A DNA stretch of 50,848 nucleotides from Synergistaceae bacterium (GTDB lineage Bacteria > Synergistota > Synergistia > Synergistales > Synergistaceae): positions 1 to 50,848 of the forward strand of contig JAUNJZ010000018.1 of assembly GCA_030533085.1 (NCBI GenBank). The letters run 5' to 3'. Of this stretch, positions 1 through 50,848 are shown one piece after another (positions within the stretch are counted from its first letter, which is position 1; each line of letters opens with the position of its first letter). Below the pieces are notes generated by a model. The model ran no database searches and had not been told where the DNA came from. It was given only the letters and a program-made list of their open reading frames with translations. A program made the position numbers and the translations under genes.

Positions 1-1
1 A

Positions 2-94
2 CCAACAGTTCAGCGCCTTTTTGATTGGGAGAAAGTGCTAAAGTCAGGAAATAGACTATATTTTTCCTACAACTCAAGCGTTACAATCACTTGA
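2..94 (+). pseudogene. possible upstream coding fragment in a different frame from the HEPN gene
   Basis: From the left window edge, frame 2 is open and reads a protein-like stretch (PTVQRLFDWEKVLKSGNRLY, then more) before a TGA at 92-94. The HEPN-type gene that follows uses another frame, which is itself open from position 42, well before its first ATG at 114. The two frames overlap by about 50 bases. This is what a frameshifted single gene would look like; it could also be the tail of a separate upstream gene that overlaps the next one. The window edge prevents a decision. Confidence 0.3.
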
Positions 95-113
95 ATGGTC
101 AGAAAATGGAAAC

Positions 114-1097
114 ATGTCAGTCAGAACAAAGAACTTTACAAGTAGCACAAGCGAGGCACAAGAATTCATTGTTGATGGTAAAAAGGGATACATATACTTT
201 GGAATATCATATGCAAGCGCCATAAAGGTTGGAAAACCTCCTTTAGAACTTCATTCTGTAATGTATTTTATGTTTGAAAAAACCAACGATTATGCCTTTA
301 TATTTAGATTATGGCATATCGCTAAGCGGTTTATCCAGTATTTATGCTATAGAAAAAACATTAACCTTAAAAATACAGAACTATCTGCTCCGGTGCGCGA
401 CAGAAAGCGCGAAAAATTTGCGACGTTAATAGTTAGCGAAGAGGCTGATAGCGAACCGGAAATCCTTGAAAAGAACATGTATATAAAACAGGAGTACATA
501 AGCGGTTTTGAAGGCAAGATACTTAGCGACATTGCTGGCAATAGAATTTATATGCGCCATATTCCTGAAACATATAAAAGGGGAAGAACAATTGACGCTG
601 CTCGTTTTGTGATGATTACCGCAGCTTTTGAATGGACATTCAAAAAGAATTATACTAATGGCGTTGTTAAGAAACCTGCTACAATTGAAGCAGAGAACAA
701 CGCGGCAACGACATTGGATCAACTCGTTAAAAATTCAACAGGGAAGGAAAAAGAAATTTACAAGTTTTTGAAGAAGCTTATAGGTTCTGATTCTCTGGAA
801 TCCGAAATAGAACAAACAGGCAAAGACTACGCAGACATAGTTGATGTTTTCGGAAAAAGACTATATTCCATTAACAAAAAGACATTATGGTATAGAGAAA
901 TGGGACAACGCCTTTCCAAGCAGAGAAATAATTATGCTCACGGAAACCTGGATAAAGACATTATCGGTTTATCCATTCTCGACTTAATGTATCTTGAATA
1001 CATAATCTATGCGATGCAATTAAAAGAGTATGGGATTGATAAAGTATCAATTCAAAGGGCAATAAATGAGTTGTTTAGCTGCTCTATAGCTATATAA
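114..1097 (+). CDS. HEPN-domain-like protein (possible ApeA/RNase-type or Abi-type protein)
   Basis: A 327-residue protein without signal peptide or membrane segment. Near the C-terminus (about residues 270-275) it carries RNNYAH, which matches the Rx4H signature of HEPN domains; in many toxin-antitoxin and phage-defence proteins this motif forms the RNase active site. The rest is not recognised: the first 150 residues are beta-rich in appearance and the middle is Lys/Glu-rich and helical. The gene is clearly more AT-rich than the feo and redox genes to its right, which suggests acquisition. There is no obvious ribosome binding site before the ATG at 114, and the frame is open back to 42, so the true N-terminus may lie upstream, possibly across a frameshift. 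No partner gene is visible inside the window. The HEPN assignment rests on one motif. Confidence 0.5.
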   Translation: MSVRTKNFTSSTSEAQEFIVDGKKGYIYFGISYASAIKVGKPPLELHSVMYFMFEKTNDYAFIFRLWHIAKRFIQYLCYRKNINLKNTELSAPVRDRKREKFATLIVSEEADSEPEILEKNMYIKQEYISGFEGKILSDIAGNRIYMRHIPETYKRGRTIDAARFVMITAAFEWTFKKNYTNGVVKKPATIEAENNAATTLDQLVKNSTGKEKEIYKFLKKLIGSDSLESEIEQTGKDYADIVDVFGKRLYSINKKTLWYREMGQRLSKQRNNYAHGNLDKDIIGLSILDLMYLEYIIYAMQLKEYGIDKVSIQRAINELFSCSIAI

Positions 1098-1317
1098 CTC
1101 TTGTTAAGAACCAAAGATATTACCTTCCCAATCAGCATGTTCCATATAGCCGCGTAGAGATTTGTTCTAGGTATGAAAAACCAGCAACGGTTTTAACAGC
1201 ATCACTAGCTCTACCACCTTGCTATGTCTAAAATCTTTTCCTGTCATTATCAGATACCGCCTCACGGCGGCCTTATCACAGACCAATAACAAATATATTT
1301 CCATGATTGACAAAGAT

Positions 1318-1333
1318 ATTAGCTTATGCTAAC
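1318..1333. promoter_or_regulatory. DtxR-like palindromic operator, copy 1 (feo)
   Basis: Reads ATTAG-N6-CTAAC. It belongs to a set of three GTTAG-N6-CTAAC elements in the feo region; this copy has one changed base in the left arm. The form resembles DtxR/IdeR/MntR-family operators, which are built on a TTAGG...CCTAA-type dyad. Its centre lies 31 bp from that of copy 2, about three helical turns. It overlaps a weak promoter candidate (TTGACA at 1307-1312). Confidence 0.6.
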
Positions 1334-1348
1334 CTTACCGCGGAATCG

Positions 1349-1364
1349 GTTAGTGGTATCTAAC
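1349..1364. promoter_or_regulatory. DtxR-like palindromic operator, copy 2 (feo)
   Basis: Reads GTTAG-N6-CTAAC with perfect 5-bp arms. It lies 28 bp before the first feoA start codon. It is followed by TACAG, exactly as in copy 3 before feoB, so the ten bases CTAACTACAG are shared by both sites. Confidence 0.65.
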
Positions 1365-1391
1365 TACAGCCGTCAGAGAGGGGTAATATCC

Positions 1392-1604
1392 ATGATGCCT
1401 TTGATTATGGCCGACGCGGGCGTCTCTTATCAGATAAAGCGGATCGGCGGCGAAGGTACGCAGAGGCAGTTTATCGAGGGGCTGGGCTTTGTCCCCGGAG
1501 CCGAAGTCGTAATAATATCAAAAAACGCGGACAATCTTATTGTCGGCATTAAAGGTTCAAGGGTGGCGATAAACAAAGACGTTGCCCTTAAAGTTCTGAT
1601 TTGA
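1392..1604 (+). CDS. feoA: FeoA-type SH3-like protein 1 (ferrous iron transport accessory)
   Basis: A 70-residue cytosolic FeoA family protein, the small SH3-like partner that modulates the FeoB ferrous iron permease. Family hallmarks are visible: the GxGTQRQFIEGLGFVPGAEV stretch, where FeoA proteins typically have R..L..LGF.PG..V, and a closing V-A-I-N-K-D-V-A segment. I chose ATG 1392 because it is preceded at good spacing by GAGAGGGG. The in-frame ATG at 1326 lies inside an operator palindrome and is unlikely to be used. It is the first gene of a four-gene operon with a second FeoA, FeoB and a Cys-rich membrane peptide. The DtxR-like palindromes upstream suggest repression by an iron- or manganese-loaded regulator encoded elsewhere. 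Confidence 0.85.
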   Translation: MMPLIMADAGVSYQIKRIGGEGTQRQFIEGLGFVPGAEVVIISKNADNLIVGIKGSRVAINKDVALKVLI

Positions 1605-1621
1605 AAAGGAGAGGACCGTTT

Positions 1622-1852
1622 ATGAAAACACTGAAAGAGACAAAGCCGGGTGAGTCTGTCAGCGTCGTCAGGGTACACGGCGCGGGGGCGCTGAGGCGGA
1701 GGCTGCTTGACATGGGGATCACGAAGGGCAGCCGTATCGACGTTTTGAAGATGGCGCCGCTCGGCGACCCGATCGAGGTAACTGTACGAGGCTACGAGCT
1801 GTCGCTGAGGAAGTCCGAGGGCGAGATGGTCGAGGTCGAGCCGATTATATAA
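1622..1852 (+). CDS. feoA: FeoA-type SH3-like protein 2
   Basis: A 76-residue second FeoA domain protein, 17 bases after the first one and preceded by AAAGGAGAGG. It has the classical FeoA pattern: a start with the L-K-E-T-K-P-G-E-S motif, then RRRLLDMGITKGSRIDVLK and a closing L-S-L-R-K-S-E region. It is closer to textbook FeoA than the first copy. Double feoA genes ahead of feoB occur in many anaerobes; the two may form a heteromeric regulator of the FeoB channel, which is inference. An 87-base gap to feoB contains another DtxR-like operator, so feoB may have extra control separate from the feoA pair. Confidence 0.9.
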   Translation: MKTLKETKPGESVSVVRVHGAGALRRRLLDMGITKGSRIDVLKMAPLGDPIEVTVRGYELSLRKSEGEMVEVEPII

Positions 1853-1907
1853 AGCTTAAAGGCGCTGCGTAAGAAATGGCTCTTGCGCATTTTTAAAACT
1901 TATTCAA

Positions 1908-1923
1908 GTTAGCTTGTACTAAC
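1908..1923. promoter_or_regulatory. DtxR-like palindromic operator, copy 3 (immediately before feoB)
   Basis: Reads GTTAG-CTTGTA-CTAAC with perfect 5-bp arms. It ends four bases before the AGGAGG ribosome binding site of feoB, so a bound regulator or an RNA structure at this place could block either transcription or translation initiation of feoB. It shares CTAACTACAG with copy 2. Confidence 0.6.
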
Positions 1924-1939
1924 TACAGGAGGAATTGGC

Positions 1940-4099
1940 ATGATTAGAAAAATTGCTCTTGCCGGCAACCCGAACAGCGGCAAGACGACTTTGTTCAACG
2001 CTCTCACCGGCGCGAATCAGTCGGTTGGAAACTGGCCCGGCGTAACGGTGGAAAAGAAAGAAGGCGTTCTGCGCGGCAGAAAAGATGTGCGGATAATAGA
2101 CCTTCCAGGCATTTACTCCCTCTCTCCCTACAGCCCCGAGGAACGCGTCGCCAGGAATTATCTGCGTGACGAGAGACCTGACGCGATTATCAACATCATC
2201 GACGGCAGCAATCTCGAACGCAATCTTTACCTGACGACGCAGCTCTCGGAGCTTGCGATTCCCGTCGTAGCGGCGGTCAATATGATCGACGTCGTAAAGA
2301 AGAGAGGCGAAAGCATAGATTGCGCGAAGCTTTCCCGCGCCCTCGGCGTTCCCGTGGTGGAGATATCCGCCCTCAAGGGAGCGGGAATAGACAATCTTAT
2401 CAAAGAGGCCTGCGCGGCGGCTGAGGGAAAAGCGCTTCCCGCGGGCAAAAGGCTTTTCCGCCCCTCCGTTGAAAAGGCGCTGGCCGAAATAGAGCTGGCC
2501 TTCGCCGACACGCTCCCCGCCGACCGCATCCGCTGGTATTCCGTCAAGCTCTTTGAGGGAGACTCTGAAGTACTGGCGGAGCTGAGCGCCGACGGCAAAG
2601 CCATCGAGAAGGCAAAGGCCGTCCGCGAGCGCTGCGAGAAGGAGTTCGACGACGACGCGGAAAGCATCATCACCAGCGAAAGATATTTGTGGATAGCCTC
2701 AGTAGTGAAGGAGTCGCACAAGAAGCAAAAGGGGTCGCTCCTCACGATGACGGACAGGATAGACGCCGTTGTTACAAACCGCATTCTGGCGCTGCCGATA
2801 TTCGCGGCCGTCATCTTCGCTGTCTATTATATTTCGGTGACGACTGTCGGCGCCTTCGTGACGGACTGGACTAACGACGTTCTCTTCGGCGAGATAATCC
2901 CGCCGGCTGTCGAAGGGGTTCTCGCGGCGATGAATGTCGCGGGCTGGCTGCAAAGCCTTATCATCGACGGCATAATCGGAGGCGTTGGGGCGGTGCTGGG
3001 CTTCGTGCCGCAGATGTTCGTCCTCTTCGCCCTGCTTGCGATACTTGAATATTCAGGATATATGGCGCGCATAGCCTTTATCCTCGACCGTATCTTCCGC
3101 CGCTTCGGCCTCTCGGGCAAGTCGTTCATACCGATGCTGGTCGCCGTCGGCTGCGGCGTTCCCGGTATCATGGCTTCACGCACGATTGAAAATGAGCATG
3201 ACCGCCGCATGACGATAATGACCGCCACCTTTATGCCCTGCGGCGCGAAGCTGCCGATTATCGCCCTCATCGCCGGCGCGCTCTTCAACGGCACATGGTG
3301 GGTGGCCCCAAGCGCCTACTTCGTAGGTATCGGCGCGATCATCGTCTCCGGCCTGATCCTGAAAAAGACAGCCCTTTTCGCCGGAGAGAGCGCCCCCTTC
3401 GTTATGGAGCTGCCTGACTATCACATGCCCTCGCTCGCCAATATCGCGAGCAGCACATGGGAGCGCGGCTGGAGCTTCATTAAAAAGGCCGGTACAATAA
3501 TCCTTCTCTCGACGATTTTTATATGGTTCGCCTCCGGCTTCGGCTATGTTGACGGGCATATAGTCATGGTTGAAGATCTGTCGGATGGCTTCCTCGCCGG
3601 AATAGGGCGCTCGATAGCGTGGATTTTCGCGCCTCTCGGCTGGGGGACATGGCAGTCCGCAGTAGCCGCCTTTACGGGGCTTGTCGCCAAGGAAAATGTC
3701 GTCGGCACCTTCGGAGTGCTCTTCGGCTTCGCCGAGGTGTCGGAAGAGGGCGAAGAGATATGGCAGCAGCTCGCGGCTCATTATACGCCGCTCGCGGCAT
3801 ACTCCTTCATGCTCTTCAACCTTCTCTGCGCCCCCTGCTTCGCCGCGATGGGAGCCATTAAGCGCGAGATGAACAGCGCGAAATGGACATGCATCGCCAT
3901 CGGCTATCAGACCGGCTTCGCCTACGCCATATCCTTCATCGTATATCAGCTGGGCATGGCCTTCACGGGGAACGGCTTCTCGCTCTGGACGGCTCTGGCG
4001 GCCGCGCTGCTGCTGTACGGCATATATATGATGCTGCGCCCGGCGAAAAAAGATGCGGCTATTGAAGGCAGAGTCAGCGCCGCCGGCGTCAACGGATAG
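1940..4099 (+). CDS. feoB: ferrous iron transport protein B
   Basis: A 719-residue inner-membrane Fe(II) transporter with an N-terminal GTPase. Residues about 1-165 form the G domain: the P-loop GNPNSGKTTLF, the FeoB hallmark NWPGVTVEKK (switch I), DLPGIYSLSPYS (G3) and NMID in place of the usual NKxD (G4). A helical guanine-dissociation-inhibitor-like region follows to about residue 265. The C-terminal half holds two Gate domains with many membrane segments, including the conserved GCGVPGIMASRTIENEHDR and PCGAKLPII stretches. Length is normal for the family. The ribosome binding site is AGGAGG. The gene is preceded by two feoA genes and followed by a Cys-rich peptide, the standard feo layout of anaerobes. 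Expression is likely iron-controlled through the three palindromes described separately. Confidence 0.97.
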   Translation: MIRKIALAGNPNSGKTTLFNALTGANQSVGNWPGVTVEKKEGVLRGRKDVRIIDLPGIYSLSPYSPEERVARNYLRDERPDAIINIIDGSNLERNLYLTTQLSELAIPVVAAVNMIDVVKKRGESIDCAKLSRALGVPVVEISALKGAGIDNLIKEACAAAEGKALPAGKRLFRPSVEKALAEIELAFADTLPADRIRWYSVKLFEGDSEVLAELSADGKAIEKAKAVRERCEKEFDDDAESIITSERYLWIASVVKESHKKQKGSLLTMTDRIDAVVTNRILALPIFAAVIFAVYYISVTTVGAFVTDWTNDVLFGEIIPPAVEGVLAAMNVAGWLQSLIIDGIIGGVGAVLGFVPQMFVLFALLAILEYSGYMARIAFILDRIFRRFGLSGKSFIPMLVAVGCGVPGIMASRTIENEHDRRMTIMTATFMPCGAKLPIIALIAGALFNGTWWVAPSAYFVGIGAIIVSGLILKKTALFAGESAPFVMELPDYHMPSLANIASSTWERGWSFIKKAGTIILLSTIFIWFASGFGYVDGHIVMVEDLSDGFLAGIGRSIAWIFAPLGWGTWQSAVAAFTGLVAKENVVGTFGVLFGFAEVSEEGEEIWQQLAAHYTPLAAYSFMLFNLLCAPCFAAMGAIKREMNSAKWTCIAIGYQTGFAYAISFIVYQLGMAFTGNGFSLWTALAAALLLYGIYMMLRPAKKDAAIEGRVSAAGVNG

Positions 4100-4117
4100 G
4101 AAAAGGAGAAAAAGGAA

Positions 4118-4279
4118 ATGCTCGCCACTATTGTAATCAGCTTACTTCTCTTTGCCGCGGTGGTCGCGATCCTCATGAAGATGAGCCGCGACCGGCGCGA
4201 GGGAAAAAGCTCCTGCGGCTGCGGATGCGGAAGCTGCTCGGCTTCCTCCTCCTGCCACCCGCCCAAGAAAGACAAGTAA
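4118..4279 (+). CDS. FeoB-associated Cys-rich membrane protein
   Basis: A 53-residue protein starting 18 bases after feoB with a good GGAG-type ribosome binding site. Residues about 1-20 form one membrane segment (MLATIVISLLLFAAVVAILM); then a basic stretch and a Cys-rich tail with SSCGCGCGSCS and a further Cys before HPPKKDK. This is the layout of the FeoB-associated Cys-rich membrane protein family (pfam12669, sometimes FeoC-like or FeoX). The role is not settled; binding of iron or an Fe-S cluster at the permease is the usual proposal. It is the last gene of the feo operon and is followed by a clear terminator. Confidence 0.85.
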   Translation: MLATIVISLLLFAAVVAILMKMSRDRREGKSSCGCGCGSCSASSSCHPPKKDK

Positions 4280-4329
4280 AGAGGGAGGCTTATAAGGCCG
4301 CCCATTCCATAAAACGCACGCACAAAGCA

Positions 4330-4380
4330 GCCCCCGCCGTCCCTTTGAAACAGCGATTCAAGGACGGCGGAGGCTTTTTT
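4330..4380 (+). terminator. rho-independent terminator of the feo operon
   Basis: A GC-rich stem with left arm GCCCCCGCCGTCC (4330-4342) pairs with GGACGGCGGAGGC with one mismatch, around an 18-base loop that can pair further (TTTGAA/TTCAA). Six T follow directly. Orientation and T-tract fit the plus strand. Confidence 0.85.
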
Positions 4381-4488
4381 CCTTCTGCGGCGAATGAATT
4401 TCCGCGCGAGAGCCGGCGGCCTTACTGCCGCCGGCTCTCGCGCGCTATTGGTTATCTATCGTCAGTATTATTTTTCCTTCAGTTTTTA

Positions 4489-5430
4489 TCACTTATCGAC
4501 GCTCACCAGCTCGTAGCGCTGACTGCCCAGCCCTATCTTTTCGCCGTGCGTCAGGACGTGCGGGCCGCTGAGCGATTCCATGCGCTCGATAAGCGATTTG
4601 CCGTCCGGCGCGGAGTAGACGAGATCGACGCAGGCTTTGTCAAGCGCCACCGGGTCGAGGGAGGCGAGTATCCCTATATCGTGCATGTCCGGCTCGGCGG
4701 GGCTGCTGTCGCAGTCGCAGTCTATTGAGAGCTTATTCATCACGTTGATGTAGAGTATCTTGCCGCCAAGGCTGTCAACGACGGATTTGCCCGCTTCAGC
4801 CATAGATTCCAGGAAGGCAATCTGTTCGCCGCCCCAGGGGCTGCTGTCGCTCTTTCCGCCGCTGTGGATGCGCGCCTTGCCGCTTTTTGAGGCTATGCCG
4901 ATGGAGATGTTTTTGATAGCGCCGCCGAAGCCGGCCATCGCGTGCCCCTTGAAGTGTGAGATGACCACATAGTAATCATAGTTTTTGAAGTGCGAGCCGA
5001 CTAGATTCTCTTTGAAATATTTGCCGTTCTTCACGGGCAGAGCCATAGAGCCTTCCGCGTCCTGAATGTCTACCTTCGCTATCGCGGTGAAGCCATGCTC
5101 GCGAGCCACCTCCATGTGAGAGGCGGTCGTCGCGCGCGCGCCGTTGTAGGCTGTGTTGCATTCTACGATCGTTCCCTTCACCGACTGCACCAGCCCTTTG
5201 ATAAGCTCCGGCGACAGGAAGTTGTGTCCGCCGCGTTCGCCGGTGCTGATCTTGACCGCGACATTTTTTCCGTCAGCCTTGCTTTCCAGCGCGTTATAGA
5301 CAGCCATAAGCCCCGCCGGACTGATATCCTTCGTCATATAGACTCTGGAGGGGGCGGCCTCCGCCGACAGACAGGATAGGGCTGCGAAGAGCAGCGCCAG
5401 CGCAGTGATACGCTTGAAAAACTTTTTCAA
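4489..5430 (-). CDS. exported DUF362 family protein 1
   Basis: A 313-residue DUF362 protein with a Sec signal peptide (MKKFFKRITALALLFAALSC, cleavage likely after AEA near residue 26). DUF362 proteins are often iron-sulfur or flavin-linked and many carry a ferredoxin domain; this one lacks it. Visible family features are the YMTKDIS start of the domain, VISHFKGHAMAGFGGAIKN in the middle, and DIGILASLDPVALDKACVDL near the C-terminus. Cysteines in the segment DCDCDSSP could bind metal. The start is TTG at 5430, with GGGAG upstream; the only nearby ATG runs into a stop after three codons. It lies downstream of a second DUF362 paralogue on the same strand, but has its own MerR-type promoter (5527-5557). 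Catalytic function is unknown. Confidence 0.8.
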   Translation of the reverse strand: MKKFFKRITALALLFAALSCLSAEAAPSRVYMTKDISPAGLMAVYNALESKADGKNVAVKISTGERGGHNFLSPELIKGLVQSVKGTIVECNTAYNGARATTASHMEVAREHGFTAIAKVDIQDAEGSMALPVKNGKYFKENLVGSHFKNYDYYVVISHFKGHAMAGFGGAIKNISIGIASKSGKARIHSGGKSDSSPWGGEQIAFLESMAEAGKSVVDSLGGKILYINVMNKLSIDCDCDSSPAEPDMHDIGILASLDPVALDKACVDLVYSAPDGKSLIERMESLSGPHVLTHGEKIGLGSQRYELVSVDK

Positions 5431-5526
5431 AATTTCATTTCTCCCTTCCGGCGTCCTTCACGAACGCCGCTTTGCGTTTTTTACGGAACCGCCCCGCGAA
5501 AGAGATTCGCGGGACGCCGCAAAGAA

Positions 5527-5557
5527 AGTGTAGCTCTTAGAGCCGGCTCTAAGTCAA
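5527..5557 (-). promoter_or_regulatory. MerR-type promoter/operator before DUF362 gene 1
   Basis: On the minus strand a TTGACT -35 box (5552-5557) is separated by 19 bp from TACACT (5527-5532). The long spacer is the hallmark of promoters activated by MerR-family regulators through DNA distortion. The spacer holds a perfect 18-bp palindrome, CTTAGAGCCGGCTCTAAG (5536-5553). Confidence 0.8.
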
Positions 5558-5568
5558 GAACTCGCGGC

Positions 5569-6549
5569 TCAGTCTATCGACAGCAGCCGGTAATTTCTCC
5601 TCCCCGCGCCCGCTGCCTCGGCGTAGCCCAGCAGGCGGGTGTTGTGCGTCCGCTCCCACTCTTCGCGGACGGCGGAAGATGGGGCTGCCCCGAAGGTTAT
5701 ATCTACCGCCGCCTGATCCGCCGCCACCGGGTCGAGCGAGGCAAGAATGCCTATATCGCCGAACGGCGTCGTATTCGCGCAGGAATCGTCCGGTTCTATG
5801 GCTGACAGGACGTTGATGAATACCCAGCGATCTTTTTTGTAATCGAGAGCGGCCTTCACCCCATCGGCCAACGCTTCAAGAAAATCCTCGTCGCTCGCCG
5901 CCGGTGAGTAGCTCTCGCTGGTTCTTCCGGCGCTGTGAAGGTTGCATTTGCCTGATATCGAGGCCAGGCATATAGTCAGATTTTTCAGCGTGCCTCCGTA
6001 GTTTTCAATATGATGCGATTTGAAGCGCACGACGGATATGACGGAATCGTAATCCGCGAAATGGGAGCCTGTGCGGTGATATTTCAGATGCTTGCCGTTC
6101 GTCACAGGCATGTCAAGCTCCCCCTCCGCGTCAAGGATATCGACCGGCCCTACGGCGGTGAAGCCGTGGTCGGCCGCGACTCTGAGATGTCCCTCCGTGC
6201 TGTTGCGCGGCGGCGTGAGGCCGTTGGAGTCGATAAATGTTCCGTTCACCCTGTCGCGCAGCGCCTTTAACAGCGCTGGGGAGAGATACGGGCCGCCCGG
6301 CGATTCAAAGGTCAGCTTGATTCCGACCTTCCCCTGAGGAGCGCGCCCCAGCGCCTCGTAAATTTTGAGCAGACCGGCGGCGCTCACATCCTTTGTAAAA
6401 TATACCGCCGGCGCGGAGCCCTCCGTAACGCGATGAGCCAGCTTATCAAGAGGCGCCCCGCCGCTCGCCGCCGCAAAAGCCGCGCCGCCCGGAGATACGA
6501 GCAGCAGAGCGAGCGCGAGACTTAAAAGCTTTTTTAATCCGCTGTACAT
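5569..6549 (-). CDS. exported DUF362 family protein 2
   Basis: A 326-residue paralogue of the preceding DUF362 protein, with a Sec signal peptide (MYSGLKKLLSLALALLLVSP, cleavage likely after AFA near residue 26). It shares the order of motifs with its neighbour: VYFTKDVSAAGLLKIYEAL, VRFKSHHIENYGGTLKNLTI and DIGILASLDPVAADQAAVDI. It lacks the Cys pair of its paralogue in the corresponding segment (one Cys in DDSCANTTP) and has no ferredoxin domain. ATG 6549 is preceded by GGGAGG. It has its own MerR-type promoter (6583-6613). Location in the periplasm and shared promoter type link it to the FMN-binding and flavodoxin genes at 9.8-14.9 kb. The biochemical role is unknown. Confidence 0.8.
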   Translation of the reverse strand: MYSGLKKLLSLALALLLVSPGGAAFAAASGGAPLDKLAHRVTEGSAPAVYFTKDVSAAGLLKIYEALGRAPQGKVGIKLTFESPGGPYLSPALLKALRDRVNGTFIDSNGLTPPRNSTEGHLRVAADHGFTAVGPVDILDAEGELDMPVTNGKHLKYHRTGSHFADYDSVISVVRFKSHHIENYGGTLKNLTICLASISGKCNLHSAGRTSESYSPAASDEDFLEALADGVKAALDYKKDRWVFINVLSAIEPDDSCANTTPFGDIGILASLDPVAADQAAVDITFGAAPSSAVREEWERTHNTRLLGYAEAAGAGRRNYRLLSID

Positions 6550-6582
6550 GAAAAAAACCTCCCATTGATCTGATATGATTTT

Positions 6583-6613
6583 ATCGTAATACTTAAAGTC
6601 AACTCTAAGTCAA
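6583..6613 (-). promoter_or_regulatory. MerR-type promoter/operator before DUF362 gene 2
   Basis: Minus strand: TTGACT (6608-6613), 19-bp spacer, TACGAT (6583-6588). The spacer contains the dyad CTTAAAGTCAACTCTAAG as read on the plus strand, a near-palindromic version of the 18-bp site before DUF362 gene 1. Confidence 0.8.
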
Positions 6614-6747
6614 GCTTTTTCTTCAACTGCGGCGTAGCCTCTTTATGCGAATAGAATACTTCACAGCTCTGTGATATACTTTTTTTGACACAGCGCGACA
6701 AATTGGGGTTTGTTTGCATTACACGATTACTTTTCGGGAGGCATATT

Positions 6748-7185
6748 TTGGAAATTATTATTAAGAGATTTGATGAACTTACCGTATATGAGCTTTATGA
6801 AATTATGAAGCTGCGTGTAGATGTATTTATTGTAGAGCAAAATTGCCCCTATGCTGACCTGGATGGGGTCGATTTAACTGCGCTTCATGTCTTTTTGAAA
6901 GATGATGATGGTATTGAGGCTTATTTGCGTATTATTCCCAACAAAATAACGGGAGAATGCGTTTGGATAGGGCGTGTAATAGCCCGTAAACGCCGCTGCG
7001 GTATTGGCACGCAAGTCCTTGACGCCGGTATTGAAGCCGCAAAAAAATATTTTCATACAAACGAGATCAGAATAAACGCTCAAGTCTATGCAAGAAAATT
7101 TTATGAGCGAGTCGGCTTTGTCCAAACTACAGATGAGTTTTTAGAAGACGATATTCCACATATCGGAATGACGCTAAAGCTTTAA
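6748..7185 (+). CDS. GNAT family N-acetyltransferase (ElaA-like)
   Basis: A 145-residue GNAT acetyltransferase, cytosolic, expected to transfer an acetyl group from acetyl-CoA to a small amine or protein. The acetyl-CoA-binding pyrophosphate loop is seen as RKRRCGIGTQVL at about residues 79-90, after WIGRVIA; the C-terminal part ARKFYERVGFVQ is also typical, and LRVDVFIVEQNCPYADLDG near the N-terminus matches the ElaA branch. I place the start at TTG 6748, preceded by CGGGAGG; an upstream in-frame ATG at 6685 adds 21 residues that do not match the family and lacks a ribosome site. The gene is AT-rich relative to its neighbours, pointing to acquisition, and lies between the MerR promoter of the DUF362 pair and an accessory region. 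Confidence 0.8.
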   Translation: MEIIIKRFDELTVYELYEIMKLRVDVFIVEQNCPYADLDGVDLTALHVFLKDDDGIEAYLRIIPNKITGECVWIGRVIARKRRCGIGTQVLDAGIEAAKKYFHTNEIRINAQVYARKFYERVGFVQTTDEFLEDDIPHIGMTLKL

Positions 7186-7206
7186 GCTCCTGATGCAAAT
7201 TCCAGT

Positions 7207-7359
7207 TTAGAGAAAGCGTCCGAATCCGGCAAAGGCCGGAGCGTCGATCACATCGACCACGCGCGTTCCCTTCTCCACCCGTTCCGCCGCGAATACCGCG
7301 CGGCAGAAAAGGAAAAGCGAAACCAAAAAGAACAACATGGCCAATTTCTCTATCTTCAT
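7207..7359 (-). CDS. 50-residue signal-peptide ORF, probably remnant of an exported protein
   Basis: A short ORF on the minus strand encodes a clear Sec signal peptide (M-K-I-E-K then LAMLFFLVSLFLFCRAVFA, cleavage after about residue 24) and only about 26 further residues (ERVEKGTRVVDVIDAPAFAG and the tail FGRFL) before TAA. AGGTGA lies upstream of ATG 7359. The mature part looks like the opening of a secreted enzyme in which the rest has been lost, but it could also be a genuine short exported peptide. No homologue is recognised. It lies in the gap between the GNAT gene and the AlbA_2 gene. Confidence 0.45.
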   Translation of the reverse strand: MKIEKLAMLFFLVSLFLFCRAVFAAERVEKGTRVVDVIDAPAFAGFGRFL

Positions 7360-7507
7360 ACTTTCACCTAGGATTTGCTAAATTACGGCACAGAGGTAAT
7401 ATATAGTTTTTCAGCCGCTTTCAAAAAGCTCGGCGGCTGCTTATCTTACAAGCACCTTATTTTATCGGCGGCTCATTTTGGCGAGCCGAATTTGGTTTTA
7501 TTGGCTG

Positions 7508-7529
7508 TTATTGGCTGTTCAGCCAATAA
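7508..7529. repeat. perfect 22-bp inverted repeat after the AlbA_2 gene
   Basis: TTATTGGCTG-TT-CAGCCAATAA has perfect 10-bp arms and lies about 7 bp downstream of the AlbA_2 gene stop (minus strand). An extra half copy (TTATTGGCTG) precedes it directly. It has no following T-tract on the minus strand, so it is a weak terminator at best; it may act as a 3'-end stabilising hairpin. Confidence 0.45.
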
Positions 7530-7535
7530 CTTTGG

Positions 7536-9479
7536 CTAGTGCGCCAAATCATCTGCCAAAAACCAAAGCGCGTTTCGTGTCGTTCCTTGCGAGAATATCA
7601 TGCCATCGGCGCGCATACGCCGAAGAAGCACCTTCACGCGCTCCCTGGAATACTCCGGAAGCAGCCGGTGCAGCTCCCTTATAGGCGTACCGTCTTTATG
7701 TGACCTGATATAATCCAGCAATACATCCGCGGCAGAAACACCATCGTGAATCAATGCGGCTTCCGACCTGTCGGCCTTTGTTTGTCCAATTGGGCCCTTA
7801 TTGTTTTTTGTTGTTTTGGTTTGGCTTTCATACAACCTATTCTGTTTTTTATCCAATAATATTGGTGATTGAGGCAATCTTTCAGTCGAATACCAAAGGG
7901 CATTGCGCGTCGAGCCCTTTAAAACAATTTTGCCTTTTGAACGCATGGCGTTCAAAAGGGACTTAATCTGTCCGCGCGAATGCGACGGCAGCACCTGCTG
8001 CAATTCTCTGAATGGCGTTCCAATATCTCCTTTACTTTCAATATGCTTTAGCAGCAACCCAATATTATAGTCCTTATCAAGACCGGAAAGCCTGGTGTAC
8101 ACGCCTGACTTTCCAGCAGTGTTATAATAGCGCCGCGAAAATATAAAGCGGTTCTGTCCAACTCTTTCAATAATGCCCAGATCGATTAACCGCTTTGCCC
8201 TTTGACGCATAATGTCAGGTATCTTCTGTTCGCGGGAAACCATATTTATAATTAAAAAATCAACGGTAGAAAAGCTGTTGAGCGCATCCTTTCCAATTTT
8301 ATTGATGAGCAGCAACATACTCTTGTCTACGATCATACCATTCAGCGTGATCCGGACCAGATGAGAATCTGTGCCCGTAAAGTCTGGCAATGCCTTTGCC
8401 TCTTTGATACTCAACTCGTAAATAAGATCCATACCCTGCCCCGAACGCTCCACAAGGCCGCATCTTGAAAGAATCTCCGCAATAAGACGATTCCTGGGGG
8501 CCTGCTTATCGAGAATATTGTCTGTTGTAATACCCGGCAAAAAACCTCCCGGACTCTCGACAACCAGCCGGTCCTGGTACTGGCGTATAAAAATACTGCC
8601 GCTGTACTGATAATTGCGGTGGCAAACCGCATTCAGAACCACTTCACGAACTACTCGCTCATTAAAGGTTGATATATCAAATATAAACAGACCGTCCTGA
8701 TAGTGTTGTTTGTCATTTCTAAGATTAATAAGCTCCCACAATCTATCATGATAAAGAAAAAATCCTTTCTGGAACTCTTCTCGCTGCTGGGAAGGGCCGG
8801 CCGCCTCAGAGGAACGGTATTCGAAAATTGTCTCAGCCTGAGAAAGATGGCGGCGAATAGCTTTTTCTGTGCCAAAAAGAATCAGAGCAGCATAGGTTAT
8901 ATTACCGTCTATTGCTGCACCGCAATCTTCAAGCAGTTGATGATACGAAAGATTTCGGATACGCGGCAGGGCTCGCTTCTCTACCCACGTTTCCCGAAAG
9001 ATATCAATCGCTTTTTTATCAAGATCCGCGAATGTCGCCTTTGGACAAATATCGCTGGAAAAATCATGCCCCGCTTCATTATATATTTCGCGCAGGACCT
9101 CCGGCGGCATAGGGATCAGACTGTCTCCATCACGCCACCAGGCGACCCCGTCCTTTGCCTGAACAGGCAGCCCAGCAGGGCGGGAGGCAAAAGAGAAAAT
9201 CAATATTCTCAGACCATTCTGATCCATCAGCTCAAAATCGACATTTATACGCAAACGGTCTATCAAATTCTTTCTTGTCTGTTCTGGCTGCTTGAATGCC
9301 TGGCTGCCGACGACTCTTCTCGGACGTCTGTCCGTGATGCCGAATACAACTTTACCTCCCCCGCGATTAGCGATGGCACTTGCGTATTTAAGCAACTCAT
9401 CGAACGGGAAATTGCCCTTTGCCTCTTTGAACTCAATATTTTCTCCCTCTTTTGCGTCCAAAAGCTCTTTTATCGTCAT
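7536..9479 (-). CDS. AlbA_2 (Schlafen-like) / HATPase DNA-binding protein with duplicated winged-helix tail
   Basis: A 647-residue protein of the COG2865 type (putative transcriptional regulator with ATP-binding domain). Order: AlbA_2 domain at residues about 12-130 (ENIEFKEAKGNFPFDELLK and IANRGGGKVVFGITD); a linker; a GHKL-type ATPase at about 250-380 (VLNAVCHRNYQYSG, SPGGFLPG, RCGLVERSGQGMDLI); then a winged-helix region. The C-terminus holds two copies of one module, about 50 residues each: GTPFRELQQVLPSHSRGQIK followed by GSTRNALWYSTE, and GTPIRELHRLLPEYSRERVK followed by GTTRNALWFLAD. The chosen ATG 9479 (MTIKELLDAKEG) opens the AlbA_2 domain; 26 further in-frame residues upstream do not fit. 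The region is AT-richer than neighbours. Such genes often sit in defence or mobile islands; function here is unknown. Confidence 0.75.
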   Translation of the reverse strand: MTIKELLDAKEGENIEFKEAKGNFPFDELLKYASAIANRGGGKVVFGITDRRPRRVVGSQAFKQPEQTRKNLIDRLRINVDFELMDQNGLRILIFSFASRPAGLPVQAKDGVAWWRDGDSLIPMPPEVLREIYNEAGHDFSSDICPKATFADLDKKAIDIFRETWVEKRALPRIRNLSYHQLLEDCGAAIDGNITYAALILFGTEKAIRRHLSQAETIFEYRSSEAAGPSQQREEFQKGFFLYHDRLWELINLRNDKQHYQDGLFIFDISTFNERVVREVVLNAVCHRNYQYSGSIFIRQYQDRLVVESPGGFLPGITTDNILDKQAPRNRLIAEILSRCGLVERSGQGMDLIYELSIKEAKALPDFTGTDSHLVRITLNGMIVDKSMLLLINKIGKDALNSFSTVDFLIINMVSREQKIPDIMRQRAKRLIDLGIIERVGQNRFIFSRRYYNTAGKSGVYTRLSGLDKDYNIGLLLKHIESKGDIGTPFRELQQVLPSHSRGQIKSLLNAMRSKGKIVLKGSTRNALWYSTERLPQSPILLDKKQNRLYESQTKTTKNNKGPIGQTKADRSEAALIHDGVSAADVLLDYIRSHKDGTPIRELHRLLPEYSRERVKVLLRRMRADGMIFSQGTTRNALWFLADDLAH

Positions 9480-9798
9480 CACAGCTCGCACCTCACCATC
9501 CCATCGCAAATTAGTGAAAAACAGCCCAAAATCAGCGGCAGCAGTACGGCTCGCCAAATAGATTTCAAATATGACAAATCAATATCGCTATTCCACCATA
9601 ATAATATACATATATATTTCCTTTGCATATAATATCATAACCACACTGACTGCCGTCAATTTATCAATGCTGCAAAGTGTGGAAGGGCGTTTATTTTTCA
9701 GGTTTTTTCGGTATCAGCCAGAGCCTATGGCGCTGCGCGCCATAGGCTCTGGCTGTCTGCTGTCATTGATTGTGCGGTATTCTTACTTTATTTGCTCC
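9480..9798. other. 319-bp intergenic region between AlbA_2 gene and flavodoxin gene
   Basis: AT-rich left part (9560-9660) that must hold the minus-strand promoter of the AlbA_2 gene, and a right part with the long perfect inverted repeat at 9715-9755. No ORF with a plausible ribosome binding site is seen. Confidence 0.5.
9715..9755. repeat. 18-bp perfect inverted repeat with 5-base loop
   Basis: Arms CAGCCAGAGCCTATGGCG (9715-9732) and its exact complement (9738-9755) around CTGCG. It lies downstream of the last flavodoxin gene of the minus-strand operon. A T-tract is missing on both outgoing sides; a T6 run lies on the plus strand just before the left arm, which would be A6 after the stem for the minus-strand transcript. 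It may still end or stabilise the flavodoxin transcript. Confidence 0.6.
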
Positions 9799-10359
9799 TT
9801 ACCTTCTTACCGTTACCGTTTCATTCACCCAGTCTCTTATCGCGCTGGTTGAGCTGCCGTAGTAGACACCTGCTTTGGTGAAGGCGGCTTTTGGCGCGGC
9901 TTTTCTTATGTCTCTCACGCAGTTTTGCACGCCGCCTCCGCCGTGCGTCACAAATGGGGCGATCGTCTTGCCGCCGAAGTCGTGAGCTGCGAGGAAGCTG
10001 AGGACGGGCGGGGCCATCGTGCCGCACCAGTTCGGCGTTCCGACAAATATCAGGTCGTATTTGCCGACGTTCTCCGGCAGCTGCGTCAGCTCAGGCTTGA
10101 AGCCGGAGGCGCATTCCTCCTTTGCCAGTTCGACGCAGGCGCGATAGTCTGCCGGATAGGCGTTTACCGGCTTTATTTCAAATATGTCGCCGCCTGTGGC
10201 TTTTTGTATCTGTTCGGCTGCGGCGCGAGTATTGCCGCCGTATGAATAGTAGGCTATCAATATTTTCGCAGGCTCCGCGCTTACGGCCGCCTCAGCGGGA
10301 GAACTTAGCCCGGCGCACAGCAGGCGCGCCATTGCGCTCATCAATATCGTTGTTTTCAT
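9799..10359 (-). CDS. exported flavodoxin-like protein 1
   Basis: A 186-residue flavodoxin (Flavodoxin_4-like) with a Sec signal peptide (MKTTILMSAMARLLCAGLSS, cleavage likely after AEA near residue 25). The FMN phosphate loop is visible as YYSYGGNTRAAAEQI; GTPNWCGTMAPPVLSFL and FVTHGGGGVQNC are the usual isoalloxazine-binding loops. ATG 10359 follows GAGAGGTG; the upstream reading frame overlaps the neighbouring flavodoxin gene and is not used. It is the last gene of a minus-strand operon with a second flavodoxin, an FGE-like protein, a MerR regulator, a carboxymuconolactone decarboxylase and an FMN-binding protein. Export of a flavodoxin is unusual because FMN is made in the cytosol; here several flavin proteins are exported together. 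Confidence 0.85.
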   Translation of the reverse strand: MKTTILMSAMARLLCAGLSSPAEAAVSAEPAKILIAYYSYGGNTRAAAEQIQKATGGDIFEIKPVNAYPADYRACVELAKEECASGFKPELTQLPENVGKYDLIFVGTPNWCGTMAPPVLSFLAAHDFGGKTIAPFVTHGGGGVQNCVRDIRKAAPKAAFTKAGVYYGSSTSAIRDWVNETVTVRR

Positions 10360-10427
10360 GATTACACCTCTCATTATTTTATTTGTTTTTATGCGCGGCG
10401 CCGCATCTTTTTTACGGCTAAGCCGCG

Positions 10428-10988
10428 CTATTTCCCGCCGCCGACGCGCGCGAGCCAGGCGTCTATGTCGCCCCCCAGCGAAGCGCCGCCGCTGTAGTGT
10501 ACGGAGAGCGGTTCGCAGATCTCCGAATTCGGGGCCAGCTTGGCGATGGCGGATATGCTCTGTCCGAGGCGTCCGCCGCCGTGGCTGCAAAAGGGTATTA
10601 TCCTTTTGCCGGAGAAGTCGTATTCTTCAAGCAGCGTGGCTACCGGCATCGGAATAGAGGCCCACCAGTTCGGATAGCCGAGATAGACGGCGTCGTATTT
10701 TCCAAAGTCCGCTATTTTCGCGCGGAGAGGCGGGCGCGCCGCCTTTTCCTGGTCGTCCTTCGCGCGCACGATGCAGCCGTGGTAGTCGCTCGGGTAGGGA
10801 TTTTCCAGCGTTATTTCAAAAAGCTCCGCCCCTGTTCTCTTCTGTATCTCGCGGGCTATATTCTCCGTGTTGCCGGAGTAGGAGAAGTAGACGATCAGCG
10901 CCCTTTCTCCCGCCGCGCCGGCGGCATAGGCCGCGCCGGAGAGGGCTAATAGAAGCGCCAGCGCCGTAAATGTAATTTTTTTCATCAT
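10428..10988 (-). CDS. exported flavodoxin-like protein 2
   Basis: A 186-residue flavodoxin with a Sec signal peptide (MMKKITFTALALLLALSGAA, cleavage near residue 22-25). The FMN phosphate loop reads YFSYSGNTENIAREI; GYPNWWASIPMPVATLLEEY and PFCSHGGGRLGQS form the flavin loops. It is a paralogue of the next gene, with Trp-Trp in place of Trp-Cys in the first flavin loop. The start is ATG 10988 with AAGGAG nine bases upstream. The gene lies 14 bases after the FGE-like gene and 68 bases before the other flavodoxin, so all three are probably one transcript. A periplasmic electron carrier for the neighbouring NosR-like membrane protein or a flavin-dependent quinone or nitro reductase is plausible but is inference. 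Confidence 0.85.
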   Translation of the reverse strand: MMKKITFTALALLLALSGAAYAAGAAGERALIVYFSYSGNTENIAREIQKRTGAELFEITLENPYPSDYHGCIVRAKDDQEKAARPPLRAKIADFGKYDAVYLGYPNWWASIPMPVATLLEEYDFSGKRIIPFCSHGGGRLGQSISAIAKLAPNSEICEPLSVHYSGGASLGGDIDAWLARVGGGK

Positions 10989-11002
10989 TGCCGTCAGCTC
11001 CT

Positions 11003-11809
11003 TTATTTCACGCTGCGCGCCACGCGGAAGCCGAAGTTGTACATCCGCAGGTTGGGCGGCGCGGCCGAGCGGTAGGCAGAGCGCAGATGTTTGCCGAAGT
11101 CGTTCCAGCCGCCGCCGCGCATCACGCGGTAACGTCCGCTTTGCGCGCCCGACGGATCTTTCGCCCCGTCAGCGCCGTATTCTCCGTAGCGGTCCCAGCA
11201 CCATTCCCAGACATTGCCGTGCATGTTGTGCAGCCCCAGCGGGTTTGCGGCAAAGCTCTTCACGGAAACTGTTGCGCCTCTGTATTCGCCGGACGGAAAG
11301 TCGGCGTAGGGATATGAGCCGTAATAATTGGCCTGGTCGGTGGTGACATTCTCGCCGCTTGAAAATGGCGTCGCCGTTCCCGCGCGGCAGGCGTATTCCC
11401 ATTCCGCCTCCGTCGGCAGCCTGTAGCCATCTGCATCTCTGTCCCAGCTAACCTCTTCGCCGTTTATTCTGTAGGCCGGCGTCAGCCCCTCTTTGGCGCT
11501 CAGCGCGTTGCAGTATCTCACCGCGTCATGCCAGCTTATGCCGTCGGCGGGAAGCTCGCCGCCGCTGAATGTGAAGGCTCTGTCTCCCATCAGCGCGCGG
11601 TATTCGCTCTGCGAGACTTCATACTTTGATATGCGGAAGTCGGAGACTGTCACGCTGTGAGGGCGCTCGTCCTTTTCGCGCCACGCCTCCGCCGCAGGGC
11701 TGCCCATCCGGAAGCTGCCGCCCTTTATCATCACCATCTCCGCCGCGAGGGCCGGAAGCGGCGCGAGGAGGGCGAAGAGCAGCAGCGCCGTAATGATTTT
11801 CTTCGTCAT
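11003..11809 (-). CDS. exported formylglycine-generating-enzyme (SUMF1/FGE-sulfatase) family protein
   Basis: A 268-residue protein with a Sec signal peptide (MTKKIITALLLFALLAPLPA, cleavage after ALA near 22) followed by a complete SUMF1 domain: MVMIKGGSFRMGS at the start, EVSQSEYRALMG, LPTEAEWEYACRAGT, LHNMHGNVWEWCWD and the closing RVMRGGGWND...RSAYRS...NFGFRVAR. The Cys pair used by aerobic FGE enzymes is not obvious (only a Cys in ACRAG and one in EWCWD), so a C-type-lectin-like binding or a different catalytic role is equally possible. It starts two bases after the MerR gene stop and precedes the two flavodoxins, which makes it part of the redox operon. Confidence 0.85.
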   Translation of the reverse strand: MTKKIITALLLFALLAPLPALAAEMVMIKGGSFRMGSPAAEAWREKDERPHSVTVSDFRISKYEVSQSEYRALMGDRAFTFSGGELPADGISWHDAVRYCNALSAKEGLTPAYRINGEEVSWDRDADGYRLPTEAEWEYACRAGTATPFSSGENVTTDQANYYGSYPYADFPSGEYRGATVSVKSFAANPLGLHNMHGNVWEWCWDRYGEYGADGAKDPSGAQSGRYRVMRGGGWNDFGKHLRSAYRSAAPPNLRMYNFGFRVARSVK

Positions 11810-11811
11810 CT

Positions 11812-12204
11812 CTATTCCCCCATTGCCGCCGGCGCGGTTTCTTCCCCGGCGGCTTCGATTCTCTCATAATTGGCGGCTATTTTGAGGCGCAGCTTTTCCC
11901 TCACGAGCTGCAATTCCGAAATTTTTGCGTCAAGCAGCGCCATCTGCCCCGCCAGTATCTCCTTCCTTTTTTCAAATGTGCTCTCTCCCTGTTGGTAAAG
12001 CCGCACATACTCCACGAGAATGTCGATCGGAACGCCGGCGCTTCTCATGTTTTTTATGAACTCTATCCAGCAGCAGTCCGTCTCGCCGTACAGGCGCAGT
12101 CCCGCGGGGCTGCGCTCTATCCGCGGTATCAGCCCCACCCTTTCATAGTAGCGGAGGGTATCCGTGGAGAGCCCCATTATTTTGCTTACTTCCGTGATGT
12201 ACAT
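11812..12204 (-). CDS. MerR family transcriptional regulator (candidate master of the redox regulon)
   Basis: A 130-residue MerR regulator. The winged helix-turn-helix is at residues 1-70 (MYITEVSKIMGLSTDTLRYY, RVGLIPRIERSPAGLRLYGE), followed by a long dimerisation coiled coil (about 75-115) and a short Ala/Glu-rich tail. The effector region has only Cys-Cys at about 44-45 (TDCCWIEF) and no typical metal-binding Cys/His pattern. It resembles the AdhR/NmlR-like branch that controls carboxymuconolactone decarboxylase and reductase genes in Firmicutes. It sits inside the operon between the decarboxylase and FGE-like genes. Four nearby promoters have 19-bp spacers with CTTAGAG-type dyads, so it is the natural candidate to bind them; which of the three MerR proteins in the window binds which promoter is inference. 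Confidence 0.85.
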   Translation of the reverse strand: MYITEVSKIMGLSTDTLRYYERVGLIPRIERSPAGLRLYGETDCCWIEFIKNMRSAGVPIDILVEYVRLYQQGESTFEKRKEILAGQMALLDAKISELQLVREKLRLKIAANYERIEAAGEETAPAAMGE

Positions 12205-12250
12205 TTATGATTCCTCCGCTGTCTCCGCCGCGAAAGAGATATTTCGGCGG

Positions 12251-13123
12251 CTATTTTTTAATTACCTCTGCCGCGCAGGCGAGCGCGTTGAGCGTCCTCG
12301 GGAAGCCCATATAGGGAAGGCACTGCGTTATGGCCTCGATTATCGTATCTTCGTCGTTGCCGACGTTGAGATTGCCCTGAACATGGCTCCTGACCTGGCT
12401 GTCGCAGCCGCCCTGCGCAGATATGATGCAGAGCGTGAGTATTTCGCGCGTTTTCAGGTCGAGCGCCCCGCGCGTGTAGAAGTCCCCGAAGCAGAAGGAG
12501 GCTAGATATTCCGCCATGTGCTTTCTGTTTTCCGGCGAGTTCCGATACATGCCGTCAAGCCCCGGAGGGAAGATAGAGGCCTGCGTCTGGAAACCCTTTT
12601 CGCAGCGGTCTCTCTCTGTGACTGTCGCCTGACTCTCGACCGGAAGCTTCACATTCTTCTCGCGGAAGGCCTCGTTCATCTTATTCGCCGCCGCGAGCGC
12701 CTTTGAGAAGCCGATGTATGGGGCGCACTGGTAAACAGCCTCTTTTATTTCCTCCGGCGTTAGGCCGACGTTGAGCGAAGCCTTCACATGCGCCTTGAGT
12801 TCGTCAAGCGTCTGGTTCGTCGTCATGACGGAGAGCGTTATCAGCTCGCGCTGCCTGTCGGTAAGCTTGCCGCGCTGATATATGTCGCCGTAAACAAAGT
12901 TGTTCATCATCTCCGCAAGCTCTTCGCCGTTCGTATAGTAGGCTCCGTCGCCGCCCTTGAATAGCTCGGCGAATTTCGCGCGCCCCTGCGCCGCGCGGTC
13001 GCGCTTCTGCGCCTCCAGCGCCCACGCGGGAGTCTCCCGCGCCTCCGCCGCCATAGCTCTCCCCGCCGTCATCCCGACGACAAAGATAAGCGCCGCCGCC
13101 ATCAATAGATATTTCATCTGCAT
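12251..13123 (-). CDS. exported double-domain carboxymuconolactone decarboxylase family protein
   Basis: A 290-residue protein with a Sec signal peptide (MQMKYLLMAAALIFVVGMTA, cleavage after AMA near 25) and two CMD/AhpD-like domains, about residues 65-145 and 190-285. Each has the helix pair with DRQRELITLSVM...ELKAHVKASLNVGLT and TREILTLCIISA...QVRSHVQGNLNVG, and each ends with a Cys in YQCAPYIGF or TQCLPYMGF. The AhpD-type CxxC peroxidase motif is absent, so a decarboxylase or isomerase-like role, or an unknown one, is more likely. ATG 13123 follows GGAGG. It lies between the FMN-binding gene and the MerR gene on the same strand. Export of this family is uncommon. Confidence 0.85.
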   Translation of the reverse strand: MQMKYLLMAAALIFVVGMTAGRAMAAEARETPAWALEAQKRDRAAQGRAKFAELFKGGDGAYYTNGEELAEMMNNFVYGDIYQRGKLTDRQRELITLSVMTTNQTLDELKAHVKASLNVGLTPEEIKEAVYQCAPYIGFSKALAAANKMNEAFREKNVKLPVESQATVTERDRCEKGFQTQASIFPPGLDGMYRNSPENRKHMAEYLASFCFGDFYTRGALDLKTREILTLCIISAQGGCDSQVRSHVQGNLNVGNDEDTIIEAITQCLPYMGFPRTLNALACAAEVIKK

Positions 13124-13193
13124 TTTGACTTCCTCCTGTTTTTATGATTTCTCCCGCCTCTAACGGCGGATGATCGCTATACGGAGCGCGCCT

Positions 13194-13616
13194 CTAATGG
13201 CTGCCGCCCCCTTTAAGCTCCTTCGCCGGAGGCAGCGCCCCCTCCGCGAGCGCCCGCGTCAGCGCGTCCCGCACGCCGTTGATGATCCCGTAAGAGGTAT
13301 ATGTGGCGCTGGATACGGCGTCCACTTCAAGCGTCTGCTTTTCGATGATTGCCGCGCTTACTCCGCGCTCCGCCGCCCTTACAAAATCGTCGTGGTCTTT
13401 ATGGGAAATTATTTTTATCTCTTTGACAAGGCCGCCCGCCACGGTCGTCTCAACCGTCATCTCCCCGCCGAAGGCTCCCGCCGTTCCGCGATAGCTCCCG
13501 TCATTCAGCTTTATCTCGCGGCCAAAGCGCAGCGGCGCTCCGTCCGCTGCCGGCGGCAGGGGCGCGGCCATAAGAGCCGCCGCTATGACGCCGCAAAGGA
13601 AAAGATTCTTTTTCAT
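13194..13616 (-). CDS. exported FMN-binding domain protein
   Basis: A 140-residue protein with a Sec signal peptide (MKKNLFLCGVIAAALMAAPL, cleavage after about residue 26) and one FMN-binding domain (pfam04205). The domain opens with DGSYRGTAGAFGGEMTVETT, has the IKIISHKDHDDF segment, and contains DAVSSATYTS, which corresponds to the D-x-x-SGAT-x-T/S motif where ApbE attaches FMN to threonine; here Gly is replaced by Ser. The size is that of a minimal periplasmic flavinylated electron carrier. Start ATG 13616 is preferred; an upstream GTG adds three residues. It is the first gene of the minus-strand redox operon and is transcribed from a MerR-type promoter, back to back with the NosR-like gene. 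No ApbE gene is in the window. Confidence 0.85.
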   Translation of the reverse strand: MKKNLFLCGVIAAALMAAPLPPAADGAPLRFGREIKLNDGSYRGTAGAFGGEMTVETTVAGGLVKEIKIISHKDHDDFVRAAERGVSAAIIEKQTLEVDAVSSATYTSYGIINGVRDALTRALAEGALPPAKELKGGGSH

Positions 13617-13651
13617 TACCCGCACCCCGCTTTCGTTCCTGTTTACAGCTT

Positions 13652-13682
13652 ACTCTATCTCTTAGAGTTGACTCCATGTCAA
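13652..13682 (-). promoter_or_regulatory. MerR-type promoter/operator before the FMN-binding gene
   Basis: Minus strand: TTGACA (13677-13682), 19-bp spacer, TAGAGT (13652-13657). The plus-strand spacer reads CTTAGAGTTGACTCCATG, with one good CTTAGAG half-site and a degenerate second half. It lies 37 bp from the -35 box of the divergent NosR-like gene promoter. Confidence 0.75.
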
Positions 13683-13718
13683 GCGCGGGGGATAAAATTT
13701 TTCCGCCGCATTTTCCTA

Positions 13719-13749
13719 TTGCCTTAGAGTCAGCTCCAGCAGTTATAAT
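13719..13749 (+). promoter_or_regulatory. MerR-type promoter/operator before the NosR-like gene
   Basis: TTGCCT (13719-13724), 19-bp spacer with CTTAGAGTCAGCTCCAG, and a consensus TATAAT (13744-13749). A start of transcription near 13756 would give a leader of about 28 bases with GAGGGGG before the ATG. Confidence 0.8.
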
Positions 13750-13783
13750 CTCCGTACAGATTGAATTTGAGAGGGGGCGCGGC

Positions 13784-14941
13784 ATGAAAAAGAAGCTTCT
13801 GCATCTTGCCGCTTTTACGGCCGTACTGCTGGCAATTACAGTAATAGCGCTCAACAGGGAGGGAAGGCTGCCGGAGACCGCCGCAGTAGAAAATGACGGC
13901 GCAGAGAGACGGACTGAATGGCTGACGGAAGACGGCTTTCGTGTGATTTCCACCGAGGAGCTGGCAAAGGATATTCTAGGATTCGGCGGAAACATTCCGC
14001 TGCACATATATATGAAAGATGGGCGCGTCGCGCGCGTAGAGGCGCGCGGCAACTACGAGACGCCGCCATTCTTCGCGCAGGTGGAGGAGCGCATACTTTC
14101 CGCATGGAACGGCCTGACCGCCGACGAGGCGCTGGAAAAGGAGGTCGAGGCTGTGAGCGGGGCGACTATCTCTTCGCGGGCCGTGATAGGAAGCTTCCGG
14201 CGCGGCATGGAGTACGCGCGCGGCGCGGCGGCTCCCGCTTCCGGCGAGAGCGCCGCCCCCGACGTGCGCTCTCTGGCGGCGATTGCCGCGGCGCTTTGCG
14301 GGATCTTCCTTCCTCTCTTCATAAAATCGCCTCGCTACCGCCTCTTCCAGCTATTGGCAAACACGGCGGTTCTCGGCTTCTGGAGCGGGACCTTTATATC
14401 CCTTTCGCTGCTGATGAATATCGCCGCCAACGGCCTGAGGGCGCGGAATCTCGCGGCGGCGCTGCCGCTTCTCTTCGCCGCCTTCGTCATGCCGTTTTTC
14501 GGCAAAAAGGGGCATTACTGTTCATGGATATGCCCATTCGGCTCATTGCAGGAGCTGCTTGGCAAGCTTATTCCCTATAAGGTGAAGCTCCCCGCGTGCG
14601 CGGTGAGATGGCTGGAATATTTCAGGGAGGCCGTATGGCTTGCGATGATGCTGCTGATGTGGCTTGGCACAGGCTTTGAGCTGATGGATTACGAGCTTTT
14701 CTCCTCCTTCCTCTTCCTCCGCGCCGCTCCGGCGGTGCTGATCCTGGCGGCGCTCTTCCTCGCCCTCTCGCTCGTCACGCCGCGCCCCTACTGCCGCTTC
14801 CTCTGCCCCACAGGCACGCTGATAAGATTCGCGCAGGGCGACTGCGGCGCGGCCGCCGCGCCGGATGCTCTGCGCTTCTCGCTTATCGCCTCATTCGCCG
14901 CAGCCGCGCTCTGGGTCGCCGCCAATACATTTATCTTCTAA
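13784..14941 (+). CDS. NosR/RdhC-like membrane protein: FMN-binding domain plus polyferredoxin-type membrane domain
   Basis: A 385-residue inner-membrane protein. An N-terminal membrane anchor (residues about 4-22) is followed by a periplasmic FMN-binding domain (about 40-150) containing EVEAVSGATISSR, the classical SGAT motif flavinylated by ApbE. Then come about five membrane segments, with two cytoplasm-side cysteine motifs, CSWICPFGS (about 247-255) and CRFLCPTGT (about 337-345), as in NosR, PceC/RdhC and the NapH-type membrane proteins. It therefore looks like a conduit that moves electrons between membrane quinols or cytosolic donors and periplasmic flavin acceptors. The start ATG 13784 has GAGGGGG upstream. 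It is divergent from the FMN-binding/flavodoxin operon and shares its promoter type, so it is the likely electron entry point of that system. Confidence 0.85.
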   Translation: MKKKLLHLAAFTAVLLAITVIALNREGRLPETAAVENDGAERRTEWLTEDGFRVISTEELAKDILGFGGNIPLHIYMKDGRVARVEARGNYETPPFFAQVEERILSAWNGLTADEALEKEVEAVSGATISSRAVIGSFRRGMEYARGAAAPASGESAAPDVRSLAAIAAALCGIFLPLFIKSPRYRLFQLLANTAVLGFWSGTFISLSLLMNIAANGLRARNLAAALPLLFAAFVMPFFGKKGHYCSWICPFGSLQELLGKLIPYKVKLPACAVRWLEYFREAVWLAMMLLMWLGTGFELMDYELFSSFLFLRAAPAVLILAALFLALSLVTPRPYCRFLCPTGTLIRFAQGDCGAAAAPDALRFSLIASFAAAALWVAANTFIF

Positions 14942-14964
14942 AGAAGAATGAACATAACAAAATG

Positions 14965-15006
14965 CGGACAGGGGGACGGCTCTTTTCAGCTTCTTTCCCC
15001 TGTCCG
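14965..15006. repeat. 10-bp inverted repeat after the NosR-like gene
   Basis: CGGACAGGGG (14965-14974) pairs with CCCCTGTCCG (14997-15006) around a 22-base loop, 23 bp after the stop codon. There is no strong T-tract. It may be a transcript-stabilising hairpin. Confidence 0.45.
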
Positions 15007-15038
15007 TATTTGATATCTCAGCAGGCCGGTCAAACAAA

Positions 15039-15060
15039 AGCCGCCTATTAAAAGGCGGCT
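15039..15060. repeat. 8-bp hairpin between NosR-like and histidine kinase genes
   Basis: AGCCGCCT and AGGCGGCT are perfectly complementary around ATTAAA. It is followed by GCGCG rather than T, and lies just before the stronger terminator. Confidence 0.5.
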
Positions 15061-15068
15061 GCGCGTAG

Positions 15069-15108
15069 AATCGCCGCCCCTCCATGGACGGAGGGGCGGC
15101 GATTTTTT
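15069..15108 (+). terminator. rho-independent terminator between convergent genes
   Basis: A perfect 15-bp stem (AATCGCCGCCCCTCC with its complement) around a 6-base loop, followed by a T-run in the plus direction. It lies 39 bp before the histidine kinase stop codon, so it ends plus-strand transcripts coming from the NosR-like gene; the minus-strand side has no T-run. Confidence 0.85.
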
Positions 15109-15147
15109 GTCCTCTTAACTCTCTTAACTGAAATATTTTCGGCCGCT

Positions 15148-16557
15148 TTACGTCCGCCGTCTCGTCTCCGCTGCGGAAAGCGTGATAATCGCGCACAGGC
15201 CTCCCTGCGGACGGTTTTTCAGAACCAGCGAGCCGTCGTTGAGCAGCACCATGTTGCGGGCGATAGAGAGGCCCAGCCCTGTGCCGCCGGATTCGCGGTT
15301 GCGCGACCCTTCCAGGCGGTAATACGGCTCAAAGACCTTTTCCAGCAGCTCTTCCGGTATTCCGGGGCCGTCGTCCTCGACACGGATGACGACCTTTGAC
15401 TTTTCCTTCTCTACGGAGATGACAGCGCCGCCGGCGTAATTTACGGCGTTCGTCAGCAGATTTTCTATACTGCGCCGCAGGCAGGTGGGACGCGCGCAGA
15501 CGAGCAGCGGAGACTCATCCTCCGGCATGTCGCCGATGCGCACCGCGCCCCCTTCCATGTCGTCTGCGATACTCTCCACGAAGGCGACGACATCCAGCGG
15601 CGCGGCCTTTTCCGAGGTGTGCAGGCTGCGCGCAAGCTCCAGCCCCTGCTCGATTATGGAGCGTATCTCCTCAACGTTGGCGGCGAACCTTTCCCGCAGT
15701 TCGTCCGGCTCTATCCTGTCCAGCCGCAGCTGGATGCGCGCCAGCGGCGTGCGCAGGTCGTGCCCCATCGCCTCAAGCATAGCGTTTCTCTCGTTGAGGC
15801 TTTCGCAGATACGCGCCCTCATGCGGTTGAAGGACTGCGCCGCCTCGCGTATCTCGCGGCTGCCGCACTCATCCAGCGGCCGCGCCGCCTCCGGGTTGCG
15901 CCCGAAGCGCTCCGCCTCCTGCGCGAGCCGCTCTATCGGCCTTGTAGCGCAGCGGATGAGGACGATGACTATAAGCGAGAATATCAGCGATTCAAGGAAT
16001 ACGAATATCCGCTGCCGCCATATAAGACGATCGTCCGTTATCATGAGCGGCTGCACCAGCTCCAGCCAGCGCCCATCCTCCATCCTGATCGCAACTTGCA
16101 GCATCGGGAAGAAGTAGCCCGCGTAATCGGGCGACGATTCCTCCGGCGAACCAGGCTTCAGCATCCTTACGCGGATTTCGGGAATCTCCATACCGGCCTT
16201 GCCGATGATTTCCGACAGCGCCTTCTTCATGTTCTCGGCTTTGTAATAATCCTGGCTCTGCCATTCCGGCTCCGGAATCACCCGAAAGCGGAAGGGCTTT
16301 TCAAGCCTGTCGCGCGTATCGGCCAACCCTTTCAGATAGGCGTCGCGGTGCGGCGCCTCCATCATATTCAGCGCCTGATAGACGGAGGCTATATAATCGT
16401 GGCCGATTCCCAGTACCTCTCTTGCGGAGGCGTGCTGTATAGAGCAGACGGCGTAAAAGTTCATAAACTGGTTCGCCGCGGCCCCCAGCACAAGGATCAG
16501 CAGTATAAGGCCGAAGAGAGAATCGGGCCTTATCGCACGGCAAAGGCGCTTCATCAT
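15148..16557 (-). CDS. sensor histidine kinase (EnvZ/CpxA-like)
   Basis: A 469-residue membrane kinase. TM1 is at about residues 15-37, a periplasmic sensor of about 145 residues follows, TM2 at about 185-203, HAMP to about 257, a HisKA domain with EAMGHDLRTPLARIQLRLDR (phosphorylated His near 268), and a HATPase domain with N-box ENLLTNAVNYA, G1 DDGPGIP and G2 GGTGLGLSIA. The ATG overlaps the stop of the response regulator by four bases, a standard translationally coupled pair. It lies between the NosR-like gene and the Tat/MerR operon, so a role in sensing the periplasmic redox state or envelope stress is possible, but the sensor domain shows no recognisable ligand motif. Confidence 0.9.
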   Translation of the reverse strand: MMKRLCRAIRPDSLFGLILLILVLGAAANQFMNFYAVCSIQHASAREVLGIGHDYIASVYQALNMMEAPHRDAYLKGLADTRDRLEKPFRFRVIPEPEWQSQDYYKAENMKKALSEIIGKAGMEIPEIRVRMLKPGSPEESSPDYAGYFFPMLQVAIRMEDGRWLELVQPLMITDDRLIWRQRIFVFLESLIFSLIVIVLIRCATRPIERLAQEAERFGRNPEAARPLDECGSREIREAAQSFNRMRARICESLNERNAMLEAMGHDLRTPLARIQLRLDRIEPDELRERFAANVEEIRSIIEQGLELARSLHTSEKAAPLDVVAFVESIADDMEGGAVRIGDMPEDESPLLVCARPTCLRRSIENLLTNAVNYAGGAVISVEKEKSKVVIRVEDDGPGIPEELLEKVFEPYYRLEGSRNRESGGTGLGLSIARNMVLLNDGSLVLKNRPQGGLCAIITLSAAETRRRT

Positions 16558-17315
16558 TTTGCATGCTCCCTTCTGACCGGCGCGGCGAGCATATAGCCGT
16601 CGCCGCGCATCGTCCTGATCAGCCCGGGGCTGTTTCCCTTGTCGCGCAGCTTCGCGCGGAGGCGGCTAACCTGCGCGTCAATGCTGCGGTCGTAGATATT
16701 CAGGCTGCGCTCCGCGAGATAGTCCATAATCATATCCCGCGTAACGACCTGCTGCGGGTGGCTGAGCAGCAGCATCAGCAGCCGGAACTCCGCCGCTGAG
16801 AGCGGCACGACGACCCCCTCTTCATCTATCAGGTGGCGCGCCATGACGTTGAGCTTCCAGCCGCCGAATACAAGCAGGCTCTCCGCCCCCTCCGTACCGG
16901 CCGCCGCCATGCCTCCGCGCACATCCTGCGAGAGCGACGAACGGCGCAGCAGCGCGCGTATCCTCGCTATAAGCTCGCGCGCGTGGAAGGGCTTGCACAG
17001 ATAATCGTCGCCGCCTATCTCAAGGCCGACGACCTTATCAGTGGTATCTTTCAGCGCCGTCAGGAATATTATCGGAACGGCGCACCAGGGCGCGCCGGGG
17101 ACGCGCAGCCGGCGGCATATCGAAAGGCCGTCCTCCCCCGGCATCATAATGTCCAGCAGGATCAGGTCGAAGCTGTCGCGCTCGAGAGCGGCGAAAAGCT
17201 CCGCGCCGTTCTTCGCCTCCTGCGAGCAATAGCCGTACTCGGAGAGCGTCTCCGCGATAAGCTCGCGCAGCTCCCTGTCGTCGTCCACTATTAAAATCCT
17301 TGCCTGCTCCGCCAT
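16554..17315 (-). CDS. OmpR-family response regulator
   Basis: A 253-residue two-domain regulator: receiver domain at residues 5-120 (ILIVDDDRELRELI acidic pocket, phospho-Asp in LILLDIMMPGEDG, Lys in YLCKPFHARELIAR) and a Trans_reg_C winged helix at about 155-245 (PLSAAEFRLLMLLLSH, QVSRLRAKLRDKG, IRTMRGDGYML). I place the start at ATG 17315, which has GGAGG eight bases upstream; the in-frame ATG at 17336 has none. The region before it shows ATTGGATTAT and ATTGGATAAT as direct repeats around a CATATT-AA-AATATG dyad and a likely promoter (TTGGAT, 18 bp, TAAAAT), which could be the autoregulatory site. It is co-transcribed with the downstream kinase. Confidence 0.92.
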   Translation of the reverse strand: MAEQARILIVDDDRELRELIAETLSEYGYCSQEAKNGAELFAALERDSFDLILLDIMMPGEDGLSICRRLRVPGAPWCAVPIIFLTALKDTTDKVVGLEIGGDDYLCKPFHARELIARIRALLRRSSLSQDVRGGMAAAGTEGAESLLVFGGWKLNVMARHLIDEEGVVVPLSAAEFRLLMLLLSHPQQVVTRDMIMDYLAERSLNIYDRSIDAQVSRLRAKLRDKGNSPGLIRTMRGDGYMLAAPVRREHAK

Positions 17316-17403
17316 CGCCTCAGCCTCCGCTTTCATCTTTAATTATCCAATCATATTTTAATATGCGGCGCGATAATAATCCAATGACATAATCTTACAA
17401 TTG

Positions 17404-17490
17404 CGCAAGCTTTCGCAAAGCGGGGAAAGATTACGTCTGCCCCGCGTCATACCCATGTAAGGTTGAGGCTGTAAAGTATACGCTGTCAAG
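17404..17490 (+). repeat. 87-bp intergenic element, copy A (before the MerR-Tat operon)
   Basis: This segment aligns without gaps to 25049-25135; I count about 64 of 87 identical positions by hand. The best-conserved blocks are CGCAAGCTTT, AGATTACGTC, CCGCGTCATAC and GGCTGTAAA. It ends 53 bases before the MerR start codon. Conservation of two intergenic copies in different contexts suggests a regulatory DNA site, a promoter module or a small structured RNA; strand is given as that of the downstream gene. Confidence 0.65.
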
Positions 17491-17543
17491 AGAACCGGAG
17501 AGCTTCCGGCAAAAAATAAGCGCTATGATACGGAGGGAATAAT

Positions 17544-17915
17544 ATGTACACTGTGAAACAGGTTTCCGAGATCACCGGCATTTCAGGCTATACGCTCAGA
17601 TTCTACGATAAAGAGGGGCTTTTTCCGAATCTCGCCAGGGACGAACAGAACAGACGCCTCTTCTCCGATGAAGATATCAGCAGCATCAGGACGATACAGG
17701 ATCTGAGAGAGATGGGCTTCTCCATCGCGCAGATACGCAGCTACATCGGCGCGGAAGAAAAGAGCGGCGCCGCCGTCAGACGCGACATAATCATGGAACA
17801 GATGGAGCGCCTGAAATCCGAGCTGGCCGCCTTAGCGCGTCAGATGAAGCTGCTGCAATCAAAGGCGGAACATTACGAGGCAGCCGCGGGCGGTAGCTCA
17901 TGGGCAGCCGCCTGA
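17544..17915 (+). CDS. MerR family transcriptional regulator (first gene of the Tat operon)
   Basis: A 123-residue MerR protein: winged helix-turn-helix at residues 1-70 (MYTVKQVSEITGISGYTLRF, YDKEGLFPNLARDEQNRRLF), coiled-coil dimerisation helix at about 80-112, and a short Ala-rich tail. It has no cysteine, so it does not sense metals or thiols through Cys as MerR/SoxR do. GGAGG lies before ATG 17544. It is the first gene of a plus-strand set with a 29-residue membrane peptide, a Tat-exported FMN reductase-like protein, TatA, TatC and a Tat-exported Fe-S aldo/keto reductase-like protein. It probably regulates this operon and itself; the 87-bp upstream element is the likely target. Confidence 0.85.
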   Translation: MYTVKQVSEITGISGYTLRFYDKEGLFPNLARDEQNRRLFSDEDISSIRTIQDLREMGFSIAQIRSYIGAEEKSGAAVRRDIIMEQMERLKSELAALARQMKLLQSKAEHYEAAAGGSSWAAA

Positions 17916-17947
17916 TAACGCATGAAGAAATAAAGAAAGGTATCCTT

Positions 17948-18037
17948 ATGGACATAAGAATGACGCTCATGACAATCCTGATAATGCTCGCCGCCATATT
18001 CATAGGCGTCATGCTCTGGGATATCTGCTGCGTTTAA
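17948..18037 (+). CDS. 29-residue single-pass membrane peptide
   Basis: A short ORF in the gap between the MerR gene and the FMN reductase gene encodes M-D-I-R followed by a hydrophobic segment (MTLMTILIMLAAIFIGVMLW) and ends D-I-C-C-V. GAAAGG lies at suitable spacing before ATG 17948. The peptide is a single membrane helix with two cysteines near one end. It sits 32 bases after merR and 39 bases before the next gene, so it is probably translated with the operon. A role as small partner of the Tat or redox proteins is possible but unsupported. It may be absent from automatic annotations because of its size. Confidence 0.5.
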   Translation: MDIRMTLMTILIMLAAIFIGVMLWDICCV

Positions 18038-18076
18038 ATGCCGCATATTTAAATATTTAAAGGAAAGGGAGTAAAA

Positions 18077-18742
18077 ATGAATCGCAGAGATTTTATCAGA
18101 ACATCACTGGCAGCGGCAGCGACAGCCGCGGGAAGCGCATTGATGAGGGGGGCGCTGCCTGCCGCCGCCGCGACCGCGGGGAGGGCTGCCAGCGCCCCGA
18201 GCGGAGGAAAGCAGAAAATTCTCGTACTGACGGGCAGCCCGCGCCGCGAGGGAAATTCCAACACGCTTGCCTCGCAGTTTATAAGAGGGGCGCAGGAGGC
18301 GGGACATGAGGTGGCGCGTTTTGACGCGGCGCTGAAAAAGGTCAACCCCTGCTCCGCCTGCGGCCGCTGCGGAATGAACGGCCCATGTGTATTCAACGAC
18401 GATTTTTCCTTCGTCCGCGAGCATCTCGTGCCCGCGAATGTCGTAGTATTCGCGACGCCTATGTACTATTTTGGAATATCGGCGCAGCTCAAGGCAGTTA
18501 TAGACCGCTTCTACGCCGTCAACGGAGAGATACACGTTCCAAAAAGGGCGGTGCTGATGATGACCTACGCCAACAGCGCCGCGTCGGAGGCGCAGCCGAT
18601 AATTTCCCATTATGAGCTGCTGCTGAGCTACCTCGGCTGGAGAGACGCGGGACAGATCATCGTACCGGGAGTATGGCCGGTAGGCGCGATCAACGGCACA
18701 AGATATCCGGACCGGGCCTACCAGCTTGGCAAATCAATATAA
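18077..18742 (+). CDS. Tat-exported NADPH-dependent FMN reductase/flavodoxin-like protein
   Basis: A 221-residue protein with a twin-arginine signal: RRDFIRTS at residues 3-10, a hydrophobic Ala-rich stretch and a cleavage site near residue 35-40. The mature part is a flavodoxin-fold NADPH-dependent FMN reductase (ILVLTGSPRREGNSNTLA phosphate loop, FATPMYYFGISAQLKAVIDR). It contains CSACGRCGMNGPC (about residues 94-106), a cluster of four Cys as in iron-sulfur flavoproteins, which would explain the need for Tat: cofactor insertion and folding before export. It is followed by TatA and TatC in the same operon, so it is a likely dedicated substrate. RBS AAAGGGAG. Confidence 0.9.
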   Translation: MNRRDFIRTSLAAAATAAGSALMRGALPAAAATAGRAASAPSGGKQKILVLTGSPRREGNSNTLASQFIRGAQEAGHEVARFDAALKKVNPCSACGRCGMNGPCVFNDDFSFVREHLVPANVVVFATPMYYFGISAQLKAVIDRFYAVNGEIHVPKRAVLMMTYANSAASEAQPIISHYELLLSYLGWRDAGQIIVPGVWPVGAINGTRYPDRAYQLGKSI

Positions 18743-18802
18743 ACGGCAAAAAAGGATTCCCGCCCAGGCGGCGAAAATAAAAATTCTAAGGAGGCAGCAA
18801 AA

Positions 18803-19018
18803 ATGTCATTAGGGTTCACGGAAATAGTTTTAATCGCGCTTTTCATACTCATCGTATTCGGAGCGAAGCGTATCCCCGAGCTGGCGCGCGCCATGGGACG
18901 CGCCTCGTATGAATTCAGAAAAGCGAAGGAAGAGCTGAGCGCAGAGAGCCGCGAGTTTATGGAAGCCGCGGAGAAATCCGCCGAAAATGAAGATCTGAAA
19001 ACGGAAAAAGCCTCATGA
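18803..19018 (+). CDS. tatA: twin-arginine translocase subunit TatA/TatE
   Basis: A 71-residue Tat pore subunit. One N-terminal membrane helix (residues about 4-20, FTEIVLIALFILIVFGAKRI) is followed by the conserved FGAKRIPELARAMGRA hinge and an amphipathic helix, then an acidic tail. This is the common TatA/TatE pattern; no separate TatB is present in the window, so it would work as a minimal TatAC system. AAGGAGG precedes the ATG. The stop overlaps the TatC start by four bases. Confidence 0.92.
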   Translation: MSLGFTEIVLIALFILIVFGAKRIPELARAMGRASYEFRKAKEELSAESREFMEAAEKSAENEDLKTEKAS

Positions 19019-19791
19019 ACGGCAGGGAAACGGAAGAGAGCTTCATATCTCATCTTGAAGCGCTGCGCGGCGCGCTGCTGCGCTGTGTGACGGTCACCGC
19101 CGCTCTTTATCCGTTTGGGTACATCGCGTCGCCCTATATCATCAACGCTCTGGTGCGCTGGTGTTTTCCCGAAACGGCGGGCACGCTGCACTACTTCGCG
19201 CCGATGGAGGTGCTGTGGGTGCGGCTGCGCCTCGCGCTGATACTCTCGCTGCTGGCGGCCTATCCATGGAATATTATGCAGCTCTGGCGCTTCCTGCTTC
19301 CCGCGCTCTATAAGCGGGAGCGCCGCGCGCTGGGAGGCTGTCTCTTTTCCTCCTCGCTGCTCTTCTTCTGCGGCGCGGCATTCAGCGTCGGACTCATTCT
19401 GCCGCTGCTGATGAACTTCTCCGGCGGCTTCGCCACAGCGGAGCTGCAGCCGAGTATCGGACTGGCGAACTTCCTGAATCTGGCCGGCTGGCTGACGCTG
19501 GCATTCGGCATCATGTTCCAGTCGCCGGTAATAGTCCTGCTCTCCGTCCGCTTCGGCGTAGTCTCCAGCGAGAGCCTTCGCGCCAAACGCCCTTACATAA
19601 TAACGCTGATACTCATCGCCGCCGCAATACTGACGCCGCCGGACGTTATCAGCCAGCTTATGCTGGCCGTCCCGACCTGGCTCTTATTTGAACTGGGGCT
19701 GGCGATGGCGAAAAGAATGGAACGCATGGCCGAAGAGGAGCGGCTGGAGCCGCTGCTGCGCGAAGAGCTGCAAGAGAGGCGTTTCGGATAA
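19015..19791 (+). CDS. tatC: twin-arginine translocase subunit TatC
   Basis: A 258-residue integral membrane receptor of the Tat pathway with six expected membrane segments. The N-terminus reads EESFISHLEALRGALLRC, matching the conserved SHLxELRxR cytosolic motif of TatC that binds the RR signal. Other family stretches are FAPMEVLWVRLRLAL, FLLPALYKRERRAL and LTPPDVISQLMLAVPTWLLFELGL. ATG overlaps the tatA stop (ATGA). It is flanked on both sides by genes with RR signal peptides, a rare arrangement of translocase with its substrates. The reading frame continues open for 34 codons after the stop; see the separate entry. Confidence 0.95.
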   Translation: MNGRETEESFISHLEALRGALLRCVTVTAALYPFGYIASPYIINALVRWCFPETAGTLHYFAPMEVLWVRLRLALILSLLAAYPWNIMQLWRFLLPALYKRERRALGGCLFSSSLLFFCGAAFSVGLILPLLMNFSGGFATAELQPSIGLANFLNLAGWLTLAFGIMFQSPVIVLLSVRFGVVSSESLRAKRPYIITLILIAAAILTPPDVISQLMLAVPTWLLFELGLAMAKRMERMAEEERLEPLLREELQERRFG

Positions 19792-19896
19792 CTTTTTAAC
19801 AGCCTGCGGGTAAACGTCAATGGAAGCGGCAACACCAATGCCGCCCCTCAAAAGAAAATCGTGGAGCAATACACTTACCGCTTGAGCGGCAGCTAA
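19792..19896 (+). other. open stretch in frame after tatC stop (possible gene remnant)
   Basis: Directly after the tatC TAA the same frame stays open for 34 codons without a start codon and ends with TAA at 19894-19896, 24 bases before the aldo/keto reductase gene. The peptide (LFNSLRVNVNGSGNTNAAPQ, then more, ending YRLSGS) is polar and looks like the C-terminal end of an exported protein. It may be a gene remnant, a readthrough extension of TatC, or chance. Confidence 0.25.
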
Positions 19897-19920
19897 GGAA
19901 ACGGAGGAAAAGAATACAAA

Positions 19921-21153
19921 ATGGACAGAAGAGATTTCGTTAAAGGGATGGCGCTGACTGTCGGCGGACTGGCGGGAGGCGCGGCGCTGAATCTCCGGCT
20001 AAAAGGGGACGCGGCTTTGGCCGCCGACAGCCGTCCGGCCGCGGGAGGAAACGCGATGGAATACCGGCAGATGCGGCGCGTCAGCGTTCCCGTCAGCGCC
20101 ATCGGCATAGGCTCAGGCAATCTGCACAGGGTCGAAGACAGGGAGATACGGGAGATAATACGCTGCGGCTATGAGAACGGCGTGAACCTGATAGACCTGA
20201 TAGCCGTGAACAGCGCCCCCTTTGCCCCGATTGCGGCGGAGGTGAAGCCGCGCCGCGATAAATTCAGGCTTCAGGCGCACCTCGGCGCGGACTTCTCCGG
20301 CGGCTCCGTCAGCACCACCCGCGACCTTGCGCGCGTAAAAAGTGAATTTGAACGTATGCTGCGGATATTCGACACAGATTATATGGACTTCGGCATAATC
20401 CATTATGTTGACGCGATGGATGATTTCCGCGACATCATGGATTCGGGGATATGGAGCTACATGAAGCAGCTGAAAAGCCGCGGAGCCATCAGAAATCTCG
20501 GCTTCTGCTCGCATACCCTCTCGATATGCAAAGCCTTTGTGGATACGGGAGACGTAGACTGCTTCATGACAAGCGTCAATCCTATCTACGATTTTTCAGA
20601 GAGCGGCGGCAGGCTTACGATGTCGCAGGAGCGCATGGAATTTTACCGCGACTGTGAAAAGAACGGCGTCGGCATCCACGTGATGAAGGCGCTGGCCGGC
20701 GGCTCGCTCATAGACAGGAGGCTCTCGCAGATGGAACGTCCGCTGAGCGTTCATCAGTGCTTCCAGTACGCGCTGGACCGTCCGGCAGTGCAGAGCTGCC
20801 TTGCCGGCGTCAGCAGCATCGAGGAAATGAGGGAGATCGCCCCTATATTCACGCTTCCATTCGACAGACGCGACTACTCCGCCCTGAGCGGAATGAACAA
20901 CAGCACAGTCACCAACGGCAGCTGTATCTACTGCAACCACTGCCAGCCCTGCGCCGCCGGCATCGACATCGGCATCGTCAATAAATATTACGACCTGGCG
21001 CGGGCGGGAGACGAAATGGCGCGCAGACACTACGACGCGCTGAAGGTTCACGCCTCCGCCTGTATCAAATGCGGAAACTGCGATAAAAACTGTCACTTCG
21101 GCGTGAAGCCCTCAGAGCGGATGGCGCTCGCGGCAAAGTTCTTCGGAAAATAG
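19921..21153 (+). CDS. Tat-exported aldo/keto reductase-like protein with C-terminal 4Fe-4S motifs
   Basis: A 410-residue protein with an RR signal (RRDFVKGMALTVGG at residues 3-16, cleavage near 36), an aldo/keto reductase barrel (about 50-320) and a C-terminal ferredoxin-like region with CIYCNHCQPC (about 335-344) and CIKCGNCDKNC (about 381-391). In classical enzymes the tetrad is Asp, Tyr, Lys, His. Here the Asp (NLIDLIA) and His (IIHYVDAMDD) are kept, but the Tyr position falls in DLIAVNSAP without Tyr and the TK position reads LQAHLG. A normal NADPH-dependent ketone reduction is therefore doubtful; a cofactor-loaded barrel serving in electron transfer is an alternative. It is the last gene of the MerR-Tat operon. 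RBS ACGGAGG. Confidence 0.9.
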   Translation: MDRRDFVKGMALTVGGLAGGAALNLRLKGDAALAADSRPAAGGNAMEYRQMRRVSVPVSAIGIGSGNLHRVEDREIREIIRCGYENGVNLIDLIAVNSAPFAPIAAEVKPRRDKFRLQAHLGADFSGGSVSTTRDLARVKSEFERMLRIFDTDYMDFGIIHYVDAMDDFRDIMDSGIWSYMKQLKSRGAIRNLGFCSHTLSICKAFVDTGDVDCFMTSVNPIYDFSESGGRLTMSQERMEFYRDCEKNGVGIHVMKALAGGSLIDRRLSQMERPLSVHQCFQYALDRPAVQSCLAGVSSIEEMREIAPIFTLPFDRRDYSALSGMNNSTVTNGSCIYCNHCQPCAAGIDIGIVNKYYDLARAGDEMARRHYDALKVHASACIKCGNCDKNCHFGVKPSERMALAAKFFGK

Positions 21154-21174
21154 CGGCGCAAAAGAGGCGCCTGA

Positions 21175-21624
21175 TCAGACGCTGTTTTTCAGGCGCGCCC
21201 TGACCGGACGCAGCTCCTCGGGAATTTCCGCGTCAGGCATATTATCCGGCGCTTCCGTCGTGCCGTGCTCTCTGGCAGTCTCGTAATACCAGCATTTGTA
21301 ATTTACAATGTCCAGAGTCTCCTGAAGCCGCCGCATCTGCGCCTCCACCACAGCCTTTTGGCTCTGAAAGAGCCGCAGCCTTGCCTCGATGCTGCCGTCT
21401 CCCTCCAGCGTCAGCTTTACAAATTCCCGGATATCCTTCAGCTGCATACCGGTCGCCTTCAGACATTCGATAATTTTCAGCAGCCCGTAATCCGAATCGC
21501 GGAAGAGCCTCGCGCCCCCTTCGGAGCGTTCTATTGAGGGAAGCAGCCCCTCCTTGTCATAATAGCGAAGCGTGGAGGGGGCGACGCCAAGCTTCTTTGC
21601 CATTTCGCCCACTGTATAAGACAT
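21175..21624 (-). CDS. MerR family transcriptional regulator (divergent from RibD/DHFR-like gene)
   Basis: A 149-residue MerR protein: helix-turn-helix at 1-70 (MSYTVGEMAKKLGVAPSTLR, YYDKEGLLPSIERSEGGARL), a coiled coil at about 80-115 and a C-terminal tail with VNYKCWYYETAREHG, a pattern common in MerR regulators that bind small organic effectors. A single Cys is present there. It is divergent from the reductase gene at 21759; the shared intergenic region holds a 19-bp-spacer promoter. Its 3' end converges on the Tat operon. It is most likely the local regulator of the reductase gene and its own expression. Confidence 0.88.
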   Translation of the reverse strand: MSYTVGEMAKKLGVAPSTLRYYDKEGLLPSIERSEGGARLFRDSDYGLLKIIECLKATGMQLKDIREFVKLTLEGDGSIEARLRLFQSQKAVVEAQMRRLQETLDIVNYKCWYYETAREHGTTEAPDNMPDAEIPEELRPVRARLKNSV

Positions 21625-21663
21625 CTTTTCATTACCTCCCGAAAAGAAAAGCCAAAAGTCTCA

Positions 21664-21694
21664 TTGACTTAAAGTTCACATTAACTTGTATCAT
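21664..21694 (+). promoter_or_regulatory. MerR-type promoter before the RibD/DHFR-like gene
   Basis: TTGACT (21664-21669), 19-bp spacer, TATCAT (21689-21694). The spacer contains AAGTT-N6-AACTT, a dyad different from the CTTAGAG dyad of the four redox promoters, which suggests that the divergent MerR protein (21175-21624) binds here. Confidence 0.75.
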
Positions 21695-21758
21695 AACGTC
21701 AGGCTAATTGTAGATATTTCCGCATAGCCTGTCAATTTGAAAAGGAGAGAAAAAAGCT

Positions 21759-22496
21759 ATGGAGAGACCATTTATTTTTTGCCACATGATGACCTCTGTC
21801 GACGGAAAGATCATGGGAAATTACATGGATACGCCGGAGGGGGAAAAGACAGGCGACGTTTTTTACAGCCTCGCCTTCGGAGCGGAGGCATTTTATCCGA
21901 TGGACGCATGGATATGCGGCAGGATAACGACGGAGGACAACTTTACCTTCTACAGAAAGCCGGCGCTCGACGAAAATGCTCCGGCCGTTCCGGAAGGGGA
22001 CTATGTCGTCCCCGCGCGCTTTGACAAATACTACGTTTCCCTCGACCCGTCGGGAAAGGTGGGCTGGGAGAGCGACAGCGTGCAGTATATGGATACCTCC
22101 GCCAATGTTATAGAGCTGCTGACGGGAAAGGCGAGCAACGCCTATAAGGCCTTCCTGCGCAGGATGAATATATCCTATATCATCGCGGGGGAAGAAAGGC
22201 TGGACTGCCATCTGGCCGTGAAAAAGCTGTATGAGCTGTTCGGAGTCAGGAATCTGATGCTGGGCGGCGGCGGGATAATAAACTGGTCCTTCATCCGCGA
22301 AGGGCTGTGCGATGAGCTGAGCGTCGTCGTCACCCCCTCCGCAGACGCTTCCACAGCGACGCAGACGCTCTTCATGGCAAAAGAGGGGCTGACGGAGGAA
22401 AAGCCGGTCGGCTTTTCCGTCATAGACGCCAAAGTGTTGAGCGGCGATATCATATGGCTGCGCTACAAGGTAAAAGATTCCGCTGAAAAGGGATAA
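21759..22496 (+). CDS. RibD C-terminal / dihydrofolate reductase-like reductase
   Basis: A 245-residue cytosolic protein of the RibD_C/DHFR-like family. Typical features are the N-terminal FIFCHMMTSVDGKIMG (family: SxDGKI), AWICGRITTEDNF, and a late LMLGGGGIINWSFIREGLCD, which is the NADPH-binding GGG...N..F...GLVDE motif. It lacks the deaminase half of RibD, so a stand-alone NAD(P)H-dependent reductase of a small molecule is likely; the substrate is unknown. GGAG precedes ATG 21759. It is controlled by a MerR-type promoter and the divergent MerR gene, which fits an inducible detoxification or redox function. Confidence 0.8.
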   Translation: MERPFIFCHMMTSVDGKIMGNYMDTPEGEKTGDVFYSLAFGAEAFYPMDAWICGRITTEDNFTFYRKPALDENAPAVPEGDYVVPARFDKYYVSLDPSGKVGWESDSVQYMDTSANVIELLTGKASNAYKAFLRRMNISYIIAGEERLDCHLAVKKLYELFGVRNLMLGGGGIINWSFIREGLCDELSVVVTPSADASTATQTLFMAKEGLTEEKPVGFSVIDAKVLSGDIIWLRYKVKDSAEKG

Positions 22497-22599
22497 AGAA
22501 AACAGCCTCGCGCGTGGCCGTGGGATGTCATAAAAGGAGCGGAAGCCCTTTGGCCTCCGCTCTTGTTTTTTTTATTCCGCCGCCCCGCTTCCGCGGCTG

Positions 22600-24396
22600 T
22601 TACGCCTCGTCTTCGTCCAGGCCGCTGAAGAATATCCGGTTCTTTCCGCTGTTCTTCGCCTTGTAGAGAGCTTTGTCGGCGAACTCCATCATCTCCTCCG
22701 CAGTGAGAATTCCGCCCTTCGTAAAGACTACGCCGCAGCTGCATGTCAGAGAGAATTCATCCTGTTTGACGCTCTGGCTCAGAAGCTCCTGCATCTGTTC
22801 AAGGCGCTTGCGGACGATGTCGCGGCTGTCGCACTGCATGAAAGCCATAAACTCATCGCCGCCGAAGCGGCCGAGCAGGTCATCCGGCGCCAGAGCTCGC
22901 CCCATCTTTTCCGCGACGGCGCGCAGCGCCTCGTCTCCGGTCGAATGTCCGTAGTTGTCGTTTATATTCTTGAAATCGTCTATATCTATCATGATAAAGG
23001 CGCACGAAGCCTTCGGCGAAGCTACCAGACGCTCTCGGACGGCGCTGAAAAAGGCTTCCCTGTTCATAAGCTTCGTCAGCCTGTCCAGAGAGGCCAGACG
23101 GAAGGCCTCCTCGCGCTTCTCTACCACGTCCGTGATATCTTCCAGACGGGCGAAGAGCCGCAGAAGCCTGCCCTCTTCGTCCTTCACCGGGTAGGCGACC
23201 AGCCTGTACCATCTCCAATCATCCGACAGCAGCCGCCCGCGGAACTCGAAATGCTCCCCGCCGCGCAGGGACATCTTTCCTCGCAGGAAGCGGCGGCTTT
23301 CTTCCAGATACTCCGGCGCGATTACCTTCTCGTCCTGTCTTCCAGCAAGATATTTGTCCTGCGCTACGCGCTGCGTCACCCCTTCCGCGTTCTTGAAGGT
23401 ATAGTTTATCCTGTCCGCCAGAGGGTCATACTCTATTATCGGCGAAGTCTCCGTCTCCTCCAGAACACGCGCCCGCTCCGTCGCTATATAGAGCTTGCGG
23501 TAGCTTGCGCGCTTATGCGTATAGAGCAGTATGAAGAATATCAAAAATACAATGAGCGCCGATACAAATATATCGCTAAGATTTTCAAATATAAAATCAT
23601 AAAGGGAGAAATTGGAATAAAGATTAAGCCAGCGGTCGGATAGAGCGGCGAGGCGGCCGCTTTCAGATAGCCTCACAAGCGCGCCGTTCACATCGGCGAT
23701 AAGCGCCTCCCGCCCCGCCGCCGCGGCGACGCAGTAGATGCTGTTATAAAACACAGGGCTTACCACTCCCAAGCCTCTGAGCTTCAAAGAGCGGATCAAC
23801 TGCCAGCCGGTCGAATAAGGGGCGATGACATAATCGCATTTTCCCGTCGCGAGCATTCTGAAACATTCCGTATATGTGGCGCAGTTCAGCGCGGAAAGGC
23901 CGTACAGAGCCAGAAAAAGGTCGTTCACGCTGTCGCCGGATATTGTCGAAAAGCGTTTTTTGCCAAGTCCGGCAATGCTGAAAGTATCCCATTCTTTTCC
24001 GAAGGCGACGTAGGTCGCGCTTACAGTCGGCATGGAAAGGCAGAGCGAAGCTCTGCGCTCCGGCGTATTAGTGACACCCATCAGCAGGTCGTACTCCCCG
24101 CTTTGCAGCCCGGCGAAGGCTGTGCCCCACTCGACAAAACGGAGGTCGATGTTGACCTTCATCTCCTCCCCCAGCGCGTATATCAGCGCAGCGTCGTGAC
24201 CGGCCATCACTCCGTTTTTATCTACGAATGAGAAGGGCGGATAATCCTTATCCGCCGCGACGACGATGGTCTCCGCGTATTTTCCCTGAGCCGGAGGATT
24301 CCATTCCTCTTCCGGGTTGATCATGTCCCACGCTGAAACGACGATGATCAAAGCCAGAATGACACAGACGGATACGACAAAATTTCGTTTTTTCAA
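22600..24396 (-). CDS. diguanylate cyclase with periplasmic SBP_bac_3 sensor, PAS and GGDEF domains
   Basis: A 598-residue inner-membrane protein. TM1 is at residues about 6-25; a periplasmic solute-binding domain (family 3, as in amino acid receptors) covers about 40-265 (VVAADKDYPPFSFVDKNGVM, AGLQSGEYDLLMGVTNTPER); TM2 at about 275-297; a PAS domain at about 315-430; and a GGDEF domain at about 435-590 with RFGGDEFMAF, an intact catalytic signature for cyclic-di-GMP synthesis. The product-inhibition I-site (RxxD five residues ahead) reads APDD, so this feedback is probably missing. The gene is preceded on its own strand by a c-di-GMP-I riboswitch with a terminator, which would replace protein-level feedback by RNA-level control. 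It likely senses a periplasmic amino acid or related solute. Confidence 0.93.
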   Translation of the reverse strand: MKKRNFVVSVCVILALIIVVSAWDMINPEEEWNPPAQGKYAETIVVAADKDYPPFSFVDKNGVMAGHDAALIYALGEEMKVNIDLRFVEWGTAFAGLQSGEYDLLMGVTNTPERRASLCLSMPTVSATYVAFGKEWDTFSIAGLGKKRFSTISGDSVNDLFLALYGLSALNCATYTECFRMLATGKCDYVIAPYSTGWQLIRSLKLRGLGVVSPVFYNSIYCVAAAAGREALIADVNGALVRLSESGRLAALSDRWLNLYSNFSLYDFIFENLSDIFVSALIVFLIFFILLYTHKRASYRKLYIATERARVLEETETSPIIEYDPLADRINYTFKNAEGVTQRVAQDKYLAGRQDEKVIAPEYLEESRRFLRGKMSLRGGEHFEFRGRLLSDDWRWYRLVAYPVKDEEGRLLRLFARLEDITDVVEKREEAFRLASLDRLTKLMNREAFFSAVRERLVASPKASCAFIMIDIDDFKNINDNYGHSTGDEALRAVAEKMGRALAPDDLLGRFGGDEFMAFMQCDSRDIVRKRLEQMQELLSQSVKQDEFSLTCSCGVVFTKGGILTAEEMMEFADKALYKAKNSGKNRIFFSGLDEDEA

Positions 24397-24607
24397 TTGG
24401 CCCCTCCATCCAGTTGGCCCGCCGCCGAAGACGACTCTGCTTCACATCGCGCAGGCAAAAGTATAATAAAAAATAAATTCCGCGCCGCGCAGAGAGCCGC
24501 TGTCTTTGACCTAAAAGATGACAGCTCAAAGTTATGGCGATTCTATGACAATCCGCCGATTCCGGCAGCCTTTCCGCTCCGGGGCGGCGCTGTCGGATAC
24601 CGTCTGT

Positions 24608-24646
24608 AAAAAAACAAAAGCTCCCGCTCTCCGTAAAGGAAGAGCA
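24608..24646 (-). terminator. terminator hairpin downstream of the c-di-GMP riboswitch
   Basis: Minus strand: GCTCTTCC-TTTAC-GGAGAGC stem (24626-24645, one bulged T), then GGGAGC, TTTTG and a run of seven T (24608-24614). It lies between the riboswitch and the diguanylate cyclase start codon, the position expected for riboswitch-controlled termination. A second GAGC copy next to it allows an alternative pairing. Confidence 0.65.
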
Positions 24647-24735
24647 AAGTTCTATTGTCTCTCAGCTGTTTGATTTTTTTAGTGTTTTCTGATGAATCTG
24701 CCCCCATTTCTTTTCAAAGACGGGACAGTCGGCAG

Positions 24736-24825
24736 GATAGCAGGCAACCGGCTGTCATAACTTTCGTCTTAGACCCATGGCTTTCCGTCCCGCGCTTTCG
24801 CGCGGTTTGGCTTTATCTTTCTATC
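24736..24825 (-). ncRNA. cyclic-di-GMP-I (GEMM) riboswitch
   Basis: On the minus strand the GEMM-I core is present in order: GCCAAACC, a GCGCGAAAGCGC hairpin with GAAA tetraloop (P2), GGGACGGAAAGCC, GGGTCTAAG, an ATGACAGCCGG tetraloop-receptor block (P3) and GGTTGCC. Outer pairing GATAG/CTATC (24821-24825 with 24736-24740) can close P1. The G of AAGCC and the A after ACGG fit the ligand-contacting positions; two bases beside them differ from the common form but in a compensating way (C-G where G-C is usual). The aptamer lies about 340 bases before the diguanylate cyclase gene and precedes a terminator. Confidence 0.87.
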
Positions 24826-24839
24826 AGTTTTTCAAGTAC

Positions 24840-25048
24840 GGCAAATACTACAAGACGCAAATGACGCAAACAGTATTAAGTATTTTACACATTTGCCCCC
24901 CCCTGTAAATATTCATAAACTATATTTTGTTACATATAGATAACTTAATACAAAAAGTCCAAATATTACAATTTTTTATTTAGGGATAGCCAATGAGCTG
25001 CGGGACGTATTGGGAGAGCCGCCGGCAAAGTTCAGAAAGCGACGCGGC
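24840..25048. other. AT-rich intergenic stretch with an 8-C tract
   Basis: This stretch must carry the minus-strand promoter for the riboswitch transcript, but no clean consensus was found. It contains eight C in a row (24896-24903), then an AT-rich segment up to about 24985. No ORF with a convincing start is present. Confidence 0.4.
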
Positions 25049-25135
25049 CGCAAGCTTTTGTAAAAGAATGATAGATTACGTCCGCGCCGCGTCATACTCA
25101 GGCAAGGCGCGGGCTGTAAAATACAGGCCGTAATG
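25049..25135 (+). repeat. 87-bp intergenic element, copy B
   Basis: Ungapped partner of 17404-17490 (about 64 of 87 positions identical by hand count). In this copy CTGTA-AAA-TACAG forms a perfect small dyad. It lies about 240 bases before the Cys-rich protein gene at 25378. Confidence 0.65.
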
Positions 25136-25235
25136 GAGGCTTTTTCAGACAAATATCGGGAGCGCGAAGAATCAGAGGCTCCTCGACAAAAGGGACGGCC
25201 TCATATCAGGCGAAAAGTACACCCCCTTGGTACTT

Positions 25236-25275
25236 GTAAAGAGAGCGGAAGGCTTTGCTTTCACGCTCTCTTTAC
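25236..25275. repeat. 12-bp perfect inverted repeat, 16-base loop
   Basis: GTAAAGAGAGCG (25236-25247) and CGCTCTCTTTAC (25264-25275) are exact complements. It lies between the 87-bp element and the gene at 25378. It could be a terminator-like or leader hairpin; there is no T-run directly after it. Confidence 0.55.
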
Positions 25276-25335
25276 CTTTACGGAGAGCGCGGCGCTTCCG
25301 ATTCCGCGGAAAAAACTCTATTGATAAGCGAAAAA

Positions 25336-25346
25336 TATAATATAAT
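25336..25346 (+). promoter_or_regulatory. -10 region of the Cys-rich protein gene
   Basis: Two overlapping TATAAT hexamers (25336-25341 and 25341-25346) lie about 35 bases before GTG 25378. TTGATA at 25321-25326 is at poor spacing (14 bp at best), so the -35 assignment is open. Confidence 0.4.
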
Positions 25347-25377
25347 ATGTGAAGCGATATACGCGGGAGGTTATGCT

Positions 25378-25878
25378 GTGAAGACTATCACTCTGTCGCA
25401 CTATACGTTGAAGGATATAGAGGCCGCGCCGTGGCTGGAGACGTGGGAGAATCTTACGCGCTTCGCCTCAAGGATGGCGACGCGCCTGATTCCTCTGGGT
25501 TTCAAGCTCAGGCTGCGCAAGGTGATCATGGATGAGATCACTCAGGATAATCTGATGACGGCCAATATGGTGACTATCGAATGCGCCGAGGCCGGCACGC
25601 CGGAGACTCCGATAGAGAATCTGCTGATGCTGGAGCTGGATTTCACTCCCTGCCCGGAATGCCGGACGCCGGAGGGGCAGGAGTTTCCCTGCCGCACCTT
25701 CACCAGTTTCGGCGGCGAGGTATGTCAGGCTCTGCCGGAGGAATTTTTTATGGAGGCTACGCTGCGCGTCGCTTTCAAGTCGCAGCATGAGGGCGGCTGC
25801 CAGTGCGGAAGCTGCGATTCCTGCGCGAGCGGCTGCGGCGACGAAGAGCGCGGCATCCGCAGCGAAGAGGGACGGTAA
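25378..25878 (+). CDS. unknown Cys-rich protein before cobalamin adenosyltransferase
   Basis: A 166-residue cytosolic protein with no clear family. The start is GTG 25378, preceded by CGGGAGG; longer in-frame starts run into the upstream hairpin. The central part has CPECRTPEG and a Cys in FPCRTFTSFGGEVCQALPEE; the C-terminus is a Cys cluster, CQCGSCDSCASGC, with further acidic residues. The Cys spacing suggests metal or Fe-S binding. It could belong to the DUF2703-like group of small Cys proteins, but I cannot confirm this. It lies 16 bases before the PduO-type adenosyltransferase gene and shares its transcript, so a link with cobalamin or corrinoid metabolism is reasonable. Confidence 0.65.
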   Translation: MKTITLSHYTLKDIEAAPWLETWENLTRFASRMATRLIPLGFKLRLRKVIMDEITQDNLMTANMVTIECAEAGTPETPIENLLMLELDFTPCPECRTPEGQEFPCRTFTSFGGEVCQALPEEFFMEATLRVAFKSQHEGGCQCGSCDSCASGCGDEERGIRSEEGR

Positions 25879-25894
25879 GGGAGGAGGCGGAAAA

Positions 25895-26401
25895 ATGGCT
25901 GAGTTCAACATTATAACAAAGGGCGGAGACAAGGGAACGACGTCGCTGGCAAACGGCGAACGTATCGCTAAGGACGACGCGCGCGTGGAGCTTTACGGAA
26001 CGCTGGACGAGTGTCAGGCGGCGCTTGGGCTGGCCCGCTCCCTCTGCGGCGATGAAAAGACCGCGGAGGATATATATTTTCTTGAGGATTATCTTTTCGG
26101 GGCGATGGCCTATTTCGCAAAGTGCGACTATGACGAGCCTGACCCCGCGATTATGGAGAATATGGCCGCGCGTATCACGGAGGCTCTGCCGGGGAGCGGC
26201 ATGAGCTTCGTCCGTCCCGGTGATAACCGCTGCGGCGCGGCGCTGCACCTCGCGCGCACTGTCGCGCGCAGGGCGGAGCGCGTCGCGACGCGGCTTTTCA
26301 GGGAGGGCGGCGTCAACGAGAAGAGCTATAAGTTCCTGAACAGGCTCTCTGACGTTATCTATCTGCTTTCGCTGAAGGTAGACGCGGATTCAAAGAAATA
26401 G
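25895..26401 (+). CDS. PduO-type cob(I)alamin adenosyltransferase
   Basis: A 168-residue cytosolic enzyme that adenosylates cob(I)alamin using ATP to form coenzyme B12. The N-terminal ATP loop is visible as TKGGDKGTTSLANGERIAKD (family: T+tGDkGtT.L.ggerv.K), followed by ELYGTLDECQAALGLARSL; the C-terminal helix has RPGDNRCGAALHLARTVARR and KFLNRLSDVIYLLS. All key blocks are present. ATG 25895 follows GGAGGCGG. It is second in a two-gene unit with the Cys-rich protein and is followed by a strong terminator. Confidence 0.92.
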   Translation: MAEFNIITKGGDKGTTSLANGERIAKDDARVELYGTLDECQAALGLARSLCGDEKTAEDIYFLEDYLFGAMAYFAKCDYDEPDPAIMENMAARITEALPGSGMSFVRPGDNRCGAALHLARTVARRAERVATRLFREGGVNEKSYKFLNRLSDVIYLLSLKVDADSKK

Positions 26402-26414
26402 CCGATAATTTGAT

Positions 26415-26447
26415 GGCCGCCCTGTCAGGGGGCGGCCTTTTTTTTTT
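26415..26447 (+). terminator. rho-independent terminator after cobalamin adenosyltransferase gene
   Basis: GGCCGCCC-tgtcagg-GGGCGGCC-type stem (26415-26437) followed by ten T in the plus direction. The convergent rarA gene ends at 26452. Confidence 0.9.
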
Positions 26448-26451
26448 GCTT

Positions 26452-27762
26452 TTATTTTTCTTCCTTTGCCTCTTCTTCCGTCGAGAATCTTTTCCAAAGC
26501 CGTTTGAGCCGTTCCTCTATCCTCTGCTCCGCCCCCAGTTTGCCAGGGAAGTAGAAGCGGCGTACCTCCGGCAGGTAGGCCTGCGGCGCCCAGTGGCCGG
26601 GGCTGTCGTGAGGATAGACGTAGCCCTCCCCGTCGTTGCGCAGGTGGCGCGGCACTTCCATCAGGTCGCCCTCGCGCACGCTGCGCATCGCCGCGTTTAT
26701 CGCCAGGTAGGCGCTGTTGCTCTTTGGGGCGGAGGCGAGATAGACGACGGCTTCTCCGAGTATCAGGCTCGCCTCCGGCATTCCCACCCTGTCAACGGCG
26801 GCGGCGGCGTTCTGCGCTATGACCAGCGCCATCGGGTCCGCGAGGCCTACGTCTTCCGCCGCCAGTATGCAGAGGCGGCGCGTAATGAAGCGCAGGTCGT
26901 CTCCGGCTTCGAGCATACGCGCCAGCCAGTAAAGGGCTGCGTCCGGGTCGGAGCCGCGGAGGCTTTTTATCAGCGCGGAGATGACCGCGTAATGGTCGTT
27001 TGAATTTCTGTCATATCTCTGTATCGCCCCGCCAACGCTCTGGGCGACTATCTCTTCGGTGAGCACGGAGCCGCCTCCCATAGCCGCCGCGGAGACAGAG
27101 GTTTCGAGGCGTGTCAGCGCCTGCCGCGCGTCGCCGCCGGACAGCGCCGCTATGCGTTCCAGCAGCCCCCTGTCGGCGCTCACTCCGAGAAGGCCGAGGC
27201 CGCGCTCTCTGTCATTCAGCGCCCGTTCGAGCAGCGTCAGCAGCTCTTCCGTTTTCAGCGGTTCAAGGGTGTAGACCACCATGCGCGAGAGCAGCGTCTT
27301 ATTTATCTCAAACCATGGGTTTTCCGTGGTGGTGCCTATCAGTATCAGGTCGCCCTTCTCCACCGCGGGGAGAAGGACGTTCTGTTGTTTGCTGTTGAAG
27401 TGGTATATCTCGTCTACAAACGCTATCGCCGATCTGCCGGAGCTGTCTCGCGATTTTTTCGCGCGGTCAAGAAGGTCGCGCAGCGTCTCCACCTTCGCGC
27501 TGACGGCGTTTATCTCCAGCAGTTCGCGTCCTGTGACGCGCGCCATGAGCCGGACTAGCGTCGTCTTGCCTACCCCCGGCGGGCCGTAGAGGATGCAGCT
27601 TGGGGTCTTGCCCCCCTCCAGCATCCGGCGCAGCGCCTTTCCGGGGGCGAGTATATGGCTCTGCCCCGCGTATTCATCCAGCGTCCGCGGGCGCATCCGC
27701 TCCGCGAGCGGCGTTTCAAAGTTCAGGCTGTCTTCGCTTTCAAAGAGCTTCTCCGACGCCAT
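26452..27762 (-). CDS. rarA: replication-associated recombination protein A (AAA ATPase)
   Basis: A 436-residue RarA/MgsA (WRNIP1-like) ATPase acting at stalled replication forks. The AAA core is at residues about 45-190: Walker A YGPPGVGKTTLVRL, Walker B AFVDEIYHFN (usual form DEIHRFN), sensor region LIGTTTENPWFEIN and arginine finger LLSRMVVYTL. The C-terminal tetramerisation domain has RNSNDHYAVISALIKSLRGS and ARMLEAGDDLRFITRRL, typical for the family, and closes with the PHDSPGHWAPQAYLP segment. Length is normal. It starts directly after the stop of the upstream HAD gene (zero-base gap), so both are translated from one transcript. Confidence 0.95.
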   Translation of the reverse strand: MASEKLFESEDSLNFETPLAERMRPRTLDEYAGQSHILAPGKALRRMLEGGKTPSCILYGPPGVGKTTLVRLMARVTGRELLEINAVSAKVETLRDLLDRAKKSRDSSGRSAIAFVDEIYHFNSKQQNVLLPAVEKGDLILIGTTTENPWFEINKTLLSRMVVYTLEPLKTEELLTLLERALNDRERGLGLLGVSADRGLLERIAALSGGDARQALTRLETSVSAAAMGGGSVLTEEIVAQSVGGAIQRYDRNSNDHYAVISALIKSLRGSDPDAALYWLARMLEAGDDLRFITRRLCILAAEDVGLADPMALVIAQNAAAAVDRVGMPEASLILGEAVVYLASAPKSNSAYLAINAAMRSVREGDLMEVPRHLRNDGEGYVYPHDSPGHWAPQAYLPEVRRFYFPGKLGAEQRIEERLKRLWKRFSTEEEAKEEK

Positions 27763-28749
27763 TTACACAAATCTTTTCCTCTCTATAAAGCGCTGAAGGT
27801 CAAGAGAGTTTTTCGGCCCGCTCTCCGCCTCGGTGGCATCCGCGACGACGCGGGTCAGCGGGTAGCGCGTTTCAAGGAAGCCGCGCAGCACTTCGGCGAG
27901 CGGCTCTCCCATGAGAGCCGGGTCGAGCGAGGGGTTCTTCTTCCATTCCTCGGGGGTCAGCGCGCGTTCCGCCCCGACGTAGAAATTCCCCACTCCCAGC
28001 GCGGCCGCGCGAGTGACCCAGCAATCCGTAGTCGGCGACGGGTCAGCCGGCACTGCCAGCGTCAGCCCGGCGGCGTTGCTAAGCCAGCGTTCCCCTTTTT
28101 TGGCGCATATTTCACGGTATTCCCACGGGACAAGCGGCTGAGGGTCGCGCAGTTCGGCGACGAAGTCCTCCATCCGCGGATATACGGCGTCGGCCCAGCC
28201 GCGCCAGGCCGCTTCGTCGCGCTGCACCAGCACGGCGCGCATTCCGGCCCGCCGCGCCCCCTGAAGGTCGTAGAGGAAGTCTCCGACGTAGAGGCAGTCG
28301 CGCGGCTGAAAGCCCATCTGTGAGGCGGCGAAGCGCAGCGCGCGCGGGTCCGGCTTCACCCATTCCATGCAGTCGCGTCCCCATGTCCGTTCCGGCAGCG
28401 TGAGGCCGATTTTTTCCGCCCCGCGCCGTATGACTTCCATGCAGTTGCGCGAAAGGATACAGTAAGGAATCTTGTTGTCGGCGAGCCATTTCAGCATTTC
28501 AAAGGCTCCCGGCACCGGCTCCGCGCTTTCGGCGCCGGCCATTTCAAGCTCTACGAGGTCGCGGAAGAATTCCTCGCGCCGTCCGGCTTCCAGCGTCCCC
28601 GCCTCTTCAAGCAGCATGGCGCGGCGGCCGCCGTAGTATTTTTCGCGCAGCGGAGAAAAGTCGAGCCGCGTCTCCGCTATCACTCCGTCCCAGTCTAAAA
28701 TGAAGGCCGAAGCCCCCGCGGGACTCCAGAATGGTCTTTTTATATTCAT
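27763..28749 (-). CDS. HAD superfamily hydrolase with additional C-terminal region
   Basis: A 328-residue protein. Residues 12-210 form a HAD phosphatase: motif I FILDWDGVIAET (nucleophile Asp), motif II YCILSRNCME, the Lys motif EWVKPDPRALRFA and motif IV CLYVGDFLYDLQGARRAG. A cap is inserted after motif I. The last about 115 residues (from WEYREICAKKGERWLSN) form an extra domain not seen in ordinary phosphoglycolate-phosphatase-like enzymes and which I do not recognise. ATG 28749 follows GGGAGG; longer in-frame starts are not supported. The gene directly abuts rarA. The substrate is unknown. Confidence 0.85.
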   Translation of the reverse strand: MNIKRPFWSPAGASAFILDWDGVIAETRLDFSPLREKYYGGRRAMLLEEAGTLEAGRREEFFRDLVELEMAGAESAEPVPGAFEMLKWLADNKIPYCILSRNCMEVIRRGAEKIGLTLPERTWGRDCMEWVKPDPRALRFAASQMGFQPRDCLYVGDFLYDLQGARRAGMRAVLVQRDEAAWRGWADAVYPRMEDFVAELRDPQPLVPWEYREICAKKGERWLSNAAGLTLAVPADPSPTTDCWVTRAAALGVGNFYVGAERALTPEEWKKNPSLDPALMGEPLAEVLRGFLETRYPLTRVVADATEAESGPKNSLDLQRFIERKRFV

Positions 28750-28897
28750 GGCAACCTCCCAAAGTACAATCGCAATAAACGCACATTTTATGGTTTTGTC
28801 AGAGGACAAAGCCAAAGGCAACTATATTATAGCTCAAATTTCCATATTTTTTCGTTTTTTTATATAAATAAGTCATAGGCGAAAGGGCGGGAGAGAT

Positions 28898-29097
28898 AAA
28901 AAGAAACCCCGCCAAAGCCGTGCATGGGAGGCCTTGACCCGTTCCTTACAGAGGAATTGGGATCATATCCGCCTGATCTGGTCAATACTGAAAGTATCTC
29001 CTCCGCCGACGGAAGATAATCCCTACGGGATTAATTGTTGGCTCAAGACTCAACCCATATCACACGAACCCAGCAGGGTAAAGCGCGTATATCCTGT
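28898..29097 (-). ncRNA. ssrS: probable 6S RNA
   Basis: A minus-strand non-coding gene of about 200 nt with its own promoter and a T-run end. A closing stem is formed by CCCTGC/GCGGGG, CGTG/CACG, ATGGG/CCCAT and CTTGA/TCAAG in nested order, separated by internal loops. Inside lies a large central region with small hairpins such as AATCCC-GTA-GGGATT and, on the 3' side, TTCCT-CTGTA-AGGAA just before GGGTCAAGG. The order GGTTCG...GGG...AGTC..TGAGCC on the 5' side and GGGTCAAGG on the 3' side resembles E. coli 6S RNA, which also has a hairpin on the 3' side of its bubble. 6S RNA binds RNA polymerase by mimicking an open promoter. The identity is a judgement from structure, size and context. Confidence 0.6.
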
Positions 29098-29102
29098 ATA
29101 GA

Positions 29103-29130
29103 ATTATAGCCGCGGACGCAAAAAAAGCAA
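29103..29130 (-). promoter_or_regulatory. promoter of the probable 6S RNA
   Basis: Minus strand: TTGCTT (29125-29130), 16-bp spacer, consensus TATAAT (29103-29108). Transcription would start near 29097. Confidence 0.75.
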
Positions 29131-29193
29131 GCGGCAGAGCGGTAAATCCGCGGCAATTAGTAAAATTCGCCCATTTTTCGCCCGCGCGTCATA

Positions 29194-29757
29194 TTATTGC
29201 AGCGAGTCTCCGCCGATCGCGGCAAGCTCTTCGCGTATATTGTCGCGCAGCCACAGGCCGACGTCGGGAGAGGCGAGCATTTCCCTGTCTCCTTCCAGCG
29301 CCTCTACTATCTCGTCAGTGTCGAGCAGAAATTCTTTTCCGTTGACGATATGACGGTATTTCCAGTGTACGGAGGGAGAGCCCATCACGAGCGTCATCAC
29401 CGTCGAGGGCATGTCGCCCATCGGCGGACGGTCAACGCTGCTGAGACTGAATGTAGCCGTTATCGTCGTCCCCTCGCCGAGCGCGGAGTCTATCACAAGA
29501 GCGCCGCCGCACAGCTCCGCGGACTGGCGCAGAAAGGGAAGCCCCATTCCGACGCGGCGCGTCGTCCGCGTGGTCGTGAAGGGGTCGGTCACCCGCGCGA
29601 CAAAGTCCGCGCTCATACCGCGCCCGTTGTCTTTGACGGAGAAGAGCAGGAGGTCTTTCGCGTCGTCCGCGTTTATCGTTATCTCCACTTCGTCCGCTCC
29701 GGCCATGGTGCTGTTTTCCGCTATATCCAATACGTGCGCTGAGAGGTCTTCAAGCAT
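29194..29757 (-). CDS. HATPase (GHKL) domain protein
   Basis: A 187-residue cytosolic protein made mostly of one histidine-kinase-like ATPase domain: N-box HVLDIAENSTMAGADEVEI, G1 KDNGRGMSADFV and G2 GMGLPFLRQSAE, with GGALVIDSALGEGTTITATF. There is no phosphoacceptor helix or sensor domain. Stand-alone proteins with HVLDIAENS are often found next to [FeFe]-hydrogenase or anti-sigma-type genes in anaerobes. The last about 70 residues are acidic and not recognised. I place the start at ATG 29757 with GGGGG upstream; the longer frame is not supported. It is transcribed on the minus strand just before the 6S RNA promoter and is divergent from the GH57-phosphorylase fusion gene. Confidence 0.8.
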   Translation of the reverse strand: MLEDLSAHVLDIAENSTMAGADEVEITINADDAKDLLLFSVKDNGRGMSADFVARVTDPFTTTRTTRRVGMGLPFLRQSAELCGGALVIDSALGEGTTITATFSLSSVDRPPMGDMPSTVMTLVMGSPSVHWKYRHIVNGKEFLLDTDEIVEALEGDREMLASPDVGLWLRDNIREELAAIGGDSLQ

Positions 29758-29889
29758 TTTATATTCCCCCTGTTTTATAATGGCGCGAAATTCCACAATT
29801 TATTGAGCCTTATTCGCGGCGCTTGATAGTATAATCATATCATGCCATGCTTTTATGGCAATAAAATTTTTTTTTGGGGAGGCTACTCT

Positions 29890-32800
29890 TTGATCAACAT
29901 CGCAATTCACGGACATTTTTACCAGCCTCCGCGCGAGGACCCATGGAGCGGCGAGCTGCTCCGCGACCCTACCGCCTATCCGTCCCATGACTGGAACGAG
30001 CGTGTCTGCTCCGAGTGTTACACGCCGAACGCAGGCGCGAAGATTCTCTCGCCGGACGGGCGCATCGCCTCAATCGTCAACAATTATTCCAGCCTCAGCT
30101 TCAATTTCGGCCCTACGCTGCACCGGTGGATAGAGGGGAACGCCCCGTCGCTCAACGCGACGCTGATAAATTCCGGCAGCCGCGCCATAGCGCAGGGGTA
30201 TAACCATATCATCATGCCTCTGGCCAGCGAACGGGACAAGTACACGCAGATAATCTGGGGCATGGAGGATTTCAAGTACCGCTTCGGACGTCTCCCCAAA
30301 GGCATGTGGCTGCCGGAGACGGCGGTAGACATTCCGACGCTGGAAGCGCTGGCGGCCTCCGGGATAGAGTTCACAATATTGTCGCCTCACCAGTGCCGCG
30401 CGGTCATCAGCGCGGAGGGGCGGACTGCGACCCCGGGAGGGGTGGATCTCGACGTCACGCGCCCCTACCGCTGCCCGCTGCCGTCAGGGCGCGCGATAAC
30501 GATATTTTTCTATCACACCCCCCTCGCGCGCGGCATCGCCTTCGGCGGACTGCTGAATAACGGAGACCGCCTTAAAGAGGCGGTCGTCAGCGCCGCGGCG
30601 AAGGGAGAGGGGCGCATCCTTGTAACCGCGACCGACGGCGAGAGCTATGGACATCATCACAAGTTCGGAGAGATGGCGCTCGCGCGTCTCTTCAAGCTGC
30701 TGGGCGAGGATGGGCGTGTCGCTCTTCCGTCGCTTGAGGAATTTTTAGAGAGGCATCCGGCCGAGGCCGAATGTGAGATCGAAGAGATGACTTCCTGGTC
30801 CTGTATGCACGGCGTGGAGCGCTGGCGAAGCGACTGCGGCTGCCGCACCGGCGGGGAGCCGGGCTGGAACCAGAGATGGCGCGCCCCTCTGCGCGAAGCG
30901 CTGGATAAGCTGGCGGAGCGCGTGGACGGCTTCTACGAGAGCGAAATGTCGCAGTTCGGAGATCCGTGGCTGCTTCGCAACGAGGCTATCGACATCTACA
31001 AATGCGGACTGCCTATGACAGAGGCGGAGCGGACGGAGCGCCGCAGCGCCTTTTTCACCGACAGATTCGGCGCGCTGCCTGAGAACACACTGAAACGTAT
31101 GGCGGCTCTTGTTGAGATGGAGCGTATGCGTATCTTCACATATACCTCCTGCGCCTGGTTCTTTAACGACATCTCCGGCGTGGAGACGAGACAGATACTT
31201 TCCTACGCGCTGCGCGCCTCGGAGCTTGCGGAGACTCTGTCCGGCAGAGAGTTCATCAGACCGCTGCTGGAGGATCTGGCGAAGGTCAAGGGGAACAGAA
31301 AGGAATATCCCGACGCGGCCGCGATGGTCTCCGCTGAGATAGCCCCGCGCATGAATGAGGAAAAATACAACGAAGAGGCGGAAGAAGAAATGGATTCCGA
31401 CAGATTGGAGAAGATGAACTTTATGAATTACGGAAAGAATCTGGCCACATCGCTGCTTGCGACGCTCGACGGCGATCCGGCCTTCAGGAGCACGGCCTAT
31501 TTCTCAATGGAGATAGCGCTGAAGCCTGAAATACCGACATATTCAGGCGGCCTCGGCGTGCTGGCGGGCGATATTTTGAAGAGCGGCGCGGATCTCGGCG
31601 TGCCGATGGTCGGCATCACGCTGCTTTATAAGAAGGGTTATTTCGCTCAGAAGATAAACGGCGACGGACGGCAGACGGAATATCCGGTCGAGTGGAATCC
31701 GCGCGATTTCATGACCCAGCTGCCGAACCGCGTTACGGTAACTATTTCCCACAGGCCGGTCACAGTAACGGCGTGGACCTATAATCTTATCGGTCAGTCG
31801 GGGCATAAGCTGCCGATTCTGTTTCTAGACACGGATCTGCCGGAGAACAGCCCGGAGGACAGGGCGCTGACAGCCGAACTGTACGGCGGAGACAACCGCT
31901 ACCGTCTCTGTCAGGAGCTTATTCTGGGTATCGGCGGGCTGCGTCTGCTGCGCGACCTCGGCTTCCGCAATATCAACACCTTCCACCTCAACGAGGGACA
32001 CGCCGGCTTCCTGACGCTAGAGCTGCTGCGCGAGCAGGGCTACGGCGATATCGAGAAGGTGCGGAATCAGGTTATTTTCACTACCCACACGCCTGTCGCG
32101 GCCGGACATGATTTCTTCTCATACGACCTTATAGACGAGGTGCTGGACGGCAATTTCGCGCAGATACTGCGCCGCCACATCGGAGGCAGCGGCCTTTCTA
32201 TGACGGATCTGGCTCTCAAGCTCTCGCGTTACGTGAACGGCGTGTCGCACAAGCACGCCCTTGTCAGCCGTGAGATGTTCGGCGACCAGTCCATAGACTG
32301 GATAACGAACGGCGTTCATTCCACGACATGGACGGCGCCGAGCTTTGAAAGGCTGTACGACCGCCGCATCCCAGGCTGGCGCAACGACCCGTCGCGCCTC
32401 ATGCAGGCGCTTCACATACCGGACGACGAGATATGGAGCGCACATCAGTCGGCAAAGATGAAGCTGCTCGCCTTCGTTCTGGAAGAGACGGGGCGGGAGC
32501 TTGACCCGGACGTGCTGACGATAGGCTTCGCGCGCCGCGCCGCCACCTACAAGCGCGCGGATCTGGTGTTCAGCGATATCAAGAGGCTGGTCGATATCGC
32601 GGGGGGCCGCGTTCAGTTCATCTTCTCCGGCAAGGCTCATCCGCACGACGAGCCGGGGAAGGATATACTGCAAAAGATAAACAGGACGGCGGCGGAGCTT
32701 GGCTCGACGCTTCCGGTCGTCTTCATCGAAAATTACAATATGGGGCCTGCAAAGCTCATCACCTCCGGCGTTGACCTCTGGCTGAACACGCCGGTGCGCC

Positions 32801-33150
32801 CGCGCGAGGCATCAGGCACAAGCGGAATGAAGTGCGTCCACAACGGAGTCATGAATTTCTCCGTGCTCGACGGCTGGTGGATAGAGGGCTGCATCGAGGA
32901 CAAGACTGGCTGGGCTATCGGCCCTGAGCCGACGGAGAACGGGCTGGTCGAATACAACGAGGCAGAGGACGCTATAGACCTTTATAATAAGCTGGAGGGA
33001 AAGATATTGCCCACATATTACGGCGACAGGGCGAAATGGGTGCAGATGATGAAGCTGGCCATCGCGGTAAACGCAAGCTATTTCAATACTCACAGGGTGG
33101 TGCGCGAATACTGCGAAAAGGCTTATGGCACGGTATTCAGGGGACATTAA
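29890..33150 (+). CDS. GH57 glycosidase / alpha-glucan phosphorylase fusion protein
   Basis: A 1086-residue cytosolic protein. The N-terminal half (about 1-500) is a GH57-type domain with DUF3536: IAIHGHFYQPPREDPW, FGRLPKGMWLPETAVDIPTL, ATDGESYGHHHKFGEMAL and the SWSCMHGVERWRSDCGC segment. The C-terminal half (about 540-1086) is a GT35 alpha-glucan phosphorylase of the archaeal/thermophile type: YFSMEIALKPEIPTYSGGLG, FHLNEGHAGFL, and REASGTSGMKCVHNG near residue 973, which holds the PLP-binding lysine. It would release glucose-1-phosphate from glycogen or maltodextrin, with the GH57 half acting as amylase or branching-related enzyme. I choose TTG 29890, preceded by GGGGAGG; the ATG at 29842 has no ribosome site. 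It is followed four bases later by glgA. Confidence 0.9.
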   Translation: MINIAIHGHFYQPPREDPWSGELLRDPTAYPSHDWNERVCSECYTPNAGAKILSPDGRIASIVNNYSSLSFNFGPTLHRWIEGNAPSLNATLINSGSRAIAQGYNHIIMPLASERDKYTQIIWGMEDFKYRFGRLPKGMWLPETAVDIPTLEALAASGIEFTILSPHQCRAVISAEGRTATPGGVDLDVTRPYRCPLPSGRAITIFFYHTPLARGIAFGGLLNNGDRLKEAVVSAAAKGEGRILVTATDGESYGHHHKFGEMALARLFKLLGEDGRVALPSLEEFLERHPAEAECEIEEMTSWSCMHGVERWRSDCGCRTGGEPGWNQRWRAPLREALDKLAERVDGFYESEMSQFGDPWLLRNEAIDIYKCGLPMTEAERTERRSAFFTDRFGALPENTLKRMAALVEMERMRIFTYTSCAWFFNDISGVETRQILSYALRASELAETLSGREFIRPLLEDLAKVKGNRKEYPDAAAMVSAEIAPRMNEEKYNEEAEEEMDSDRLEKMNFMNYGKNLATSLLATLDGDPAFRSTAYFSMEIALKPEIPTYSGGLGVLAGDILKSGADLGVPMVGITLLYKKGYFAQKINGDGRQTEYPVEWNPRDFMTQLPNRVTVTISHRPVTVTAWTYNLIGQSGHKLPILFLDTDLPENSPEDRALTAELYGGDNRYRLCQELILGIGGLRLLRDLGFRNINTFHLNEGHAGFLTLELLREQGYGDIEKVRNQVIFTTHTPVAAGHDFFSYDLIDEVLDGNFAQILRRHIGGSGLSMTDLALKLSRYVNGVSHKHALVSREMFGDQSIDWITNGVHSTTWTAPSFERLYDRRIPGWRNDPSRLMQALHIPDDEIWSAHQSAKMKLLAFVLEETGRELDPDVLTIGFARRAATYKRADLVFSDIKRLVDIAGGRVQFIFSGKAHPHDEPGKDILQKINRTAAELGSTLPVVFIENYNMGPAKLITSGVDLWLNTPVRPREASGTSGMKCVHNGVMNFSVLDGWWIEGCIEDKTGWAIGPEPTENGLVEYNEAEDAIDLYNKLEGKILPTYYGDRAKWVQMMKLAIAVNASYFNTHRVVREYCEKAYGTVFRGH

Positions 33151-33154
33151 GGAT

Positions 33155-34639
33155 ATGACCGCGGAAAAACTGGATTTTCAGGTCAAGGTGCTTCACGTAT
33201 CGCCGGAGTGCGCCCCTCTCGCCAAAAAGGGAGGGCTGGGCGACGTTGTAGGCTCTCTGCCAAAGGCGCTGCGCTCCCTCGGATTGGACGCGCGCGTGCT
33301 GATGCCGGCGTGGCCGGGGGTGCTCGACATGGCGAGGTCGCTCTCCGCGCTGCCGAGCCGCCCTATAGGCAGCATTTCGGCTGCGCTCAACTGGCGCGCG
33401 CTGACGGCCAGGCTCTGGCGGGCGCAGATTGACGGCCTGCCGGTATATATACTGCAAAACGACGAGCTCTTCGCGAATGAAAATATCTACCCGGAGCAGA
33501 TGGACGCCGTTACGGCGGAGCCGATGCTCTTTCTCTCATACGCCGCCTTCGAGCTGTCGCGCGCCGCGCGCTGGAAGCCGCATATAATCCACGCTCACGA
33601 CTGGCCGACGGCCGCCGTCCCCTGCGCTCTGCGCTGGCACCGCGCCTGCTCGAAGCTGGCGGGAGATTTCGACACCGTCTACACGATACACAATATGGCT
33701 CATCAGGGGCTTTTCCAGCAGGAATGCCTCAACGGCTGGGGCTTCTCCCCCGACGCCTTCTCGCAGTTCAATCCCGGCTCCATGGAATTTTACGGACAGG
33801 CGAATCTGATGAAAGGGGCCATAAACACAGCCGACGCAATCACCACAGTCAGCCCCAGCTACTCATGGGACATTCAGACGCAGGACGGCGGCTTCGGCCT
33901 GGACGGCGTGATATCCGCAAACAGGAGCAAGCTGCGCGGCATACTGAACGGAATAGACTACGACGTGTGGAACCCGAGTAAGGACGCCCTCATCCCTGCG
34001 CACTTTTCGGCGGATGACCGCAGCGGCAAGAAGCTCTGCCGCGCCGCCCTGATGGAGAAGTTCAACTGGCAGGACGACGGGAGGCCGCTGGTCATCTTCG
34101 TCGGCCGGCTGACGGAGCAGAAGGGGGTGGATATCATGCTCGACGCGCTGAACCGCTTCATGCCCGACATGATATACGCTCTGATAATAGGCTCCGGCAG
34201 CGAGCTTTACAACAGGAAGCTTGCCGACTTTGAGCTGAACCACATGGAATCGGTGCGCACCGTCACTGCATTCAGCGAGGAAAGCGCGCATTGCGCCTAC
34301 GCAGCGGGAGACATTCTGCTGATGCCCTCTCTCTTTGAGCCCTGCGGACTGTCGCAGCTGATAGCCTTCGCCTACGGCGCGATACCTGTCGCGCGCGCGA
34401 CAGGCGGACTGGCGGATACTGTGAGGGACGCGGACAGCTCTCCTGACGGCACCGGCTTCCTCTTCACCGATTACAGCGTATCGGAGCTTGAAGCGGCGCT
34501 GAACCGCGCGCTCTCCGCAAAGGCGGAGCCGGAGCGCTGGGATAAGATAGTGAGCAACGCCATGAACGAAGATTTTTCATGGAACGCCTCCGCGCACGAA
34601 TACGCCGCGCTCTACGGCGACGTGATAACTGCGGAGTGA
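33155..34639 (+). CDS. glgA: glycogen synthase (ADP-glucose type, GT5)
   Basis: A 494-residue GT5 glycogen/starch synthase that extends alpha-1,4-glucan from ADP-glucose. The N-terminal Rossmann half has the hallmark KVLHVSPECAPLAKKGGLGD (KxGGL nucleotide-binding loop), HAHDWPTAAVPCAL and YTIHNMAHQGLF; the C-terminal half has FVGRLTEQKGVDIML and LMPSLFEPCGLSQLIAFAYG with the conserved E-P-C-G-L motif, then ARATGGLADTV. I choose ATG 33155, four bases after the upstream stop with TAAGGA before it; an in-frame ATG at 33125 overlaps the upstream gene. With the phosphorylase fusion it forms a glycogen storage and breakdown pair. Confidence 0.95.
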   Translation: MTAEKLDFQVKVLHVSPECAPLAKKGGLGDVVGSLPKALRSLGLDARVLMPAWPGVLDMARSLSALPSRPIGSISAALNWRALTARLWRAQIDGLPVYILQNDELFANENIYPEQMDAVTAEPMLFLSYAAFELSRAARWKPHIIHAHDWPTAAVPCALRWHRACSKLAGDFDTVYTIHNMAHQGLFQQECLNGWGFSPDAFSQFNPGSMEFYGQANLMKGAINTADAITTVSPSYSWDIQTQDGGFGLDGVISANRSKLRGILNGIDYDVWNPSKDALIPAHFSADDRSGKKLCRAALMEKFNWQDDGRPLVIFVGRLTEQKGVDIMLDALNRFMPDMIYALIIGSGSELYNRKLADFELNHMESVRTVTAFSEESAHCAYAAGDILLMPSLFEPCGLSQLIAFAYGAIPVARATGGLADTVRDADSSPDGTGFLFTDYSVSELEAALNRALSAKAEPERWDKIVSNAMNEDFSWNASAHEYAALYGDVITAE

Positions 34640-34671
34640 CAAAAAAATAACAAATCAGGCTGAAAGCAGGG

Positions 34672-34702
34672 CGCGCCGGAAGCGAAAGAGCCTTCCGGCG
34701 CG
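34672..34702. terminator. hairpin between convergent glgA and HD-domain genes
   Basis: CGCGCCGGAAG (34672-34682) and CTTCCGGCGCG (34692-34702) are perfect 11-bp arms around a 9-base loop, located between the two stop codons. Strong T-tracts are missing, so it is a weak or rho-assisted bidirectional terminator. Confidence 0.5.
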
Positions 34703-34721
34703 TATAATCAGCGGCTATTTA

Positions 34722-35474
34722 TCATCCTATCTTTTTTATCAACGCTTCCGTAATATCGTCAACGCCGTAGGGCTTCAAATCATCGCGTATGCGCTCGAAT
34801 ATCCCTTCATCCTTGAGGGTCGCGATTGAAACGGGATAATTCAGGTCAAGCCCCCATGTAAGCTGAATGAGGCGGTAATCCTGCAAGGATCTCGCGTTGG
34901 CGTAGGAGCCGCGCCCCGTCGCGCGTATTTCGTCGATCAGCGGCTGAGACAGCCCGCTGACCTTCTTATGGCGCGGCAGCATGTCGTATATCGTACCGTT
35001 GTCGATACGGCTCTGCACCATGCGGAAGACGTCTATCTTATCGGCGTCGCGCACAAGGGCGCACCAGCGGTAGGTCGATAGCGACAGGTTGGCCGGTATC
35101 TCTATCTTGTTATGATGGCGCACGGCCGAGAGCAGCTTTTCACGATCTCCGGCGGCTATCCCCTCCCAGTCGAAGAGCCGCTCCAGAATCTCCGCCCCGC
35201 GGTCGCCGTGGTCGAAGCTGGCGCTGTCCTGAAAGGTCTGATAGTCGCGGTACTGTTCAAAGCGCGCGGTATCGTGCAGCAGGCCGACCGCGTGAGCCAT
35301 CCACCCGTCGTTTTCTTCCTCCCATTCAAGAGAGTCCGCTATAGCCGAGGCGATTTTCTGCACGCGAAAGCTGTGCCTGCGTTTCAGCTCCTGCATCGCG
35401 GCAAGCTCTCCCTTTATCCTGAATGAATCTACGTAATCGCTGAACCATTTTTCTGTCTTTTCCATCGAATACAT
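34722..35474 (-). CDS. HD-domain phosphohydrolase
   Basis: A 250-residue cytosolic protein with an HD metal-binding domain: first His in KRRHSFRVQKIAS, the HD doublet in AVGLLHDTARFEQY, a distal His pair in AVRHHNKIEIP and the closing Asp in LVRDADKIDVFRM. Such enzymes hydrolyse nucleotides or phosphodiesters; this one lacks the GYP signature of c-di-GMP phosphodiesterases. I choose ATG 35474 with GGAGG nine bases upstream; a GTG directly before it is an alternative. The gene is convergent with glgA and divergent from the small acidic protein gene at 35634. Substrate unknown. Confidence 0.85.
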   Translation of the reverse strand: MYSMEKTEKWFSDYVDSFRIKGELAAMQELKRRHSFRVQKIASAIADSLEWEEENDGWMAHAVGLLHDTARFEQYRDYQTFQDSASFDHGDRGAEILERLFDWEGIAAGDREKLLSAVRHHNKIEIPANLSLSTYRWCALVRDADKIDVFRMVQSRIDNGTIYDMLPRHKKVSGLSQPLIDEIRATGRGSYANARSLQDYRLIQLTWGLDLNYPVSIATLKDEGIFERIRDDLKPYGVDDITEALIKKIG

Positions 35475-35633
35475 CACGACACACCTCCGTTACAGCCAGA
35501 TTATACACCCGCGGCGGCGGGGATAATACCGGAAAAGCGTCAGGCAAAACTGCCGTTGCCCGCCTCCCGCGCCTCGCGGAAAATCAGAGGATACTGCGGC
35601 GGAGGAACAGCCGCGAAGAAGGGGGAAAAACAG

Positions 35634-35939
35634 ATGGCCACACAGTTCAGCGAAGAGCAGATGAGACGGACATTGAACTACCTCAAGGGGACGCCTGACG
35701 GCTGCGACCCGGCCTATATATGCGCCCACAAGGATGAGCTTCGCGCCTTTTCAACGCGCCTTTCCGAGAAAGACGATGAGTTTTGCGCGGAGCTGAAGGA
35801 ATGGTTCGGAGAGCATTATCACGAGATCAGGGAGCATCTGAAGGACGACCGCGAGGATTTTGAAAAGCGCCTGCGCGACGCCGGCGTCGATATCGACAGG
35901 CATACGCGGCAGAGGGAGGAAGCGCCGGCGGCGCGGTAG
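35634..35939 (+). CDS. unknown small acidic protein, member 1 of a local paralogue pair
   Basis: A 101-residue protein with no signal peptide or membrane segment. I recognise no family. It is paralogous to the next gene: both share a Leu-Asn N-terminal part, then RLxEKDDEFCAELKEWFGEH-type and REHLKDDREDFEKRLRD-type segments, ending in an Asp-Ile-Asp-Arg-His stretch. The helices are highly charged and heptad-like, suggesting an elongated helical bundle. This member has three cysteines and a shorter tail than its neighbour. ATG 35634 has GAAGGGGG upstream; earlier in-frame starts are not supported. Confidence 0.6.
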   Translation: MATQFSEEQMRRTLNYLKGTPDGCDPAYICAHKDELRAFSTRLSEKDDEFCAELKEWFGEHYHEIREHLKDDREDFEKRLRDAGVDIDRHTRQREEAPAAR

Positions 35940-36085
35940 AAGGAGGGGCTTTCCGCCCTTTTTACCGTCTGGGGGCGGCTTCCGCCTTTTCCGCCATTCC
36001 GCGTCAGGTATATTGGCGTTGTCCGCCGGGGCGCAATATGAGATGATTTACACGTTGAATACGGACGGAGAGAAGAGAGAAAAAA

Positions 36086-36191
36086 GGTGACTACAGGGGC
36101 CTCTGCGCAGTTCCGGGCACAGGCTCCGTCACCTCCCCCTCACAGGCAAAGGGGAATGAGAAAGGCAAAGGGCGCGGGGCGGCAGCCCCGC
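36086..36191. other. structured intergenic segment between the paralogue pair
   Basis: Two stems lie in the 290-base gap. The first pairs GGTGAC (36086-36091) with GTCACC (36128-36133) and, after a 4-base bulge, GGGGCCT with AGGCTCC. The second is GCGGGGC-GGCA-GCCCCGC (36174-36191). The second gene starts 39 bases later. No T-run follows either stem, so a structured leader is as likely as a terminator. Confidence 0.4.
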
Positions 36192-36229
36192 CGCATAAAA
36201 ACAGATAAAACGACCCAGGGGGGAGCAAA

Positions 36230-36565
36230 ATGGCAGTAAAGAACGACGAAGATATCAAAAAAAGCCTGAATGAGATGGAGGCGCACACAGGCCCTTACGA
36301 CGTGGATTTTGCAAAAAAGCACGCGCAGGACATCCACGCGATGGCGCAGCGGCTCAACGGCGAGAGGGACGACCTCTGGCAGCGCATAAAAAAGTGGTTT
36401 GAAGAACATTACGACCATCTGCGCGAGCATCTTCACGACGGCAGGGAAGATATAGAAAGAGATCTGCACCGCGCGCACGAGGATATCGACCGTCATCTGC
36501 ACGACGACAGGGAAAGGCTGGACAGAGACTTCCACCGCCATCACCATAAAGAGGACGAAAAATAA
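36230..36565 (+). CDS. unknown small Asp/His-rich protein, member 2 of the paralogue pair
   Basis: A 111-residue protein without signal peptide or membrane segment. The first about 75 residues align with the upstream paralogue (AQRLNGERDDLWQRIKKWFE, then EHYDHLREHLHDGREDIERD). The tail is a run of short repeats built from Asp, Arg and His (HRAHEDIDRHLHDDRERLDR, then DFHRHHHKEDEK), rich in His and acidic residues and likely to bind divalent metal ions. ATG 36230 follows GGGGGAG. No family is recognised. The next gene downstream is a Crp/Fnr regulator on the other strand. Chromosomal duplication with divergence of the tail is the simplest reading. Confidence 0.65.
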   Translation: MAVKNDEDIKKSLNEMEAHTGPYDVDFAKKHAQDIHAMAQRLNGERDDLWQRIKKWFEEHYDHLREHLHDGREDIERDLHRAHEDIDRHLHDDRERLDRDFHRHHHKEDEK

Positions 36566-36647
36566 AGAGATAACAGAAAGATTTTCGCCGCATCCGCCCG
36601 CGGAGGCTGTAAAAGCTCCCGCGGGCGCGAATTTTGCGCGCCGCCCT

Positions 36648-37313
36648 TCAGCTCTGCCGGAGGCGGAAGCTGTTTTTATAAAAATCGAGCAATCCTTCGT
36701 CCCGCATTTTAGAAAGCTCGCTCGACAGCGCGCTGCGATCGACGGAGAGATAATCGGCAAGCTGCTGTCGGTTAAATGGTATCTCAAACTCCGGGCTTCC
36801 GCGGCGCAGCGACTCGGCGGAGAGATACGAAAGCAGCTTCTGCCGCGTCGCGCGCTGCGTCAGATGCGTCAGCTTCTCGTTGAAGAGCAGATTCTTTTCC
36901 GCGAGGACGGAGACCAGATTCCTTACCAGCCGCGCGTGGAATTCGCAGGCGGAGCCGCAGCTCGTGAGGACGCGGCGCACATCCATAAACATTACCGCGC
37001 AGCGCTCAGCCGCCACGACGCTGACCCCCAGCGGCACAGCCGGCATACAGGCGTAGCTCTCCGCAAATATCTGCCCCGCCCCTATCTCGGCAATGATATT
37101 CCTGTTTCCCCAAAAATCCTCCTTTATGATATGCAGGGAGCCGGCGAGCGCCACGCCGACAGAGTCGGTAAAGTCGCCGCAGCGCAGCACAAATTCGTTT
37201 TTGGCGTACTCCTTCCTCCTTACGGAAAGGCAGTCGAGCATCGCCTCAATATCCGCCTCCGCGATAGCGTTGAAGAGCGGAGAACTTTTTACCGCCTCGA
37301 TATATTTTTTCAT
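36648..37313 (-). CDS. Crp/Fnr family regulator, candidate HcpR
   Basis: A 221-residue regulator. A cyclic-nucleotide-binding-like domain covers about residues 8-125 (SPLFNAIAEADIEAMLDCL, AEIGAGQIFAESYACMP), a dimerisation helix follows (CEFHARLVRNLVSVLAEKN), and a C-terminal helix-turn-helix at about 160-215 has FNRQQLADYLSVDRSALSSE. Fnr-type N-terminal Fe-S Cys spacing is absent. It is divergent from the ferredoxin-hcp operon with two palindromes in between, the arrangement of HcpR, the Crp/Fnr regulator of hcp in many anaerobes that responds to nitric oxide or nitrite stress. ATG 37313 is chosen over the GTG three codons upstream; AAGGGTG lies before it. Confidence 0.82.
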   Translation of the reverse strand: MKKYIEAVKSSPLFNAIAEADIEAMLDCLSVRRKEYAKNEFVLRCGDFTDSVGVALAGSLHIIKEDFWGNRNIIAEIGAGQIFAESYACMPAVPLGVSVVAAERCAVMFMDVRRVLTSCGSACEFHARLVRNLVSVLAEKNLLFNEKLTHLTQRATRQKLLSYLSAESLRRGSPEFEIPFNRQQLADYLSVDRSALSSELSKMRDEGLLDFYKNSFRLRQS

Positions 37314-37327
37314 ATTTCTCACCCTTA

Positions 37328-37343
37328 TGTTGTTTATACAACA
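37328..37343. promoter_or_regulatory. palindromic operator 1 between hcpR-like and ferredoxin-hcp genes
   Basis: TGTTGT-TTAT-ACAACA, perfect 6-bp arms. Its form suits a Crp/Fnr-family dimer. It is 14 bases before the regulator start codon on the minus strand and about 100 bases before the ferredoxin gene. Confidence 0.65.
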
Positions 37344-37348
37344 GATTC

Positions 37349-37362
37349 ACAATAATCATTGT
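37349..37362. promoter_or_regulatory. palindromic operator 2 between hcpR-like and ferredoxin-hcp genes
   Basis: ACAAT-AATC-ATTGT, perfect 5-bp arms, centred 20 bp (about two helical turns) from operator 1. Similar half-sites (ACAA/TTGT) suggest the same regulator binds both. Confidence 0.55.
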
Positions 37363-37445
37363 AGTATCCTTTAGCCACAGAGGCAAGAAGGACGAAAAAA
37401 AACGATAAATCTACGGAGAAAAGATCCTTTGGGGAGGAAATAGAA

Positions 37446-38159
37446 ATGCGAAGAAGAATAATCGAGATAGACGAAGCTAAATGCAACGGCTGCGGAGCCT
37501 GCGCCGAAGCCTGCCACGAAGGGGCTATAGCGATGGTGGATGGCAAGGCGAGGCTGACGCGCGACGATTACTGCGACGGACTTGGCGACTGTCTGCCTAC
37601 ATGCCCGACTGGGGCAATTTCCTTTGTGGAGCGCGAGGCTGAAGCCTATGACAAAGAGGCGGCGGAGGCGAATATAGCCGCGAAAAGAGCGGAAAAAGAG
37701 GGGCGGCTGCCCTGCGGCTGTCCGGGGACGCAGTCGCGCGAAATCAGGCGCGGCGAAGAGAGGCCGGAGATGGAAAAATACAGCCCGCAGGCAATTTCGC
37801 GCCTTTCGCAGTGGCCGGTACAGATAAAGCTCGTACCTGTAAAAGCGCCGTATTTCAACGGGGCGAAGCTGCTCGTCGCCGCCGACTGCACCGCCTTCGC
37901 GCGCGCCGACTTCCACGAGCGTTTCATCAAAAACCACGTGACGCTCGTCGGCTGCCCGAAGCTGGACGGCATAGATTACGCGGAGAAGCTCGCTGAAATA
38001 TTAAAAAACAACGACATAAAAAGCGTCACAGTCGTCCGCATGGAGGTCCCCTGCTGCGGCGGCCTCGAAGCGGCGGTAAAAGAGGCGCTGCGTCAGAGCG
38101 GAAAATTCATTCCCTGGCAGGTCGTAACAATATCCGTAGACGGAAATATAGTCGACTGA
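37446..38159 (+). CDS. 4Fe-4S ferredoxin-domain protein associated with hcp
   Basis: A 237-residue protein. Residues 1-60 are a two-cluster ferredoxin: CNGCGACAEACHEGA and a second part CDGLGDCLPTCPTGA, in which the second motif has a degenerate spacing. The remaining about 175 residues have further Cys motifs (LPCGCPG, ADCTAFARADFHE, VGCPKLDG, EVPCCGGLE), typical of the iron-sulfur proteins encoded next to hcp (FrdX-like). It probably supplies electrons to Hcp. GGGGAGG lies before ATG 37446. Both its position and the palindromes at 37328-37362 place it under the Crp/Fnr regulator. Confidence 0.85.
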   Translation: MRRRIIEIDEAKCNGCGACAEACHEGAIAMVDGKARLTRDDYCDGLGDCLPTCPTGAISFVEREAEAYDKEAAEANIAAKRAEKEGRLPCGCPGTQSREIRRGEERPEMEKYSPQAISRLSQWPVQIKLVPVKAPYFNGAKLLVAADCTAFARADFHERFIKNHVTLVGCPKLDGIDYAEKLAEILKNNDIKSVTVVRMEVPCCGGLEAAVKEALRQSGKFIPWQVVTISVDGNIVD

Positions 38160-38244
38160 CGCGCGACGCGGAGAGGCGGATCTATTCAATCGCCCCTCCG
38201 TTAAGGAAATAAAGGAATAGAAATATAAGGGGGAGGAAACAACA

Positions 38245-39837
38245 ATGGAGAGAAAGATGTTTTGTTTTCAATGCGAACAGACAGCCGGCTGCGTCGGCTG
38301 TAAGGGCAATATGGGGGTATGCGGCAAAGAGGCGGAGACGGCGGCGCTGCAAGACAGGCTGACCGGAGCGCTGATAGGGCTCGCCCGCGCGACGGAGGGA
38401 AACAGCCCCTCGGAAAGCACAGACCGCGTGATGCTGGAGGGGCTCTTCACCACAGTGACAAATGTAAATTTCAACAGCGAGACTGTGGCGAAGCTTATCG
38501 ACCGGGTCCACGACGAAAAGGAAAAGCTCGTCCCCCGCTGCGGGAGCTGCGCCGACCGCTGCCCGCGCAACGACGACTATGATATGAACGAGCTGTGGGA
38601 GGCGGACGAGGATATCCGCTCGCTCAAGTCGCTGATACTATTCGGGCTGCGCGGCATGGCGGCCTACGCCTGGCACGCGATGCTGCTCGGATACAGCGAC
38701 CGCGAGGTCAACGACTTTTTCTACGAGGCGCTGCTTGCCATCGGCAGGGAAGAATCGATGGATACGCTGCTGCCGCTCGTCCTCAAAACGGGAGAGGTAA
38801 ATCTGCGCTGCATGGAGCTGCTCGACCGCGCGAACACAGAGAGCTACGGGACGCCTGAGCCGACCGAGGTATCCTTCACCGTTGAGAGCGGCCCCTTCAT
38901 CGTCGTCAGCGGCCACGACCTCCGCGACCTGCGGCTGCTGCTCGAGCAGAGCGAGGGCAAGGGGGTCAACATCTACACCCACGGCGAAATGCTCCCCGCC
39001 CACGCATATCCCGAGCTGAAAAAATTCCCGCATCTCAAGGGAAATTTCGGCACGGCATGGCAGAACCAGCAGAAGGAATTTGACGGCATTCCCGCGCCTG
39101 TGCTCTTTACCACGAACTGCCTCATGCCTGTAAAGCCATCCTACGCCGACAGGGTATTCACGACCGACGTCGTATCATATCCGGGGCTGACCCACATCGG
39201 AGAGGAAAAAGACTTTTCTCCTGTCATTGAAAAAGCTCTGGAGCTGGGCGGCTGGAAAGAAGACAAAAAATTTACCGGAATCAACGGCGGAGAGCGTACC
39301 GTCACAGGCTTCGGCCGCGGCGCTCTGCTTTCGGCGGCCGATAAAGTCGTGGATGCTGTCAAAGCCGGCGCGATCCGCCATTTCTTCCTCGTCGGCGGCT
39401 GCGACGGCGCGAAGCCCGGACGCAACTATTACACGGAATTTGTCGAAAAGTGCCCTAAGGATACGATAATCCTCACGCTCGCCTGCGGCAAATACCGCTT
39501 CAACGACCTCGATCTGGGGACAATCGGCGGCTTCCCGCGCATCATGGACATGGGACAGTGCAACGACGCCTACAGCGCAATCCGCGTCGCCTCGGCGCTC
39601 GCGGAGGCTTTCAACTGCGGAGTCAACGATTTGCCGCTGTCGTTCGTGCTCTCATGGTACGAACAGAAGGCCGTCTGCATCCTGCTGACGCTGCTGCATC
39701 TCGGAGTGAAGAAAATCCTCCTCGGCCCATCTCTGCCGGCCTTCGTCTCGCCGAACGTGCTGAAATTCCTCGCGGAGAATTATGAAATAGCCCCGATCAG
39801 CACGCCGGAGGCAGACCTGAAGAAGATTCTCGGATAA
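38245..39837 (+). CDS. hcp: hydroxylamine reductase / hybrid-cluster protein
   Basis: A 530-residue hybrid cluster protein that reduces hydroxylamine or nitric oxide and protects anaerobes against nitrosative stress. The N-terminal cluster Cys are in MFCFQCEQTAGCVGC and NMGVCGKE (Cys 7, 10, 19 and 26 are the likely ligands). Hybrid-cluster ligands are seen in the family segments GHDLRDLR, NFGTAWQNQ, TTNCLMP, VGGCDGAKPGR, TLACGKYRFN and FNCGVNDLPLS. Length fits the shorter anaerobe class. GGGAGG precedes ATG 38245. It is the last gene of the ferredoxin-hcp unit and probably induced through HcpR. Confidence 0.96.
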   Translation: MERKMFCFQCEQTAGCVGCKGNMGVCGKEAETAALQDRLTGALIGLARATEGNSPSESTDRVMLEGLFTTVTNVNFNSETVAKLIDRVHDEKEKLVPRCGSCADRCPRNDDYDMNELWEADEDIRSLKSLILFGLRGMAAYAWHAMLLGYSDREVNDFFYEALLAIGREESMDTLLPLVLKTGEVNLRCMELLDRANTESYGTPEPTEVSFTVESGPFIVVSGHDLRDLRLLLEQSEGKGVNIYTHGEMLPAHAYPELKKFPHLKGNFGTAWQNQQKEFDGIPAPVLFTTNCLMPVKPSYADRVFTTDVVSYPGLTHIGEEKDFSPVIEKALELGGWKEDKKFTGINGGERTVTGFGRGALLSAADKVVDAVKAGAIRHFFLVGGCDGAKPGRNYYTEFVEKCPKDTIILTLACGKYRFNDLDLGTIGGFPRIMDMGQCNDAYSAIRVASALAEAFNCGVNDLPLSFVLSWYEQKAVCILLTLLHLGVKKILLGPSLPAFVSPNVLKFLAENYEIAPISTPEADLKKILG

Positions 39838-39911
39838 CGAAAAAGACCGCCCACGCGCCGCCGCCGGCCGGCCCCCTTCGCGGGGCAGGCCGCGAAAGCG
39901 CGCGGGCGCTT

Positions 39912-40826
39912 TTATGCCTCTGGCTTCCCTGTCTTCGTCTTTGCCTTCAGAAGCCCTTCCAGCTCTGTGATAAGCATACCGATGATGATAAGAAGGCCGC
40001 CCAGCGCCCCTTGCAGATGAAATGGATCCTGTCCGCTGACGACGGCTATGATATAGCCGAAAAGCCCCTCAAGGGAAAAGATGACCGCCGCGTGAGTGTC
40101 GGTCGTCACCTTTTGCGCCTTAAATTGCAGGATGAAGCATAGCACCGTATTGCAGAGGGATACGCAGAGCAGCGACCACAATATCTTCGGAGCGAAGGCC
40201 GCCGGAGCGGGGATCGGCTCGAATGTCAGCGCCAGCGCGGTAAGTATCACAGCCAGCATTATGATGTGAAGCGCCACCAGGCGCACCGGCTCCACGCGCC
40301 GCGAACAGTAGCCGGCGCCAAGCACCTGCAAGGCATAGAATACGGCCATGATAAACGAGAGGAAATCTCCGAAGTTAAATTCCATTCCGGGGGTAAAGCC
40401 CATCACCAGCAGTCCGGCCGTGGTGATGGCGGCTCCGGCGAATATCCAGGCAGAGGGGCGCAGACGGTATATCCCCCAGACGAAAAGCGGCACCATAATG
40501 ACATTCAGCCCTCCGATAAAGGCCTGCTTGCTCGCGGTGCTGTAGACGAGGCCGAATGTCATCGACACAAAAACGCAGACCAGTATCAGCGTCTGGATAA
40601 AAGAAATTTTCCAGTCCCTGAGCGTCGAAGCCGCTATCACCTTCGGGAAGAGTATGATAAGAAATACGGCGGCCAGCAGCATGCGCAGCGCCACAGCCCA
40701 CAGCGGCGTCAGCTCGCGCGCGAGCACCGCCGAAAGCGGAATGCCAGCCCCCCAGATAAAGGAGACCAGCACCAGCGTCAGATCCGCCGCCAATACCGCC
40801 CTGTAATCCGACTTCGCCTCGCTCAC
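39912..40826 (-). CDS. EamA/DMT family transporter 1
   Basis: A 304-residue inner-membrane protein with ten expected membrane segments in two EamA repeats (about residues 12-140 and 150-290). Typical stretches are LVLVSFIWGAGIPLSAVLAR, FIGGLNVIMVPLFVWGIYRL, and in the second repeat ADTHAAVIFSLEGLFGYIIA-like DTHAAVIFSLEGLFGYI. The family exports metabolites such as amino acids or purines; substrate unknown. The ATG overlaps the MFS gene stop by four bases. It is the last gene of a three-transporter operon on the minus strand. Confidence 0.85.
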   Translation of the reverse strand: MSEAKSDYRAVLAADLTLVLVSFIWGAGIPLSAVLARELTPLWAVALRMLLAAVFLIILFPKVIAASTLRDWKISFIQTLILVCVFVSMTFGLVYSTASKQAFIGGLNVIMVPLFVWGIYRLRPSAWIFAGAAITTAGLLVMGFTPGMEFNFGDFLSFIMAVFYALQVLGAGYCSRRVEPVRLVALHIIMLAVILTALALTFEPIPAPAAFAPKILWSLLCVSLCNTVLCFILQFKAQKVTTDTHAAVIFSLEGLFGYIIAVVSGQDPFHLQGALGGLLIIIGMLITELEGLLKAKTKTGKPEA

Positions 40827-42076
40827 AGCGCCCCCCTCCTTTTAAGCGCCATAAGCAGCCGGAAGCTGATCTTATCTATTTTCTTCATGTAATAAAAGGC
40901 GGCCAGCGTGCTGCAAATGCCGCAGATAAAGAGCGCCCAGGCCGTTCCGACAAGGTCTCCCAGCCTGCCGGCGAGCAGACTGCCGAATGGCGGCACTCCG
41001 ACAATGGCCAGCGTGTAGAGCGCCATAATGCGGCTGCGGCTTTCGTCTCCGTTCATAGTCTGGAGCAGCGTATTGCAGGCGATGGTGCAGACGACCATGC
41101 AGAAGCCCACCGGAGCGGCGAGAATGATGCTGAGCCAGATATTGCGTGAAAGCGAGAATATCATCACGGAGAGGCCGAAGCAGAGACAGCTGCGAGTACA
41201 CCACCAGGAGTAGCTGGCCGTCGATTTGCGCGTCGCCATGAGAATGGAGCCGGCAAGCGCCCCCACAGCGATGCCCATCAGCAGAACGCCCAGAGTCCGC
41301 GAGCTGCCTTGCAGCACGCTCCTCGCCATCGCCGGCATGAGGATTATCGAGGGGAAACAGAAAAAGCCGGTGAGCGTGATCAGCGTCAGAAGATATCTGT
41401 CCGGCGCGAAGTTCCTCGCCATGTTTATCCCGGCCCACGTCTCAAGCAGCGGGTGCAGCTCGCCGCCGCTCTTGCCTACCGGCGCCCTTTTCATCTTCAT
41501 CCTGCGCAGCGCCCACATCGTGCTCAGGTAGCAGAAGCCGTTGGAGAAGAAGCAGAAGCTCTCGCCCAGCGCGTGTATCACAAAGCCTCCTATCGTCGGC
41601 CCTATCATGCGCGCCGTGTTGAAAAGGGTGGAGTTGAGCGCCACAGCGTTCGCCACATCCTCCTTCTTGTCAACCATATAGTTGACCAGAGAGTAGCGCG
41701 TCGGCAGCTCGAAGGCGTCTATCACTCCCCTGGATACCACAAGCAGCAGCACCAGCTTGAATGTTATAAGCTCCGTCAGAGTGCAGAAGGCCAGCGCAAA
41801 GGCGATGCACATGCAGCCAGCCTGCATGTAAAAGAGCGCCTTGCGCAGATCGAGCCGCTCTATAACGGCTCCGGCAAGCGGCGAAAGCAGACATATCGGC
41901 AGAGAGGCGGTGAAATCCATCAGCCCGAGCGCGCTGTTTGAATCCGTCAGACGGAATACCAGCCAGCCTATGGCTACCCTGTGCATCCACAGCCCGGTCA
42001 TGGAGACCGTCTGAGCGGCGAAGAAGAGGCGGTAATTTCGGCTGTTAAGCGCCCTCAGCGGCTTTGGAAATATCAT
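40823..42076 (-). CDS. major facilitator superfamily transporter (EntS-like)
   Basis: A 417-residue MFS permease with about twelve membrane segments. It starts with the pattern RALNSRNYRLFFAAQTVSMTGLWMHRVAIGWLVF, characteristic of the MFS_3/EntS-type exporters (here split: RALNSRNYRLFFAAQ then VSMTGLWMHRVAIGW). A central loop has RRMKMKRAPVGKSGGE. The start ATG 42076 is three bases after the upstream stop; an in-frame start at 42130 would overlap the upstream gene by 17 codons and lacks support. Substrate unknown; siderophore or drug export is typical for the branch. Confidence 0.85.
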   Translation of the reverse strand: MIFPKPLRALNSRNYRLFFAAQTVSMTGLWMHRVAIGWLVFRLTDSNSALGLMDFTASLPICLLSPLAGAVIERLDLRKALFYMQAGCMCIAFALAFCTLTELITFKLVLLLVVSRGVIDAFELPTRYSLVNYMVDKKEDVANAVALNSTLFNTARMIGPTIGGFVIHALGESFCFFSNGFCYLSTMWALRRMKMKRAPVGKSGGELHPLLETWAGINMARNFAPDRYLLTLITLTGFFCFPSIILMPAMARSVLQGSSRTLGVLLMGIAVGALAGSILMATRKSTASYSWWCTRSCLCFGLSVMIFSLSRNIWLSIILAAPVGFCMVVCTIACNTLLQTMNGDESRSRIMALYTLAIVGVPPFGSLLAGRLGDLVGTAWALFICGICSTLAAFYYMKKIDKISFRLLMALKRRGAL

Positions 42077-42078
42077 CT

Positions 42079-43011
42079 CTACAGCCCCACTATCACGGAA
42101 CCGCCGATGATCAACGCGATACCGAGCCATTGCGGCTTCATCAGCCGCTCTTTAAGGACGAAATGCCCGAAAAGCGCCGCGATAAAGGGGCTTGTCGCGG
42201 TGATAGCCGTAACTATCGCGACAGGCATGACGGCGATACAGGAGGCGTAGACGACGGAGCCGAGGCAGAGGCCGATGACCGCCGCCCCCGCGAAATAAAG
42301 CGCCGCGGGAAGAGGCACCTGCCGCAGCGGGATCGTCTCCGAGCGTCTGAACTTCACAGTCAGCGCGCGCGCGGCCGCGACAAGCAGGAGAAAGGCAACG
42401 GAACGGTAGAATGTTACCTCCGCCGCGCTGAGGCCGGAGGCGATTATAGTCATCTTCGTGAGCGGCGACGAAACGGCCCAGAAAAGCCCCGCAGCGACAG
42501 AGAGGGAGAAGCCCTTCATCAGCCGCCGCTTATCCTTTCGTATCAGCGCCTCGCTGCGCTCTTCATTATTCTTCGCGCCGCCGAAGCGCAGCAGCATTAT
42601 ACCGGAGACGACGATGAGGACGCCCCACAAGAGACGCATTGTGACCGGCTCGCCAAGCAGCAGCCATGATGTGAATACTACAAGGATCGGATATCCGTTC
42701 GCCACCGGCACGGCGAGACTGACTCCTATCTCCCTGATAGCGGAAAAATAACAGAGATCCCCCAGAATATATCCGGCCGCCACTCCGGCGAAAAGATAAA
42801 AATACACCAGCGGCGACGTCACCGGCGCAATCCTGCCTCCGGTATACGCCAGCGCGACGATCAGCGAAGAAACAAAAAAAGAGAGGGCCCGAAATGGATT
42901 TATCTCATGAAGCGAGCATTTTGAGACGGCGAGACCATGATTGACCATGATGGGCGACGCGGCCCACATGGCGGCGGCAAGAAAACTGAGCAGAAAACCC
43001 CACAACGGCAT
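42079..43011 (-). CDS. EamA/DMT family transporter 2
   Basis: A 310-residue inner-membrane protein with two EamA repeats (about 1-140 and 160-305), ten membrane segments expected. Typical motifs are LAAAMWAASPIMVNHGLAV, SAIREIGVSLAVPVANGYPI and the second repeat SPFIAALFGHFVLKERLM with PQWLGIALIIGGSVIV. It is the first gene of the three-transporter operon; its stop is directly followed by the MFS gene start. It is not a close copy of the other EamA gene of this operon. Substrate unknown. Confidence 0.85.
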   Translation of the reverse strand: MPLWGFLLSFLAAAMWAASPIMVNHGLAVSKCSLHEINPFRALSFFVSSLIVALAYTGGRIAPVTSPLVYFYLFAGVAAGYILGDLCYFSAIREIGVSLAVPVANGYPILVVFTSWLLLGEPVTMRLLWGVLIVVSGIMLLRFGGAKNNEERSEALIRKDKRRLMKGFSLSVAAGLFWAVSSPLTKMTIIASGLSAAEVTFYRSVAFLLLVAAARALTVKFRRSETIPLRQVPLPAALYFAGAAVIGLCLGSVVYASCIAVMPVAIVTAITATSPFIAALFGHFVLKERLMKPQWLGIALIIGGSVIVGL

Positions 43012-43143
43012 CGGCAGCCCCTCCCTATACAGCCAGTTTATTTTACACGATTTTGAGATGTAATGCGTAACATCCGCAGTTCCATTTTCCGCTTTTTATG
43101 ATATAGTTTACCGGATAAAAAATTAAGGAGACGTGAACGAAGA

Positions 43144-44271
43144 ATGGAATTCTTTATCAGAACGGCCGAGGCTGTAACGTGGCAAAGCCTTGTGATGACG
43201 GCTATCGGCGGACTGCTGATCTTTCTAGCTATAAAAAAGGAATTTGAACCTAACCTGCTGCTGCCCATGGGCTTCGGAACGATACTTGTAAACCTCCCGC
43301 TATCGTCGGCGCTCGACCAGATGGCAGGCGGCAAGCTTATAGAAGGTGCGCTCTCGATGTTCTTCAAGCTCGGGATAGCCACAGAAATACTCCCTCTGCT
43401 GATACTAATAGCGGTAGGCGCGATGTGCGACTTCACGCCGCTGCTGGCAAACCCCAAGGTATTTCTCTTCGGCCTCACGGCGCAGATGGGGATATTCCTG
43501 ACAATGGGGCTGGCCCTCTTCATGGGCTACAATGTTTACGAAGCCGCCTCCATCGGCATCATCGGCGCAGCCGACGGCCCGACCTCGATATATGTTTCCA
43601 CTCGCTTCGCGCCGAATCTGCTGGGGCCGATATCCGTCGCGGCGTACACATATATGGCGCTTGTTCCGCTCATTCAGCCGCCGGTCATTATCGCGCTGAC
43701 GACCGAAAAGGAGCGCCGCATGAGAATGCCCTACGCTCAGCGCCCCGTCTCGCACCGCACGCTGATACTCTTCCCTATCATAATAACGATAATCGGAGGG
43801 CTGATAGCCCCCGCCTCCGTCGCGCTGCTCGGCTTCGTGATGTTCGGCAACCTGCTGCGCGTCAGCGGCGTCACAGACCGCCTCTCCAACGCCGCGCAGA
43901 ACGAACTTGCGAACATAGTTACAATCCTGCTGGGCTTCTCGATATCCGCCACGATGACCGGAGAAAAATTCGTCAACCTGAACACGCTTGTCATCATAGC
44001 GATGGGACTCGTCGCCTTTGTGCTCGACACAGCCGGAGGAGTGCTGACGGCGAAGGCTCTGAACCTATTCCTGCCAAAGGAAAAAAAGATCAATCCGATG
44101 ATAGGAGCCGCCGGCATCTCCGCCTTCCCAATGTCCGCCCGCACCATCCAGAGAATGGGACAGAAGGCCGACCCCGGCAACCACCTGCTGATGCACGCCG
44201 TAGGAGCGAACGTAGCCGGCCAGATAGGCTCCGTCCTAGCCGGAGGAGTCCTGCTGGCCTGGCTGGGGTAG
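43144..44271 (+). CDS. sodium-translocating decarboxylase beta subunit (OadB/GcdB/MmdB family)
   Basis: A 375-residue integral membrane subunit that couples decarboxylation of a carboxybiotin intermediate to sodium export. Family signatures are GAMCDFTPLLANPKVFLFG, GIIGAADGPTSIYVSTRFAP, PVIIALTTEKERRMRMPY and AGISAFPMSARTIQRMGQ with a late HAVGANVAGQIGSVLAGG. Length fits OadB. No alpha, gamma or biotin-carrier subunit is next to it, so it is an orphan in this window. AAGGAG lies before ATG 43144. The gene lies between the transporter operon and the polysaccharide locus. Confidence 0.93.
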   Translation: MEFFIRTAEAVTWQSLVMTAIGGLLIFLAIKKEFEPNLLLPMGFGTILVNLPLSSALDQMAGGKLIEGALSMFFKLGIATEILPLLILIAVGAMCDFTPLLANPKVFLFGLTAQMGIFLTMGLALFMGYNVYEAASIGIIGAADGPTSIYVSTRFAPNLLGPISVAAYTYMALVPLIQPPVIIALTTEKERRMRMPYAQRPVSHRTLILFPIIITIIGGLIAPASVALLGFVMFGNLLRVSGVTDRLSNAAQNELANIVTILLGFSISATMTGEKFVNLNTLVIIAMGLVAFVLDTAGGVLTAKALNLFLPKEKKINPMIGAAGISAFPMSARTIQRMGQKADPGNHLLMHAVGANVAGQIGSVLAGGVLLAWLG

Positions 44272-44339
44272 AGACGGTTATCTTTGCCAATTTGCCAGAA
44301 AACCAGCGGCCTTACGAACTGAAAACAGGATTATATATA

Positions 44340-44350
44340 CCCCCCCCCCC
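44340..44350. repeat. 11-C homopolymer tract upstream of the polysaccharide promoter
   Basis: Eleven C in a row, ending 17 bp before the -35 box at 44368. Homopolymer tracts of this length are prone to slippage and are used in phase variation of surface polysaccharides in other bacteria. Confidence 0.7.
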
Positions 44351-44367
44351 TGAATTTTAGTTTATTT

Positions 44368-44396
44368 TTGACGGACATACGTACTGGTGATATAAT
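44368..44396 (+). promoter_or_regulatory. sigma-70-type promoter of the polysaccharide locus
   Basis: TTGACG (44368-44373), 17-bp spacer, TATAAT (44391-44396). The leader to the GTG start at 44475 is about 72 bases. Confidence 0.85.
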
Positions 44397-44474
44397 CTGA
44401 TCTTATGAGAGGAGTATGCTTTTCTCGTAATAGTACGATTGCTATGACCTTAAAAACATGCCTAGGAGGCGTTA

Positions 44475-46343
44475 GTGCCAGTGTCAGTTTATGAAAAACT
44501 GCTGAAATGCATATTGTGGGTCGGAAAGAGAAACAGCAGGGTAATAGCGGCGGATTTCTTTTCGCTCATATTTGCCGTATATATCGGATTTGCCCTGCGG
44601 CTGTCTTACGATATCAGCGGGGAGTATATGCCGGCCTTTATAAAGAGCGCTCTCGCCTTTGCTTCCATCGTCACGATCGCCCTTTTTCTGGGGAAAAACT
44701 ACACTATCTTCTGGCCGCGCGCAAGCGTGGAAGAGTTTGCAAATCTTGCCCGTTGGTATTTTGCGGGCGGCGCTGTCTTTTTGGTTATTGTGAATTTTAC
44801 CGACATGATCCATATTCCGCGTCTGTCACAGGCCTTTTTATTGCTGGCGGGGCTCTTCTTCCTATCGTCGCTTCGCACCCTTTGGCGGCTCTCCATTCTC
44901 CCGCAGCATAAATCCACCGAGGGCATGAATCGTGTCCTTATCGTAGGAGCCGGCGAGGCCGGAAGCATGTTGGCGCGCGACATCGTTCGCCATGGCGCGT
45001 CGTTTCCTATTGGCTTTATCGATGACAACGCCGAGCTGAAAAAAGCGAGAATAGCGAATCTGCCCGTACTTGGCAAAAAAGAGGACCTGCCGGCCGTCAT
45101 AAAAAATAATACGATAGATACCGTCCTTATTGCCATGCCGTCAGCGACAGGGGCGCAGATAAAAGAATATCTTGATGTGCTTGATAAAGAAGACGTTACA
45201 GTTCGCATACTTCCGAGTCTGCTCTCCCTCGCCGACGGACAGGTCAGCGTCAGCAAACTGCGCTCCGTGAAGTTTGAAGACCTGCTGCGCCGCGACCCTG
45301 TTACGCTGGACAACGAAAACATCGAATCACTGATAAAGGGCAAATGCGTGCTGGTCACTGGCGCGGGAGGCTCCATAGGCTCCGAGATATGCCGTCAGGT
45401 GCTGGCCCGCAAGCCGGAAAAGCTGCTGGCGCTGGGGCACGGCGAGCAATCTATCTACCTGTTGATGGAGTCGCTTGCCGATGCGGGCAACAGGATTCCC
45501 GTACTGCCGATAATCGCTGACGTCGCCGACGAGACGACGATGGAATCAATATTTAAACGCTTCTCGCCGGATATCGTATTCCACGCCGGAGCGCACAAGC
45601 ATGTGCCGTTGATGGAGGAAAATCCGCGCGAGGCTCTGCGCGTCAACGCATTCGGTACATGGAACATAGCGACTCTCGCCGGAAAACATAACGTCGAACG
45701 TTTCGTAATGATCTCCACCGACAAGGCTGTACGCCCCACCAGCGTAATGGGAGCGACAAAGCGCGCCGCCGAACGGCTGCTGCTCTCCGTACAGCAGGAA
45801 TATCCAGGAACGAAATACATGGCAGTCCGCTTCGGCAACGTTCTTGGCAGCCGCGGCAGCGTCGTGCCGAAATTCGAGCGCCAGATAGCGGCAGGAGGCC
45901 CCGTAACAGTCACACACCCGGATATGAAGCGCTACTTCATGCTCATTCCCGAGGCGGTCAGCCTGGTGCTGCAGACCGGAACGATGGGCGAAGGGGGCGA
46001 ACTCTTCGTGCTGGACATGGGCAAGCCGGTCAAAATCTCCGAAATGGCAGAGACACTCATCCGCCTGCACGGCCATGAGCCTAACAAAGACATACAGATA
46101 GAGTACAGCGGGATCCGCACCGGCGAGAAGCTTTACGAGGAGCTATTCTATGACCCCAGCCATGTGGATACGACGAAGCACGCAAAAATATTCAAAAGCA
46201 AGCTGACGCCTGATACGGAAAGTATCTTGCCAGAGGTCGAGACAATACTGGATAACGCCGCAAAGGGACAAATCACAGGAGACAAACTCAAAGAAACAAT
46301 ACTGGCGCTTGGCTGTGAAGCCGGGATAAACAACGGCCGATAA
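44475..46343 (+). CDS. nucleoside-diphosphate-sugar 4,6-dehydratase, membrane type (WbpM/PglF/CapD-like)
   Basis: A 622-residue inner-membrane enzyme. Four membrane segments fill residues about 15-135, a CoA_binding-like Rossmann domain covers about 140-265 (VLIVGAGEAGSMLARDIV), and a C-terminal short-chain dehydrogenase domain about 285-590 has VLVTGAGGSIGSEICRQVL, GAHKHVPLMEENPREALRVN and STDKAVRPTSVMGATKRAAE. The family converts UDP-GlcNAc to UDP-4-keto-6-deoxy sugars, the first step to sugars such as bacillosamine or QuiNAc. Start GTG 44475, with AGGAGG six bases upstream. First gene of the polysaccharide locus, under the promoter at 44368-44396. Confidence 0.93.
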   Translation: MPVSVYEKLLKCILWVGKRNSRVIAADFFSLIFAVYIGFALRLSYDISGEYMPAFIKSALAFASIVTIALFLGKNYTIFWPRASVEEFANLARWYFAGGAVFLVIVNFTDMIHIPRLSQAFLLLAGLFFLSSLRTLWRLSILPQHKSTEGMNRVLIVGAGEAGSMLARDIVRHGASFPIGFIDDNAELKKARIANLPVLGKKEDLPAVIKNNTIDTVLIAMPSATGAQIKEYLDVLDKEDVTVRILPSLLSLADGQVSVSKLRSVKFEDLLRRDPVTLDNENIESLIKGKCVLVTGAGGSIGSEICRQVLARKPEKLLALGHGEQSIYLLMESLADAGNRIPVLPIIADVADETTMESIFKRFSPDIVFHAGAHKHVPLMEENPREALRVNAFGTWNIATLAGKHNVERFVMISTDKAVRPTSVMGATKRAAERLLLSVQQEYPGTKYMAVRFGNVLGSRGSVVPKFERQIAAGGPVTVTHPDMKRYFMLIPEAVSLVLQTGTMGEGGELFVLDMGKPVKISEMAETLIRLHGHEPNKDIQIEYSGIRTGEKLYEELFYDPSHVDTTKHAKIFKSKLTPDTESILPEVETILDNAAKGQITGDKLKETILALGCEAGINNGR

Positions 46344-46411
46344 GCTTCAGCATAAAAGCCAGACTCCAGAACTTACAATAGCGGGAAAAACCGGCAGCCG
46401 TATCCAGCGCT

Positions 46412-46430
46412 CCAGGCTTACAAAGCCTGG
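46412..46430. repeat. 8-bp hairpin after the membrane dehydratase gene
   Basis: CCAGGCTT-ACA-AAGCCTGG, perfect arms. No T-run, so a weak terminator at best. Confidence 0.5.
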
Positions 46431-46776
46431 AAGGAAAGCGATAAACGGCAAGCTTTCGCAATGACATGGCGACAGACAACGCTTCCATTTTCTGTTGCCG
46501 CGAAATGAAAGATAATAAAAGAAATTTATTTACGCATTTTTAATGGGAAATACTGAATACAAATCTCGACATCAGCGCTCGCAAGACTTTTATGAATGAA
46601 TATCATCAATCTTGCTTCACAACAATATCGACGCTGCGACTTTCATTACGAGAAACCTCTCGGCGATGGTTTCCTATATTTCATGCCTTCACTTTGTAAT
46701 TCTCGTCTTTATCCATCCTTTCACGACAGCCGCATTTGCCTGTCAATCTCATTTCCTGATTTTGATAAATTCTTAG

Positions 46777-46806
46777 TTGCATAGGGCATAGGGAAAGTGC
46801 TAGAAT
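46777..46806 (+). promoter_or_regulatory. promoter candidate before the sugar transferase gene
   Basis: TTGCAT (46777-46782), 18-bp spacer, TAGAAT (46801-46806), giving a leader of about 120 bases. A second TATAAT at 46912-46917 is closer to the gene but lacks a -35 box. Confidence 0.5.
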
Positions 46807-46935
46807 ATATAAAATAATGCCAGTAGTTAATAGATTATTTGATGGTTGCTCTGGTAAGTTTGACGTTAATCAAATTTCCCGCAATACAGGGAAATCCTGA
46901 TAAAGCGAGAGTATAATTGTTAAGGTGCGGTGCGT

Positions 46936-47580
46936 ATGAGCGGCAATGGCAATAAAACATATCTAATAACAAAGCGCGCGGCAGATATCCTCCTGTCTCT
47001 GCTTGGCCTTGCCTTGCTATCTCCGGTGTTGATTGCCATCGCCCTTCTGATAAAACTCGATACCCCCGGGCCGATACTCTTTAAACAAAAAAGAATCGGC
47101 ATACATAAGTCGCATTTTTATATCTATAAATTTCGTACTATGAGGACAGATACGCCAAAAGAGCTGCCAACGCACATGCTGGCCGATCCCGACGCCTATA
47201 TCACAAAACTGGGAAAAATCCTGCGCAAAACAAGTTTAGACGAATTACCACAAATATTAAATATACTAACCGGTCAAATGTCCATCATCGGCCCCCGCCC
47301 AGCGCTGTGGAATCAGTACGACCTCATAGCCGAACGCGACAAATACGGAGCCAACGACATCCGCCCCGGCCTCACAGGCTGGGCGCAGATAAACGGCCGC
47401 GACGAACTGCCTATAGAAGTCAAAGCCGGATACGACGGCGAATACGTGCAGAAAATGAGCTTCGCCTTCGACTGCAAATGCTTCATAGGCACCATAGCAT
47501 GCGTACTCAAAAAAGAGGGCGTAGTAGAAGGCGGCACAGGAACATTGCAAAAGCTCTCCGGCGAGGAACACAAATCATGA
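46936..47580 (+). CDS. initiating sugar-1-phosphate transferase (PglC/WcaJ family)
   Basis: A 214-residue monotopic phosphoglycosyl transferase that loads the first sugar phosphate onto undecaprenyl phosphate. The N-terminal reentrant hydrophobic segment is at about 15-38 (LLSLLGLALLSPVLIAIALL), followed by the family stretch KLDTPGPILFKQKRIG, YKFRTMRTD, RKTSLDELPQILNIL with the catalytic Asp-Glu pair, MSIIGPRPAL and RPGLTGWAQINGRDE. ATG 46936 is chosen; a GTG two codons upstream is an alternative. AAGGTG precedes. It overlaps the next gene by four bases. It starts the assembly of the surface glycan together with the dehydratase upstream. Confidence 0.94.
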   Translation: MSGNGNKTYLITKRAADILLSLLGLALLSPVLIAIALLIKLDTPGPILFKQKRIGIHKSHFYIYKFRTMRTDTPKELPTHMLADPDAYITKLGKILRKTSLDELPQILNILTGQMSIIGPRPALWNQYDLIAERDKYGANDIRPGLTGWAQINGRDELPIEVKAGYDGEYVQKMSFAFDCKCFIGTIACVLKKEGVVEGGTGTLQKLSGEEHKS

Positions 47581-48476
47581 AAGAGACAAAAAAGATCCTC
47601 ATAACCGGAGCCGGCAGCTATGTCGGCACATCATTTGAGAAATGGCTCTCGCAATGGCCGGACAGCTATCATATCGATACCATCGACATGATAGACGGCT
47701 CATGGCGCGAAAAATCCTTCGTCGGATATGACGTAGTCTTTCATGTGGCGGGAATAGCGCACTCGGATACAAGTAAAGCAAACGAACTCACAAAGAGGTT
47801 ATATTACCAGGTAAACACGGAATTGGCAGTTGAAACAGCAATAAAGGCTAAGAATGATGGAGTTAAACTTTTCATACAGATGAGCAGCATAATAGTTTAT
47901 GGTAATAGCGCGCCCATCGGAAAAGAAAAAATTATAACCAAAGAAACTCCTGTAAATCCTGATAACTTTTACGGAGACAGTAAATTACAGGCAGAAACAG
48001 GTATCTTGAAGCTCCTAGACGAGCAATATTCTGTCGCGATTTTAAGACCGCCAATGATATATGGTAAGGGGAGCAAAGGAAATTACCCCAAGCTGGCAAA
48101 GCTTGCGAAGACGCTCCCTATTTTTCCAGATATAGAGAATTTTCGTTCTATGATTTTTATTGATAATCTTTCAGAATTTATCAGAATTATCATTGATAAT
48201 AACTGTCATGGAATATTTTTCCCTCAAAATGAGGACTATGTTCAGACACGCGAACTTGTTAAAGAAATCGCTGGAATACATGGGAAAAATATATATTTGA
48301 CTAGCTTCTTTAATTTACTCATCAAACACGTATTTAAAAAGTCAAAACTTTTTAACAAAGTATTTGGCAATCTATGTTATGACAAAAAAATCAGCAACAT
48401 GGACTGGCCGTACAACATATATAACTTTTCGGATTCAATACGCAAGACAGAGGCATGGTGTGCGGATAATGTATGA
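47577..48476 (+). CDS. NAD-dependent epimerase/dehydratase family protein
   Basis: A 299-residue extended short-chain dehydrogenase that probably modifies a nucleotide or lipid-linked sugar. It starts with the Rossmann loop ILITGAGSYVGTSFEKW, contains VVFHVAGIAHSDTS, the SSIIVYGNSAPIGKE segment with catalytic Ser, and the YxxxK pair in NFYGDSKLQAETG. ATG 47577 overlaps the upstream stop (ATGA). Base composition changes inside this gene, from GC-rich in the first about 200 bases to clearly AT-rich after about 47790, suggesting that the AT-rich cassette begins here. The stop overlaps the next gene by eight bases. Confidence 0.88.
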   Translation: MKETKKILITGAGSYVGTSFEKWLSQWPDSYHIDTIDMIDGSWREKSFVGYDVVFHVAGIAHSDTSKANELTKRLYYQVNTELAVETAIKAKNDGVKLFIQMSSIIVYGNSAPIGKEKIITKETPVNPDNFYGDSKLQAETGILKLLDEQYSVAILRPPMIYGKGSKGNYPKLAKLAKTLPIFPDIENFRSMIFIDNLSEFIRIIIDNNCHGIFFPQNEDYVQTRELVKEIAGIHGKNIYLTSFFNLLIKHVFKKSKLFNKVFGNLCYDKKISNMDWPYNIYNFSDSIRKTEAWCADNV

Positions 48477-49266
48477 TAACTCTCGACTTGTATCCGTCAT
48501 TACGCCTGCATATAATTGTGCCTCTACGATAGAGGATACTATCCGCAGTGTATTAAAACAGACATATGAAAACTGGGAAATGTTAATAGTAGATGATTGT
48601 TCTGTTGATGACACTTCCGTGGTTGTTGAGGCGTATACAAAAAAAGACTCGCGAATCAAGCTCATAAAACTAGAGAAAAACTCTGGCTCTGCGCACGCTC
48701 GCAATACGGCCATAAAAAACGCAGAGGGGCGTTATATAGCCTTTTTAGACTCTGATGATTTATGGAAACCGTCAAAGCTGGAAAAACAAATTGCTTATAT
48801 GGAGTCCAATAACTTTGCATTCACATTCACAGCATATGAGACATTTCATTCTGCATTGGATTTGCGCCGCAGAGTATTCCATGTTCCTAATAGCATTAAT
48901 TACGAACAATATTTGGGGAACTCCATAATAGGTAATCTGACAGTAATAATGGATAGAGCACATATAAAAGATGTTCATATAGAAAAAGGTGATTTAGAAG
49001 ATGTTCTAACGTGGATGCATTATCTGAAAAGCGGGATTATCGCTCATGGTCTAGATGAAAATCTGGCCAGTTATAGAGTGGCTGCGCAATCCAAGTCTGG
49101 AAATAAGATAAAGAATGCGAAGCGTTTTTTTTCCTGCTTACGTGAGGAACAAAAGCTTCCTCTGGTAAAGTGCATCATGTGCGAATTCCGTTACATTACA
49201 AACGCTCTAAGAAAACGTATCTTTGGTGAAGTTGTTACATATAACGAAAGAGATGGCATCTTATGA
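48469..49266 (+). CDS. family 2 glycosyltransferase
   Basis: A 265-residue GT2 glycosyltransferase. The GT-A fold start is visible as RLVSVITPAYNCASTIEDTI, with QTYENWEMLIVDDCSVDDT and SGSAHARNTAIKNAEGRYIA, and the metal-binding D-x-D-type motif in FLDSDDLWKPSKLEKQ. It would add one sugar to the lipid-linked glycan. ATG 48469 overlaps the upstream gene by eight bases, so the two are translationally coupled. AT-rich codon use differs strongly from the locus start. It overlaps the next, truncated ORF by four bases. Confidence 0.93.
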   Translation: MYDNSRLVSVITPAYNCASTIEDTIRSVLKQTYENWEMLIVDDCSVDDTSVVVEAYTKKDSRIKLIKLEKNSGSAHARNTAIKNAEGRYIAFLDSDDLWKPSKLEKQIAYMESNNFAFTFTAYETFHSALDLRRRVFHVPNSINYEQYLGNSIIGNLTVIMDRAHIKDVHIEKGDLEDVLTWMHYLKSGIIAHGLDENLASYRVAAQSKSGNKIKNAKRFFSCLREEQKLPLVKCIMCEFRYITNALRKRIFGEVVTYNERDGIL

Positions 49267-49472
49267 TATTTAGAGCGTCATTTGTACATCCGCCATTTTT
49301 GGATAAATACTCAGAAAGCTCCCGTAGTCCTGCTGTTATAAAAAGCGGAGCAATCTATTTTCCGTTGTGGTTGTGTTATGCAATTGGTGTGATGGACAAA
49401 GAGGGTTATTCAATGAAAATGCTTCGTTTTAAAAGAGTTTGCCTCAGAGACATTATTGTATTTTGTTTCTGA
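49263..49472 (+). pseudogene. truncated B12-binding radical-SAM protein gene (N-terminal remnant)
   Basis: A 69-residue ORF that starts ATGA-coupled to the glycosyltransferase gene. The first about 50 residues (ASFVHPPFLDKYSESSRSPA, then VIKSGAIYFPLWLCYAIGVM, then DKEGYS) match the opening of B12-binding radical-SAM proteins of surface glycan clusters, where HPPF and SRSPAVxKSGxxYYPxWLAYAxG are typical. After that the sequence loses similarity and stops at 49472. The rest of the gene is missing: the next gene begins 16 bases later. A deletion probably removed most of the gene. Confidence 0.65.
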
Positions 49473-49487
49473 GGAAACACAAAAGGA

Positions 49488-50744
49488 ATGGTGACAAAAA
49501 TGAAAATATGCTTTTGGCTTGGCTCGTATTTATCAGAAGAACATATTGTTGACTTAGGCATAAGAAGTCCTAATGAACTGATTTCAAGTAAAGTTGCACA
49601 ACGTAACTTTATAGAAGGACTATTGAAATATGTCGATTATATTAACGTCATAAGCGTTATTCGCCATAAAGATATCAGTAAAATCCTAAGAAAAACAGTA
49701 AAAACACACAGTAATTTGCAATACATAGTTTTGTATGCCTTAGGGTTATTATACTTAGACCGCTTGTTTAAATTGTTCTTTTATAAAAAAGAAGCACAAA
49801 AAATTATGCGTATCCAGAATAATGATAAAATAGAATTTATCATTTTTGTATATGAGGTCACATCTGGAGGGTGCCGCGCCGCTGGCATTTTAAAAAGGCT
49901 TTTTCCCAGAATCACAACAGTTCTCATTATTCCAGATGCACCAGAGCATATGAGTCCCTCTGGAGACGGTTTCATTAAAAAGCTGTTGAAAAAGTTTGAT
50001 CGGAAAATTATTGATGCACATCTATATAATTTCGACAAATATATAGTGTTTTCCAGTGGATTGGTATCATTATTGAATATCGATACAACGAAGTCTATTC
50101 TTATTGAGGGAATGTACAATGATGATATTACGTCTTTAAAGCATTCCGATGTGTTTCGCACTCAGAAAATAAGAAAAATACTCTATGCCGGCAATTTGAA
50201 TGATGAGAAAAGCTTAAGGGTCATTTTAGATGCATTCGTACTTGCAGATCTTGAGAACGTAACCCTATGCCTTTATGGATTTGCCAAACCGGATTTTGAG
50301 AAATATTTAAATTTTCTTTCTAAAAAGCATCCCAATATACAGTATAAAGGCTTTTGTGAGAATCGTGAAAAACTATTAGATGAAGAAAGAGAAGCAGATC
50401 TCTTATTGATGTTGCGTGATCCCAATTTGGAGTATACAAAATATTCTTTCCCTTCTAAGCTATTTGAGTATATGGCATCTGGCACCCCTGTTTTAGCATC
50501 CAGATTAGATGGAATTCCAGAAGAATATTATAAATACTTATTTATAGCGGATGAGTACACAAAGCAAGGAATCTCAAAAAAAATTAAAGAAATATTTGCG
50601 CATGACACATCTATTTTAACTTCAATTGGAGCAAAAGCGCAAGAATTTATTTTAAATAATAAGACAAATACAATCCAGGTAAAAAAAATGTTGGATTTTA
50701 TCTGCCCATCAATGATAGAAAAAGAGGCAAACGCCAATGTTTAA
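49488..50744 (+). CDS. glycosyltransferase (GT4-like)
   Basis: A 418-residue cytosolic or membrane-associated glycosyltransferase with a GT-B fold. The N-terminal half is weakly conserved (KMKICFWLGSYLSEEHIVDL); the C-terminal half has KIRKILYAGNLNDEKSLRVI and FPSKLFEYMASGTPVLASRL, the usual donor-binding E-x7-E-type region of GT4 enzymes. ATG 49488 or ATG 49500 may start the protein; ribosome-like purine stretches lie about 12 bases before each. The gene is AT-rich, like its two neighbours on the left. Its stop overlaps the next gene by eight bases. Confidence 0.85.
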   Translation: MVTKMKICFWLGSYLSEEHIVDLGIRSPNELISSKVAQRNFIEGLLKYVDYINVISVIRHKDISKILRKTVKTHSNLQYIVLYALGLLYLDRLFKLFFYKKEAQKIMRIQNNDKIEFIIFVYEVTSGGCRAAGILKRLFPRITTVLIIPDAPEHMSPSGDGFIKKLLKKFDRKIIDAHLYNFDKYIVFSSGLVSLLNIDTTKSILIEGMYNDDITSLKHSDVFRTQKIRKILYAGNLNDEKSLRVILDAFVLADLENVTLCLYGFAKPDFEKYLNFLSKKHPNIQYKGFCENREKLLDEEREADLLLMLRDPNLEYTKYSFPSKLFEYMASGTPVLASRLDGIPEEYYKYLFIADEYTKQGISKKIKEIFAHDTSILTSIGAKAQEFILNNKTNTIQVKKMLDFICPSMIEKEANANV

Positions 50745-50848
50745 ATCCAAGACCTTACTAATCACCGGAGGCACAGGCTCCTTCGGCCATGCCGTACTGG
50801 ACAGATTTCTTTCCACAGAGATAAAAGAAATCCGCATCTTCTCGCGTG
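50737..50848 (+). CDS. UDP-GlcNAc 4,6-dehydratase/epimerase family protein, partial at window end
   Basis: The first 37 residues (MFKSKTLLITGGTGSFGHAV, then LDRFLSTEIKEIRIFSR) show the Rossmann loop TGGTGSFG of the PseB/WbjB/CapD soluble polysaccharide biosynthesis dehydratases. The base composition returns to GC-rich, unlike the preceding three genes, so this marks the right end of the AT-rich cassette. The gene continues beyond the window. Confidence 0.85.
   Translation, partial: MFKSKTLLITGGTGSFGHAVLDRFLSTEIKEIRIFSR

Follow-up and report, generated by a model that had tools for sequence, protein, structure and literature searches.

The genome of this gut-dwelling Synergistaceae bacterium appears to encode a minimal TatA-TatC translocase together with its own cargo. 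The TatAC pair, the only Tat translocase found in the genome, would export two pre-folded cofactor proteins of the same operon, an Isf-type flavoprotein and a two-cluster Fe-S protein built on an aldo/keto-reductase (AKR) barrel. Outside the membrane, both exported proteins would probably draw electrons from a NapH-like membrane protein encoded nearby and then reduce, or pass electrons to, some extracytoplasmic acceptor. We put the probability of this explanation as a whole at roughly 0.6. The observations behind it, made in the window (the whole 50,848-nucleotide stretch that was analysed) and in genome comparisons, are a single tatA and a single tatC, two linked twin-arginine (RR) signals, synteny in relatives, cofactor motifs, and a TatC of a foreign clade.

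Gene content of the tatAC locus

The six elements of the locus lie collinear on the + strand. A MerR-family regulator that lacks cysteines (17544 to 17915; PF13411, 68.8 bits) is followed by a 29-codon hydrophobic open reading frame with one predicted transmembrane stretch, an uncertain gene (17948 to 18037), a gene for a Tat-signal iron-sulfur flavoprotein with an FMN_red fold (18077 to 18742; PF03358, 72.1 bits), tatA (18803 to 19018; 71 amino acids; PF02416, 58.2 bits, with TIGR01411 just above the cut-off), tatC (19015 to 19791; 258 amino acids; PF00902, 175.9 bits), and a gene for a Tat-signal AKR-fold protein (19921 to 21153; PF00248, 66.6 bits). The gaps between them, in gene order, are 32, 39, 60, -4, and 129 nt, the negative value being a 4-nt overlap of tatA and tatC. 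The preliminary description of six collinear genes with short gaps was thus confirmed in its coordinates, strand, and spacing. The row from merR to the AKR gene is plausibly one operon; promoter and terminator scans of the locus gave numbers near chance.

The source genome comprises 2.63 Mb in 76 contigs and is 95% complete, with 4.5% missing. Searches with tatA and tatC revealed no second tat locus. The tatC of the locus was the sole TatC gene found (158.5 bits with TIGR00945, whose cut-off is 132.7), and its tatA was the sole TatA/B-family gene above the cut-off, a separate TatB being absent. By family content the locus encodes a TatAC-type translocase, which is predicted to translocate folded RR proteins.

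The FMN_red protein has a Tat signal that exceeds the PF10518 cut-off, and its start, MNRR[DE]FI, and its four cysteines were invariant in an alignment from four genomes. It combines the flavodoxin/FMN reductase fold of PF03358 with a compact CX2CX2CX5C motif that falls within the CX2CX2CX4-7C pattern of the Isf family, and its motifs therefore predict an Isf-type iron-sulfur flavoprotein. The AKR protein carries two four-cysteine Fe-S motifs and a Tat-like signal that scored 11.1 bits with PF10518, under the cut-off, and above the cut-off with TIGR01409 (NCBIfam). It lacks the canonical Asp-Tyr-Lys-His tetrad, with Asp and His kept and Asn and His in the Tyr and Lys columns. PDB sequence searches with the cargo proteins gave distant flavodoxin-like and AKR matches only.

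Predicted Tat substrates in the source genome and its relatives

To count substrates, four twin-arginine signal screens were combined: PF10518, a custom HMM, TIGR01409, and a DNA pattern for which every Arg-Arg match was read. When calibrated with a set of seven Tat proteins from E. coli, the custom HMM recovered one of them at E<=0.01 and three at E<=1, and given this poor recall it was not relied upon alone. Two credible Tat substrates were found genome-wide, both in the tat operon, and beyond this pair no screen gave a convincing one. In view of the HMM's recall and the 4.5% of missing sequence, atypical substrates may have escaped the screens.

An unlikely alternative is that the locus is an ordinary general Tat system that adjoins two of its substrates by chance, the others having atypical signals or lying in missing sequence. 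The limited recall on E. coli proteins favors this alternative, as do three further Tat-signal proteins encoded away from tatC in one relative, G128. However, all four screens, which differ in kind, agree on the same two substrates. In some genomes from other phyla, such as G190 and G195, the HMM does detect at least four signals at E<=0.01. In six Synergistota genomes without TatC it found none at E<=0.1. Furthermore, exactly one signal was detected in 46 of the 54 signal-bearing Synergistota genomes.

Gene order in relatives also argues for a dedicated exporter. A signal-bearing FMN_red lies directly upstream of tatAC in every one of the five Synergistota genomes in which it occurs (the source genome, G137, G138, G127, and G128), which represent three genera. 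Chance is ruled out for this core because FMN_red-tatA-tatC is conserved in all four relatives. The remaining FMN_red homologues, among the matches listed, align to the mature part alone or are broken in the signal region. Synteny outside the core is narrower. Among relatives, the AKR gene occupies this operon position in G138 only, where its orthologue lies downstream of tatC with 71% identity and a conserved signal; it is not in the G137 operon. The G138 operon also encodes a third Tat-signal protein. The part of the proposed synteny that holds across relatives is FMN_red-tatA-tatC; neither merR nor the 29-residue peptide is conserved.

The locus accordingly has the features of a substrate-linked Tat system: substrate genes adjoin the tat genes in an arrangement conserved in relatives, and few or no other substrates occur in the source genome, within the limited recall of the HMM. 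The earlier proposal that the locus provides a specialised export route, with its substrates linked to it, gains support because neither a second tat locus nor another convincing substrate was found and because the core synteny is retained. Dedication of Tat is not strict in every relative, because G128 has its three unlinked Tat-signal proteins.

A candidate electron donor and candidate regulators

The NapH-like gene (13676 to 14941, + strand), whose true start is probably near 13784, encodes a protein with an FMN_bind domain (PF04205), PF12801, SGAT at residue 161, CX3CP at residues 282 and 373, and hydrophobic segments. These domains, motifs, and membrane segments are those of flavinylated NapH/PceC-like electron-transfer proteins, whose role in electron transfer has been described (PMC8238504, PMC5928378). 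One ApbE is encoded in the source genome. The NapH-like orthologues lie 90 nt (G137) and 160 nt (G138) upstream of FMN_red, and from this synteny the flavinylated protein is the likely electron donor to the exported partners. In the source genome the NapH-like gene is 3 kb upstream, parted from the operon by opposite-strand genes for an EnvZ-like histidine kinase and an OmpR-type response regulator (15148 to 17336, - strand). In G128 no NapH-like gene was seen adjoining the FMN_red-tatAC module.

The same exporter and cargo might instead form a stress or detoxification unit, under MerR-type control and reducing quinones, nitro compounds, or aldehydes, rather than a NapH-fed chain. Detoxifying reductases occur in both the FMN_red and the AKR family, a MerR regulator adjoins both oxidoreductases, and the NapH-like gene is outside the operon proper in the source genome. 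This interpretation nevertheless seems improbable. The NapH-like gene adjoins the module in G137 and G138, whereas merR is not conserved with it. The AKR protein lacks the catalytic Tyr and Lys, and NADPH would not be expected beyond the cytoplasm.

The suggestion that the operon is MerR inducible gained no support. G137, G138, and G128 have no merR at the corresponding place, the MerR of the locus has no cysteine, and the 29-residue peptide matched no family; a tblastn search of related loci also failed to turn up a recognisable homologue of the peptide (best E value, 4.7). The regulator that stays near the module in relatives is the two-component system, with orthologues close by in G137 and G138; its kinase and response regulator are candidate regulators of the module.

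Distribution, possible transfer, and relation to known systems

The premise that tat genes are separate housekeeping genes does not fit the Synergistota, in which Tat is accessory and commonly substrate linked. TatC is patchy and single copy, present in 71 of 188 genomes. Tat signals were detected in 54 of the 71 genomes with TatC versus 5 of the 117 without it, and 48 of the 65 signals detected were within 6 kb of tatC. Literature searches returned nothing relevant on Tat in Synergistota and no paper that brought tatA, tatC, and DUF362 together.

The TatC clade of the source genome did not group with other Synergistota TatCs (tree; AU P=3e-6). It is closest to TatCs of gut and rumen Lentisphaerota and Riflebacteria, and several of these bacteria also encode Tat-signal Fe-S proteins beside tatC. 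Judging from such related gene rows, the Tat exporter seems to have moved between phyla, perhaps jointly with its cargo. They also bear on the idea that the RR signals are non-functional and the genes merely coincidental neighbors. The weak PF10518 score of the AKR signal would fit that idea, but the conservation of signal start and synteny across three genera, with similar cargo adjoining tatC in other phyla, makes it very improbable. An assembly or binning artefact that placed a foreign contig in this genome, as the 76 contigs and the foreign TatC might hint, can be dismissed, since the same cluster with the same neighbors occurs in the single-contig, 3.5- to 3.6-Mb genomes of G137 and G138.

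A more tentative extension of the dedicated-exporter explanation, possible though we do not favor it, is a horizontally mobile, self-sufficient Tat cassette in which the translocase, its folded Fe-S/flavin cargo, and the membrane electron donor are passed on together. If so, a bacterium without Tat could acquire, in a single transfer, both a redox enzyme that works outside the cytoplasm and the machinery to export it, and Tat in these phyla would not be a housekeeping system but a cargo-bound accessory trait, in Isf/AKR, DUF362, and AKR-Fer4 forms.

Most studies treat Tat as a general export system that serves dozens of substrates, and in such a system phenotypes are hard to assign and the coevolution of translocase and signal is hard to study. 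A genome that has one TatAC and encodes one to three substrates alongside it provides a minimal Tat system of natural origin; the Synergistota offer many parallel cases with and without such a Tat, and gene neighborhood predicts the cargo. The pattern may further indicate that gut anaerobes possess an extracytoplasmic Fe-S/flavin redox chain not yet described. We also weighed a connection with fluoroacetate dehalorespiration in Cloacibacillus but set it aside, as that operon is glycine-reductase-like and the available part of the source mentions no Tat component (PMC10838667).

The locus is a variant on a known theme because substrate-linked Tat systems have already been described. In Bacillus subtilis, the TatAd-TatCd genes likewise lie beside the gene of an exported substrate, PhoD (PMC3827258). 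However, that species possesses another Tat system as well, its substrate PhoD is a phosphodiesterase rather than an Fe-S/flavin protein, and the PhoD cluster includes no electron donor. In Listeria and Staphylococcus, tatAC lies beside fepCAB under shared control, with the peroxidase FepB as substrate (PMC4481299). TatAC is again linked to a redox protein, but that system is Gram positive, under Fur control, and serves iron uptake with a heme peroxidase, whereas the cargo of the present locus is of the Fe-S/flavin type and its TatC belongs to a different clade. In PceC/RdhC and NapH-like systems, too, a membrane protein with an FMN_bind domain, SGAT, and two CX3CP motifs is encoded next to an exported redox enzyme (PMC5928378, PMC8238504); here the partners are an AKR-fold Fe-S protein and a flavoprotein of the Isf type, and the module also contains the Tat translocase. 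The DUF362-polyferredoxin-tatA-tatC loci of other Synergistota similarly combine, within one gene row, a single tatAC with a lone RR-signal protein and a NapH-like Fe-S protein, but with different cargo, a different donor, and a separate TatC clade. The gut Lentisphaerota Fer4-tatA-tatC-AKR/DUF362 loci have the nearest TatC clade outside the family and a Tat-signal Fe-S AKR or DUF362 protein encoded right after tatC, but they differ in that the catalytic Tyr and Lys are intact in their AKR, FMN_red is absent, and the donor is a polyferredoxin.

A sole Tat system and its detectable substrates

The six elements that the preliminary description placed at 17544-21153 (+) were all found in the order claimed and on a single strand. 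Pfam and NCBIfam assigned five of them to families: MerR, a Tat-signal iron-sulfur flavoprotein (FMN_red), TatA, TatC, and an aldo/keto reductase with a C-terminal Fe-S region (AKR). The 29-residue open reading frame between merR and FMN_red matched no family in either collection. The tatA and tatC reading frames share 4 nt, and the remaining gaps are 32-129 nt. Downstream, at 21664-21694, TTGACT and TATCAT are separated by 19 nt containing an inverted repeat, an arrangement with the lengthened spacer that MerR-controlled promoters typically have; this site is flanked by a second MerR gene (21175-21624, -) and a RibD_C gene starting at 21759 (+).

The whole window genome assembly (2.63 Mb, 95.5% complete) was searched for Tat components. 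One TatC and one TatA/B-family gene over the cut-off were recovered, both at the operon; no second tat locus turned up. Tat substrates were sought with two public Tat-signal profiles (PF10518 and TIGR01409), a custom profile built from 14 Synergistota Tat signals, and a DNA pattern. Only FMN_red exceeded the PF10518 cut-off (AKR scored 11.1 bits), and five further weak matches, when read, did not look like signal peptides. TIGR01409 ranked AKR first (17.6 bits; cut-off, 16.7) and FMN_red next (15.5 bits), followed by noise. The custom profile, whose training rows included both signals, scored them at 45-46 bits and detected no other protein at an E value of ≤1. The pattern RRxF[LIVFM][KR] was rarer than its reversed control (89 versus 134 occurrences), and none of the 55 true Arg-Arg matches read outside the operon combined a Tat-like start with a hydrophobic stretch after it. 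The count of twin-arginine proteins therefore came to two, FMN_red and AKR, both encoded in the operon. These are the two detectable by the screens used, because recall on seven E. coli Tat proteins was limited: the custom profile found one at an E value of ≤0.01 and three at ≤1, and the motif of the DNA pattern fit five.

Tat as a cargo-linked trait in Synergistota

A Tat-signal FMN_red lies immediately 5' of tatAC in the window genome and in four relatives (three genera within one family). The start MNRR[DE]FI and four cluster cysteines were invariant in all four aligned sequences. The genomes of two of the relatives, G137 and G138, each consist of one contig, an argument against binning artefacts. 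Both carry an orthologue of the NapH-like gene (window 13676-14941, +) immediately 5' of FMN_red and orthologues of the HK/RR pair near the module; in the window this pair (15148-17336) is encoded on the opposite strand and separates the NapH-like gene from the operon. G138 encodes an AKR-Fe-S protein after tatC, as in the window, and its FMN_red and tatA genes flank the gene of a third Tat-signal protein, an AKR in which the usual catalytic residues are present; the G137 locus has no AKR. The FMN_red-tatA-tatC core of the proposed operon is kept in relatives. Neither merR nor the small peptide of the window is matched by any gene at the related loci.

Near the G138 module is a flavodoxin with a Sec-like signal (L042 12888-13457), neighbored by a cupin, a CMD-family protein, and two DUF362 proteins in a region where many proteins appear to be exported. 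Another relative, G128, has three more Tat-signal proteins elsewhere, of which sequence reading suggests that two are AKR-like and one is amidohydrolase-like. The amidohydrolase-like protein and an AKR-Fe-S protein, each bearing a Tat signal, adjoin each other away from tatAC (C1:308171-310397; L046 6171-8443).

TatC is present in 71 of 188 Synergistota genomes, in single copy apart from fragments. Profile-detected Tat signals occurred in 54 of the 71 genomes with TatC versus 5 of the 117 without it (Fisher P = 4.5e-26, kinship ignored). Tat signals thus follow TatC across the phylum, a strong association but not an unbiased one because the P value ignores relatedness and the profile favors signals resembling its training set. 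Among 65 detected signals, 48 lay no more than 6 kb from tatC; the remaining 17 were all on different contigs from tatC in multi-contig assemblies. Exactly one signal was detected in 46 of the 54 genomes.

In many TatC-bearing Synergistota genomes the linked substrate is a Tat-signal DUF362 protein whose gene precedes those of a NapH-like polyferredoxin (~500 aa), TatA, and TatC, a widespread locus (L049, L050, L053-L057, and L060). No paper naming tatA, tatC, and DUF362 together was found in the literature searched, from which most subscription journals were missing. In contrast to this Tat-signal DUF362 cargo, the window's own DUF362 genes (4489-5430, -, and 5569-6549, -) encode Sec-like rather than twin-arginine signal peptides. 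At some loci of one genus a Tat-signal ODP beta-lactamase/flavodoxin protein replaces DUF362; a flavodiiron-like protein of this kind is encoded directly 3' of tatAC at L024 3-1422, in a Synergistota genus other than the window's.

Origin of the translocase

The closest public TatCs outside the family are those of gut/rumen Lentisphaerota and Riflebacteria (59-69% identity), and the window TatC clade nests with them in a maximum-likelihood tree. Constraining this clade with the DUF362-type Synergistota TatCs was rejected (p-AU 3.5e-6), for a grouping picked with knowledge of a first tree. The nesting and the rejection support movement of the translocase by horizontal transfer. It is plausible that exporter and cargo were transferred jointly. 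Tat-signal cargo directly follows tatC at four loci (AKR-Fe-S in L062, L063, and L066; DUF362 in L064), and the Riflebacteria loci have none in that position. These four loci, from gut/rumen Lentisphaerota and one further genome, also have a polyferredoxin gene 5' of tatC, and in three of them tatC and the cargo gene overlap or are ≤7 nt apart.

Proposed function and comparison with known systems

TatAC would export both FMN_red and AKR as folded proteins. FMN_red has CX2CX2CX5C, the compact cluster motif known from iron-sulfur flavoproteins. AKR retains the catalytic Asp and His but has Asn and His at the Tyr and Lys columns, together with two four-cysteine motifs; it therefore appears to be a redox protein with Fe-S clusters that uses the AKR barrel as its scaffold, not an NADPH enzyme. 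The window genome encodes one ApbE, the flavinylating enzyme, and the NapH-like protein shares SGAT and two CX3CP motifs with PceC/RdhC (PMC5928378). Flavinylated NapH-like proteins are believed to exchange electrons with extracytoplasmic oxidoreductases across the membrane, as donors or as acceptors (PMC8238504).

No prior description was found of a genome with a sole Tat system apparently restricted to operon-encoded Fe-S/flavin cargo and linked to a flavinylated NapH-like protein, in a phylum whose Tat systems overall behave like an accessory trait tied to cargo. With most subscription journals missing from the literature searched, this absence is weak evidence. Substrate-linked TatAC pairs are themselves already known, as exemplified by phoD-tatAdCd and fep/tatAC (PMC3827258, PMC4481299). 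Movement of tatC by lateral transfer within a niche is likewise on record (PMC3827258).

Follow-up and report, generated by a model that had tools for sequence, protein, structure and literature searches.

The closest described relatives of the leader reported here are c-di-GMP riboswitches whose terminators behave in rather different ways. In the OFF switch Cd1 of Clostridioides difficile the bound aptamer and the terminator coexist, and in the ON switch pilM of Geobacter the two are mutually exclusive (Landgraf et al., PMC9262584). Bc1 of Bacillus thuringiensis, a class-I element, carries two terminators on a long expression platform; it binds c-di-GMP but leaves the genes downstream of it unchanged (Liu et al., PMC11218506).

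Here we describe a leader from a Synergistaceae bacterium, found within a stretch of 50,848 nucleotides (contig JAUNJZ010000018.1 of assembly GCA_030533085.1; the whole of this stretch is called ‘the window’), in which the elements run along the minus strand in the order promoter, aptamer, terminator-like hairpin and gene. The aptamer (24825-24736, minus strand) carries P1, P2 and P3, as placed by Rfam matches and by an alignment of 40 aptamers; its P1 pairing, GATAG (24825-24821) with CTATC (24740-24736), is read directly in the sequence, and P2 is capped by a GAAA tetraloop. Searched against the whole 2.63-Mb draft genome, the c-di-GMP-I (GEMM-I) family RF01051 matches over its whole length (24740-24821, contig C24) with 74.7 bits and an E-value of 7.9e-15, exceeding the family’s gathering score of 35 bits. 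An earlier note on this DNA had placed a GEMM-I aptamer and then a terminator on the minus strand, ahead of an SBP_bac_3-PAS-GGDEF gene, and had proposed such a covariance-model search as a check; the Rfam and Pfam matches, together with a terminator-like hairpin at 24648-24608, bear this out. The extent given there (24608-24825) does contain the aptamer, but is really made up of the aptamer itself, the terminator and some 90 nt of spacer between them.

The best sigma-70-type promoter predicted in the leader, TTTACA-16-TAAAAT (24882-24909, minus strand; 10 of 12 consensus positions), precedes the aptamer, with a predicted transcription start at about 24875. Immediately 3' of P1 a hairpin is predicted, H1 (24698-24735, minus strand), with no U tract behind it; its 5' strand also has predicted short complements within the aptamer (GUCCCG to CGGGAC), and from the modelled fold we regard it as a candidate ‘switching’ strand. 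An unstructured stretch then leads to the terminator-like hairpin T1 (24608-24648, minus strand), with its stem at 24648-24623 and a U-rich tail, TTTTGTTTTTTT, running to 24608. T1 lies about 90 nt from P1, and a further 211 nt of leader separates it from the start codon; a second, weaker terminator-like hairpin in this interval (24479-24493, minus strand) is absent from whole-leader folds, and a ribosome-binding site, GGAGGGG (24401-24407, minus strand), can be read in the sequence just ahead of the gene.

The gene itself (22600-24396, minus strand) opens with a TTG at 24396 and encodes a protein of 598 aa, in which SBP_bac_3 (44-258), PAS_4 (359-425) and GGDEF (435-587) domains score above the Pfam cut-offs. 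Two hydrophobic, transmembrane segments (about 4-26 and about 272-293) bracket the SBP_bac_3 domain, an arrangement that implies periplasmic sensing, such that the cyclase should be a membrane-anchored sensor of a periplasmic ligand, perhaps one of amino-acid type. Both neighbouring genes are apparently on the opposite strand, so the cyclase is probably alone on its transcript. No orthologue was found in 185 genomes of the phylum, and a search of genome contigs returned mainly matches at the level of the GGDEF domain, with no more than 42% identity.

Aptamer-led genes in the phylum

RF01051 has 80 matches, spread over 23 of the 185 genomes. Inspected by eye, the first open frames behind nearly all of them appear to encode mostly secreted or repeat-rich surface proteins, serpins and chemoreceptor-like proteins, among others, with the serpin identity borne out by Pfam. 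Besides the window’s cyclase, two GGDEF genes are led by an aptamer, both encoding MASE3-GGDEF proteins and found in the genomes G120 and G121. There the 3' strand of P1 (CCGAAGG or GCCGAA) matches the 5' strand of the terminator (CCTTCGG or TTCGGC), in matches of 6 and 7 bases, and the terminators are compact, with seven T’s behind them. Judged from these pairings, both leaders have a clear OFF layout, which would mean negative feedback in those genomes. Both proteins also keep the RxxD tetrad of the I-site (RKSD and RSSD); the pairing of aptamer and cyclase thus recurs in the phylum, and does not depend on loss of the I-site.

Within the family, c-di-GMP-I aptamers also stand before serpin genes in three genomes (loci L118, L123 and L127). 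At L118, which belongs to the window’s own genome (G000:C75:66187-66273), the terminator overlaps the 3' strand of the aptamer, giving an ON layout. A degenerate c-di-GMP-I aptamer of 31 bits, with most of P3 gone, precedes a second serpin-like gene (L121, G000:C50:53456-53561) and is probably a decaying copy.

Coupling of aptamer and terminator

We propose a model, to which we give a roughly even chance, in which a class-I aptamer in the long leader of a monocistronic, periplasm-sensing cyclase gene translates high c-di-GMP into a stop at T1 and less cyclase. High c-di-GMP would keep the aptamer closed, the closed aptamer would cause more transcripts to end at T1, and more stops at T1 would yield less cyclase, amounting to negative feedback at the level of the RNA. 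The folding models suggest that the ligand-bound aptamer and T1 can coexist, as in the OFF-switch layout of Cd1. The mechanism put forward in the earlier note seems plausible. Negative feedback through an OFF switch is the guess that we favour, by analogy; the layout of the aptamer-led cyclases in G120 and G121 makes it the better guess for the window, but both signs may coexist among relatives, so that the window’s sign is not simply to be borrowed from its neighbours.

The alternative that survives best, and which we consider somewhat unlikely, is that the aptamer binds c-di-GMP without being coupled to expression of the cyclase, T1 acting as a constitutive attenuator, as Bc1 would provide precedent for (PMC11218506). 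In equilibrium folding T1 forms with a predicted probability of 0.88-0.97 when the aptamer is left free and 0.96-0.97 when it is enforced, at every length tested, and exposure of the ribosome-binding site stays at 0.51 in either state, all of which suits an uncoupled aptamer. So does the want of a partner for P1, whose 3' strand has no antiterminator complement of at least 5 nt within the next 260 nt. The proposed switch also has against it that the strands of T1 show no match to P1, that the best duplexes between aptamer and T1 strands are no better than shuffled ones, and that T1 lies 90 nt past P1, as against U tails that usually start 30-80 nt after the aptamer elsewhere in the phylum. However, folding of this kind predicts equilibrium and is blind to kinetic switching, by which an aptamer could act on T1 all the same, and regulation is the most sensible reason for a terminator to stand in a leader that has no gene before it to terminate.

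The proposed negative feedback has further to be weighed against an ON switch, in which cyclase expression would rise with c-di-GMP to give positive feedback, possibly of a bistable kind. The serpin-linked aptamer on contig C75 of the same genome, where the terminator begins in the aptamer’s 3' strand, lends this reading its precedent; yet none of the window’s terminators draws on an aptamer strand, and the other aptamer-led cyclases look OFF-like, so that we hold an ON switch here to be quite unlikely. It is distinctly improbable, in turn, that a promoter lying past T1 and ahead of the gene drives most transcription of the cyclase, with the aptamer on a short separate RNA. The 211 nt of leader past T1 would leave room for such a promoter, and a TATACT-like hexamer is present at about 24465, but no promoter match of at least 9 of 12 positions was found between T1 and the gene, the best there scoring 8/12 against 10/12 ahead of the aptamer.

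Ligand class, swapped pair and promoter spacer

All three of G20, A47 and C92, the ordinary c-di-GMP set (numbering after the Vc2 structure), are present in the aptamer, and G20 and A47 are invariant across all 40 aligned aptamers of the phylum. A cGAMP-type GEMM-Ib identity, which is marked by A at position 20, is rejected on the G found there. The sole RNA family returned by cmscan of the window, standing at the top of its clan, is RF03167 (c-di-GMP-I-GGC; 24820-24739, minus strand), with 64.9 bits against a gathering score of 59 and an E-value of 3.7e-13; rescaled to the same search by our own calculation, the E-value for RF01051 becomes about 6.5e-13, nearly equal to it. Despite this first rank, we dropped as highly improbable a variant GGC class with another ligand, since G stands in the printed consensus of RF03167 at the position matching A47, where the aptamer has A, the bit score is higher with RF01051 (74.7 against 64.9), and G20 and A47 recur in 40 of 40 aptamers. 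With the GGC label a near tie by E-value and A47 as the diagnostic base, the assignment falls to the ordinary c-di-GMP class: by its sequence this is a genuine, canonical class-I aptamer, predicted to bind c-di-GMP.

Both A47 and the 21-46 pair are contacts of the ligand (PMC7288161). Among the 40 aligned aptamers this pair is G-C in 35, C-G in five and broken in none, the five C21-G46 carriers being the window’s aptamer and four others, with both sides swapped every time. The compensated swap beside the ligand site that the earlier note had picked out is, on this alignment, true covariation and supports the fold. Since all five carriers belong to a single family, in which they are spread over three genomes, the swap is best regarded as a clade marker, and a new ligand is unlikely.

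Two swapped-pair aptamers of the genome G135 (L124 and L130, one of them truncated) have poly-G promoters directly upstream, TTGACT-T-G10-TGATG-TAAAAT with a spacer of 16 and TTGACA-C-G9-TGATG-TAAAAT with a spacer of 15, and the window’s promoter spacer likewise opens with a run of eight G’s (24903-24896, minus strand). A search of 183 genomes with a pattern for such promoters (TTGACN-Gn-TATAAT) gave 6 matches, against 0 with a reversed control; the window’s promoter misses it in its strict form because its -35 element is TTTACA. Several of the phylum’s genomes have promoters with such spacers (also at L253-L256), two of which stand directly before c-di-GMP-I aptamers; these promoters are candidates for phase variation. 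In other bacteria, slippage is known to occur at G runs like these. We think it unlikely that the cyclase too is phase-variable, through slippage of the G8 run that shifts the spacing of -35 and -10; if it were, RNA feedback would sit atop heritable on/off switching of the cyclase, and a population would split into c-di-GMP states. A lone G run means little here, as many of those in the genome are part of a dispersed repeat, whose core is CTTATTACAGCTTAT-G9-12-CGTACCTTTGTTCAGCGAATTGTCATAGC and which lies at many, mostly intergenic, sites (L173, L174, L178, L181, L185, L186, L189, L192, L193 and L195). Within the window, an 11-G run followed by TATATATAAT lies at 44340-44350 (minus strand).

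An inverted repeat of 20 nt (24625-24644 and 25270-25289; 18/20, 90%), its arms 625 bp apart, surrounds the promoter and aptamer. No other repeat of such quality occurs in the window, where shuffles give 0-1 and 16/18 repeats are common background. Inversion of the leader DNA was considered and set aside, the repeat being compatible with chance and the contig having no gene of the phage-integrase family.

The I-site and comparison with known systems

The GGDEF domain of the cyclase scores 130.5 bits against Pfam, with the GGDEF motif and catalytic residues intact. Taking an I-site to be RxxD five residues ahead of GGDEF, the cyclase has A-P-D-D in its place, and the absence of RxxD noted earlier is thereby confirmed. 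The further suggestion, that feedback had been moved from protein to RNA, fails as a rule: RxxD is present in four of the nine GGDEF-motif domains of the genome and absent from the other five, the cyclase’s included, such that its absence is ordinary here, and the two other aptamer-led cyclases keep it. The genome as a whole has 14 GGDEF and 8 EAL matches, which amounts to a full c-di-GMP system. Every cyclase in it with a readable GHxxGD motif keeps the Asp (GHSTGD in the window’s), so that nothing points to a Hypr enzyme of the cGAMP type.

What we describe is a known class of riboswitch before a kind of gene where it is expected, a feedback arrangement that is sound but ordinary. A working switch would form a compact one-gene loop, in which the product of an enzyme is sensed by the enzyme’s own mRNA, joined to a periplasmic sensor of amino-acid type. 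It would bring into c-di-GMP riboswitch biology a phylum on which no such study turned up in the literature searched; and since the I-site is kept in other cyclases led by such an aptamer, the window’s cyclase allows RNA-level and protein-level feedback to be tested cleanly against each other.

Set beside the MASE3-GGDEF leaders of G120 and G121, the window is alike in having a c-di-GMP-I aptamer directly before the gene of a membrane-sensor GGDEF protein; those two have MASE3 as the sensor domain, RxxD and a compact, P1-matched OFF terminator, whereas the window has SBP_bac_3 and neither of the latter features. It shares with the c-di-GMP-I class at large (RF01051) P1, P2 and P3, the GAAA tetraloop, G20, A47 and C92, and a place in the 5' leader of a c-di-GMP-related gene, but differs in C21-G46 for G21-C46 and in an unusually long expression platform without visible coupling. 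The aptamer fold is the same as in Cd1 and pilM. Like Cd1, the window keeps its aptamer and terminator free of overlap, but Cd1 has an antiterminator, and no antiterminator pairing of an aptamer strand with a terminator strand was found in the window. With Bc1 the window has in common a class-I aptamer, a long platform and two terminator-like hairpins; what sets it apart is the gene downstream, which in the window is a cyclase.
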